37,828 nt of DNA from a virus. How positions within the stretch are numbered: the first letter of the stretch is position 1; each line of letters opens with the position of its first letter. The DNA is taken from positions 1-37,828 of IMG/VR virus record IMGVR_UViG_3300004770_000047; one strand, 5' to 3'. The position numbers and the translations under genes were made by a program. Of this stretch, positions 1 through 37,828 are shown in pieces. Under the pieces are notes generated by a model. That model did not search any database. It had not been told where the DNA came from and worked only from the letters and a program-made list of their open reading frames with translations.

Positions 1-1
1 C

Positions 2-55
2 GCGCAAGGCTGGACCCATGCGCAATTGGTGGAGCAAGGTTACGTCGTGGGCTAG
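2..55 (+). CDS. C-terminal tail of a truncated upstream phage gene
   Basis: The first 17 codons of the window in this frame are open and end in TAG at 53-55. They read AQGWTHAQLVEQGYVVG. Motifs of the form GWT-x-x-x-L-V-x-x-G-Y are familiar at the ends of phage proteins near replication genes, for example ssDNA-binding-type proteins, so this is probably the end of another plus-strand gene of the same unit. The start lies outside the window and the fragment is too short for a function. Confidence rests on composition and on the position just before a promoter region. Confidence 0.4.
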   Translation, partial: AQGWTHAQLVEQGYVVG

Positions 56-62
56 AATGAGA

Positions 63-101
63 TTGACGGGGCCGTCAAAGTCAATATGATGGCCCCGTCA
101 A
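63..101 (+). promoter_or_regulatory. Promoter with composite operator (site 1 of 3)
   Basis: TTGACG (63-68) and TATGAT (85-90), 16 bases apart, make a good sigma70-type promoter. The -35 box is embedded in the perfect palindrome TTGACGGGGCCGTCAA (63-78), and a further inverted half-site CCGTCAA ends at 101. TTGACGGGGCC (63-73) and GGCCCCGTCAA (91-101) are also exact inverted repeats. The same three-half-site layout recurs at 28576-28615 and 35644-35684. A regulator bound here would cover the promoter. The downstream gene has an AGGAGA ribosome binding site at 105-110. Confidence 0.6.
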
Positions 102-118
102 CTTAGGAGATCAGGGCA

Positions 119-820
119 ATGCGAGCCGACATTGAGTATCCCGACGCCTACGATAACGCCGTCAAGCACTCCATTCACATGCGAGCCAATGCCAAGCGCG
201 CAAAGCAATGGCTGGCCGACAATCCGGACGGCAAGCGCCTCATTGCATATTATCGCCAGGAGGGCGAGTTTGCCGCGCAATCGGTTCTTGGGCCGCAATG
301 CATCATGGGCGACGACGGTTATCCTGATCACTCCGAAGCCTGCCTTGACGGTCGGCCGCATTGCACGTGCACGACTGCCCCCGCCAAAGTCCGTTGGCCG
401 ACAGGCGATTACGGCAATTTCTTGTGGCGTGAATGCGAGCGGGGTTTTGGGCATTGGGGCGCACCGTCGCAACGCATTACCCAATTGCTCCGGGAAGCGC
501 TCGCCAAGGCCGAGGGCTACGCCGTGGAGCGCGATGCGCGCCGGGCCGAGCAAAAGGCTCACGACTCCGCGACAAGCCGCCACGTGGGCTCTGTGGGCGA
601 GCGGCGGGACTTCTCGTTGACGGTCAAAAACGTCCTCACTTTCGCCAGCGAGTTCGGCAACCTTTATGTCAACATTTGCCACGACGCCGACGGCAACGTG
701 ATCGTCTACAAGGGCTCCAAAGGTTGGGATCGCGGAGCCATCACCGTCAAAGCCACGATCAAGGCGCACGAAATGCGCGACGGCGTGGCGCAAACCCTTA
801 TTGCGAGGCCCAAGGCATGA
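119..820 (+). CDS. Hypothetical phage protein with OB-like C-terminal region
   Basis: 233 residues. The start is an ATG eight bases after AGGAGA and just downstream of the promoter. The N-terminal half is charged and contains several Cys/His residues (a CTC motif near residue 90), possibly metal-binding. Residues about 160-233 form a beta-rich segment (a DFSLTV strand, EFGNLYVNI, a DADGNVIVY turn, then AITVKATIKAH). This resembles the small OB-like domain of phage and plasmid ssDNA-handling proteins; that likeness is from memory and no search was run. It opens the unit with the methyltransferase and DNA polymerase, so a replication or DNA-processing role is plausible. The next gene starts within its stop codon (ATGA). 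Confidence 0.75.
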   Translation: MRADIEYPDAYDNAVKHSIHMRANAKRAKQWLADNPDGKRLIAYYRQEGEFAAQSVLGPQCIMGDDGYPDHSEACLDGRPHCTCTTAPAKVRWPTGDYGNFLWRECERGFGHWGAPSQRITQLLREALAKAEGYAVERDARRAEQKAHDSATSRHVGSVGERRDFSLTVKNVLTFASEFGNLYVNICHDADGNVIVYKGSKGWDRGAITVKATIKAHEMRDGVAQTLIARPKA

Positions 821-921
821 ATCGGTTTTTCTGGATGGCGGTCGATGCCGCCCTGATCACCGCCGTTCTAGGCCTGATCATCTATGCGTGCGCAATTGGG
901 ATGGCCTACGCGTCGTCATGA
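817..921 (+). CDS. 34-residue single-span membrane peptide
   Basis: ATG at 817 overlaps the previous stop (ATGA), and its own TGA at 919-921 overlaps the methyltransferase start (ATGA). The peptide begins MNRFFWMAVD and carries a hydrophobic run of about 20 residues (ALITAVLGLIIYACAIGMAY), so it is predicted to be one transmembrane helix. The two four-base overlaps support translation as a coupled small gene. No function is recognised. Position argues against a lysis role, because the lysis cassette is elsewhere. Confidence 0.6.
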   Translation: MNRFFWMAVDAALITAVLGLIIYACAIGMAYASS

Positions 922-1937
922 TCTACTACAATGAATTCGACAACGCCGCGGCGGATTGGCTTGAGTCGCTGATCCGCTGCGGCCACCTTCCGCTCGGCGT
1001 CGTGGATCGCCGCTCGATAGTGGACGTTCAGCCCAATGACCTTGAAGGTTACACTCAATGCCATTTCTTCGCCGGAATCGGAGGATGGCCGCTTGCTGCG
1101 CGTCTTGCTGGCTGGCCTGACGAAAGGCCCCTCTGGACCGGGTCTTGCCCCTGTCAACCTTTCAGCGCGGCAGGCAAAGGCGGCGGGTTTGATGACGAGC
1201 GGCACCTTTGGCCCGCGTTCTTCCATCTCATCGGAGAGTGCCGTCCTCCAGTCGTGTTTGGCGAACAGGTTGCGAGCAAGGACGGCCTCGGTTGGCTCGA
1301 CCTTGTATCGGCTGACATGGAAGGCGCGGGTTACGCCTTCGGGGCGGTCGATACCTGCGCTGCGGGCTTCGGCGCGCCGCACATCCGACAGCGACTGTAT
1401 TGGGTGGCCGACGCCGGACGCGCAGGCGATGAACGTTTTCGCGGACCCCGAGAAGCACATGCAGCGGCTGGAGCGGCTGAAGGCGAAGCACGGGAATGGC
1501 AACGGGGCGGGGCTTCCCCTAGGACAGGCTTGTCATCTGGCCGGGTGGAACACGCCGAGGGCGACGGACGGGTCGCACGGGGGACCGAACCAAGCGGGCG
1601 GGGCGCTGCCGGCGGATGCGGCGTTGGCGGGATGGGTCACCACCACCACCAGAGACTGGAAGGACAGCGGGGTGGACATCAGGCCGAGAGCGGACGGTTC
1701 GGAACGGTTCGACCAGTTACCGCGGCAGGCGAACCTTGCAACTTCGGCCCGACTAACGGTCTCTGGCGAGATGCTGACTGGCTCTTCTGCCGGGATGGAA
1801 AATGGCGGCCAGTTGAACCCGGCACATTCCCGCTGGCTCATGGGGCTCCCGCCCGAGTGGGACGATTGCGCGGCTATGGTAACGCGATCAACATCGCGCA
1901 AGCTCAGGGGTTCATAGAGGCATACATGGAATGTTAG
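918..1937 (+). CDS. DNA (cytosine-C5) methyltransferase
   Basis: 339 residues from the coupled ATG at 918. It transfers methyl groups from S-adenosylmethionine to cytosine C5, probably protecting phage DNA from restriction. Visible motifs: I, FAGIGG; IV, PCQPFS with the catalytic Cys, followed by AAGKGGGFDDERHLWP; VI, GEQV (Gln in place of the common Asn, as often in phage enzymes); VIII, QRLYWVA; X, GYGNAI near the C-terminus, preceded by VEPGTFPLAHG. The stretch between VIII and X, where target recognition should lie, is Gly/Ala/Arg-rich and looks poorly structured; it coincides with a second ORF in another frame (1036-1917). No cognate restriction enzyme is visible. The stop overlaps the polymerase start. 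Confidence 0.9.
   Translation: MIYYNEFDNAAADWLESLIRCGHLPLGVVDRRSIVDVQPNDLEGYTQCHFFAGIGGWPLAARLAGWPDERPLWTGSCPCQPFSAAGKGGGFDDERHLWPAFFHLIGECRPPVVFGEQVASKDGLGWLDLVSADMEGAGYAFGAVDTCAAGFGAPHIRQRLYWVADAGRAGDERFRGPREAHAAAGAAEGEAREWQRGGASPRTGLSSGRVEHAEGDGRVARGTEPSGRGAAGGCGVGGMGHHHHQRLEGQRGGHQAESGRFGTVRPVTAAGEPCNFGPTNGLWRDADWLFCRDGKWRPVEPGTFPLAHGAPARVGRLRGYGNAINIAQAQGFIEAYMEC
1036..1917 (+). CDS. Overprinted ORF inside the methyltransferase gene (GWPTP-type phage protein)
   Basis: 293 codons, wholly inside the methyltransferase gene on the same strand in the +1 frame. The translation looks like a real protein family. It has an RLTWKARVTPSGR segment, RASARRTSDSDCIGWPTPDA, repeated tryptophan motifs (GWPTP, GWNTPRATD, GWVTTTTRDWKDSG), and a C-terminal LNPAHSRWLMGLPPEWDDC. 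I remember very similar motifs from phage proteins often labelled DNA methylase-associated; this was not checked by search. The most protein-like part lies where the methyltransferase frame is weakest. ATG 1036 has only a weak upstream GGA; a later start is possible. It may be a partner of the methyltransferase or a conserved alternative-frame product of unknown role. Confidence 0.5.
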   Translation: MTLKVTLNAISSPESEDGRLLRVLLAGLTKGPSGPGLAPVNLSARQAKAAGLMTSGTFGPRSSISSESAVLQSCLANRLRARTASVGSTLYRLTWKARVTPSGRSIPALRASARRTSDSDCIGWPTPDAQAMNVFADPEKHMQRLERLKAKHGNGNGAGLPLGQACHLAGWNTPRATDGSHGGPNQAGGALPADAALAGWVTTTTRDWKDSGVDIRPRADGSERFDQLPRQANLATSARLTVSGEMLTGSSAGMENGGQLNPAHSRWLMGLPPEWDDCAAMVTRSTSRKLRGS

Positions 1938-4135
1938 CCGCGCGTTTTGACGTCGAGACCTATAGCGAAGCTGGTTTCATATGGGACGAAGAGCGCGGCA
2001 AATGGGGCGCGCCCCCTGGCGCACGCAATAAGGGGATCAGGGCGGTAGGAACCGCCGCCTATTGCGAGCACCCGACGACGGAGGTGTTGACCGCCTCGTA
2101 TATGCTGCCCGGTCAAGAGGTGAAGCGCTGGCGTCCAGGCGAGCCGCCGCCGGCGGACTTGATGCGCTGGCTCGAACAGGGCGGAGCGATTGAATCGCAT
2201 AAGGCCATGTTTGAGCGCTTGATATGGGAGAACGTGCTTACGCCCCGGCATGGCTGGCCGGCCCTCAATCCCTATCAACAGCGCTGCAGCATGGCCACGG
2301 CGCGCGTCAACCAATACCCTGGCGCATTGGGCGATCTGTCCGAGGTGTTGCGCCTTCCCGTGCCCAAGGACAAGGACGGCAAGCGGCTACTGGATAAATT
2401 CTCAATGCCGCGCGATCCGACCAAGAAAGACCCCCGGACGCGCATCCGGCCGCAAGACGATCCGGCCGACTTCGAGCGGCTTTGTGCCTACTGCGACACG
2501 GACGTGATTGCCGAAGACGGCGCCGCGACCCGTATGCCCGAAATGACGCCCGACGAACTGCTGTTCTGGTGGATCGATCAGGAGATCAATCACCGCGGGC
2601 TAGGAATCGACCGCGCTGCCGTGCGCGACTGTATCGCCGTGTTGGAACAGGCGCACGCGCAATATGGCCAGGAGCTTCGCGACCTGACCGGCGGGATCGA
2701 GCCGACTCAACTTCAGCAGTTGCAGGGCTGGTTGCGTTCGCGAGGCGTCCATATGCGCTCGATGGACGCCGATGCGGTGGATGCGGCCCTTCTCGATCCG
2801 TTCATGCCGGCGGACGCCAGGCGCGTCCTTGAGGTGCGCCAGCTACTTGGATCGGCGAGCGTCAAAAAGCTCTATGCGATGGAGAATCAGGCGTGTCGAG
2901 ATGATCGCCTGCGTGACCTTCTCCAGCATCACGGAGCCCGTACAGGCCGCCCGACGGGTGAAGGCCCTCAACCCCTCAACTTGCCCAAGGCAGGCCCTCC
3001 GCTGCGTCTGTGCGTCGCCTGTGAGGCCCCTTTTGCGGAACGGCACATAGTTTGCCCCTGGTGCGGGACGATTGCCGAGAACAAGCCGGGCAAATGGGCT
3101 CCGGAGTATGTCCAGTCCGTGCTTGACGTCATGTCGTGCCGGAACCTTCAGCTAGTCGAGCACTATTTCGGCGATGCGCTCTTGTGCATTTCGGGCGTGC
3201 TCCGCGGACTCTTCGTGGCGCGCGACGGTTATGAGCTCATCGCGTCGGACTATAGCGCCATTGAGGCGGTGGTTATCGCCATGATGGCCGGCGAGCAATG
3301 GCGCATCGATGCATTCCGGGACAACCTCCCGATCTATTATTTGAGCGCGTCCAAGATCACGGGCACACCGCTCGATGTGTATCTTGAGCACAAGGCGCGG
3401 ACCGGCGCGCATCACCCTGACCGGCAAAAGATCGGCAAGGTGGCAGAGCTCGGGCTTGGTTTTGGGGGTTGGCTGGCCGCCTGGCTCCGGTTCGATGACT
3501 CCGGGACGTTCACCGAAGACGAGATCAAGGGCCACATTCTGGCGTGGCGCGAGGCGTCGCCGGCAATTGTCGAGATGTGGGGCGGCCAGCACCGCGGACG
3601 TCCGTGGGATCGTGACCGTCGGCAAGAGTATTATGGCGTCGAAGGCATGGCGATCCTAGCCATTCTGCACCCTGGCGCGACGTTCGATTATCGCGGGATC
3701 AAATTCTATATGCGAGGCGACGCGCTGATCATCCGGCTCTTGTCGGGGCGCGAACTTACCTATCACAATCCGCGCCTAAGCCCGTCGCAACGTGATCCGA
3801 GCGAATATGCGATCACCTACAACACGTGGAACAGCAACCCGCAATATGGTCCCATGGGTTGGGTCACGATGCAGACCTATGGGGGCCGGCTGACAGAAAA
3901 TATCGTCCAGGCCACCGCACATGACATTCAGCGCCATAGCATCAAGCTATTGCGTCTCGCCGGGTATCCGATGGTTCTGCACGTCTATGACGAAAACGTC
4001 GGCGAGGTGCCGATTGGCGCGGGGAGCATCGAGGAATTCGAAAGGCTCATGATGGTCATGCCCGAGTGGGCGCACGATTGGCCGATTCGCGCCGCCGGGG
4101 GTTGGCGCGGTCGGCGCTATCGCAAGGTGGACTAA
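1931..4135 (+). CDS. Family A DNA polymerase with 3'-5' exonuclease domain
   Basis: 734 residues; the phage replicative polymerase. An N-terminal DnaQ/Pol I-type exonuclease is indicated by FDVETYSEAG (D7, E9) and a later acidic segment (YCDTDV, about 187-192). Polymerase signatures: GARTGRPTGEGPQPLNLP (335-352), motif A ASDYSAIEA (Asp440), motif B DRQKIGKVAELGLGFGG (about 497-513), and motif C VYDENVGE (Asp687, Glu688, where Tyr replaces the usual His). A CxxC-x10-CxxC cluster (361-378) sits between the TGR segment and motif A and looks like an inserted zinc knuckle. The start overlaps the methyltransferase stop. The end overlaps by four bases the convergent zinc-ribbon gene. Confidence 0.93.
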   Translation: MLAARFDVETYSEAGFIWDEERGKWGAPPGARNKGIRAVGTAAYCEHPTTEVLTASYMLPGQEVKRWRPGEPPPADLMRWLEQGGAIESHKAMFERLIWENVLTPRHGWPALNPYQQRCSMATARVNQYPGALGDLSEVLRLPVPKDKDGKRLLDKFSMPRDPTKKDPRTRIRPQDDPADFERLCAYCDTDVIAEDGAATRMPEMTPDELLFWWIDQEINHRGLGIDRAAVRDCIAVLEQAHAQYGQELRDLTGGIEPTQLQQLQGWLRSRGVHMRSMDADAVDAALLDPFMPADARRVLEVRQLLGSASVKKLYAMENQACRDDRLRDLLQHHGARTGRPTGEGPQPLNLPKAGPPLRLCVACEAPFAERHIVCPWCGTIAENKPGKWAPEYVQSVLDVMSCRNLQLVEHYFGDALLCISGVLRGLFVARDGYELIASDYSAIEAVVIAMMAGEQWRIDAFRDNLPIYYLSASKITGTPLDVYLEHKARTGAHHPDRQKIGKVAELGLGFGGWLAAWLRFDDSGTFTEDEIKGHILAWREASPAIVEMWGGQHRGRPWDRDRRQEYYGVEGMAILAILHPGATFDYRGIKFYMRGDALIIRLLSGRELTYHNPRLSPSQRDPSEYAITYNTWNSNPQYGPMGWVTMQTYGGRLTENIVQATAHDIQRHSIKLLRLAGYPMVLHVYDENVGEVPIGAGSIEEFERLMMVMPEWAHDWPIRAAGGWRGRRYRKVD

Positions 4136-4437
4136 AGGTCCGCCGCGATCCATCCGAGCTCTTGTTTGATCGCCACGACAAGCGCCGGATTGCGGCCGGC
4201 CGCCTTGTCTTCCCGCGCCCATTCGCTTTCGAGCGCGCACATTTGCGCAAAGGCATAGCGGGTCTGTTCGGTCGGCTTGCGACGGCCGCGCGCCCACACG
4301 GCCAGAAGCGGCCCCATCACGACGCCCCGCTTGCACTGGACGTTGTAGAAGCGTGTCTTGTGCGCGGGCGTGCAAAAGACCTGGCGATGGTGTTTGCGGG
4401 CGAACGAAGCGCCACACTCGGGGCATGTGTTTTCCAT
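4132..4437 (-). CDS. Small zinc-ribbon protein
   Basis: 101 residues from ATG at 4437; an in-frame TTG at 4500 would overlap the tail fibre gene and is less likely. The N-terminus, MENTCPECGASFARKHHRQ followed by VFC, has a CxxC and a later Cys, typical of a zinc ribbon found in phage DNA-interacting proteins or HNH-like fragments. The rest is basic and helical. It is the last gene of the leftward late operon and converges with the polymerase gene, overlapping its stop. Exact function is not recognised. Confidence 0.65.
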   Translation of the reverse strand: MENTCPECGASFARKHHRQVFCTPAHKTRFYNVQCKRGVVMGPLLAVWARGRRKPTEQTRYAFAQMCALESEWAREDKAAGRNPALVVAIKQELGWIAADL

Positions 4438-4471
4438 GCCCAAAGCGTCTATCGTATTATACGCACCGCCG

Positions 4472-5359
4472 TCAAGCCATACCGAAGGCGATGTAGTCAA
4501 TATAAAGGTCTTGGACCAGCGTGCCCCACTCCTGCGCCCACAGAGTGCATCCGGATGTGCTTATGCTGCCGTCGAGCACATAGACGGCAAAAGCGCCATT
4601 CGTGCTATTGAGGGGCTGGTTGCGACCGATGGGAAAGACATACGGCGTGCCAGAACCGAATGCCTGGTCAAAGGATACCGAGCCGCCATTGCCTGCGGCC
4701 CCCGTGATATTGCCGACGTGCAGCGTTCCGAAATTGATCAAGAAAGCGCCAATCCGAATATGCCCTGCTGAATTGAGGTTCGGGATCGTTCCGGAAATGT
4801 TGAGAAGCGCCAGGACTTGCGAAACGGTGAGGTCCGCCGCGTCCGCCGTGCCGCCGGTATTGTTGCCCTTGAGGGTCGCCGCGGCCATTTGCGCGAGCTT
4901 GGCGTTGGAGACCGCGTGCGCCGCAAGCTTGGCCGTGGTCACGCTGCCATCCGCCACCGCGTTAAGCACCGTCCAGCCCGCGCCCGAGGCGTTGGGGTCC
5001 GTCGTGTTGTTCTCTGACGTGTTGAGGTAGAGGAAGGAATAGCTGTTGTCGATTAGGATCGCGCCCTTCGGGTAGCCCCCGATGGTCGTGGCAAAGGTCG
5101 AGTCAAAGGGAACCGGGCCGCCGGCCGCAAACCATTGGTCCCATGACGTGATTTGATAGAATAGCCCGTTGAAGTCCTTGCCGGCCGGCGGAATGCCCCC
5201 GCTGGCCGCTGGCGTGAAGCAGACGGGCGGAAAGCCTGTGTCCAGCGCCGCGCGCCCGGAAGCGCCCGTTGTGGCCGGGACGGGTGTCGATATGTATCCG
5301 CCGCCGGCGCTATGCGCGAACGGTGCAGCAAATTTGACCGGAATGCCCGAGGACTGCAT
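4472..5359 (-). CDS. Tail fibre/tail tip protein with gp53-like C-terminal domain
   Basis: 295 residues with AGGTGA before the ATG. The N-terminal part (PVKFAAPFAHSAGGGYISTP, then GKDFNGLFYQITSWDQW) is the form seen in phage tail fibre proteins that attach to the baseplate. The middle is a Thr/Ala-rich shaft (GSVTTAKLAAHAVSNAKLAQ). The C-terminal about 90 residues (INFGTLHVGN, SVSFDQAFGSGTPYVFPIG, ending YIDYIAFGMA) match the pattern of a gp53-like receptor-binding domain. It lies last in the tail module, downstream of the DUF2612 gene, as expected for a host-recognition protein. Confidence 0.8.
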   Translation of the reverse strand: MQSSGIPVKFAAPFAHSAGGGYISTPVPATTGASGRAALDTGFPPVCFTPAASGGIPPAGKDFNGLFYQITSWDQWFAAGGPVPFDSTFATTIGGYPKGAILIDNSYSFLYLNTSENNTTDPNASGAGWTVLNAVADGSVTTAKLAAHAVSNAKLAQMAAATLKGNNTGGTADAADLTVSQVLALLNISGTIPNLNSAGHIRIGAFLINFGTLHVGNITGAAGNGGSVSFDQAFGSGTPYVFPIGRNQPLNSTNGAFAVYVLDGSISTSGCTLWAQEWGTLVQDLYIDYIAFGMA

Positions 5360-5366
5360 GGTTCAC

Positions 5367-5933
5367 CTATGGGGTCACGACGTTAAACGAAACGCCGGCG
5401 GGTTGCGGAAGGGCTCCCGAGCTCTGCACGATGAAGAGCTCAACAAGCGACAGCGTGAACAAAAATTTGAAAGTGAAGGTCATGTCGAGGTTGTCCACGA
5501 CGTAGCAATTGCCCCGGCCGGGAAACAGGTTCAACAAGATTTGATTAATCGACGGCGCGGACACGACGCAGATATTGGCCAGCGCTTTGGCTAGGATCAG
5601 CAGACGGAACGCCGAATCGTCCAGCGTAAGCGGGATGGTCGTCGCCGCGCCGGGCGTGTAGAAAATGCCTTCCCCAAAATCGTAGGCGTTCCACCGCCCC
5701 GCCTCGCCGAAACCTAGATAGACCTGGCTGATTTGCACGACACGCGACACGCCGACGATGCGACCCCATACGTCAAGGCCCCATCCTTCCGCCGTGTCCA
5801 CATTCCACGCCATGTTGTAGAAACTATTTATGTTCGCGGACGGGTCTATGTAAGCATTCATATTCTGGATCAATTGATTCAGAATAGGGCTTGCGCCGTA
5901 TTGCGAAATGATTGTTTGCTCGACGTCAATCAT
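5367..5933 (-). CDS. DUF2612-family baseplate/tail protein
   Basis: 188 residues. The pattern is that of the DUF2612 family: an N-terminal segment with ISQYGASPILNQLIQ, MNAYIDPSANINSFY, then GWGLDVWGRIVGVSR. The segment FGEGIFY followed by LDDSAFRLLILAKALANI is also typical. Such proteins sit between baseplate J and the tail fibre in small myophages and are thought to be baseplate rim or fibre-attachment components, comparable in place to gpI of P2. It starts two bases after the end of the baseplate J gene. Confidence 0.85.
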   Translation of the reverse strand: MIDVEQTIISQYGASPILNQLIQNMNAYIDPSANINSFYNMAWNVDTAEGWGLDVWGRIVGVSRVVQISQVYLGFGEAGRWNAYDFGEGIFYTPGAATTIPLTLDDSAFRLLILAKALANICVVSAPSINQILLNLFPGRGNCYVVDNLDMTFTFKFLFTLSLVELFIVQSSGALPQPAGVSFNVVTP

Positions 5934-5935
5934 GA

Positions 5936-7144
5936 TCAGACTAGCGCCACAACAATATCGCTTGCGGAGATTGTGGGGACTTGATTGATCGGAACATCGA
6001 CGTATGTGCTTGACGGAGTGCTTGTGCCGATCTGAAGGCTAATGATTTGAGCCCAGGCCCCGAGCGCTGCGACGGGTTGAAAAAAGCGAAGCGCCAAAAT
6101 CTCTGAGCCAATTCGCGCCCGCGGGCCGCCGTCATCGCCCGCAAAAGCGGCAATGATCGCGTCCTGAATTTGGTCGAGATAGTCGCCGGGAACCGCCGGG
6201 CTGTTGCGGATCGTCAAACCGAATTTGATGGGGAGCGACGTCGGACGCTCAAAAGTGACGGAATATGTCGGGTATGGGACGGCATAGCCGCTCCGACTGT
6301 CCGTGACCGTCACGGTGGTGTTGCCATTGTAGGCGCACCCGACGGACTTGCGCGACCATATCGCCGTTGCCACGTCGAGGTCGGTTCCGCCGGCCACCGA
6401 CGCATAGAGGGAATGGGCCGCCACGCTCACCCCGCCAATGGAGATTGAACCCGCCGTCACGTTTTCCGTGACATAGGCGTCGAGGACGCCAGGGACGGCC
6501 AGTATGGCCCCGAGAATGGACGGGAGGGAGCCTAGCGCATTGGCCGCTACGCTTTGCTCTCGACGCGCTTCGAAGGCCGCACGCCCCTCCACGTCGGAAC
6601 CGAGCACGCCTTCCGTCGCATTGGTAACGCTGTCCCATCCGGGAATGGCTTGATAGATCGTCGAGAGCGCCCCGACGGCGCACGGGATCGCGCCGGTGGC
6701 CGTGCAGACAAATTGAATATCGACCGAGCCGCCGGCCCCTATCGTTCCCGGCCCCGACGCGGCATAGCGATTGCCGCCCGTATCGACGGCCAGCGCGCCC
6801 GTGGGGATCACGACGCCAGGCAGTCCGGTGCAAGTGCCGATGACGACGGTCGAGCTTGCCGGGTTGCGCGTCAGAAAGTAGATGCGGCCAATGGCGTCCT
6901 GAAAGCGACCGTCCGCATAGGCCGGGTCAATCCCGTTGGCGATGGTCAGGAAAGCGTCGTTTGCGTCGGCAATGATGGCCGCCGTCGAGCTCGCCAATTG
7001 TCCTTGAGGCGTGTCTAGCTGAGTGTTGAGGTTGCCCCCGAAGGCCGTGTTGTAGTCGGCCAGGACGCCCGCCAGAATCGCCGACTCCGCCGGCGCGACG
7101 AAGCCGCTGGCTCCGAAAGTGATTGTGGGGACGCTGGTTGTCAT
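5936..7144 (-). CDS. Baseplate wedge protein, gpJ/gp47-like
   Basis: 402 residues. The N-terminal pattern (FVAPAESAILAGVLADYN, QLDTPQGQLASSTAAIIADA, AYADGRFQDAIGRIYFLTR) is that of the baseplate J / T4 gp47 family. A beta sandwich follows (PGVVIPTGALAVDTGGNRY), and after it comes the family hallmark GRAAFEARREQSVA around residue 190. This protein forms the wedge ring that triggers sheath contraction. It overlaps the upstream gp25-like gene by four bases, the usual gp25-then-J order in contractile systems. Confidence 0.92.
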   Translation of the reverse strand: MTTSVPTITFGASGFVAPAESAILAGVLADYNTAFGGNLNTQLDTPQGQLASSTAAIIADANDAFLTIANGIDPAYADGRFQDAIGRIYFLTRNPASSTVVIGTCTGLPGVVIPTGALAVDTGGNRYAASGPGTIGAGGSVDIQFVCTATGAIPCAVGALSTIYQAIPGWDSVTNATEGVLGSDVEGRAAFEARREQSVAANALGSLPSILGAILAVPGVLDAYVTENVTAGSISIGGVSVAAHSLYASVAGGTDLDVATAIWSRKSVGCAYNGNTTVTVTDSRSGYAVPYPTYSVTFERPTSLPIKFGLTIRNSPAVPGDYLDQIQDAIIAAFAGDDGGPRARIGSEILALRFFQPVAALGAWAQIISLQIGTSTPSSTYVDVPINQVPTISASDIVVALV

Positions 7145-7599
7145 GTTGTGCCCACGAAAATGACGGGTAGGCCGCTGCTACCCACGAAAGTGATGACGCC
7201 TTCGGGCGTGCCAACGAAAGTTAGCACGCCCCACACGACTTCGCCACCGAAGCGAGACGACGCGGCGGCGCTTGGGGTCATGTACGAGAATTGAATTTGG
7301 CCGGTCAGCCCGCGATTGTTGATCGCATTGAAATAGACTTGCGCCGAAATGACTTCCGGAACCGTGAGCGCCGCCGTGACAAACAGTTGCTTGATCAATT
7401 CGAGCGGCGTGTTTTGCCCGAGCACTTGCGCGAAATAGGGGACGCCCTCGCCAGCGTCATACCAGAGTTCGCCAAGGAACAGGCGCACCGCGCTCGCGAC
7501 GTCTTGCGCGACACTGTAAGGGTCCGACGCCAAAGCGATATTGCCTTGCACGTCGAGAACCAAGTCCCACGTATTGCGATCCAGCAGAAGCGTTTGCAT
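7141..7599 (-). CDS. gp25/gp46-like baseplate wedge protein
   Basis: 152 residues. The core is typical of the lysozyme-like gp25 wedge family of small myophages: LLLDRNTWDLVLDVQGNIAL, DPYSVAQDVASAVRLFLGE, WYDAGEGVPYFAQVLGQ, TVPEVISAQVYF. It binds baseplate J and the sheath-initiating ring. The last 30 residues are unusual: three short units ending in FVG (LTFVG, ITFVG, IFVG) form a repetitive beta-like tail. The start abuts the spike gene stop with no gap, and the end overlaps baseplate J. Confidence 0.82.
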   Translation of the reverse strand: MQTLLLDRNTWDLVLDVQGNIALASDPYSVAQDVASAVRLFLGELWYDAGEGVPYFAQVLGQNTPLELIKQLFVTAALTVPEVISAQVYFNAINNRGLTGQIQFSYMTPSAAASSRFGGEVVWGVLTFVGTPEGVITFVGSSGLPVIFVGTT

Positions 7600-8220
7600 T
7601 CAAACCCCCGTGACCTTGGTGGCGTTGCTCCCGTCGCTACGTTTGAGCGCCAGGCCGCCGGCCCCGCCTAGCGCGCTCGAACCCGACACGTCGAGATCGC
7701 CCGTCACCTTAAGATGTCCCACAATGTCAATCTCCGGAGCGGTCAGCGTGACCTTGGCTGTCGAGGTCAAATATGCCCCATCCGCGGCCAGATGCAAAAA
7801 TTGTGTCGCCGCACCGTTGAGCAAACCGCCTAAATAGATGCCGTCGGCCCAATCATAGCGACGAAACGATCCGGGCGGCCCTGGCGCTTTTGTCGCCTTC
7901 ACGGCGGAAATGTCGTTATGACAAAACAGGCATAGACCAATGTCGCCGACTTGCGGGTCAATGATCACGGCGGACGCGCCGGCCTGAAGCCGAAAAAACG
8001 GGAGGTCGTATATTGTCCCGTGCGCGGTCGTGTTGCCCTGCCCGTCGATTTGAGCGACAAGCGGTTGCACCGCGACGCGGGTCGCCGTCGCCTCTTTCAC
8101 CACCGCCAGGGTTGCCGTCGCAAGCCGGTTGATGATTTGCGAGATGATGAATTCTTGCACGCCGTAATCTGACGTCGTCGATTCGGGACGCTGCTGGCCG
8201 ATGTAGCCTTGATTGCTCAT
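7600..8220 (-). CDS. Baseplate spike / assembly protein V-like (gp138 N-terminal domain)
   Basis: 206 residues. Residues about 20-125 resemble the gp138/gpV OB-fold that caps the tail tube. Visible parts are VVKEATATRVAVQPLV, the DLPFFRLQAGASAVIIDPQVGDIGL core split by family-typical residues, and then FCHNDISAVK with SFRRYDWADGIYLGG. The C-terminal part is a beta-helix-like stretch (KVTLTAPEIDIVGHLKVTGD, then LDVSGSS), the usual membrane-piercing spike of contractile phages. The neighbours, hub upstream and gp25-like wedge downstream, fit. It overlaps the hub gene stop by four bases. Confidence 0.85.
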   Translation of the reverse strand: MSNQGYIGQQRPESTTSDYGVQEFIISQIINRLATATLAVVKEATATRVAVQPLVAQIDGQGNTTAHGTIYDLPFFRLQAGASAVIIDPQVGDIGLCLFCHNDISAVKATKAPGPPGSFRRYDWADGIYLGGLLNGAATQFLHLAADGAYLTSTAKVTLTAPEIDIVGHLKVTGDLDVSGSSALGGAGGLALKRSDGSNATKVTGV

Positions 8221-9095
8221 AGGGCTTCAAGCCTCCCACCGATGTTGCAGAACCATTTGCCGCCCGGCGTTTCGCTTTCAAGCTCATAGGTCAGGTCGTA
8301 TATGGTCCAAACCTTATTCGCCGGCGTGACGGATGATCGCAATTCAAACTGGCCGTTGAATGACAGTCCCGGATTGTAGAGCGTCGTCACGGCGACGCCC
8401 TGATCACTGAAGCGCGGATATTTCACTAAGCCCGTCTCGGGCGAAATGACCGGGATCAGGCCGCCGCGAGCCGAACCCTTCGGCCAGATTTCCACCGCGT
8501 CGCCATTAGGGCCGCCATTGGTGAGCGCGAAGATATTGGCGTCCCGGCAAACCTTGCGAAGCTGGTCAATTGACGTGCCGGGGAAATAGCTAGGCCCGAG
8601 TCGCACCGTGACCCCGTGGTTAACAAAGGGCTTTCCCATGGCCGCGGCGATCTGAGCGCATATGGTCGCCACGTCGCCGCCTTGGGGAAATGACGCCGGC
8701 GCGACGGGCTTTGTGAGATCAACCAGGCCGTTGAGCGCCGACACAGTCAAGGCGACGTTGGGCATGTTTTCAAAATCGGCATATGCGCTGTAGATCGTGC
8801 CGGTGAAAACTTGCGACATTCCCGACACGTCGTCGCCGGCGGAAAGGCTGATCGTATTGTCGCGGATGGCGGCCAAGGGCTTGCCGAGCCGGGTCAACTG
8901 GTTGAGCAGGGAAAGCGACATTCCCCAAACGCGGATATTGGCCCGGTCCAACGTCGGAAGCGAACCTTTTGAGATCGATGCGGCGACCTTGAGCCCGGTA
9001 AGGGTCACGGTGTTTGCCGATCCGGCCGGGTCTTCGCCGAAGCTGCCGGTCCCAAGCGTGATGGTGACGTCGATTTTGCGTTTGATCAGGCTCAT
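8217..9095 (-). CDS. Baseplate hub protein
   Basis: 292 residues from the ATG at 9095, whose ATGA overlaps the plug-protein stop; an upstream alternative start at 9122 is rejected for that reason. It resembles the gp27/gpD-like hub family of small myophages: RKIDVTITLGTGSFG, the TLTGLKVAASISKGSLPTLD strand pair, RANIRVWGMS, and a later DQLRKVCRDANIFALTNG. The C-terminus (YDLTYELESETPGGKWFCNI) is the pattern expected of the last hub domain. It forms the trimeric adaptor between tube and spike. Confidence 0.8.
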   Translation of the reverse strand: MSLIKRKIDVTITLGTGSFGEDPAGSANTVTLTGLKVAASISKGSLPTLDRANIRVWGMSLSLLNQLTRLGKPLAAIRDNTISLSAGDDVSGMSQVFTGTIYSAYADFENMPNVALTVSALNGLVDLTKPVAPASFPQGGDVATICAQIAAAMGKPFVNHGVTVRLGPSYFPGTSIDQLRKVCRDANIFALTNGGPNGDAVEIWPKGSARGGLIPVISPETGLVKYPRFSDQGVAVTTLYNPGLSFNGQFELRSSVTPANKVWTIYDLTYELESETPGGKWFCNIGGRLEAL

Positions 9096-9391
9096 GACGG
9101 GGGCAGATACGCCAGAATCCACCGCGCTCCGAGGCCCGTGTAAGCGGGATCGTCAACGCCTTGAGTGTCGAAAAAAGACAGGTCGCCAATGAAACCAAGA
9201 TACGCGTCGCGAATGAGCTTGCAGGAATTGCGCGCGATGCGCCCCTGCGTGATCGGCGCGTCATTGACGAAGACATCAACAAAAAGGCTTGCGCCCTTCT
9301 GATAAATGTTAATTCGGGTCTGCTGGCCGGCAAGCTGCACGGTGAGCGTCTGATTGGGCGTTGCGGCAAGGGGAATGATTTGAGCGGTCAT
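9092..9391 (-). CDS. Baseplate plug protein (Pam3 gp18-like)
   Basis: 99 residues. The whole chain fits the small plug family described in cyanophage Pam3: IPLAATPNQTLTVQLAGQ at the start, then RINIYQKGASLFVDVFVND, DAYLGFIGDLSFFDTQG, DDPAYTGLGARWILAYL. The protein fills the tube opening at the baseplate centre. It overlaps by four bases with both neighbours, the Dit-like gene before and the hub gene after, which implies coupled translation. Confidence 0.82.
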   Translation of the reverse strand: MTAQIIPLAATPNQTLTVQLAGQQTRINIYQKGASLFVDVFVNDAPITQGRIARNSCKLIRDAYLGFIGDLSFFDTQGVDDPAYTGLGARWILAYLPPS

Positions 9392-10290
9392 TGTGGCCCC
9401 GTCCCCATGGCGGCCGCCTGGCTTTTCGTAGGCGTTTGGGTTTGCACCTGGCCCGTGTCTTGCGTGGCCGCCGCGCTTGCGCTCTTGACTAGGGTAAAGG
9501 CCGCACGCGCGGCCGACCGGACTTCCTTGAGCCGCACGCGCGCCGTGATCAGCCCCGCGCCTTTGTCCGACGCCCGGTCAAAATCATAGTCCACCACCGA
9601 GGCTTGGTGATAGGACTTCTCGGGCATGACGACTTGGTAAGTGTCGGTCGAGGCGCGAAGCGTTTCCAGCGTGTCGAGGAACGCCTTGCGCTCTGCCGAC
9701 GATCCGCCCTTGTTCATCGAGATTGTCGCCTCGTAGGGACGCTCGACCTTGTTGTAGCTTTCGAACGCGCCTTTCTCGACGGGGTATTCGGGAATGTCGC
9801 TTTCTTTGCGGAAGTCGAGCTCAACCACCGAATCGACGACAATGACCGGCGCACCGTCATGATCGTAAATTCCCCAATATTGCGGGCCGGCCGATTTGAT
9901 GGCGCTTGGCGCGTCACTCGTCAAAACGCCATTTGTCAGCTTGCCCGCAATATTGGAGATCGATGCCGAAAGCGCTCCGGAAAGCGTCCCGGTGGTCCCG
10001 TCCAGAGACGTGGCCGTCAGGATGCCCTTGATTGTGCCAGAGAGCGGCCCCGACAGGCTTCCAGAGAATTGGAAGGTATTCAGGTCCACGACGCCACGAA
10101 GCGCGCCTGTGATGGTCTGGACGACGCCAGAAGCTTGGCTGAGCGTGCCGACCACCAGGCCGGCGAGGTTCCCGTTGGAAAGGTTCGCCTGGCCGGTAAA
10201 AAGGCCCGACAGCGTGTCGAGCGCCGCGCCAGCCTGGCGAGCAATCGGAGGAACGCCAGGAACGTCCGGAATGTTAGGGAATGTGGTCAC
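9388..10290 (-). CDS. Dit-like phage tail/baseplate protein
   Basis: 300 residues. The first about 130 residues are a repetitive Gly/Ser/Thr-rich segment (TGALRGVVDLNTFQFSGSLS, GPLSGTIKGIL). A conserved core follows: YWGIYDHDGAPVIVVDSVVE, DFRKESDIPEYPVEKGAF, ESYNKVERPYEATISMNKGG. This is the pattern of the Dit-like N-terminal domain in myophage proteins encoded between tape measure and plug. The C-terminal 35 residues are Ala/Gln/Thr-rich and probably disordered. It overlaps the tape measure gene stop by four bases. Confidence 0.78.
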   Translation of the reverse strand: MTTFPNIPDVPGVPPIARQAGAALDTLSGLFTGQANLSNGNLAGLVVGTLSQASGVVQTITGALRGVVDLNTFQFSGSLSGPLSGTIKGILTATSLDGTTGTLSGALSASISNIAGKLTNGVLTSDAPSAIKSAGPQYWGIYDHDGAPVIVVDSVVELDFRKESDIPEYPVEKGAFESYNKVERPYEATISMNKGGSSAERKAFLDTLETLRASTDTYQVVMPEKSYHQASVVDYDFDRASDKGAGLITARVRLKEVRSAARAAFTLVKSASAAATQDTGQVQTQTPTKSQAAAMGTGPQ

Positions 10291-11891
10291 GGGGTCTGCC
10301 CCGTGTTCGCTTGCGCGGCCATGGACTGTCGAAGCATTTCAGCGTTGAAGTCCGCGGCGATGCCCGCGGCGTCGGTCGCTTGCGTGTTGATGGTCACGGG
10401 GCCGGTGTTGACCGTGACGTCGGCCGACCCGGCCCCGAGCGCGCGATTGCCCCGCATAAGGTCGCCCGCGACTTCGCCTTCGCCCGGACGCATATAATCT
10501 TTGACGTAAGCGGCCATCGACCCTTGCGCATTGCCGGCCCCGAGAATGCGACCGTAGGCGCGTTTTTCCGGGCCGTTGAATTCTTGGATCATCCAGGCGA
10601 GTTGATCCGTCATGGACGAAGACCCCCAGTCTTTGCCGGTCGCCTTGCGATATGCCGCCTGTCGAGCGCCGGTAAGTTGCAGCAGCCCATGGGCGTGCGA
10701 TCCATCGCCGGCCGCCGTGGGGTTGGTCGCTCCGGGATCGAGGCCGCCATTTTCCGCCATCATGCCGGCGACGATGCCGTCAACGGCATATCCGGGGACA
10801 TTGTGCGACAAAAGGTAATTGCGGATTGCCGCTTTCCGGGCGGCCAGGTTGTTCGGTCGGTCGCTGTTTGCAAGCTGCGTCGGCGTGGCGATGATCGCGC
10901 CAGCCGCGGCCGTCACGCCGAGCGGAGACAGCGCCGCGCCCAAAAGCGCCGATCCAATGCCTCCGCCAGCCGTTGCCGCCCCCGCGCCGGCCGCGGCCGC
11001 ACCGCCGCCTAGCCCGAGAAGCCCACGCACCATTCCCAAGCCGCTTAGCCCCGTCGCGGCGACGCCGGCCAAGAGGATCGCTTTGGTGAGCTCCGGGAAT
11101 TTCTGAATGCCCTCCGTGACCAACTTGAGCACGCCAGACATGGCCGGCGACCAGTCGGCTAGGAGCGCATTCGCGTCGCCCACTACCGCCTGCGTCAAGT
11201 CCGCCCACGATTTTTGCAGGTCGCGAACCTTGGTCACGGCGTCTTGCGACGGCTGGTTTTTCATGGCGTCCGACATGGCCCCGCGCAACGCGCCCTGGCC
11301 TTTCATCGCCTGATCGATAGTCGCTTCGTCCAGCCCGAGCATTTGGCCGAACGCGCTGACTTCTTGCGGATTGCGGCCCTGTGCCCATTTGGCGAATTTG
11401 TCGATGGCCCCTAGCGCGTTGTCGCCCGACTGAATGCCCGTCTGTTGCGCCGCCGTGATCAGCCCCGTCGAGGCGGTCCCAAAGGTGCGCCACTGGTAAA
11501 GCTGCGACGCGAGCCCGGCGACACTTCCGCGCGCCACGTTGGCGTCGCCTCCGTTTTTGGCGATGACGTCGCCGAAGGCCCGGAATTGCGAAACGCTAAG
11601 CCCCGCCGCTTTGGCCGCCCGGTCGAGGTTGGAAAACTGGACGACGGTCTTGCCGATGTATTCGGCCAGGCCATTAGCGCCCACCACCGTGGCCACCACG
11701 CCGGCGGCGCTTCGGCTGATCTTGGTGAAGCTGTCGGCTATTTCACGGTTGCTCTTTGCCAGGTCTTTCCCGGTCTTGTCCCATCCGTCCTTGAGCTCTT
11801 TGCGCGATTTGTCGTTTTCCTTCCGACCCTTTTCAAAGCCGGAACCGTCAAGCGTGAGCTTGACTAGGAAAGCGTCAATGACGGTCGGCAT
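10287..11891 (-). CDS. Tape measure protein with phage tail lysozyme domain
   Basis: 534 residues from the ATG at 11891 (MPTVIDAFLVKLTLDGSGFEKG, the usual start of such tape measures); a TTG 13 codons upstream is possible but weaker. Residues about 15-60 are coiled, about 60-280 helical, then hydrophobic Gly/Ala segments follow (about 270-335). Residues about 350-455 match the phage tail lysozyme family: RNYLLSHNVPGYAVDGIVAG, MMAENGGLDPGATN with a candidate catalytic Glu near 380, HAHGLLQLTGARQAAYRKAT. At about 1.5 angstrom per residue the tail would be near 80 nm (inference). Its start lies inside the -1 extension of the tail chaperone. Confidence 0.9.
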   Translation of the reverse strand: MPTVIDAFLVKLTLDGSGFEKGRKENDKSRKELKDGWDKTGKDLAKSNREIADSFTKISRSAAGVVATVVGANGLAEYIGKTVVQFSNLDRAAKAAGLSVSQFRAFGDVIAKNGGDANVARGSVAGLASQLYQWRTFGTASTGLITAAQQTGIQSGDNALGAIDKFAKWAQGRNPQEVSAFGQMLGLDEATIDQAMKGQGALRGAMSDAMKNQPSQDAVTKVRDLQKSWADLTQAVVGDANALLADWSPAMSGVLKLVTEGIQKFPELTKAILLAGVAATGLSGLGMVRGLLGLGGGAAAAGAGAATAGGGIGSALLGAALSPLGVTAAAGAIIATPTQLANSDRPNNLAARKAAIRNYLLSHNVPGYAVDGIVAGMMAENGGLDPGATNPTAAGDGSHAHGLLQLTGARQAAYRKATGKDWGSSSMTDQLAWMIQEFNGPEKRAYGRILGAGNAQGSMAAYVKDYMRPGEGEVAGDLMRGNRALGAGSADVTVNTGPVTINTQATDAAGIAADFNAEMLRQSMAAQANTGQTP

Positions 11892-12473
11892 TGCTCGCAA
11901 CCCACTCGTTGAAGGCGTTGACGGTGGCAATCTCCACCAGGCGGTAAAGATCGGCTACCCCATAGACCGTGTCAAGTTCATGGAGCGTCGCGAGGTTTGC
12001 GGTGATCACGGCGGCAATTGACGCCGGGACGTTCAAGACTCGGGCGTAGCGGGGGCGGTGTCCGGTATCGCTGCGGCGGCAGTCAACAGACTGTCGATCA
12101 AGGAAAAATTTGCGTGTAACTTGAACACCTCGTCACGCAAAAAAGCCCGCGTCGCAATCTCTTCGATGTCGTCTTCGATCAAGGGCCGAACCCCCGCATC
12201 TTGGATCGATTGCACGCACGACATCATTTCCGCCAGCAATGGCCCCACGTCTTCGTAGGGAGCCGACAGAAAGGCGCGAAGGCCCATGAACGCTATTGCG
12301 CCCCATCCGGCGGAGATCACGCTCTCGGGGATTTCCACGTTGCTGCGACACATTGCGGTGAGCGCGCGGATCGCCCACGCTTCGCCCTGGCTCGCCGGCA
12401 TTTCGGTAATCTTGAACCGTTTGCCGAGATCGCGCCCGTCGAGCGGGATCACTATTTCCTTACTGTTTCGCAC
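11875..12473 (-). CDS. Frameshifted tail assembly chaperone (-1 product)
   Basis: Read as the chaperone frame for 123 codons, then -1 for 76 codons, about 199 residues in all. The -1 frame has no ATG but stays open to TGA at 11877-11875 and encodes a convincing conserved-looking segment: RYARVLNVPASIAAVITANL, then ATLHELDTVYGVADLYRLVE, then IATVNAFNEWVASNADRH. Tail chaperones upstream of tape measure genes are classically made as such a pair. The extension ends 17 bases inside the tape measure gene. Shift site candidates are A-AAT-TTT at 12111-12105 and a run of five C (minus strand) at 12055-12051. A TTG restart at 12036 is a third option. Confidence 0.65.
12033..12473 (-). CDS. Tail assembly chaperone, zero-frame product
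   Basis: 146 residues: RNSKEIVIPLDGRDLGKRFK, then ITEMPASQGEAWAIRALTAM. This KxFxITEMPA form is common in tail assembly chaperones of small myophages. The rest is helical and acidic (DVGPLLAEMMSCVQSIQDAG). It lies between the tube and the tape measure genes, the canonical chaperone position, and would bind the tape measure during tube polymerisation. The Ala/Pro-rich last 15 residues look unstructured, as expected of the short form of a frameshift pair. Confidence 0.82.
   Translation of the reverse strand: MRNSKEIVIPLDGRDLGKRFKITEMPASQGEAWAIRALTAMCRSNVEIPESVISAGWGAIAFMGLRAFLSAPYEDVGPLLAEMMSCVQSIQDAGVRPLIEDDIEEIATRAFLRDEVFKLHANFSLIDSLLTAAAAIPDTAPATPES
12105..12111 (-). promoter_or_regulatory. 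Candidate -1 ribosomal frameshift heptamer A AAT TTT
   Basis: On the minus strand the zero-frame codons read gcA AAT TTT Tcc, which fits X-XXY-YYZ with X=A and Y=T. After a one-base slip the two tRNAs could re-pair on AAA and TTT. From here the -1 frame is open for 76 codons to 11875. No clear stem-loop or pseudoknot was identified by eye. The later C-run at 12051-12055 is a competing site closer to the conserved part of the extension. Confidence 0.45.
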
Positions 12474-12474
12474 G

Positions 12475-12912
12475 TCAGCGCGGGGCCGCCGAAACGCGGT
12501 TCCACGACAGGCCGAAGCTTCGGGCTTGCAGCACGCGGGCGGCCGGCGGAATCGGCGTGTAATTGGTCATGAAGCCCTTGGTGAGCGTGTATCGCCGACC
12601 CGTGCCGGGGATGTCGATAACGCCATCCGCACGAAGCTTGACGCGGCCCGAAACCTCCGCTTCCGCCCACGACTCGAAAACCGTCGAAGACAAGCTGTCA
12701 GGCATGACTGAGACGGTCATGGGGCAAATGTAGGGAACCCATCCGGCGGAAAGGTTGCCATCGACGCCCATAACAAGCTCTGCGACGTCCACCGCCGCCG
12801 TTTCGAAAGCCCGGTCCGCGGCGAAGCCTTGAAGCTGCACGGGCGAAGTGAACAGCCCCGCAATGGTGATCAGGAAAGTGCAGTCGGCGCTTGTGATCGT
12901 ATTGGTGGCCAC
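12475..12912 (-). CDS. Tail tube protein
   Basis: 145 residues from GTG at 12912, which overlaps the sheath stop by one base (TAGTG) and has GGAG about ten bases upstream; the longer ORF start at 13041 lies inside the sheath gene and is rejected. Sequence features: ATNTITSADCTFLITIAGLF, LQGFAADRAFETAAVDVAEL, MGVDGNLSAGWVPYICPMTV, and a final TLTKGFMTNYTPIPPAARVL with SFGLSWNRVS. This is the form of tube proteins (often labelled tail fibre) that follow DUF3383 sheaths. Confidence 0.82.
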   Translation of the reverse strand: MATNTITSADCTFLITIAGLFTSPVQLQGFAADRAFETAAVDVAELVMGVDGNLSAGWVPYICPMTVSVMPDSLSSTVFESWAEAEVSGRVKLRADGVIDIPGTGRRYTLTKGFMTNYTPIPPAARVLQARSFGLSWNRVSAAPR

Positions 12913-14402
12913 TATTGAATCTCCAACGATCCGAGGGCGATGGACTGCACCGACTGGCCATCGGTGTACCAGAAGGTGATGGGTTGCGGGCCGCGCGACG
13001 CGCGCACTTGAGCCGAGACGTCCGGGATCAGCAAATACCACCCGCGCGCTTGAATCGTGGTCGCGATGTCAAAGCCAGCGGCGTTGTTCACCTCCGCGAC
13101 TTGCAGAGCCGACAGCGTGACCCCCGGCCGAATTGCGCCAAAGCGCACCGCGGCGTTGATCGGATCATTGAGCGCCGAAGCGATCAAATTGCGGCCGGCG
13201 GGGTTGAAGGGGATATTTCCGACGGCCGTCATCAAAGACAGCAACGCCAATTGGAAAGCCGAATTCATCCAGATTTGGTTGATGAAGCTATCGACCCACA
13301 GGAAGACCCCGCTGATCTGGCCATTCGACAGGAACGTAAAACCCTGGTTCGCGGTGGCGACAGCGCCATACCAATTGTAGCCGTTGAGCGTCAATTGCGC
13401 GGCGATGGTCTGGCTCGACACGTCGGCCGGGAGACCGGATTGCGAACGGAAAGCCAAAGTCACGCGGCCATTTAGCGCCGTGAAGTCTTGGCTTGCGATT
13501 GCGCCCATGATGAACGCGGCCATGAGCGCGAGGTTGGTCGGGCTGTAAACGAGGATCGTGCCCGAGTCGTTGGCCGCCTTGACCAGATAGGCGAGAGACG
13601 TTGTCGAGTTATTGACGTAGGCTTGCGCGTCGGTATCCCACGCGACGAACGCGTATCGGTTATTCTGCCCGCTTGTCCAATTAGCGAAAGCCAGGCCGTC
13701 TGAAGTGACCGGCTCCCAAAGCGTGCTGAAGCTGACCCAATCTTGCGAAATGGTCGTCAACGCCGACATGAATGCGCCCGGCGTCGCTGCGGCCGCCCCT
13801 GGCGAAGTGACCGCGCCGGTCGCCGCGGTGAGGTTAAGAGCGGTGGCCACCGCGCCCGCGCTGACGACGATGGAGCTTGTCGAGCCGGTTGAATTGGACG
13901 TAACGACGAATGCGCCGGAAAGGCTGTCGTAGGTGACGACAAAGCCGGGAGACGTGAAGGCCGCCGTGATTGTCGCCGCCGCGGCCGAAAGCGAAACCGC
14001 GCTTGACAGGTTCAGCGAGCTCGACGTTTTGACCGCGCCACCGTCGGGCGTGATCGAGAGCGTGCCGCTGGTGATCGCTTGGACTTGCGCCAGGGTGATC
14101 GCCCCGCCGCGCACATACCCGGATGTCGCGACAGTGTTGTATTGGGCGAATTTGACCGCGCCGGGCTTTTTGGGCGAATTGTCGAACCCGTTGAAATAGA
14201 CCACCGCCGCGGCGTATTCCGCCGATGCCAGCCCGAAGTAAGTCCCGACGGCGGCGGCCGACGCGAAGCTGATCACAGTTCCGATGGGGACTTGCGTCGA
14301 GTTGGTGAGAAAGAGACCGACGACGTCGAGCGCCGATCCGCCGGCGGAGATCACGCCGGGCGAAACGCTGACGAATAGGGAGGCGGGAATCGCTTGCGTC
14401 AT
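12912..14402 (-). CDS. Contractile tail sheath protein (DUF3383 type)
   Basis: 496 residues. The N-terminus (IPASLFVSVSPGVISAGGSA, LDVVGLFLTNSTQVPIGTV) and the segment AEYAAAVVYFNGFDNSPKKP are typical of DUF3383 sheath proteins. The central Ser/Thr/Ala-rich part corresponds to the variable outer domain. The C-terminal half (YNWYGAVATANQGFTFLSNG, FLWVDSFINQIWMNSAFQLA, a DPINAAVRFGAIRPGVTLS strand, GWYLLIPDVSAQVRASRGP) is the polymerisation core. Its presence defines the phage as a myovirus. The 73-base gap before it shows no convincing promoter, and the ribosome binding site is weak. Confidence 0.9.
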   Translation of the reverse strand: MTQAIPASLFVSVSPGVISAGGSALDVVGLFLTNSTQVPIGTVISFASAAAVGTYFGLASAEYAAAVVYFNGFDNSPKKPGAVKFAQYNTVATSGYVRGGAITLAQVQAITSGTLSITPDGGAVKTSSSLNLSSAVSLSAAAATITAAFTSPGFVVTYDSLSGAFVVTSNSTGSTSSIVVSAGAVATALNLTAATGAVTSPGAAAATPGAFMSALTTISQDWVSFSTLWEPVTSDGLAFANWTSGQNNRYAFVAWDTDAQAYVNNSTTSLAYLVKAANDSGTILVYSPTNLALMAAFIMGAIASQDFTALNGRVTLAFRSQSGLPADVSSQTIAAQLTLNGYNWYGAVATANQGFTFLSNGQISGVFLWVDSFINQIWMNSAFQLALLSLMTAVGNIPFNPAGRNLIASALNDPINAAVRFGAIRPGVTLSALQVAEVNNAAGFDIATTIQARGWYLLIPDVSAQVRASRGPQPITFWYTDGQSVQSIALGSLEIQ

Positions 14403-14475
14403 CGTTCAGAGCCTTCGAGCCGGATAGACCTTTGCGCCATACTAGCGGGAAGTTTCCGCCTTGTCGATACGGCTG

Positions 14476-16338
14476 TCAGTTCACCGCGTTTACGCCAATA
14501 TTCGAGATGGTATAAGAGCCGGCGGAGTAGGCCGCCGCCGTCGTGACCGCAAGACGGACCCACTTGAAAGCGGTATTCGCTACCGATGCGGCATACATGC
14601 CATTCCCCGCCGCGGTCATTGTCGAACCCGAGATCGTAAACCAGTTAGTCCCGTCCATAGAACCTTGCATCGTCACGACGGGCTGTGTGGTAACGGTCGG
14701 GCTGCCGGCTAGGATCATGAAAGCCGTGACGAGTTTCGTGCCTTCGACATAAAGCGGCGTCGTCGCGCTGTTGAGGGTCGAGAGCACAAAGTTTGAGGCG
14801 GTGAGCGCCGTCGAATTGAACATCGAGGCAAGCGGGTTGGTGGCCGCATAGAAGTCGCGCGCCTGGCGCACCAAAGGCGCGGCCATTGGGGGCAATTCGA
14901 GAGCGGTGATTGTGGCCGTAACGGTGGTGGACGTTCCGCCACAAGAGAAGAAAGACCACCGTCGCCGGCCGCCGACAGGGAGCGCCGGCATGGAGACAGT
15001 GCTCGTGGTGGTGATCGGATCAGAAGTCCAAATGTCCGAGAAATTGGAACCGCCGCGGCTTTCCTGAAGAATCGCAAAGACCGCTGTCGCAGTCCCGAGC
15101 GTCAAGGTCGAAACGTTAATTTCGGCCGATACCCACGCGCCCGAGCCGGCCGCCGAAGCGATGATCGTACCGTTGACCCTGCCCGCGCCAGCAAAAGCGC
15201 CCGCGCTCACGTCGGTCTGCGAAATGGCGGTCGCCACCGAAACGCCGACTTCTTTGTTGGTCGAGCCGTTGGCGATGTTCATTTGCGGGACGGAGCCCGC
15301 AATTTGCGACAACGAAGTGACTGTGCTGACGGTCGTCAGCGTGCCCTGCGTGATCGCCGCATTGACGCCGAACACGTTTCCGGACGGAGCCGTCCCATAG
15401 GCGGTCACGGTGCCGGTAAGGGCCGTTCCCGCGTAGGACGACATGTCGCCACGAAGCGCGCCCGCTACGGTGAGCGACAAGGGTGAACTTTGAGCGGTCG
15501 TGTAGGACGGGGCGGCGGTGGTGACGGCGGCAAGCGTCAAGTTGCCATATTGGCCGGCCGTGGTCGAACCTTGAGCCGTCGAAGGCGACGTATATGCCGG
15601 ATTGGTTTGTGAGACCGCCGCGCCGGCAATGTCGAGGTTGACCGCCCCGATCAAATTGGTTCCCGAAGGAAGCGGCGCAATCAAGTCGGTATGCAACTGA
15701 TTGATGGCGGTGATCATAGTCGCCTGATTGGCTGACGTCGCCGCGCCTGCGGGGAGCGGGAGGGACGCTGCGGAGATTGCCGCTGCGCCTCCCGATACAA
15801 CGCCGGCCAGAGTCGAAAGATAGGAATTGCCCGTGGTCTGCAAAGCCGACGTAGCCGCGCCCGAGGGGAGCGGAAGAGACGCTGCGGAGATTGCCGCCGC
15901 GCCTCCCGATACAACGCCGGCTAAGGTCGAAAGATAGGAATTGCCCGTGGTCTGCAAAGCCGACGTAGCCGCGCCCGAGGGGAGCGGAAGCGTCGCCACG
16001 GAAACAGCCGCCACGCCGCCCGTCACAATTCCGGCCAGGGTCGTTAGCGCATTGTTCCCGGTGACTTGCAAAGCCGCCGTTGCCGCGCCCGAGGGAAGCG
16101 GGAGGGCGGAAGTCGAGACGGCAAGGACGCCCCCCGTGATGGCCCCGGCGATGACGGCGAGCGCATTGTTGCCCGTAGTCTGCAAAGCCGACGTAGCCGC
16201 GCCCGAGGGGAGCGGAAGCGTTTGATCCGAAGCTAGGACTACCGGAAGGCTTTCCGCCGCGCTGTTCTGGCCAGCAGGGGGGAGCGTGTTGATCGTCGTG
16301 CCGGTTCCCTGTGTGACCTGAATCGTCGGAAACGGCAT
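14476..16338 (-). CDS. Repeat-containing phage structural protein
   Basis: 620 residues. Residues 41-192 hold four in-frame copies of a 38-residue unit beginning LPLPSGAATSALQTTGN, then a partial fifth (LPLPAGAATSANQAT). This Leu-Pro-Leu-Pro-(S/T)-Gly-Ala-Ala-Thr unit is common in phage virion proteins of unclear place. The middle is Thr/Ser/Ala-rich. The C-terminal part has beta-sandwich-like segments (VVTMQGSMDGTNWFTISGS, AFKWVRLAVTTAAAYSAG), suggesting a carbohydrate-binding or decoration domain. It lies between neck and sheath genes, so a neck whisker, collar or sheath decoration is plausible. Confidence 0.75.
   Translation of the reverse strand: MPFPTIQVTQGTGTTINTLPPAGQNSAAESLPVVLASDQTLPLPSGAATSALQTTGNNALAVIAGAITGGVLAVSTSALPLPSGAATAALQVTGNNALTTLAGIVTGGVAAVSVATLPLPSGAATSALQTTGNSYLSTLAGVVSGGAAAISAASLPLPSGAATSALQTTGNSYLSTLAGVVSGGAAAISAASLPLPAGAATSANQATMITAINQLHTDLIAPLPSGTNLIGAVNLDIAGAAVSQTNPAYTSPSTAQGSTTAGQYGNLTLAAVTTAAPSYTTAQSSPLSLTVAGALRGDMSSYAGTALTGTVTAYGTAPSGNVFGVNAAITQGTLTTVSTVTSLSQIAGSVPQMNIANGSTNKEVGVSVATAISQTDVSAGAFAGAGRVNGTIIASAAGSGAWVSAEINVSTLTLGTATAVFAILQESRGGSNFSDIWTSDPITTTSTVSMPALPVGGRRRWSFFSCGGTSTTVTATITALELPPMAAPLVRQARDFYAATNPLASMFNSTALTASNFVLSTLNSATTPLYVEGTKLVTAFMILAGSPTVTTQPVVTMQGSMDGTNWFTISGSTMTAAGNGMYAASVANTAFKWVRLAVTTAAAYSAGSYTISNIGVNAVN
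15763..16218 (-). repeat. Four tandem 114-bp coding repeats
   Basis: Four head-to-tail 114-bp units (38 codons each) within the structural gene, with a 45-base partial fifth at 15718-15762. Units three and four are identical at the protein level and almost identical in DNA, so their duplication is recent; the outer two have diverged. Copy number could vary between related phages through recombination. Confidence 0.9.
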
Positions 16339-16348
16339 TTTGCGAACC

Positions 16349-16966
16349 CTAGAAAGAGATGACGGAGATCAGTGCGCTATCGTCTGCATTGGAAAAGTCG
16401 AGCTTCCCGTTGCCTACCGGGGGGTTAGGCACATACGTGGAGTCAATCTCGATCAATCCGAGGGTCAATGTAGCCGCAAAATCTTGTGGTGTCGATACAA
16501 CAGGATTTGCTTGCATGGTGAGGCTCATAATCCATCGGTCCTCCCATTGCTTTTCGCCGTTGATGAAAGGGATTTGATTGCCTTCGTCGCACCAAAGCGG
16601 CGCAACGGCATAGCCATTTGACCGCATGAATTCGGTCGCGAAAGAAGACCGCCAAAGCGTCGAAATGATCTGCGAATTGTCCGACCCCATCGACCCGTGA
16701 ACGTCGAGTTGAAAGGTCAACTGCGTGCCTTCCTCATAGGTCATCGTCGTATCGGTCGAATGCGTCCGGTCCCAATCCGCAACGGTGGTGCGGAGACGGT
16801 CCCGGCGCGCTTCGGTCATGACGACAAAGTCGGCCGCCTTGGGCTCCGGAACGCGGTTGCCTTGATTGACGAAAGCTTCGGTCCCCGAGGGGAGCACGGC
16901 CAGGAGGAAGGCCCGAAGCGCCGTGAGGCAATCGTCTTGCGTGATCGAGGGGACGAAATTGGTCAC
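16349..16966 (-). CDS. Neck/tail terminator protein (gp12-like, LIC_12616 family)
   Basis: 205 residues. The pattern ITQDDCLTALRAFLLAVLPS, TEAFVNQGNRVPEPKAADFV, VMTEARRDRLRTTVADWD, then a TYEEGTQLTFQLDVHG core is that of the phage neck terminator family. The end ITLIEIDSTY-like segment (LGLIEIDSTYVPNPP) gives the last strand. The protein caps the tail at the head-proximal end before joining. It sits after the gp10-like and closure-type genes and before the tail genes, as expected. Confidence 0.78.
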   Translation of the reverse strand: MTNFVPSITQDDCLTALRAFLLAVLPSGTEAFVNQGNRVPEPKAADFVVMTEARRDRLRTTVADWDRTHSTDTTMTYEEGTQLTFQLDVHGSMGSDNSQIISTLWRSSFATEFMRSNGYAVAPLWCDEGNQIPFINGEKQWEDRWIMSLTMQANPVVSTPQDFAATLTLGLIEIDSTYVPNPPVGNGKLDFSNADDSALISVISF

Positions 16967-17271
16967 GCGGGAACCTCGCGCTCGAAATCGCGATAGTCTT
17001 CCGGAAGGTCAGGGACAGGCTGAGGCCCGCGCAAAGCGTGATGGCAATCCGCAAGATAATCGATTTGACCATTCGTCAGAAAATAGTGACACACGCGTTC
17101 ATTTTGCCACGACAGATGAAAACTAGGTATTGCGGACATACCGTCACCCGGCGAGAAATATGTCCAGCCCCGCCCTTTGGGTAACGTGTGCAGCCGGTTG
17201 CATCCGGCACACCAATGATGATAGCCGGCGTCGCTTTCCCTGAATTTGCGCGAAATTTGCATAGCGTTCAT
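16963..17271 (-). CDS. DUF6527-like metal-binding accessory protein
   Basis: 102 residues. Features are WCAGCNRLHTLPKGRGWTYF near the N-terminus (CxxC plus His), CHYFLTNGQIDYLADCHHAL in the middle, and a short acidic end. This CHxF...G.I.fl.DC.HaL pattern is that of DUF6527, a small phage accessory protein of unknown role. The Cys/His set suggests a bound zinc. It is inserted between two neck genes and overlaps both by four bases, so it is expressed with them, although it is not an obvious virion component. Confidence 0.72.
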   Translation of the reverse strand: MNAMQISRKFRESDAGYHHWCAGCNRLHTLPKGRGWTYFSPGDGMSAIPSFHLSWQNERVCHYFLTNGQIDYLADCHHALRGPQPVPDLPEDYRDFEREVPA

Positions 17272-17678
17272 TGGGTTTGTGGCGGATTCTGCAACGTGAC
17301 CGCTACCTTACACCACCCCGACGAATCCCACCCCTCCAAAACTTGCGTCACAAGCCAGGTATCGCCCTCGCTGGCCGACGTGAGGCCGGTCGGGATCAAG
17401 AGCCAATCGCCGCCCTTCATGGCCGGCCGGTTGAGCCCTTGGACGCGCTGATTGATGTAGACCGCGCGCGAAATGCCTTGGACGTTGAGGCTGTCCATTT
17501 GCTTAAGGTCGTCGCTCGACAGAGCTTGCACCCGGAAAGTCACGCTGGCGGTCGTGGTTGTCGTCTCGACGCGGTGGCCGGCGGCGTCCGTGGCGTAGCC
17601 CGTATTCGAAACAATCGAACCGACGAAGGGCGCGTTGATGGGGTCCATCAGGGGGCCGACGATGGCGCTTAGGTTCAT
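17268..17678 (-). CDS. Conserved head-tail connector region protein
   Basis: 136 residues: a leading NLSAIVGPLMDPINAPFVGS, repeated Thr (VETTTTTASVTFRVQALSSD), DLKQMDSLNVQGISRAVYIN, GLNRPAMKGGDWLLIP, and a last TWLVTQVLEGWDSSGWCKV. This small beta-rich pattern is common in myophage neck regions, with no experimentally assigned name that I recall. The start overlaps the gp10-like gene stop by four bases. It probably contributes to head completion or the collar. Confidence 0.68.
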   Translation of the reverse strand: MNLSAIVGPLMDPINAPFVGSIVSNTGYATDAAGHRVETTTTTASVTFRVQALSSDDLKQMDSLNVQGISRAVYINQRVQGLNRPAMKGGDWLLIPTGLTSASEGDTWLVTQVLEGWDSSGWCKVAVTLQNPPQTQ

Positions 17679-18187
17679 CCGACCACCTCCGCCGGGGCGT
17701 TGGCGGTCTTGCCGCCCTTGGCCACTATAGCGCCTCCGGTCGTGACCTCATAGGAAATGCTGTTCCACATAACGGCGGTGTCGATCAGCGGCTTTTCGAA
17801 CCCTTTGCGCTCGATGGTGATAGGCGACAGGGGCGGCGCGTTGGTGTCGCGGATCGATTGCCGAAGCTGGCCGGCGATGCCTTCGCCCATGAGCTCCAAG
17901 CTCTTGCCGATGTTGTAATCCTGAAGCTTCAAAATGTTCGCCAGGCTATCGCCCCACTTCGGCGATTTGGCGGCCACCATGTTCGAAAAGAATGGGCGTG
18001 GCGGAATGCCGCGTGCCGGCGCACCGAAGTTCTGGACGGCGGCCACCATGGCGACGCTTGTCCCGTCCGGGTAGGTGGCGTCTTCCAGAAAGCCGACGCG
18101 AAGTTCACCCGGTTGCGCCAGGCGAGCCCCGAGCTCCGCCAGCGCCTTAGCGAGCGCGTCGCCACCTACCAACGTCGCGGCGGACAT
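17675..18187 (-). CDS. HK97 gp10-like tail completion/minor structural protein
   Basis: 170 residues. The pattern ALAKALAELGARLAQPGELR, GFLEDATYPDGTSVAMVAAV, QNFGAPARGIPPRPFFSNMV, then EGIAGQLRQSIRDTNAPPLS with a late PLIDTAVMWNSISYEV is that of gp10-like phage morphogenesis proteins. Most known members act at the head-tail joint or in tail completion. The start overlaps the DUF4054 gene by 22 bases. Confidence 0.78.
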   Translation of the reverse strand: MSAATLVGGDALAKALAELGARLAQPGELRVGFLEDATYPDGTSVAMVAAVQNFGAPARGIPPRPFFSNMVAAKSPKWGDSLANILKLQDYNIGKSLELMGEGIAGQLRQSIRDTNAPPLSPITIERKGFEKPLIDTAVMWNSISYEVTTGGAIVAKGGKTANAPAEVVG

Positions 18188-18597
18188 GCGGGGCCAGACA
18201 TTCCCGGCACATACTGGAAGGTGCGAAGTTGCCGCGTCATGTTCCAGTAAGTCGCACCGTATTGGGTTTGATTATACCAGGCCGCCGCTTGCGGGCCGTT
18301 GTATTCCGCCGACATATTGACGGAACCTTGCCCGGCCGACGAAATGCGCCCGACGACGCGCGATTGCGCTTGCACAGTCGAGCCGAAATAGAGTTGCGCC
18401 AGGTGCGCCGTCAAATGCCAGAGATACCGAAGGCGGGGGAGATAGGTCGCCGGATCGCAGGGCGCAAGCGATGCGTCCGTATTGTCGAGGATCATAGTCG
18501 CGTCGGTGAAACAGTCGTTCACTTCGTCGTCAGACACATTCGAGAATTCAGGGAACCGAACGCGCCAGTCCGCGACGACGAAGACCGCGACAGTCAT
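18166..18597 (-). CDS. DUF4054 head-tail connector protein
   Basis: 143 residues from ATG at 18597; the longer reading to 18783 would lie inside the previous gene. It starts MTVAVFVVADWRVRFPEFSN, then VSDDEVNDCFTDATMILDN, LRYLWHLTAHLAQLYFGS, GRISSAGQGSVNMSAEY, and AAAWYNQTQYGATYWNMTRQ. This D-W-R-x-x-F-P-E-F and Q-T-x-Y-G-x-x-Y-W pattern is diagnostic of DUF4054, an adaptor placed after the major capsid gene in phages of this type. Confidence 0.85.
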   Translation of the reverse strand: MTVAVFVVADWRVRFPEFSNVSDDEVNDCFTDATMILDNTDASLAPCDPATYLPRLRYLWHLTAHLAQLYFGSTVQAQSRVVGRISSAGQGSVNMSAEYNGPQAAAWYNQTQYGATYWNMTRQLRTFQYVPGMSGPACPPRRW

Positions 18598-18601
18598 GAC
18601 G

Positions 18602-18991
18602 TCAGTTGCGCGGAACGTCGAGCGGAACCACCTTGCCGGTCGGGTCGGGCTTTTCCGGATTGATCGGTTCCAGCCCCGACTTGAGGTCTTTCCGCTCGCG
18701 AGCCATCGCCTTGGAATCGGCTTCCTTGGCTTGGGCAAAAATAAGCCCATTGGCAACGGGGCCGTAATGCTCATTCTCCGCAATCCAGGCGTCCCAGAAG
18801 TCCTTGGGAATGCCGTGCGTCAGACCGTAGGTGAAAGCCACGTCGTGAGCTTCAACGTTGAGCTCGCGGTTGTTCGCGTCCACGCGGCGACGCGCGCCGT
18901 TGAGCGTAAAGCGGACCTTGGGCTGACCTTCCCGAGCGATCTCCATATGAAGACCGTTCGGGAGTTTGCAAGCGACGGTGACGGTTTGCAT
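18602..18991 (-). CDS. Conserved phage hypothetical downstream of the capsid
   Basis: 129 residues from ATG at 18991, with GGAG about 14 bases upstream; the longer ORF start lies inside the capsid gene. The N-terminal strand (QTVTVACKLPNGLHMEIARE) is followed by EAHDVAFTYGLTHGIPKDFW, DAWIAENEHYGPVANGLIFA, and a Lys/Glu/Pro-rich charged end. Genes of this shape commonly sit between capsid and DUF4054 genes, with no assigned function that I know. The start codon overlaps the capsid gene end slightly (its stop is at 19000). Confidence 0.7.
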   Translation of the reverse strand: MQTVTVACKLPNGLHMEIAREGQPKVRFTLNGARRRVDANNRELNVEAHDVAFTYGLTHGIPKDFWDAWIAENEHYGPVANGLIFAQAKEADSKAMARERKDLKSGLEPINPEKPDPTGKVVPLDVPRN

Positions 18992-18999
18992 GTGGTCGA

Positions 19000-20055
19000 T
19001 CAGACTCCGAGCATGGAAGCGATGCCGAAAGGCTGCTTCAGGATGAAACCCCACGTCCCTTGAGACTTCTTTTGAGCCCAGGCGGAAAGGTCGGGAATCA
19101 CGGCGTGGGCGCGCATCTTTTCCGTGAAAGCGCACACGCCGGTGTCTTGGCCCTCCGCGCTGTCAAGGATCAGTTGCACCACGTTGCCGGCGGCCGTCGC
19201 GTAATGCGTCGCGGTCTTAACTTTGATATTCGGGAAATTCTTTTTGAGCAGGTCGGCAACGTTGACGTTGAAGCTATTGGTGGCCGTCAGCGCAACTTGC
19301 GAAGCCGGCGACAGCGCCAGCGTCATTTGCGCGTCGAGCGACGCAATGTCCGGAGCCTGCACTTGCAGTTGCGAGAACAGCGATTGAATGTCGGTGAAGA
19401 CTTCATTCGCGGTCGCCGTGACCACGCCGGCGGTGATCCATGGGCCATGCGCATTCGACCCATAAACCTTCGGACCGGGCTGAAGCGAGGCGGTCAGGTT
19501 CGGATCGTTGAGGATGCCATAGTTGGCCAGGCCGGCGACGCCGAAGAAATAGCTGTTGTTTTGGAATTTGTCCAAAACCATAGCCGAAGCGATGGACTTT
19601 TGCGCGGCCCATCCGATCTTGGCGAGACCCATGCGTTCGACTTCGCGTTCGCCCCACTGAGTTACCGTCTGGTAATGGTAGCTTTGGCGTTGCGGGAAGT
19701 TCACGTTCGCGCCGCTTGAACCGTTGGTCGAATAGTCGCCATAGGACGACGTTTCGCCGGTGTTTTCCACGACGGGGAAGGCTGCGGTGTCGGTCAGCCA
19801 ATCGCCCTTTTTGGCTTCGCCGAAAATCTCCGCCGCCTTGTTTGGCGTCACCAGAACCCGAATGATCTCCGGATCGGTGTAGACGGTGAGCCAATTCGGA
19901 ATGCCCGCGTTGGACGTGGTGACAAGCGTCGGTTGCGCGTCGAACGCAAAGGCCGAGTCGTTGGCGAAGCCCTCCGGGATGTAGTCGAACGTCTCGGGCG
20001 GGAAGTGAATGCCGTAGTCTCGGGCGAGAGCGGCAAATTCAGGATTGCGGCGCAT
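19000..20055 (-). CDS. Major capsid protein (DUF2184 type)
   Basis: 351 residues. Recognisable segments: FAALARDYGIHFPPETFDYI, IPNWLTVYTDPEIIRVLVTP, KAAEIFGEAKKGDWLTDTAA, FPVVENTGETSSYGDYSTNG, and VTQWGEREVERMGLAKIGWA. The C-terminal part (LDSAEGQDTGVCAFTEKMRA, SQGTWGFILKQPFGIASMLG) is the usual end of DUF2184 capsids. It is an HK97-fold shell protein, preceded by cement and protease/scaffold genes and followed by connector genes. Confidence 0.92.
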   Translation of the reverse strand: MRRNPEFAALARDYGIHFPPETFDYIPEGFANDSAFAFDAQPTLVTTSNAGIPNWLTVYTDPEIIRVLVTPNKAAEIFGEAKKGDWLTDTAAFPVVENTGETSSYGDYSTNGSSGANVNFPQRQSYHYQTVTQWGEREVERMGLAKIGWAAQKSIASAMVLDKFQNNSYFFGVAGLANYGILNDPNLTASLQPGPKVYGSNAHGPWITAGVVTATANEVFTDIQSLFSQLQVQAPDIASLDAQMTLALSPASQVALTATNSFNVNVADLLKKNFPNIKVKTATHYATAAGNVVQLILDSAEGQDTGVCAFTEKMRAHAVIPDLSAWAQKKSQGTWGFILKQPFGIASMLGV

Positions 20056-20067
20056 GGGTTTTCCTTA

Positions 20068-20988
20068 TCAGCCGAGAGCGCGAGACGACATCTTGACAAG
20101 CTCGCCAGCAAGGGCGGAGCTCCGCGCATACCATTTCGTCTCGATTGCCGAGGTGGCCGAAATGGTCGTGCTACTGGCCGTTTGCGAGACGGAGACGGCG
20201 TAAGTGCCGGTCTGGCCTGCGCCGGTCAAGAATTGCGAGATGTAAGTGCCGGCGGTCACGCCGGAACCCGACAGGACGTCGCCCACGGCCAGGGCTCCGG
20301 AGCTTACCGCCGTGACGGTGAGCGTGCCATACGCGCCGCTGACGGTCGTGCTGGCCACGGTCTGCGGCGTGTCCACCTGATAGGTGCCGACGCCCCCGGC
20401 GGTGCCGGTAAGCTGCGCCGAGACCTTGGTGCCCGACACGACGCCGGTGCCCGAGATGGTCGCACCGTTGACGACAGTGCCCGAGCCAACCGCCGTGACC
20501 GATAGGACGTTGCCCGCGATGGAGCCGGTGACGGAGAAGGTCGAGGCCGCGATAGAGCCTGTCGTGCTTGCGCCGGTCGGCGGCGAGCCTGCGGCGGCGA
20601 ACGTGACCGCCCCGGTGACATAATTGGCGTATGCCTTCATGCCGATAGTGACCGGGGTCGAGCCCGAATTGGTAACCCAAAAATCGCCGGTGTCGAAGAT
20701 CGTGCAGGGGAAGCCCGCCGGAATGACGCTCGACCCTTCGGCAAGGAAGGTGGTGATCAGCGCGTTGCCCGGAATGCGCGGCACGAAGCCCGTCGGAAGA
20801 CCATACCCGGCATTTGACGCGGTCGTGCCGGTCGGGTCCGACCAAGCGAAGCGGCCCACGGTAAGGCCGCCCGTCGCGGTGACGAATTGACCCCCGCCCG
20901 CCGGCGCAACGGCGCGAGGATTGGCGGAAGCGAAGTCACCCGCGACAGCGAAGGCCGGGTTGACGTTGACTTGCGTTTGAAAGCTCAT
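20068..20988 (-). CDS. Head decoration/structural cement protein
   Basis: 306 residues. The N-terminal part ([60 protein letters not shown]) is the pattern of phage structural cement proteins encoded just before DUF2184 capsids. Residues about 150-270 hold two related Gly/Ser/Thr-rich modules ([20 protein letters not shown] with [11 protein letters not shown], and [20 protein letters not shown] with [12 protein letters not shown]). These break the domain before the final [20 protein letters not shown]. They probably project from the capsid surface. Confidence 0.8.
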
Positions 20989-21000
20989 CGGAAGCGGCCC

Positions 21001-22335
21001 TTATGCGGTCTTGAGGGGGCGCGCTTCGGGGAAGCGCTTGCGGTAGGACGTGGCCGAAGCGGCGTCCAGGGCGACACGGGGCGCGGCGGCGGCGGGCGTC
21101 GAGCCAGGCTTGGGGCAGAGCGCCAGCATGTGCGGAAGCGCACTGTCCGGGGCCGTGGCGTGCTCGACGCCGACGGCGTCAAGAGCGAGCCGGTAATAGT
21201 CGGCCGCACTGTCCATCGCTACGGCGATTTCGCCGACGTAGGGGCGCACGGCGATTTCCGCTTGGCGGATTTCATTCATGTGCCGCATGACTGCCTTGGC
21301 GTCCATGGCGGGTTGATCGTCCTTCTGCTTGGTAAGGCCCACGACGTCGCCCTTCTTTTCGGGCTCCATGGCCGGGTCGGCGTCCTTCGCCGGTTCCTCG
21401 CCCGAGGTCATCTTGGCCAATTCGGCCATGTCTTCGTCGGACAGCTTGCCCTTGAGCCAGGCCATGACCTGAGCCATTTTGTCGCCTTCGGCGTCCACGG
21501 CTGGCGGTTCGTCCATTTCGTCGCCGTCGGGCTCCATGCCGTTGCCCGAGACCGCGCCGATCACTTTGATGATGTCGTCAACGTCAAGACCTTCGTCCGC
21601 GGCCAGCTTGGGCGCGACGGCGTCAAGAATGCGTTGGGGAAGCCGCTTCGTGGTCACGCCGTAATTTCGGGCGTTGACGCCGACAAGATACGGAGCCGGC
21701 GAGAACTTGGCGTCGGCCGCCAGTTTCGGGGCGATCAGCGCGGTAAGAGCCCCCTGGAGCATCAGCGCGCGACGTGACTTCAGCATAGAGAACCCCTCTG
21801 GCATTGCGTCGCTAACGACGACGTCGGACCCGGCGCGACCTTCGGTCACAAGAGCGACGTGATTTCCGACAATATTGCGCATGACGCCGTCGAAATGCAA
21901 GCCCTCGTATGTGCCAGGCGTCATATCCGCCACATATCGGTAGCTTGCCGACAATTCTTGTTGCTCTTGCGTCTCGATGCCGTCGATGGCGGGTTGCGCC
22001 CACACTACCAGGCTGTTGCGTAAATACGGCGCGGCAAACTGCGCATCGGTCCCGAGCGAGCCAACCACCAAGTCGGGCATGTGCTCCTCCGCGCTGACCG
22101 GAACATGGCGCGAGAGCAGCGGGAGATTGTTGAACGTCGGCGCGGCTTTTGCGAGCTCATCCGGGTCGCGGAGCAAATGATACACCTTGGCAGGCTCTAG
22201 CCCGAGCTTGTCCGCGTCAGGAATCTCTCGCCCGTAGTAGGGCGAAACCATGGCTTTGGAGATGTTCGACACGCGAACGTGCAAGCGACCGTCGGCGTCG
22301 TAGCTTCGGGCAGACTTGTCGAACGCAAACCGCAT
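21001..22335 (-). CDS. DUF2213 prohead protease/scaffold protein
   Basis: 444 residues. Residues about 1-180 match the DUF2213 pattern: RSYDADGRLHVRVSNISKAM, PTFNNLPLLSRHVPVSAEE, then QQELSASYRYVADMTPGTYE and NIVGNHVALVTEGRAGSDV. A Ser (ELSASY) and a His (GNHVAL) fit the Ser-His pair of prohead proteases. The C-terminal half is acidic, with Glu/Lys/Ala-rich helices (about 250-350), and ends TSYRKRFPEARPL, suggesting a fused scaffold. It would guide and then process capsid assembly. It starts two bases after the preceding gene. Confidence 0.82.
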   Translation of the reverse strand: MRFAFDKSARSYDADGRLHVRVSNISKAMVSPYYGREIPDADKLGLEPAKVYHLLRDPDELAKAAPTFNNLPLLSRHVPVSAEEHMPDLVVGSLGTDAQFAAPYLRNSLVVWAQPAIDGIETQEQQELSASYRYVADMTPGTYEGLHFDGVMRNIVGNHVALVTEGRAGSDVVVSDAMPEGFSMLKSRRALMLQGALTALIAPKLAADAKFSPAPYLVGVNARNYGVTTKRLPQRILDAVAPKLAADEGLDVDDIIKVIGAVSGNGMEPDGDEMDEPPAVDAEGDKMAQVMAWLKGKLSDEDMAELAKMTSGEEPAKDADPAMEPEKKGDVVGLTKQKDDQPAMDAKAVMRHMNEIRQAEIAVRPYVGEIAVAMDSAADYYRLALDAVGVEHATAPDSALPHMLALCPKPGSTPAAAAPRVALDAASATSYRKRFPEARPLKTA

Positions 22336-22337
22336 GA

Positions 22338-22745
22338 TCAGGCCGCCGGGGGCGTTTCTTCGGACGGCGGGGGAGGGGCGGTGAAACGGCCGTCGATTTC
22401 GGGGCCGCCAGCCGACGCCGGGTCCGTGCCGGCGACGATCTTTTCCATGGCCGCGCCGACTTCAGAAGCTCGCTGGCTCTTGCCCATGAACCCATGCGCA
22501 ACAAACAGGTAGCCCACTTGTGCGCAAGCGGTGGCGACAGCGACAAGATCAGGCCCAGACAGGCTCTTGTCCTGCTTCACGGCGGCGTAGAGTGTTTCGA
22601 AGCTGTCGTTGATCATTTCGAGCGTCGGGCGGCCATAGGCCAGGCCCTCGATAAACGCGCTCTTGTGCGGTTCCGAGAGAACATTGCGCACGTCGGAAAT
22701 GCCGTTAAGGGTCGCAAAACCGTCAGGGCTAACAGAGATGGTCAC
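22338..22745 (-). CDS. Hypothetical protein upstream of the prohead protease
   Basis: 135 residues from GTG at 22745, chosen because GGAG lies about ten bases upstream; an in-frame ATG at 22826 would overlap the fibre gene. The chain has a short strand start (VTISVSPDGFATLNGISDVR), a helical middle (FIEGLAYGRPTLEMINDSFE, LSGPDLVAVATACAQVGYLF), and a Pro-rich end. No family is recognised. Its place between the fibre block and the capsid genes suggests a virion assembly role but does not prove it. Confidence 0.65.
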   Translation of the reverse strand: MTISVSPDGFATLNGISDVRNVLSEPHKSAFIEGLAYGRPTLEMINDSFETLYAAVKQDKSLSGPDLVAVATACAQVGYLFVAHGFMGKSQRASEVGAAMEKIVAGTDPASAGGPEIDGRFTAPPPPSEETPPAA

Positions 22746-22806
22746 GGGGTTGTCTCCGGGTAATTCGAAACCTTGTCGGAAAGGTAGCGCAAAGCGCGCG
22801 GCCCGT

Positions 22807-25509
22807 CTATGAGATGAATTCCTCAAAGACTATTTCATAGCCCGACACTGTGACCGTGCCGTATCCCGCGCCCGGATTGTAATTCGCGCCGCCAAGCTGG
22901 AAATTATATTTTGCGTTCCCGGCGTGGCCGGCTAAGCCGGTGTCTGTCCAACTCATTTCGATAGTGAGCGGCCCATTGCCCGCCGGCCCGGAAGCGTAAA
23001 GCAAATTACGCGTCTGACTGAAGGCGCTTGATCCGCTTGGCGAGCCCGCCGCCCGCGAAAGGCTAGGGCCGAAATACATTCCGTTAGCTTGGTTCCACGT
23101 CATCGTGAGCGTCAACGTGATACGCATATTGCCGCCATGCGTGGCAATGGTGTTGAGGCCCTGCAACGCAACTTGGATTGGTCCCGAGGTATTTGTCCAC
23201 GTCGCCGTGTTCGTCCCCGCGGTGGTCCACGTCGCCGCGCCTAGCCCGGAAAAATTCAGCGTAAAAGAAACGTTCGTATAATGCGCGCCGAAAGTATCCG
23301 TTCCGCCGATATTTTGCCCGAGCACAGTCCCTGAAACATAAAAGCCCGAAGACGAAACATTTGTCAGTATCGAGCTATATGCCGCGATTGCCGAGCTTAG
23401 GTTTGCGGCCGATGCGGTGTTGCTGTTACTTGCAACAAATTGGAACGCGCCCGGAGCACTCGAAACAGCGGTATATGTTTCAGAATATGACCCTACTGTG
23501 ATCGTGAGCGTATCGCCAGGGGCCGTCGATACCCCGCCAGCGGCCCCCAATCGAATTTGAATGACGCCCTGAATGCAAACGCTGCCCGAGAGATAGGTTA
23601 GCTGCGTCGCCTTGTTGAGCGTCGCCAACGCGCCTTGATATTGGATTTGGCCAGCGATGTAGGGAATGACGTTGCCGCCCGTCAGCAGGGATTGCAGGAT
23701 AGCGTTTTGAATCGCTTCGCCGCCCCCGAGTTGCGTGAGGTTGTAGGGGCGCGAGCCGACCAAGGTCCAACTTGCCGTTTGGCCAAGGTTCGCCCCGTCG
23801 GCAAGCTGGTTCGTGTTCGTGGGTGTCGCCACCACCCAATTGAAACCGTTCCAGAATTTGAAAAGCGCCGGGCTGTAGTTGGTGTCTAACCATTGGTCTT
23901 TGACCTGCGGGCTTGAAGGCGCGGTCGAACCCGTCGTGAAGTTTAGAACGGCTTGCGTGCCCTGGCCGCTGATATACGACGACAGGTAGGGGATCACGCT
24001 GCCGGATGTCAGGTTGCCTTGCAGGATAGCGTTTTGAATCGCTTCGCCGCCCCCGAGTTGCGTGAGGTTGTAGGGGCGCGAACCTATGAGACTCCATGTC
24101 GCCGTTTGGCCAAGGTTCGCCCCGTCGGCAAGCTGGTTCGTGTTCGTGGGTGTCGCCACCACCCAGGCAGACCCGTTCCAAAACCGAAAGAGCGCCGGGT
24201 TGTAATTGGTGTCTAACCATTGGTCTTTGACTTGCGGGCTTGAAGGCGGCGACGTGCTGACCGTGAAGTTGAGGACAGCTTGCGTGCCTTGGCCGCTAAT
24301 ATACGACGACAGGTAGGGGACAACGCTGCCGCCCGTCAGCAGGGATTGCAGGATCGCGTTTTGAATCGCTTCGGAGCCGGTCAGCGTCGTGAGATTGTTC
24401 GGCCGGGAGCTCACGGAATTCCAGAGCGCCGTTAGCCCGAGATTGGCCCCGTCGTGAAGTTGGGTCGTGTCGGTAGGCGTCGAAACGATCCACGTTGACC
24501 CGGTCCACGTTTTCGACAGAGGCGGGCTGTAATTGGTGTCTAACCATTGGTCACTGACTTGCGGCGATGACGGGGCCGAATTGCCGACGGTAAAATTGAG
24601 CGTCGCTTGCGTGCCCTGGCCGTTGACGTAAGACGCTATGTGGGGAACCACCGTTCCGCCAAGCAAGGCCGCTTGCAGGATCGTGTTTTGAATCGCTTCC
24701 GCGCCTGTCAGGGTCGTGAGGTTGCTCGGTCGAGAACCCACGGAGTTCCAGACAGCCGTTTGCCCGAGCGCCGCGCCGTCGGTGAGTTGGTTCGTGTTGT
24801 TCGGCGTCGCGCTGACCCAGGCCGACCCGTTCCATGTCTTGAACAAGGGCGGGCTGTAGTTGGTGTCTAGCCACTGGTCCTTGACTTGCGGGCTTGGAGG
24901 TGCGGACGTCCCCACCGTGAAGTTGAGGACGGCTTGCGTCCCCTGGCCGGTGATATACGACGAAACGTAGGGGACAACGCTGCCGCCAAGCAACGCATAT
25001 TGCAGAATCGTGTTTTGGATTGCTTCGGAGCCGGTCAGCGTCGTGAGGTTGTTCGGCCGGGAGCTCACGGAATTCCAGAGCGCCGTTTGCCCAAGGTATG
25101 CGCCGTCGGTCAATTGGTTCGTGTTAGTGGGCGTGGCGATAACCCACGCCGCCCCGTTCCACACTTTCAAAACCGCCGGCGTGGTATTGGTGTCTAACCA
25201 TTGGTCTTTGGTTTGCGGGGAAGTCGGCGCGCTAGTCCCGGCGGTGAAATTGAGCGTCGCTTGCGTGCCCTGGCCTTGGACTTGCGTCGAGATTTGGGGG
25301 ATCACGCTTCCGCCAAGCAGGGCCGCTTGCAGGATGGCGTTTTGAATGACCTCCGATCCGGAGAGCGCGGAAAGGTTCGAAGGACGGCTTAGGACTGCCG
25401 CCCATTCGACCCCCGCCGCGAGCCCGAGCAGATATGCGAAGTTGGCGTCAAGGTGTTCCGCCGGTACCTGCTTGTCGCCCTGGTCGGCAAACGTATAGGG
25501 AATGCTCAT
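22807..25509 (-). CDS. Large repeat-shaft fibre protein
   Basis: 900 residues from ATG at 25509, overlapping the SGNH gene stop by one base (TAATG). It begins MSIPYTFADQGDKQVPAEHL, then DANFAYL, an attachment segment common in tail fibres. Residues 41-585 are five tandem units of 109 residues, each starting SRPxNLTxLxGxEAIQN and containing SSPQVKDQWLDTNYSP and a WNGSAWVxATPTNTNQL turn; a partial sixth follows. The C-terminal about 250 residues are different (TLTITVGSYSETYTAVSSAP, YFGPSLSRAAGSPSGSSAFS, ending GYGTVTVSGYEIVFEEFIS), a likely receptor-binding tip. It lies among head genes rather than with the tail fibre at 4472, so a head fibre or second adsorption fibre is possible. Confidence 0.78.
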   Translation of the reverse strand: MSIPYTFADQGDKQVPAEHLDANFAYLLGLAAGVEWAAVLSRPSNLSALSGSEVIQNAILQAALLGGSVIPQISTQVQGQGTQATLNFTAGTSAPTSPQTKDQWLDTNTTPAVLKVWNGAAWVIATPTNTNQLTDGAYLGQTALWNSVSSRPNNLTTLTGSEAIQNTILQYALLGGSVVPYVSSYITGQGTQAVLNFTVGTSAPPSPQVKDQWLDTNYSPPLFKTWNGSAWVSATPNNTNQLTDGAALGQTAVWNSVGSRPSNLTTLTGAEAIQNTILQAALLGGTVVPHIASYVNGQGTQATLNFTVGNSAPSSPQVSDQWLDTNYSPPLSKTWTGSTWIVSTPTDTTQLHDGANLGLTALWNSVSSRPNNLTTLTGSEAIQNAILQSLLTGGSVVPYLSSYISGQGTQAVLNFTVSTSPPSSPQVKDQWLDTNYNPALFRFWNGSAWVVATPTNTNQLADGANLGQTATWSLIGSRPYNLTQLGGGEAIQNAILQGNLTSGSVIPYLSSYISGQGTQAVLNFTTGSTAPSSPQVKDQWLDTNYSPALFKFWNGFNWVVATPTNTNQLADGANLGQTASWTLVGSRPYNLTQLGGGEAIQNAILQSLLTGGNVIPYIAGQIQYQGALATLNKATQLTYLSGSVCIQGVIQIRLGAAGGVSTAPGDTLTITVGSYSETYTAVSSAPGAFQFVASNSNTASAANLSSAIAAYSSILTNVSSSGFYVSGTVLGQNIGGTDTFGAHYTNVSFTLNFSGLGAATWTTAGTNTATWTNTSGPIQVALQGLNTIATHGGNMRITLTLTMTWNQANGMYFGPSLSRAAGSPSGSSAFSQTRNLLYASGPAGNGPLTIEMSWTDTGLAGHAGNAKYNFQLGGANYNPGAGYGTVTVSGYEIVFEEFIS
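23755..25389 (-). repeat. Five tandem 327-bp coding repeats
   Basis: Five complete 327-bp units (109 codons each) inside the fibre gene, plus part of a sixth downstream. The fifth unit and the partial sixth share a long, nearly exact stretch (around 24020-24160 and 23690-23830), indicating recent duplication or gene conversion. Unit number could change by recombination and so alter shaft length. Confidence 0.9.
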
Positions 25510-27575
25510 TACGGATTTGCCGCCAGCCAGGTTTGAATGAACCCGGCAAGCCCTTGCGCAACCAACTGGTTGCCGCGCGAGGTCGGGTGAATATCCGGCC
25601 CGGAATTTGACGACGAACACGATTGGCCGACGTCCGCGGGGCCATTGTTCGCGGTCGTGCCGGAATAATATTCCACAACGCCCGTCGAGGGGGCTTGCGA
25701 CAAAGCCGAAAACGAAACGGTGTTTGTGTTGTTAGTCAAGGTCACGTTGGTCTTCGTGTCGTAGCTGGTTCCGTTCCAGAATTTGAGAGTGAAGTTAGTG
25801 CCGGTCGTACCATACCAGTTAGCGGTGAGCGTTCCGCTAGTCGCGCCATTGCTAGGCGTGGGGCTAAAAGTGATCGTCCCGGAATAGGGAACGCAAGCTG
25901 CCCCGAGGCCGCCAAACAGGCCCAAAGCATACGGGTCATAGAACGGTATCGAGGGGAAAGCCGCCGCCACCGTTTGAAGGTCCGTGTCCAAAGCCGGGTA
26001 GTTGGTCACTTGGTTATGCTGGCGGATATATAGATTGCCTGTGAAGAAGACTTTAGCGTTGGGCCAAGTGCTTTTTACGAAGTTAAGCATTTCAGTGTAA
26101 GTCGCTTGGACTTGCGCATGACTGTATCCGAGGGCGACGGTGTCATTCACCGACCCTTGGACGACGATGATCGCCGGGCTAAAAGTAGGATACTGTAGCG
26201 CGAGAGACTTGGCGCGCTGAAGGAAATTACCTTTCCCGGTAGTGGACGACGATCCGGTGAATAGGGTCGCAACCAACCAAGGTGACCCGGTCAACGGTGT
26301 CGTCCAACTGACATTCGCGCTCCCGTTCGTAAATGTCGCCGAGACCGTCTCGCCAATCCCGTTCGGTTCGGCAAGAACAAGCGTGCAGTTTGTGCACGTT
26401 GAGCCGCCCCAAGTTGCCGACAGAACGCCGTGCGTCGAGTCTGTGAATGAGGCAAAAGCTACAAGAGTGCCGGTCGCAAGGGTCGTGACTTGATTCGTTG
26501 CCGCTTGAGTGAGGCCCCCGGTCCACGTAACTGCCGCTGACCCGTTCGTGACGCTAATTGTCCGCTGTTCACCAGTCGAGAACATCGCGAAAAGCGTCGC
26601 CGTCGAACCCGTCCAAACGGCATTGAGATTGCCGCCCACCGCATTCACCGCGAAAGGCGCTGTGAATTGCAACGGCGCGGCAAGCGAACCCGTGTTCATT
26701 ACGCCCGTGCCAGGCTCTACCTCCTGCCAGCAATCTTTGATGCTTAGGACGTCGCAAAGCCGCGTGGCCCAGCCCTCAAACGCGCCGAAGCCAGTCTGAC
26801 CATTCGTGTATGTGTAGGAAGTCCAAGCGCCATCGCAGTACGAGTCACAGAAAATTAGAGCCGACGGCGCGGCTTTCGGGGAAGCAAATATGCTGTCATT
26901 CGGCCCGTAACCGATGCCGCCAAAGGGTTGAGCGGTTCGAATGCGGATAAGATGCGTGCCGGGAGTTATGCCGCCGACGTTGACGTTGTAGTTATTTCCC
27001 GCCGTCGCCGTGTACCATTGCCCCGTTGCCGTCGCCGGGACATTGTCCACAAATATTTGGTAAACGTCTTGGCTGTATTGGCTGAAGGCGTCTTTATTAA
27101 AAAACGCGGCTTCGAAAGAGCAGCTTCCCGAAGCGTTGGCCGCGCAAGAATACATAAACTCGTAAGAAGCAGTGTAAACGCCCGCATTGAAAACTAAATT
27201 GTTTAATTGCCGAGCAAATGTGGCCGACCAACTAGCGTTATACTTATTTGCTGGAACAGGCGGAATGCCGTAATATGTAAAATACTTAGAGTTAATTGTG
27301 CTCGTTCCCGGCACAAACACTTGGGCAAACTGATTGCCGGCTCGTTGCGCGGCCGCCCCATTGTTGTAGCTCGCGCTGATCGTGATCGTCGGAGGCGACG
27401 CCATCACTGCCGGGCTTGCGTTCGCCTGGTTCAACGCCGTCGCGCGCGCCAAGGCTTGCGGGTAGATGATCGCCGGCGGCGTCGAGGGGGCGGGCGGCGG
27501 AATAGCCGGCGCGGTTGCGGCGAACGCCGGCGCGGCGATCAGGAGCGCGCAAAGCGCGGAAAGAAAACGGCGCAT
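25509..27575 (-). CDS. Exported SGNH/GDSL-type hydrolase
   Basis: 688 residues. The N-terminus is a clear Sec signal (MRRFLSALCALLIAAPAFAA). Catalytic blocks: I, LIFCDSYCDG with candidate nucleophile Ser245; III, VVQGSVNDT (G474, N477); V, DIHPTSRGNQ with Asp661 and His663. A lectin-like beta domain (about 60-215) precedes block I. Two Thr/Ser/Gly-rich insertions lie between I and III (about 320-440) and between III and V (about 575-650). SGNH enzymes cleave acyl or acetyl esters, so deacylation of a cell-surface glycan is likely. A signal peptide is unusual on a virion protein and suggests export of the hydrolase by the infected or lysogenic cell. It sits directly upstream of the fibre gene. 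Confidence 0.82.
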   Translation of the reverse strand: MRRFLSALCALLIAAPAFAATAPAIPPPAPSTPPAIIYPQALARATALNQANASPAVMASPPTITISASYNNGAAAQRAGNQFAQVFVPGTSTINSKYFTYYGIPPVPANKYNASWSATFARQLNNLVFNAGVYTASYEFMYSCAANASGSCSFEAAFFNKDAFSQYSQDVYQIFVDNVPATATGQWYTATAGNNYNVNVGGITPGTHLIRIRTAQPFGGIGYGPNDSIFASPKAAPSALIFCDSYCDGAWTSYTYTNGQTGFGAFEGWATRLCDVLSIKDCWQEVEPGTGVMNTGSLAAPLQFTAPFAVNAVGGNLNAVWTGSTATLFAMFSTGEQRTISVTNGSAAVTWTGGLTQAATNQVTTLATGTLVAFASFTDSTHGVLSATWGGSTCTNCTLVLAEPNGIGETVSATFTNGSANVSWTTPLTGSPWLVATLFTGSSSTTGKGNFLQRAKSLALQYPTFSPAIIVVQGSVNDTVALGYSHAQVQATYTEMLNFVKSTWPNAKVFFTGNLYIRQHNQVTNYPALDTDLQTVAAAFPSIPFYDPYALGLFGGLGAACVPYSGTITFSPTPSNGATSGTLTANWYGTTGTNFTLKFWNGTSYDTKTNVTLTNNTNTVSFSALSQAPSTGVVEYYSGTTANNGPADVGQSCSSSNSGPDIHPTSRGNQLVAQGLAGFIQTWLAANP

Positions 27576-27578
27576 GTG

Positions 27579-28073
27579 TTAGGTTCCCGTCACTTCGAAT
27601 TTGTCGGTTGTGTTTCCGCCGATGTACCAAAGCGCGGAAATGTTCCCGAGCGCATAGGCGATTGATTGGCCGGGAACGATGCAGTAGCTCCCGGACGTGA
27701 GCGTGATGGCGTTAGACCACCCGAAACAAATGCTCGCGGAATTGGTCGTGAAGGCCGTGATGATTGGCCCGGCGCTGAAAACCTGCGACGGCAATTGTTG
27801 CGCGCTGGCGGTCACGGTGAATTGGGCGCTGTAGCCCGTCGTCGGGAGCGCCCCTGAAGGCGTGAAAATCGCCAGGGAGCACGTCGCCGACGATCCGATG
27901 ACGCATGGTGCGCCCGTGCCGCTGTCGTAGCCTATGAGGCTGTTAGGCGTGGTGGTTCCCCACACGCCAGCCCATTTGATTGACGGAGCGGTGAGCGCGG
28001 TTTGCGCTTCGGCGGTGAGGGCTGCGAAAGCCAGAGTGAGGGCGACAAGCGCCCACGTGACGAAATTGCGCAT
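27579..28073 (-). CDS. Exported protein of unknown function
   Basis: 164 residues from ATG at 28073, with AAGGG about eleven bases upstream; a longer in-frame start at 28130 lacks support. The N-terminus MRNFVTWALVALTLAFAALT with a following AEAQ is a Sec signal with an Ala-x-Ala site. The mature part is beta-rich (CVIGSSATCSLAIFTPSG, QFTVTASAQQLPSQVFSAG, SICFGWSNAITLTSGSYC), with several Cys that could form disulfides in the periplasm. It ends four bases before the SGNH hydrolase start, so the two exported proteins are probably co-produced. Confidence 0.7.
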   Translation of the reverse strand: MRNFVTWALVALTLAFAALTAEAQTALTAPSIKWAGVWGTTTPNSLIGYDSGTGAPCVIGSSATCSLAIFTPSGALPTTGYSAQFTVTASAQQLPSQVFSAGPIITAFTTNSASICFGWSNAITLTSGSYCIVPGQSIAYALGNISALWYIGGNTTDKFEVTGT

Positions 28074-28111
28074 TGCGTGACCCTTGCCAACGTTCGGCCA
28101 GAGGGTAGCCC

Positions 28112-28143
28112 AAAAAGAAACGCCCCGCAACGAGTGCGGGGCG
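28112..28143 (-). terminator. Rho-independent terminator, leftward
   Basis: Perfect 9-bp inverted repeat CGCCCCGCA (28121-28129) and TGCGGGGCG (28135-28143), loop ACGAG. Read leftward the stem is followed by TTTCTTTTTG (28120-28111). It lies after the membrane-protein gene (stop at 28173) and before the exported-protein gene, so it should stop or reduce readthrough within the late region. Confidence 0.8.
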
Positions 28144-28172
28144 CAAGTGCGTCCGGGGAGGACAGGCAGAAT

Positions 28173-28535
28173 TTAGGCGACAGGCGTTTCGGTGGTGAGC
28201 TCCGGGGCCGGTGACGGCTCGAATGGAGCCGGGTCGGGCGCGGGAGTGGCCGCGGGTTGCGTTTCGGCCAGGGCGGCGGCGATCTTGGCGGTTTCGGCGT
28301 CCGCCTTGTCGGCGAGCGCGTTCAGTTGAATTTGAATGTCCGGATCGGCGCTGTTCGAAGCGGCGGATTTCAATTCGGCCACGGTAGAAACGAGAAGGGC
28401 GATCAGCGAATCAGCGGCGGTGGTGAGCGCTGCAACGCTGGCGGACAGGCGATCAATGTCGAGCGACATGCGGTAAATTCTCCGGTTGATTATGAGAAGC
28501 AGCACGATAGCCAGAGCGGCGAGGGCGATGGTCAC
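28173..28535 (-). CDS. Membrane-anchored coiled-coil protein
   Basis: 120 residues with GGAG before the ATG. The N-terminal helix (MTIALAALAIVLLLIINRRI) is one transmembrane span with a positive edge after it. Residues about 24-90 form a heptad-like coiled coil (DIDRLSASVAALTTAADSLI). The end is Pro/Ala/Glu-rich (TPAPDPAPFEPSPAPEL). This single-span, coiled-coil and proline-rich form is compatible with an inner-membrane spanin or a cell-surface modifier, but position away from the lysis cassette leaves that open. It diverges from the plus-strand unit at 28646, and the operator lies between them. Confidence 0.68.
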   Translation of the reverse strand: MTIALAALAIVLLLIINRRIYRMSLDIDRLSASVAALTTAADSLIALLVSTVAELKSAASNSADPDIQIQLNALADKADAETAKIAAALAETQPAATPAPDPAPFEPSPAPELTTETPVA

Positions 28536-28575
28536 GGTGGCGCGTCTCCGAGGGGAAGTGCATCGTTATTCGTGC

Positions 28576-28615
28576 TTGACCGTCCCGTCAATCCGTGCAA
28601 TTACTGCACGGTCAA
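28576..28615. promoter_or_regulatory. Composite operator between divergent genes (site 2 of 3)
   Basis: TTGACCG (28576-28582), CGTCAA (28586-28591) and CGGTCAA (28609-28615), with the same order and nearly the same spacing as at 63-101 (39 bases there, 40 here). TTGACCGTCCCGTCAA matches the 63-78 palindrome at 14 of 16 positions. An extra dyad CGTGCA/TGCACG lies at 28594-28610. The plus-strand unit (28646 on) and the leftward gene at 28535 diverge from here. No strong -10 box is clear in either direction, so activation or weak promotion is possible. Confidence 0.55.
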
Positions 28616-28645
28616 CAAACGGAGGCTTCGGGCGGAGGGGCGCAA

Positions 28646-28954
28646 ATGACCGACGAACAATTTCAAATTCTCGAAACGTGGCTTTTGGCGGCGGCGGAAG
28701 CTTCGGCGCGCAAAAACCCCGACACGCTCAACAATTACGGGCTTCGACGTCTTGAAGCCCGCGCGGCGCTGGTCGATCCGAAGCCGAAGGCCGCGCCCAA
28801 TTGGTCCGGGGCGTTGCTGGCCGCTCTGTCCATGCTGGTGGCCGACGATCTGTATTACGACGGGCCGAATATCGTCATCCGGTGCGAATCGCACGCCGAC
28901 GCGATCCGGCGCGTTTATGACGCCCGGCGCGTAATTGAAAAGGCGACCCAATGA
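28646..28954 (+). CDS. Hypothetical protein, first gene of the counter-oriented plus-strand unit
   Basis: 102 residues from ATG at 28646, six bases after a strong GGAGGGG; a longer in-frame start at 28595 falls inside the operator and is rejected. The chain is helical and mixed-charge (TDEQFQILETWLLAAAEASA, YGLRRLEARAALVD, LLAALSMLVADDLYYDGPN, CESHADAIRRVYDARR). No domain is recognised. Its stop overlaps the start of the helix-turn-helix gene (ATGA). It is transcribed opposite to the late genes on both sides, so it is probably an early or regulatory gene. Confidence 0.7.
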   Translation: MTDEQFQILETWLLAAAEASARKNPDTLNNYGLRRLEARAALVDPKPKAAPNWSGALLAALSMLVADDLYYDGPNIVIRCESHADAIRRVYDARRVIEKATQ

Positions 28955-29160
28955 CCGGCGCGGAGTATCGGGCGCACCTGGCCGCCCTCGATCTGTCCAT
29001 TGTCGGCGCGGCTCGCGTCCTTGGCGTCAGTGAGCGCACGGGGCGGACCTTCGCCAGCAAAGGCCCAAGCCCGCCGGCCGCCGTGGCGATCCGGGCCATT
29101 CTCAACATGGAGCCCGATCCGCGGCGCGACTTCCTAGCTACTCTTCGAAGCCCGGAATGA
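28951..29160 (+). CDS. Small helix-turn-helix DNA-binding protein
   Basis: 69 residues, ATGA-coupled to the previous gene. The core MTGAEYRAHLAALDLSIVGA with ARVLGVSERTGRTFASKG is a Cro/XRE-like helix-turn-helix, as in short phage regulators that carry little else. It lies just downstream of the second operator copy, so it is a candidate ligand of the three operators, though nothing in sequence proves that. Its last 23 bases overlap the 3' end of the MuF gene on the other strand. Confidence 0.75.
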   Translation: MTGAEYRAHLAALDLSIVGAARVLGVSERTGRTFASKGPSPPAAVAIRAILNMEPDPRRDFLATLRSPE

Positions 29161-30865
29161 TCGGAACGGACACGCATCGGCAATTTTTAGCCTGTGCAAA
29201 CGCATCGCCTACGGTATAGTATCCGTCTTGCGTTTCCATGGTGAAAACATGCCCCGAATAATCCGAGATGACCTTATTGACCACGCTGCGAAATTGATAG
29301 CGGACGGCGTCAAACTCCAGGACGCGGCAACCGCTGTTGGCTGCAATGTGGACGAATTGAGCAAAAAGCTCAAAGCGCAAAACGTCGCCATCGAGCGGCG
29401 GACCAATTGGGACGAACTTGGCGACGCCATCGTGCAGATGTATGCGGAAGGCTTGGGGACGACAGCTATTGCCGCCGCCTTGGGCTTTCCGCGACATGCT
29501 GCGTCCAGCATTCGCAATGTTCTCATCCGTCGCGGCGTCATGCGTGATCGCAGCGGCGGAAACGTCCATCGGTTTGCGCGTGCCAGCGACGACGAAAGGC
29601 GAAAGATCGTAGCCCCCGCGCGTCGTCGGCGCGTTCGAAACATGGCCGAAGCGGCCCTCAAAGGCGTCGATTACCACGGGGTCGGTTTTGCCGAACATGA
29701 AGTTGCGGAGATTTTGCGCGGCGGAGGTTTGCCCATCGATACGCAAGTCATCGTCGATAATAATTACTTCATCGACGTGGTTTTGTGGCCGCTCGCCATA
29801 GAAGTTAAATCGGCTCGCGTCTCTGCGAACATCTCCAAACACACTCGCGCACGTTACGAAAAGCTCGCCAAATGTGGTTATTCTTTGGTTTTCGTTGTGG
29901 CCAATCACGTCCCCACCTTGTTGCGCCACGCAAACGACTTGATCGCCGCAATCAAGCTCGCCCATAGCGACCCACCCCCGCGCGGTGAGTATTGGGTGAT
30001 TCAATGTTCCCTTGATCGAACAGCCGCCAAGGTCAACGTCGATCATTTTTCCATCGAAAGGCGTTTTCCAGATTTTCCGGGGCAAATCTTTTAGCGTCAC
30101 AAGGGTTTCCGGCGGAAAGCAATTGATTTCGACGCCGGGCCATGTCCATTTGCCCTCTAGATACGCCCCGGTCGCGACGTCGTAGGTTTTCCCCGAGAAA
30201 GCTACGTGTTCCGGCCGGGGCGTTTTGCCGCCCGCACTGTGCAACCATTTGGCCTTGGTGATTCCAAGCTCCTGTTGCCGCGTGCGCGTGAGGACCGCCG
30301 TCGCCTTGTTGTTCTGGTCGCGCGCGATGAAAGCGGCCCGGCGCTTCGTGACCCCGTAATGGCCCTGGAGCTCTTTCGTCAACGTCCCAAGGTCGCGGCC
30401 CGTCTGCACGGAGCGCATGACCGATCCTTCGACCTGCGTCAGATAGTTGCGGGGGATCGACCGGATCAGCGCGACATTCTCGCCGATGATCGCTTGCAAT
30501 GCGTCGTTTTGCGCGGCCGTCGCCTTGAATTTCACGGTGAAGCCGGCCCGGCGCAATGAGGACCGGAAAGCCGCATCGGAACGCTCGCTTACGTCCGTCG
30601 CGAAGTAGCGCGCCAATTCCGGCGCCAGGGCGTCAAAGCGTCGCAGCCAGCGGCGTCCGAGCCGTCGCAGGGCTGCACGTAGCATCATGGCGGGAGAGGC
30701 GTCAGCGGCCATTTCTGGCGGATTGGCGCGGTATGTTGCTGACAGCCAATAGTCCACGCTGTTGTGCATCTCCGCAATCAGCTTATCGAGCCGCTTTTGA
30801 TATGCGATCCGAAGCCCGACGTTGGGGCGGACGGGACTAGTAGTTTTCGGGGACGCGGTCCGCAT
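29138..30865 (-). CDS. MuF-like head morphogenesis protein interrupted by an intein
   Basis: 575-residue precursor. The N-extein (1-248) is a MuF/SPP1 gp7-type minor head protein: YQKRLDKLIAEMHNSVDYWL, RAALRRLGRRWLRRFDALAP, NDALQAIIGENVALIRSIPR, LTQVEGSVMRSVQTGRDLGT, then KWLHSAGGKTPRPEHVAFSG and WPGVEIN. The C-extein (562-575) starts CRCVSVPIIPGF. Rejoining gives EIN-CRCVSVP, the metal-binding Cys pair usual at the end of MuF domains, so splicing at 248/562 restores the family pattern. The start overlaps the portal gene end by 29 bases, with AAGGG upstream. The end overlaps the plus-strand helix-turn-helix gene. Confidence 0.9.
   Translation of the reverse strand: MRTASPKTTSPVRPNVGLRIAYQKRLDKLIAEMHNSVDYWLSATYRANPPEMAADASPAMMLRAALRRLGRRWLRRFDALAPELARYFATDVSERSDAAFRSSLRRAGFTVKFKATAAQNDALQAIIGENVALIRSIPRNYLTQVEGSVMRSVQTGRDLGTLTKELQGHYGVTKRRAAFIARDQNNKATAVLTRTRQQELGITKAKWLHSAGGKTPRPEHVAFSGKTYDVATGAYLEGKWTWPGVEINCFPPETLVTLKDLPRKIWKTPFDGKMIDVDLGGCSIKGTLNHPILTARGWVAMGELDCGDQVVCVAQQGGDVIGHNENQRITTFGELFVTCASVFGDVRRDASRFNFYGERPQNHVDEVIIIDDDLRIDGQTSAAQNLRNFMFGKTDPVVIDAFEGRFGHVSNAPTTRGGYDLSPFVVAGTRKPMDVSAAAITHDAATDENIANAGRSMSRKAQGGGNSCRPQAFRIHLHDGVAKFVPIGPPLDGDVLRFELFAQFVHIAANSGCRVLEFDAVRYQFRSVVNKVISDYSGHVFTMETQDGYYTVGDAFAQAKNCRCVSVPIIPGFEE
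29183..30121 (-). other. Intein in the MuF gene (313 residues)
   Basis: Block A CFPPETLVTLKDL starts at the Cys coded at 30121-30119. Block B GTLNHPILTARGW holds the Thr-x-x-His motif (T39, H42). Near the end, SGHVFTMETQDGYYTVGDAF and AQAKN followed by extein Cys correspond to blocks F and G. The penultimate residue is Lys (K312) instead of the usual His; Asn313 and the +1 Cys are present. There is no LAGLIDADG or HNH motif between B and F. The roughly 220-residue linker includes RFNFYGERPQNHVDEVIIID, which I associate with the linker of MuF-type inteins. Almost the whole element is antisense to the nuclease gene at 29249-30094. Confidence 0.88.
29249..30094 (+). CDS. Putative homing endonuclease encoded antisense to the intein
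   Basis: 281 residues from ATG at 29249, with GGTGA eight bases upstream; a TTG seven codons earlier is possible. Order: helix-turn-helix 1 (about 7-45: IRDDLIDHAAKLIADGVKLQ, AATAVGCNVDELSKKL); helix-turn-helix 2 (about 54-100: DELGDAIVQMYAEGLGTTAI, AALGFPRHAASSIRNVL); a basic linker (ARRRRVRN); then a PD-(D/E)xK-like core, NNYFIDVVLWPLAIEVKSAR, with Asp176, Glu185, Lys187, followed by ARYEKLAKCGYSLVFVVAN. An acidic helix with Glu149/Glu151 could supply the first acid. The EDxHD/Vsr-like homing enzymes are a possible relative. Every base is also an intein codon on the other strand, in exact codon register. It follows the plus-strand helix-turn-helix gene after 88 bases. Confidence 0.72.
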   Translation: MPRIIRDDLIDHAAKLIADGVKLQDAATAVGCNVDELSKKLKAQNVAIERRTNWDELGDAIVQMYAEGLGTTAIAAALGFPRHAASSIRNVLIRRGVMRDRSGGNVHRFARASDDERRKIVAPARRRRVRNMAEAALKGVDYHGVGFAEHEVAEILRGGGLPIDTQVIVDNNYFIDVVLWPLAIEVKSARVSANISKHTRARYEKLAKCGYSLVFVVANHVPTLLRHANDLIAAIKLAHSDPPPRGEYWVIQCSLDRTAAKVNVDHFSIERRFPDFPGQIF

Positions 30866-32690
30866 CCGTCAGCCCTTCCCCGTGCTTGGCGTTCGAGCGC
30901 TCAATGGTCTTTGACAGTTTTTCGGTCTTTCGCGGCGGAGCTTTGGGCTCTTCGGCATGATACGCCGACCCGTGCGGATAGGACACGCTTCCGATATTGA
31001 AGGTCTTTTTCGCGTGCGAAACCCCCGTGATCTTACCAAAATGCGGTTTTGACCCGCCAAAACTTGCGCGCACATAGTCGCCGCGTTGGAAATGGTGTTT
31101 CTCGAATTCGCCTGTGTTCGAATTCATCCGCTCGACGGAAAACTTGCCGTCTTCATCCCGAGGCTGATCGTCGCCGTCCATAGCCGGATCGCCGTTATCG
31201 TCTAATTCGATACCGTCATCCGGCGGTTCGGGCATGACAGACAGGTCGAGCCCTCGATACACGCTGTCGCCGTCCTTGGCGATCCTGGCGCGCACTTCCT
31301 CGGGGGAGATCACGCCGGCGTCGATATAGACCTGATCGGTGTCAGCCTGGGTCTTGCGGACGTTCGCCTCTAGCGCCTCGTCCGTCTCCCCGAGCGGCAC
31401 GAATTTGAAGCCGATGTCGGGATCAACCTCGCCGAACAAATGAAGCTGCATGACGTCCAAGATATATTCGAGATTGTCCCGGAACAGGTGTTCCTGTTGC
31501 GCGGCGACCCAATCATGCCAGACGGTCAATTCCCCCTCGCTGGTGGCGTTGAGGCCCGAGGGCGTGATGCCCGTATAGATCACCAAGGGAATGCCGTTCA
31601 CGCTGCACACTTGCTCTTGCGCTTGGGCTTGCAGATGGTCGAGCGTCCCGAGTGGCGTCGATACGTCGATGAATTCCTCTGTCTCTTTGTCGAGAAGCAT
31701 CAGCCCTTTGTTGTCGCGCGCATTGTTGAACAGGGCCGCGCGCTTGAACAGGCTGTCGGCCGATCCGCCGGAAAGGACGCTATCCATGTTGGTGGCGAGG
31801 ATCGATTTCGAGAAACTATGGATCGTGTCGCCCACGCTCCGCTGCGTCCGAAGCCAATTGTTGACATAGTCCATGGCCATTTGCGTCAGCGACAGACCGC
31901 CGAACATATAGGACGGCTTCAGCAGGTCGGGAACCTCGCGACCCACGAATGTCAGCAAGCGCGAGACGTGGACCTTCCTCGCCATGACAAACCAGGCGTC
32001 GGGCTTGTAGTAGGCGGGTGAGAGCGGATCGCTGCTGTTGTATGTCGCCGGGTAGGTCCAGAGCGGTTCGACGATCCGAAGACCCTTGAGCGAGCCGACG
32101 GAAATTTTGCTCTTGCGGCGCACTAGGATGGTTTCGAGCTCGCCTTGGGCGTCCCGGTTGCCGACGTCGATGAACAGGTGACAGCGCCCGAAATACCCGT
32201 CGAGCTCCGCGGCTTTCTGAAAGAGCTTCTGCACCTTAAAAGCTTTGAAGCCCTCTTCGAGCTTCGCGATCCGATCCGCCTTATCCTTGTCCCCGGTCGT
32301 CGTGAATTCGATCCACTTGCGAGTCATTTCCTTCGCGACCACCTCCGCCGCGCGCCGATATTCCGGGCGCTGCGACAATTCAGCGAGGTAGGGATAGCCG
32401 AGGAACGATATGCCCGTGTCATAGAACGCGCCCGAGCCCCATGCGTTAAGGCCGCCGATGTCGTCCATGGCCACCGTGACGGGCTGCGGCCTGAAGTCTG
32501 GCGGCACGGTTCCAGGCGTCGGGGCGGCGGGCTCAAGGATCGAGCGCCATTCGTCTAGGGTTCGCTCCGGGACGCGCGAGAGCGCTTCGGCTTCGTGCGA
32601 GACCTTAAGCGCTGGCCGGGACGCGGGGGCCGTGGTCACGGCTTCGGGGGCCGTTCCGCCCATGAGCCAGTTGCGAAGCCATGTTCTCAT
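30837..32690 (-). CDS. Portal protein (DUF1073 type)
   Basis: 617 residues. The core is that of DUF1073 portals: GFLGYPYLAEL-like SFLGYPYLAELSQRPEYRRA, AEVVAKEMTRKWIEF, FKVQKLFQKAAELDGYFGRC, KVHVSRLLTFVGREVPDLLK, YMFGGLSLTQMAMDYVNNWL, then GIPLVIYTGITPSGLNATSE. It forms the dodecameric DNA channel at one vertex. After about residue 510 there is an extra region with a compact SH3/KOW-like segment (HHFQRGDYVRASFGGSKPHF, GKITGVSHAKKTFNIG) and a basic tail, beyond the usual portal length. It overlaps the terminase gene by four bases. Confidence 0.9.
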   Translation of the reverse strand: MRTWLRNWLMGGTAPEAVTTAPASRPALKVSHEAEALSRVPERTLDEWRSILEPAAPTPGTVPPDFRPQPVTVAMDDIGGLNAWGSGAFYDTGISFLGYPYLAELSQRPEYRRAAEVVAKEMTRKWIEFTTTGDKDKADRIAKLEEGFKAFKVQKLFQKAAELDGYFGRCHLFIDVGNRDAQGELETILVRRKSKISVGSLKGLRIVEPLWTYPATYNSSDPLSPAYYKPDAWFVMARKVHVSRLLTFVGREVPDLLKPSYMFGGLSLTQMAMDYVNNWLRTQRSVGDTIHSFSKSILATNMDSVLSGGSADSLFKRAALFNNARDNKGLMLLDKETEEFIDVSTPLGTLDHLQAQAQEQVCSVNGIPLVIYTGITPSGLNATSEGELTVWHDWVAAQQEHLFRDNLEYILDVMQLHLFGEVDPDIGFKFVPLGETDEALEANVRKTQADTDQVYIDAGVISPEEVRARIAKDGDSVYRGLDLSVMPEPPDDGIELDDNGDPAMDGDDQPRDEDGKFSVERMNSNTGEFEKHHFQRGDYVRASFGGSKPHFGKITGVSHAKKTFNIGSVSYPHGSAYHAEEPKAPPRKTEKLSKTIERSNAKHGEGLTDADRVPENY

Positions 32691-34270
32691 TTCAACGCGT
32701 CATCCGCTATTTGCATCGGGGATCGGCCCACACTGTATGCGATGTTGACTGCGTCCGCTAGATTAGGGCTTCGCGTGCCATCGGGAACTTTGTCGATGAC
32801 GATCCGGCCCGCGGTGTCGCGGTCCCATGTCGGTTGAGAGAGCTCCCCCTTGAGGCGCGACAAAAGCGGAAGGGTCGGGCTGATCGAGATTATCTCGTCG
32901 GGCTCCCACCCGGCCACGCCGTTGACGGCGCGATAAGTCGCCCGGAACCGACGGCGCAAATTCCACCAGTCTTGCGCCTTGCGATTCTTGAAAAAATCCT
33001 CGTTGAAGCGGCCAGGCTCATCTTGCGCGCGGGGGCGATAAACGCCCGCACTCCCGCGGTAAGGCATGAAGTGCAAGCCCGCCCGGCCCGTCTCGACGCG
33101 CCGTTCGTTGATCACCCTGGCGTCGCTCCGCACGCTCGCGCCCACGCCGTCCGCGTCGAACCGGGTTTCCTCGACGCCCATCGCTTCATGCGTCTCCGCG
33201 ACGCGCTGAGTGCTGCCCAGCGTATCGGAGCCTTTGCCGCTCCATTCGTCCAGATGCAGGAGCTCAACGCCCTGGCGCACCGCATAGGCGCACATATCCC
33301 GGCCCTCGTCCGCCACGTCGAAGCCGCCCACGAAGCGCCCCGCCGGCGCGATGCCTAGCTTGGCGTGCGCGTCGATGGCCGCTTCGACCCACGCGCTTGG
33401 GATCAAGACGCCCTCGACGGACGCGCTATAGTCCCGGTCCACCTCTTGGGCCAGCACGACGGGATCGAGCGTCTCTTTCTGGCGGTCATACCATTCTTGG
33501 GTTTTGCGGGGATCGTCGCGCCAATCGAAAATAAAGACGCGATGTTTGCCGCTATGGCGGTTTTCCGCGAAAGGATTGGCCCGGCCGTTCACCGACGATA
33601 TGTCGATACGGCAATTGGTCGTCATCGAGAGCGACGCTTCGACCAGTTGCGGCCGCTCGAAAAACGCAAATTCGTCCACGAAATAGATTGATGCCCGGTC
33701 GCCTCGCCCCACGCCGTCGCCGGCTTCCCCCGTGATGTAACTGCCCGTCTCCCGGAAATTCATGCGCATATGGGGCGCGTCGGCTTTCAGGTCGAAACCG
33801 CCGTTGAATTCGATGGGCAACAGGCGTCGAAACATTCGCAGTTTCCAGAAGAGGCTTTTCGGGCTGTCGAGCTTATCGACATACTCTTCCTTGCGTGACC
33901 CGTAGCCGATATTCAGCCCGTCATTGAACAGGCAGAGCGTGCAGCCCGTGGCGACGGCCAGCCAGGAAAGCCCGCAATCCCGACTCTTCTCGCTTATGCC
34001 CCGTTCGCGATGTTTCCAAAGGTAAATCGTCTCTTCGACCCATTCCCGCTGCTTGTCGAACAAGAGAAAGGGGATCGTCGCAGGCAATCCGATCTCGGGG
34101 TTGCGGGGGTCGAACGTCATGCCCCAATCGTTGATGAAGTCCGCGGGATGGTCACGGTAGTAGCGCTTCAGCGCGTCAACGCGCGACTTGTCGGCCCGGA
34201 GCCAGGCCAGCCGGTCGGCCCGTTCCTGAAAGATCGGCACATAGTCGGGATTTAGCCAATCGAAGGTCAT
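32687..34270 (-). CDS. terL: Terminase large subunit
   Basis: 527 residues; the packaging motor. ATPase: a variant Walker A, EKSRDCGLSW (K95-W103), lacking the classical GxxGKS; Walker B IYFVDEFAFF (D199, E200); and a SSVNGRANPF coupling segment. Nuclease: FVGGFDVADEGRD (D318, D321), a second acid in TRFDADGVG, and a late NLADAVNIAY Asp. This form is typical of terminases paired with DUF1073 portals. It overlaps the small upstream gene by four bases. The small subunit is not adjacent; it lies beyond the lysis cassette at the right edge. Confidence 0.92.
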   Translation of the reverse strand: MTFDWLNPDYVPIFQERADRLAWLRADKSRVDALKRYYRDHPADFINDWGMTFDPRNPEIGLPATIPFLLFDKQREWVEETIYLWKHRERGISEKSRDCGLSWLAVATGCTLCLFNDGLNIGYGSRKEEYVDKLDSPKSLFWKLRMFRRLLPIEFNGGFDLKADAPHMRMNFRETGSYITGEAGDGVGRGDRASIYFVDEFAFFERPQLVEASLSMTTNCRIDISSVNGRANPFAENRHSGKHRVFIFDWRDDPRKTQEWYDRQKETLDPVVLAQEVDRDYSASVEGVLIPSAWVEAAIDAHAKLGIAPAGRFVGGFDVADEGRDMCAYAVRQGVELLHLDEWSGKGSDTLGSTQRVAETHEAMGVEETRFDADGVGASVRSDARVINERRVETGRAGLHFMPYRGSAGVYRPRAQDEPGRFNEDFFKNRKAQDWWNLRRRFRATYRAVNGVAGWEPDEIISISPTLPLLSRLKGELSQPTWDRDTAGRIVIDKVPDGTRSPNLADAVNIAYSVGRSPMQIADDALK

Positions 34271-34434
34271 TCGTCGGCGTGAGGCTCGCCGGTCACTTCC
34301 TCGCGCTCGGTCGCGTCGGCGATGCGCTTCAGGCTCACCGCGATAGACGAAAGCAACCCAATTTCCGGAGAATGCATTCGGATCACGTCAAACGTGCCGG
34401 GCTCGAATTTGGTTTCGTCCATGTTCGCGCTCAT
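34267..34434 (-). CDS. 55-residue hypothetical protein upstream of terL
   Basis: ATG at 34434 overlaps the previous stop (ATGA), and TGA at 34269-34267 overlaps the terminase ATG. The peptide reads MSANMDETKFEPGTFDVIRM, then a helix HSPEIGLLSSIAVSLKRIAD, then an acidic end. It is too short for most gene callers, but the coupled junctions on both sides support it. No domain is recognised. Confidence 0.62.
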   Translation of the reverse strand: MSANMDETKFEPGTFDVIRMHSPEIGLLSSIAVSLKRIADATEREEVTGEPHADE

Positions 34435-34682
34435 GCCTTGCCCTCCGTTTTACCCAAAAGCGTTTCAATGCAGGCGGCGTTGCCGATTTCGATATTCTTC
34501 TCCACCAGACGCATACAGGCTTCGGACGTGTGTTTCGTCTGGTCTTGAAGAGCGATCAGGTTGCCCACTAGCTGAGCCGTAATTGCCAGCATTTCCGGCG
34601 GGCTTAAATGCGAGTGTTTGCCCAACGCGGTTTTGAGATCGTCCATAAGCGCTCGATGCGCGGCTGTCGTGTCTACCTTCAT
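34431..34682 (-). CDS. Hypothetical helical protein
   Basis: 83 residues, four-base overlaps with both neighbours. The sequence is helical (TTAAHRALMDDLKTALGKHS, PPEMLAITAQLVGNLIALQD) and contains RLVEKNIEIGNAACIETLLG. No family is recognised. It is the second of five small genes between the operator at 35644 and terL. These may be early or regulatory products swept into the late unit. Confidence 0.6.
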   Translation of the reverse strand: MKVDTTAAHRALMDDLKTALGKHSHLSPPEMLAITAQLVGNLIALQDQTKHTSEACMRLVEKNIEIGNAACIETLLGKTEGKA

Positions 34683-34966
34683 GCCCTGCCCCCTAACGCC
34701 ATCATCGTATCGTTGTCGCGGAAAGCCCGAATGTTGCTTTTGAGCCTGTTGCCCATTGCGTCAACGGTCTGGCGCAAGCCGCGCTCTGTTTCGACGCTGG
34801 CCCCTTGGCTGGTGAAAAATGCCGCGACGTCGAGACATGCCGCTCCGATCTCTGCGGTCTGCATGAAGCGCACGGGTTCGCCATTAATCTCGGTTTCGCT
34901 GGTGTCCGCAATGGCCCGCATGATCGCCAGGCGCATCCGTTCGTAATAGGCTTGGTCGAAGCTCAT
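34679..34966 (-). CDS. Hypothetical helical protein
   Basis: 95 residues, overlapping both neighbours by four bases. It begins SFDQAYYERMRLAIMRAIAD, then EINGEPVRFMQTAEIGAACL, DVAAFFTSQGASVETERGLR, and a basic helix (MGNRLKSNIRAFRDND). Predicted all-helical, soluble. No function is recognised; gene context only links it to the small-gene cluster before terL. Confidence 0.6.
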   Translation of the reverse strand: MSFDQAYYERMRLAIMRAIADTSETEINGEPVRFMQTAEIGAACLDVAAFFTSQGASVETERGLRQTVDAMGNRLKSNIRAFRDNDTMMALGGRA

Positions 34967-35256
34967 TCAAAAATGTCCAATTTGGTGTAGGCGTCCGAAA
35001 GGTTCTGATCGTTGATCCGGACGGGGTGAGACGGCCAGCCGATGGAGACGAAGTAAGCGCGGAGAGCGTCGAGCGCGTCTTGCATGGCGGTGGTGAGCTC
35101 TTCGAGCTCGCTGGTTTGCGCGTCGATCTGGTGTTCGAGGCACGCATAGTCGTTCGTCATTTTGACCACATTGTCGCGGTTGACGCACGCGCATTCCCCC
35201 ATGCCGGGGTTGTCGGCGAGCCAGCGCGACCCGGTGCAATATTCGCATTCGATCAT
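34963..35256 (-). CDS. Small protein with N-terminal Cys cluster
   Basis: 97 residues. The N-terminus MIECEYCTGSRWLADNPGMG with following ECACVN gives CxxC and CxC pairs, a probable zinc site, then a helical coiled coil (HQIDAQTSELEELTTAMQDA, DALRAYFV). A zinc-plus-coiled-coil arrangement suggests a nucleic-acid or protein interaction role. It overlaps by four bases with both neighbours. No specific family is recognised. Confidence 0.62.
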   Translation of the reverse strand: MIECEYCTGSRWLADNPGMGECACVNRDNVVKMTNDYACLEHQIDAQTSELEELTTAMQDALDALRAYFVSIGWPSHPVRINDQNLSDAYTKLDIFE

Positions 35257-35627
35257 GGCGCGACCCTCGCGGCGATCTGACGCATCAGGTTGGCGACGCG
35301 GGTCGTGTCCGGGCCGGGGACAAGATAGTCCCCAAAGGCGAGCTTATCGAACGGTGCCCAATCCTCTTCGGGAATTTCCGTCTCCCACGCCTTGAACGTT
35401 TCGAGCGCCGGCGCAAGCGTGTGAATGCCGCGCGGCGGGAAAACCGAATTGACGTGCAGACCCGAGCCGATATGCCAGGCCGAATATCCGTCGTCCGACT
35501 TGCGTGCTTTTCCCACGGCGAAGCGTGACCCTTCGCGCCAAACGTAGGCGACCTCGGGAGTGATCGAGTGCGAGCCAGCGCGACGGGCGCGCACCTTGAT
35601 CTTGATGGTGACCGGAATGCGTTTCAT
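35253..35627 (-). CDS. Hypothetical basic protein, first gene of the late operon
   Basis: 124 residues from ATG at 35627 with GAGGG about ten bases upstream; the longer in-frame reading to 35735 runs through the operator and terminator and is rejected. The N-terminus is basic (MKRIPVTIKIKVRARRAGSH), then AYVWREGSRFAVGKARKSDD, GYSAWHIGSGLHVNSVFPPR, and an acidic helix (ALETFKAWETEIPEEDWAPF). No family is recognised. It directly follows the third operator copy, so it is probably the first gene transcribed from there. Confidence 0.65.
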   Translation of the reverse strand: MKRIPVTIKIKVRARRAGSHSITPEVAYVWREGSRFAVGKARKSDDGYSAWHIGSGLHVNSVFPPRGIHTLAPALETFKAWETEIPEEDWAPFDKLAFGDYLVPGPDTTRVANLMRQIAARVAP

Positions 35628-35643
35628 ATCGTCGCCCTCTTGT

Positions 35644-35684
35644 TGACCGGCGCACCTTGCCGCAACAATGACGGGGCCGTCAAT
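35644..35684 (-). promoter_or_regulatory. Composite operator before the late operon (site 3 of 3)
   Basis: Read leftward: TTGACGG (35684-35678), CGTCAT at +10 (35674-35669), CGGTCAA (35650-35644), 41 bases across. The order, polarity toward the downstream gene and spacing match sites 1 (39 bases) and 2 (40 bases). The core ATGACGGGGCCGTCAAT is nearly the 63-78 palindrome. TTGACG could act as a -35 box, but no good -10 box follows, so this may be a positively controlled promoter. It lies between a terminator and the late operon's first gene. Confidence 0.55.
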
Positions 35685-35686
35685 AC

Positions 35687-35725
35687 AAAACGCCCCCGCA
35701 TCGGGGCGATGATGCGAGGGCGTTA
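35687..35725 (-). terminator. Terminator after the lysis cassette, leftward
   Basis: Inverted repeat AACGCCC-C-CGCATC (35690-35703) and GATGCG-A-GGGCGTT (35712-35725), one mismatch and an eight-base loop. Read leftward the stem is followed by a short T run (GCGTTTTGT). It separates the lysis genes from the late operon. The palindrome could also act rightward, but no rightward gene ends there. Confidence 0.7.
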
Positions 35726-35765
35726 AGGTCAACAAGGCTCCTGGCGAACGCGTAGCCCGGAAAGA

Positions 35766-36020
35766 CTAGCTTGCGGCGATCTCTTGCGCAAGCGCGTCGT
35801 TGCGTGACTGCAAATGTGCAGCAAGATCGCGAATGACGGCCAGGTCGTGCGTTGCGATGGCGGTCGCTGCGTCCGCGCTGTCCAGACTGGTCAACAGCGC
35901 CGTTCCGATAGATGCGAGCTCATCGGCGATCTTGACCGACGACACGCCGGCGAGCGGGGCGAGAGCGTCCAGCAGGGCGACGCCCGTTTGAAGCGCCTGG
36001 ATGGCTTGCGCGGCCGTCAC
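35766..36020 (-). CDS. Small helical protein at the end of the lysis cassette
   Basis: 84 residues from GTG at 36020 (GTGA overlap with the lipoprotein stop, GGAG upstream); the long reading to 36308 is out of keeping with the neighbour. Sequence: TAAQAIQALQTGVALLDALA, PLAGVSSVKIADELASIGTA, LLTSLDSADAATAIATHDLA. All-helical, with no clear transmembrane span. It is the last gene before the terminator and may modulate lysis, but no family is recognised. Confidence 0.62.
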   Translation of the reverse strand: MTAAQAIQALQTGVALLDALAPLAGVSSVKIADELASIGTALLTSLDSADAATAIATHDLAVIRDLAAHLQSRNDALAQEIAAS

Positions 36021-36337
36021 TTGGATAGCTCCGCGATCTGCGACAGAAGCGACGCCAGGGCCGCCGCCTTGGTCGCCACCGTCGGACTGTCCCCCACTGC
36101 TTCCGCGGCGCGTGCGGCCAGAACGGTTTGATACGCTTGGGTCAGAAGTTGCCGGCATTGGTCTTTCCTCGTTCCGGTGAGCGCCCCGTTCTTGACGGCG
36201 GCCAGATAGCTGGTCGCCGCGGTGTTGTAGGTGAGCTCGTAAGCATATTCGGCCCGCGCGATGGTCACGGTGGTTGGCTCCGTGGCGCATGACGCGAGCG
36301 CCCCGCACATGGCGAGGGCGACTAGCATCCGTTTCAT
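36017..36337 (-). CDS. Lipoprotein of the lysis cassette (o-spanin candidate)
   Basis: 106 residues from ATG at 36337. MKRMLVALAMCGALASC is a lipoprotein signal with lipobox Leu-Ala-Ser-Cys, so the mature protein should be lipid-anchored, probably in the outer membrane. The mature part is helical (EYAYELTYNTAATSYLAAVK, CRQLLTQAYQTVLAARAAEA). In phages such genes near the endolysin can be outer-membrane spanin subunits, but no Pro-rich Rz1-like stretch is present, so the spanin call is tentative. It sits ten bases after the endolysin stop. Confidence 0.68.
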   Translation of the reverse strand: MKRMLVALAMCGALASCATEPTTVTIARAEYAYELTYNTAATSYLAAVKNGALTGTRKDQCRQLLTQAYQTVLAARAAEAVGDSPTVATKAAALASLLSQIAELSK

Positions 36338-36347
36338 GTTGACGATC

Positions 36348-36821
36348 CTATCGATGATAGAAGCTATGGTCATAGATGACCGCGTCGAGCTTGTCCGCGC
36401 TGGCCCACGCTGGCAAGGGGTGAACCACCTTCGGATTGAGATAATTGACCGTCTCGTCAGTGAGGGACGCATAGCCCGGCTCGTTGGTGACGAAGGACGC
36501 TTCGCCAAGCGCCTGGCGTGCGGCTAGGAGGCAGTCCATCCAGTTGCCCGGAGACTTGGCGTAGTTGGTCGCCTTGGACGCCAGGCGAGCCGCTGCGGCG
36601 TCGTGCGTGAAAATGACCCGGCCATAATGGCCATTTGTGAAGTCGCACCACAGGCCCGAGAATTGCATGGGTTGAAGGATCGTCCCCATGATCGTGCCGT
36701 CGCTCATGAAGTGAAGGCGCGTCCGGTTCTGGATCACGCGCCCGACAGCTACTTTGCCGACGTGGGGCTGATTGCTCGCCTCGTCCGCAATGACGGCGGC
36801 AAGGGCCGTCTCATTGTCCAT
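36348..36821 (-). CDS. Endolysin, SleB-like cell wall hydrolase
   Basis: 157 residues from ATG at 36821, overlapping the holin-like gene end by 11 bases. The core is the Hydrolase_2/SleB pattern: NETALAAVIADEASNQPHVG with candidate catalytic Glu14, KVAVGRVIQNRTRLHFMSDG, then IMGTILQPMQFSGLWCDF. The end (LPAWASADKLDAVIYDHSFY) closes the fold. The enzyme cleaves peptidoglycan glycan strands. There is no signal peptide, so release by the adjacent holin candidate is expected. Confidence 0.85.
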   Translation of the reverse strand: MDNETALAAVIADEASNQPHVGKVAVGRVIQNRTRLHFMSDGTIMGTILQPMQFSGLWCDFTNGHYGRVIFTHDAAAARLASKATNYAKSPGNWMDCLLAARQALGEASFVTNEPGYASLTDETVNYLNPKVVHPLPAWASADKLDAVIYDHSFYHR

Positions 36822-37092
36822 TGGTGATCTTGCCGGGCGGTTCGCAATGAATCGCCTGAAGAAGCGCAAGGTGCGCGTGACCTTTTTGGAGCCAGGACCA
36901 TGCGAGCCCGGAAAGCCCAAGCGTCAGGGCCAGCCCGAGTTGGATAAACTCGCCGGTCTGATCCTTGGTCAACAGCCCGTTTGACGCAAGGAAGCCCGCG
37001 ACGGTAGTAAGCCCGTGGCGAGCGACAGCGCCCAAAATTTGTTCGACGATGTCCGGGACAGGGGGCGGCGACGGTGGCGTGAAGTCGGTCAT
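36811..37092 (-). CDS. Holin candidate
   Basis: 93 residues. A Pro-rich start (TDFTPPSPPPVPDIVEQILG) is followed by a hydrophobic region that can form one or two membrane helices (GLTTVAGFLASNGLL, LGLALTLGLSGLAWSWL) and a short charged tail with a final CEPPGKITNGQ. It lies immediately before the endolysin with overlap, the normal holin position. The start overlaps the coiled-coil protein stop by four bases. The family is not certain. Confidence 0.7.
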   Translation of the reverse strand: MTDFTPPSPPPVPDIVEQILGAVARHGLTTVAGFLASNGLLTKDQTGEFIQLGLALTLGLSGLAWSWLQKGHAHLALLQAIHCEPPGKITNGQ

Positions 37093-37520
37093 TTCGAATG
37101 CCCCAAAGCGACGCCGACGGCCAGGACGCCAGCGCCGGCGGCGAGTTGCAGAAGAAACTTGACGCTCTCGCCAGCGAGCCAGCGACCGGGCTTGCGTTCG
37201 GTTTCGAGCACGGCGATGCGCCCCCGAATGTCGTCAACGTGCCGTCCCATCTCGTCCAGCCGGTCGCGCACGTCCTCGATCTGCTTAGCGTGATCCTGAC
37301 CGTCAATGCGCGCAAGTTTGATCTTGGCTTCAGTGATGTCCGCCCGAACAACACGAAGCTCGCCGGCCATTTCTCGAAGCAATTCGAGGGCCGCGTCATT
37401 CGCCCGAACAGATGGCACGTCAGACACGTCGATACCCCCCACAACCTTCAAGTGCCCCGAATATGGAGTATTTTCTTGCGAGTTGCAAAGGGCGTCGATG
37501 CGAGGCGTGGCGGCGTTCAT
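37089..37520 (-). CDS. Coiled-coil protein with C-terminal membrane anchor
   Basis: 143 residues from ATG at 37520; an in-frame start at 37565 has no better support. Residues about 45-110 form a long coiled coil (ALELLREMAGELRVVRADIT, AKQIEDVRDRLDEMGRHVDD). A hydrophobic C-terminal helix follows (FLLQLAAGAGVLAVGVALGH), so the protein is tail-anchored with its bulk in the cytoplasm, like several two-component holin or antiholin partners. It is first in the lysis cassette. The ribosome binding site is weak. Confidence 0.66.
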   Translation of the reverse strand: MNAATPRIDALCNSQENTPYSGHLKVVGGIDVSDVPSVRANDAALELLREMAGELRVVRADITEAKIKLARIDGQDHAKQIEDVRDRLDEMGRHVDDIRGRIAVLETERKPGRWLAGESVKFLLQLAAGAGVLAVGVALGHSK

Positions 37521-37578
37521 GGGGCGACAGGTCCAGCGCAAAAGGGTCGGGATATACGCACACAAGCCCGCACTTGCG

Positions 37579-37828
37579 TCAAGCCCGCCCCGTGGCCATT
37601 TCGCGGTAGATGCGTTCGGCTTCGGCCGGATCGTTAGCCGGCAACGTCACCTGGCGCGACACGACGTCGAGCACGCCCGAGACAGACAGCTTGCCGTCCT
37701 TCAGCCCCCGAATTTGGCAATACAGGTCGAGCGCCTTTAGCTGGTCGTGCGTCTGGACCTCGATGCCGTGTTGCGTCTGCTTGACGCCGGCAAAGAGCGC
37801 GCGGCCCTGCGGCGACAATCCATCCGTC
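37579..37828 (-). CDS. terS: Terminase small subunit, C-terminal part (start beyond window)
   Basis: The frame stays open to the window edge, so the 5' end is missing; TTG at 37818 is probably internal. Sequence: LSPQGRALFAGVKQTQHGIE, VQTHDQLKALDLYCQIRGLK, then DGKLSVSGVLDVVSRQVTLP. The G-x-K-Q-T-x-x-G-x-E-V-x-x-H-D-x-x-K-A-L pattern is that of the C-terminal half of small terminase subunits, which recognise DNA and feed TerL. It is separated from terL by the lysis cassette and five small genes. Confidence 0.7.
   Translation of the reverse strand, partial: TDGLSPQGRALFAGVKQTQHGIEVQTHDQLKALDLYCQIRGLKDGKLSVSGVLDVVSRQVTLPANDPAEAERIYREMATGRA

Follow-up and report, generated by a model that had tools for sequence, protein, structure and literature searches.

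What is encoded opposite an intein that seems to carry no nuclease of its own? The question is raised by a virus record from IMG/VR, the 37.8-kb stretch of DNA that was analysed as a whole and is here called the window. Its MuF-type minor capsid/head morphogenesis gene (29138..30865, minus strand; Pfam PF04233, 1.1e-9; phrog_324, 2.9e-78) adjoins a portal gene and encodes a precursor of 575 aa, interrupted by an intein of 313 aa (29183..30121, minus strand; EIN/CFPP...QAKN/CRC, with slashes at the junctions). Wholly within the intein, on the plus strand, lies a putative homing-endonuclease gene of 281 codons plus stop (29249..30094) in exact codon register: nuclease residue j stands opposite MuF residue 540-j, the two codons being reverse complements. 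A preliminary description of the locus had already drawn the 313-residue intein with its blocks A, B and F/G, the 281-codon frame on the same triplets, and two helix-turn-helix (HTH) segments in the product of the latter; coordinates and register proved exact, and both HTH segments are seen again here (Pfam HTH_23, AlphaFold helices). We put the probability that this is a mobile intein whose splicing and homing functions lie on opposite strands at roughly 0.88, with cleavage, site specificity, splicing and plus-strand transcription being inferred.

What kind of protein does the plus strand specify? Searched alone, the window protein returned only an HTH and no nuclease match from family libraries, and only chance matches from the PDB (phmmer), so its identity as a nuclease becomes visible only with relatives. 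AlphaFold predicts two HTH units followed by an alpha-beta nuclease domain (pLDDT 83). The first HTH (residues 7-43; 29267..29377) rests on the predicted helices and a likeness to the GcrA DNA-binding domain (Z 7.0), the second (residues 58-94; 29420..29530) on helices and Pfam HTH_23 (1.6e-6), while conservation, AlphaFold and structural and profile matches define the Vsr/EDxHD-type nuclease domain (residues 147-254; 29687..30010, with E149, D176, E185 and R202). Among 350,542 PDB chains, Foldseek ranked the catalytic domain of the homing endonuclease I-Bth0305I (3r3p) first, and structural realignment scored Vsr at Z 10.8 and 3r3p at 10.7. The same structure was matched by the family profile from sequence only (E 2.2e-6), and relatives match MTES_1575, DUF559 and Vsr. 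Invariant in 35 members are E149, Y173, D176, A183, E185 and R202. The D-x8-E-x-K motif of the preliminary description is present in the window as D176-x8-E185-x-K187, but its lysine is not conserved across the family. Many of the 35 members read AVEVFGGGWH; the window version lacks GGGWH and thereby the histidine. The disordered tail (residues 258-281; pLDDT ~35) faces the N-terminal Hint region. A Vsr-like PD-(D/E)XK nuclease fold is thus predicted for the plus-strand product.

Two further, small plus-strand reading frames of the window (28595-28954 and 28951-29160) extend into the 3' end of MuF and terminate 88 bases short of the nuclease start; the second has a weak HTH match. They could be co-transcribed with the nuclease gene. 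A promoter scan returned two weak matches.

How widespread is this arrangement? With the window protein as query, tblastn found antisense matches in phages Aaphi23 and S1249, each within a head-protein gene; two relatives as queries matched 114 and 129 phage records, and scans of viral and bacterial contigs added more than 120 loci. Fetched records whose match falls in an annotated gene for MuF, a head protein or a minor capsid protein carry no annotation of the antisense gene. The sense frames of the related loci are MuF insertions with intein blocks, the host gene, where Pfam names one, being MuF, portal, or portal plus MuF. Of 144 related loci from phages, prophages and plasmids, 141 have an in-register opposite frame free of stops over the whole match, and the remaining two reverse frames always contain them (up to 47). 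Since GC contents range from 0.36 to 0.71, including genomes of 36-45% GC, GC-rich shadowing is not the cause. Most loci were found using the nuclease as query, which biases the set toward intact nuclease frames. A search based on MuF, and thus without selection for the nuclease, yielded three more inteins (L186, L196, L224), each with an antisense nuclease of 281-297 residues. TTA, CTA and TCA codons are missing from 124 embedded nuclease genes and number 5-12 in three free-standing relatives. For the window by itself, 3.8 antisense stops are expected and none is present, which is only modestly surprising (P of about 0.016) and bears out the caveat, raised with the preliminary description, that this register yields shadow frames in GC-rich DNA. 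The case for a real antisense gene is made by the comparison across 144 loci.

Some relatives have a single stop in the nuclease frame and an open sense intein frame (L040, L047, L048, L055-L058, L071-L073, L075 and L088), as expected for the decay phase of a homing cycle. On a Streptomyces platensis plasmid (L029, 1705-2595), the antisense protein has an additional cysteine-rich, zinc-ribbon-like segment (CEVC...CGYDC) before its HTH. Weaker genome hits from two phyla searched were set aside, being mostly short matches to the HTH or the nuclease domain with opposite frames that are not open across an intein.

Selection on the two strands can be told apart, as the antisense wobble position coincides with sense position 1 in this register. 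We expressed antisense omega as dNN/dNS, by counting estimates, for which extein controls, instead of giving exactly 1, mostly gave 0.57-1.04 (extremes 0.43 and 1.38; the pair with 0.43 had no usable overlap). Overall, antisense omega is 0.16-0.51 in the overlap compared with about 0.6-1.4 in most extein controls. The clearest set consists of nine Guernseyvirinae phages (Jersey group), in which the highest rate is that of sense position 3 in the exteins and past the nuclease start, and that of position 1 only inside the overlap. In this group, the overlap has an antisense omega of 0.245 (0.18-0.31) and a sense omega of 0.42 (0.31-0.55); the antisense values for the two exteins are 0.74 and 0.85. 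Gordonia, Klebsiella/Edwardsiella and metagenomic pairs gave antisense values of 0.16-0.51 in the overlap and mostly 0.57-1.38 in exteins. For the window itself, whose copies are identical, the test relies on a single relative found through MuF, L196: antisense omega is 0.49 (0.41-0.59) in the overlap versus 1.04 (0.83-1.34) in the extein, and sense omega in the overlap is 0.69 (0.56-0.86). Comparisons of the window with L116, L117, L123 and L125 are saturated and offer little or no contrast. Both frames of the antisense pair are thus protein-coding and under purifying selection.

The preliminary description had inferred that nuclease and splicing element are two antisense genes that can move as one unit, an idea that would have fallen had the plus-strand protein lacked homologues, had its frame often been broken in relatives, had that strand shown no purifying selection, or had its product been predicted without a nuclease fold. 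Homologues are abundant in tblastn and contig scans, most relatives have open frames and only a few a single stop, the window-L196 comparison reveals purifying selection on the plus strand, and the predicted fold of the 281-residue product has I-Bth0305I and Vsr as its best matches. Homologues, open frames, selection and fold hence support the two genes; their movement is inferred.

What, then, speaks for mobility? MuF alleles without the intein, whose existence the preliminary description had left to be checked, were found in numbers: in 54 examined alleles among the MuF relatives of the window, the site is read through (e.g. EGKWTWPGVEINCRC, L181). L186 and L187 are ~90% identical around the MuF gene, with the intein present in L186 only. 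Salmonella phage jersey and E. coli phage Snoke share 95.6% identity in the intein and 67.5% in the N-extein. Over MuF codons 140-600 of L163 and L166, identity is 99% in the intein, ~77% in the adjacent extein and above 90% in the distal extein, a profile that, judged by these alignments, looks like the co-conversion tract of a homing event. Free-standing nuclease relatives reside beside an intein-less MuF in Acinetobacter phage IME285 (L021, 413-2118) and in a metagenomic phage (L140, 2456-3787), in both cases on the strand opposite MuF and overlapping its 3' end. In Aeromonas phage 4_D05 (L005, 2489-4498), convergent minus-strand genes follow an intein-less MuF and, by eye, look unrelated to the nuclease family. 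Mobility of intein and nuclease is thus inferred, with empty alleles and transfer signatures in support, and cleavage and homing are likewise inferred.

Alternatively, the antisense protein might be a former homing endonuclease that now decays or serves another role, for instance in late-gene regulation via its HTHs. The single stops in the relatives named above would fit, as would a window version of 281 aa devoid of the GGGWH motif of many relatives. We nevertheless consider this unlikely, as all 35 members retain E149, D176, E185 and R202, most pairs show strong purifying selection, and transfer between genera has occurred recently.

And what does the minus strand encode? Block A (CFPPETLVTL; 30092..30121, minus strand) lies beyond the coding codons of the nuclease. 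Block B (GTLNHPILTARG; 29975..30010, minus strand) is opposite the conserved nuclease strand GEYWVIQC, the window's NHPIL facing EYWVI, and an FHGD-like sense motif (RFNFYGERPQNHVDEVIIID; 29753..29812, minus strand) mirrors the catalytic strands of the nuclease (residues 169-188), FNFYGE facing the catalytic LAIEVK strand. Blocks F and G extend to the C-terminal Asn (29183..29254, minus strand; pLDDT 72-96). Both Hint halves are confidently predicted, with inteins as best structural matches, and between them intein residues 124-272 (29306..29752, minus strand), opposite the nuclease HTHs and linker, remain below pLDDT 50. C1, N313 and a +1 Cys are in place, C1 and the terminal N being invariant in 26 sequences. 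Empty alleles read EINCRC and give the exact junction, and MuF is split precisely at N/C. Pfam PF14890 does not match the window intein, relatives were matched, and the sense family profile retrieves solved inteins (PI-PkoII, E 2.9e-11). The minus-strand insert meets the description of an intein with blocks A, B, F and G and a Hint fold; its splicing is inferred.

Could the nuclease gene alone be real, and the sense strand no more than a tolerated, non-splicing insertion, like the out-of-frame HNH element of ShiLan? About 150 sense residues lack a confident fold, and the HTHs face the stretch with the weakest sense selection between the window and L196 (0.86, 0.58-1.28). Such an insertion, however, would hardly retain all four intein blocks with an invariant C1 and terminal N, be recognized as an intein by its profile, interrupt MuF exactly at N/C, or reach the sense omega of 0.03 observed beyond the overlap for blocks F-G of the Jersey group. 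We regard this explanation as highly improbable, and retain an intein that harbours an antisense nuclease.

The two genes meet in block F. In 89 of 104 non-redundant loci, the nuclease starts opposite the block-F His (GHVYNLE/Q), with ATG in 79 and GTG in 10, and a Shine-Dalgarno-like site, often GGAGG, lies opposite the residues that follow this His. In the window, the translation start (29240..29251, plus strand) is opposite GHVFTME and consists of a weak Shine-Dalgarno GGTG 5 nt upstream of the ATG; its assignment draws on the sequence, on the family-wide position of start and Shine-Dalgarno in block F and on codon bias. Among representatives below 40% identity, the block-F His is CAT in 29/29 (13.3 expected from the same genes) and the Leu is CTC in 21/29 (5.7 expected). 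In 19 ordinary Actinomycetota inteins that served as controls, His never occupies this place, the Leu is CTC in 3/11 (3.7 expected), and 17 contain antisense stops. Going by these codons, block F, read backwards, is the putative Shine-Dalgarno sequence and start codon of the nuclease, and the sense codons are biased accordingly.

That the antisense frame is a mere shadow, with GC-rich codon usage in this register rarely making reverse stops and antisense similarity being a by-product of sense conservation, would agree with the modest P value of the window and with the fact that, in exact register, antisense similarity always accompanies sense similarity, but the flip in codon-position rates, the occurrence of the same arrangement at 36-45% GC and the codon bias led us to reject it as next to impossible, all the more since conservation of the antisense protein exceeds that of the sense protein within the overlap and falls below it elsewhere, the antisense profile matches a solved homing endonuclease, and Shine-Dalgarno and start codon are selected at sense-synonymous sites, features that control inteins lack.

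How does this arrangement compare with known systems? In canonical large inteins of the PI-SceI and PI-PkoII type, with their in-frame LAGLIDADG or HNH nucleases, splicing element and nuclease likewise travel together, the nuclease lies between blocks B and F, and the insertion site is a conserved residue in a conserved gene. By contrast, the MuF-intein nuclease is a separate, Vsr/EDxHD-like protein that the other strand encodes, with a sense insert that is mostly filler. It shares the nuclease domain fold and an E...D...E core with I-Bth0305I and the EDxHD/Vsr-like homing endonucleases, whose catalytic set comprises E, D, x, H and D. The known enzymes of the latter kind are intron-encoded or free-standing, and we know of none that is an antisense gene within an intein.

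Closest among published cases are the ShiLan-type insertions and antisense genes of group I introns. The former are out-of-frame HNH insertions in phage methylases, on the same strand, without a splicing domain or a detectable RBS (PMC11855218). They resemble the present case in that a homing endonuclease occupies another frame of an insertion left open in the host frame, and differ from it since the MuF-intein nuclease is antisense, Vsr-like and preceded by a Shine-Dalgarno within a real intein; with its orientation, fold and splicing blocks, the MuF element does not qualify as a hidden HNH insertion. Nuclear group I introns may likewise carry homing endonuclease genes (HEGs) on the strand opposite the splicing element, but there the intron itself is non-coding and the gene occupies one of its peripheral insertions, P9.2 (PMC9548176), thus without a coding conflict between two proteins. 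Our literature search found no description of an antisense nuclease in an intein, the content of one source excluded: a 2025 preprint by Gosselin et al. on non-canonical intein architecture in actinobacteriophages (doi 10.1101/2025.01.02.630785), which is cited for overlapping frames in PMC11855218, may describe part of the arrangement, at least in actinobacteriophages. Novelty is claimed subject to this reservation. With it, we lean towards viewing these loci as an undescribed, widespread class of mobile MuF inteins that place splicing protein and homing endonuclease on two strands in exact codon register, with block F doubling as RBS and start of the nuclease, and nuclease motifs being mirrored in block B as well as in the FHGD motif.

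How might such an element function? Both frames, their predicted folds, the two-strand selection, the conserved antisense start, the empty alleles and the transfer signatures were computed here; the following scheme is inferred from them. The minus strand would be read together with MuF into a precursor, from which the Hint halves (blocks A/B and F/G) would excise the intein, the ~150 residues between them being presumably mostly filler. A plus-strand transcript would yield a separate, double-HTH homing endonuclease of the Vsr/EDxHD type, whose cut most probably falls at the EIN^CRC codons of MuF alleles that lack the intein. Repair from an intein-bearing copy would then install splicing element and nuclease gene jointly, after which the installed intein would splice itself from MuF.

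With these inteins, long antisense overlapping genes become available as a large natural collection that can be aligned, and the fold of each of the two proteins can be identified. The collection permits direct tests of whether same-register antisense genes are real and of how two proteins share their codons. For the MuF inteins themselves, the arrangement represents another way to build a mobile intein, and it explains those that seemingly have no nuclease: the gene lies opposite the capsid gene and was never annotated.
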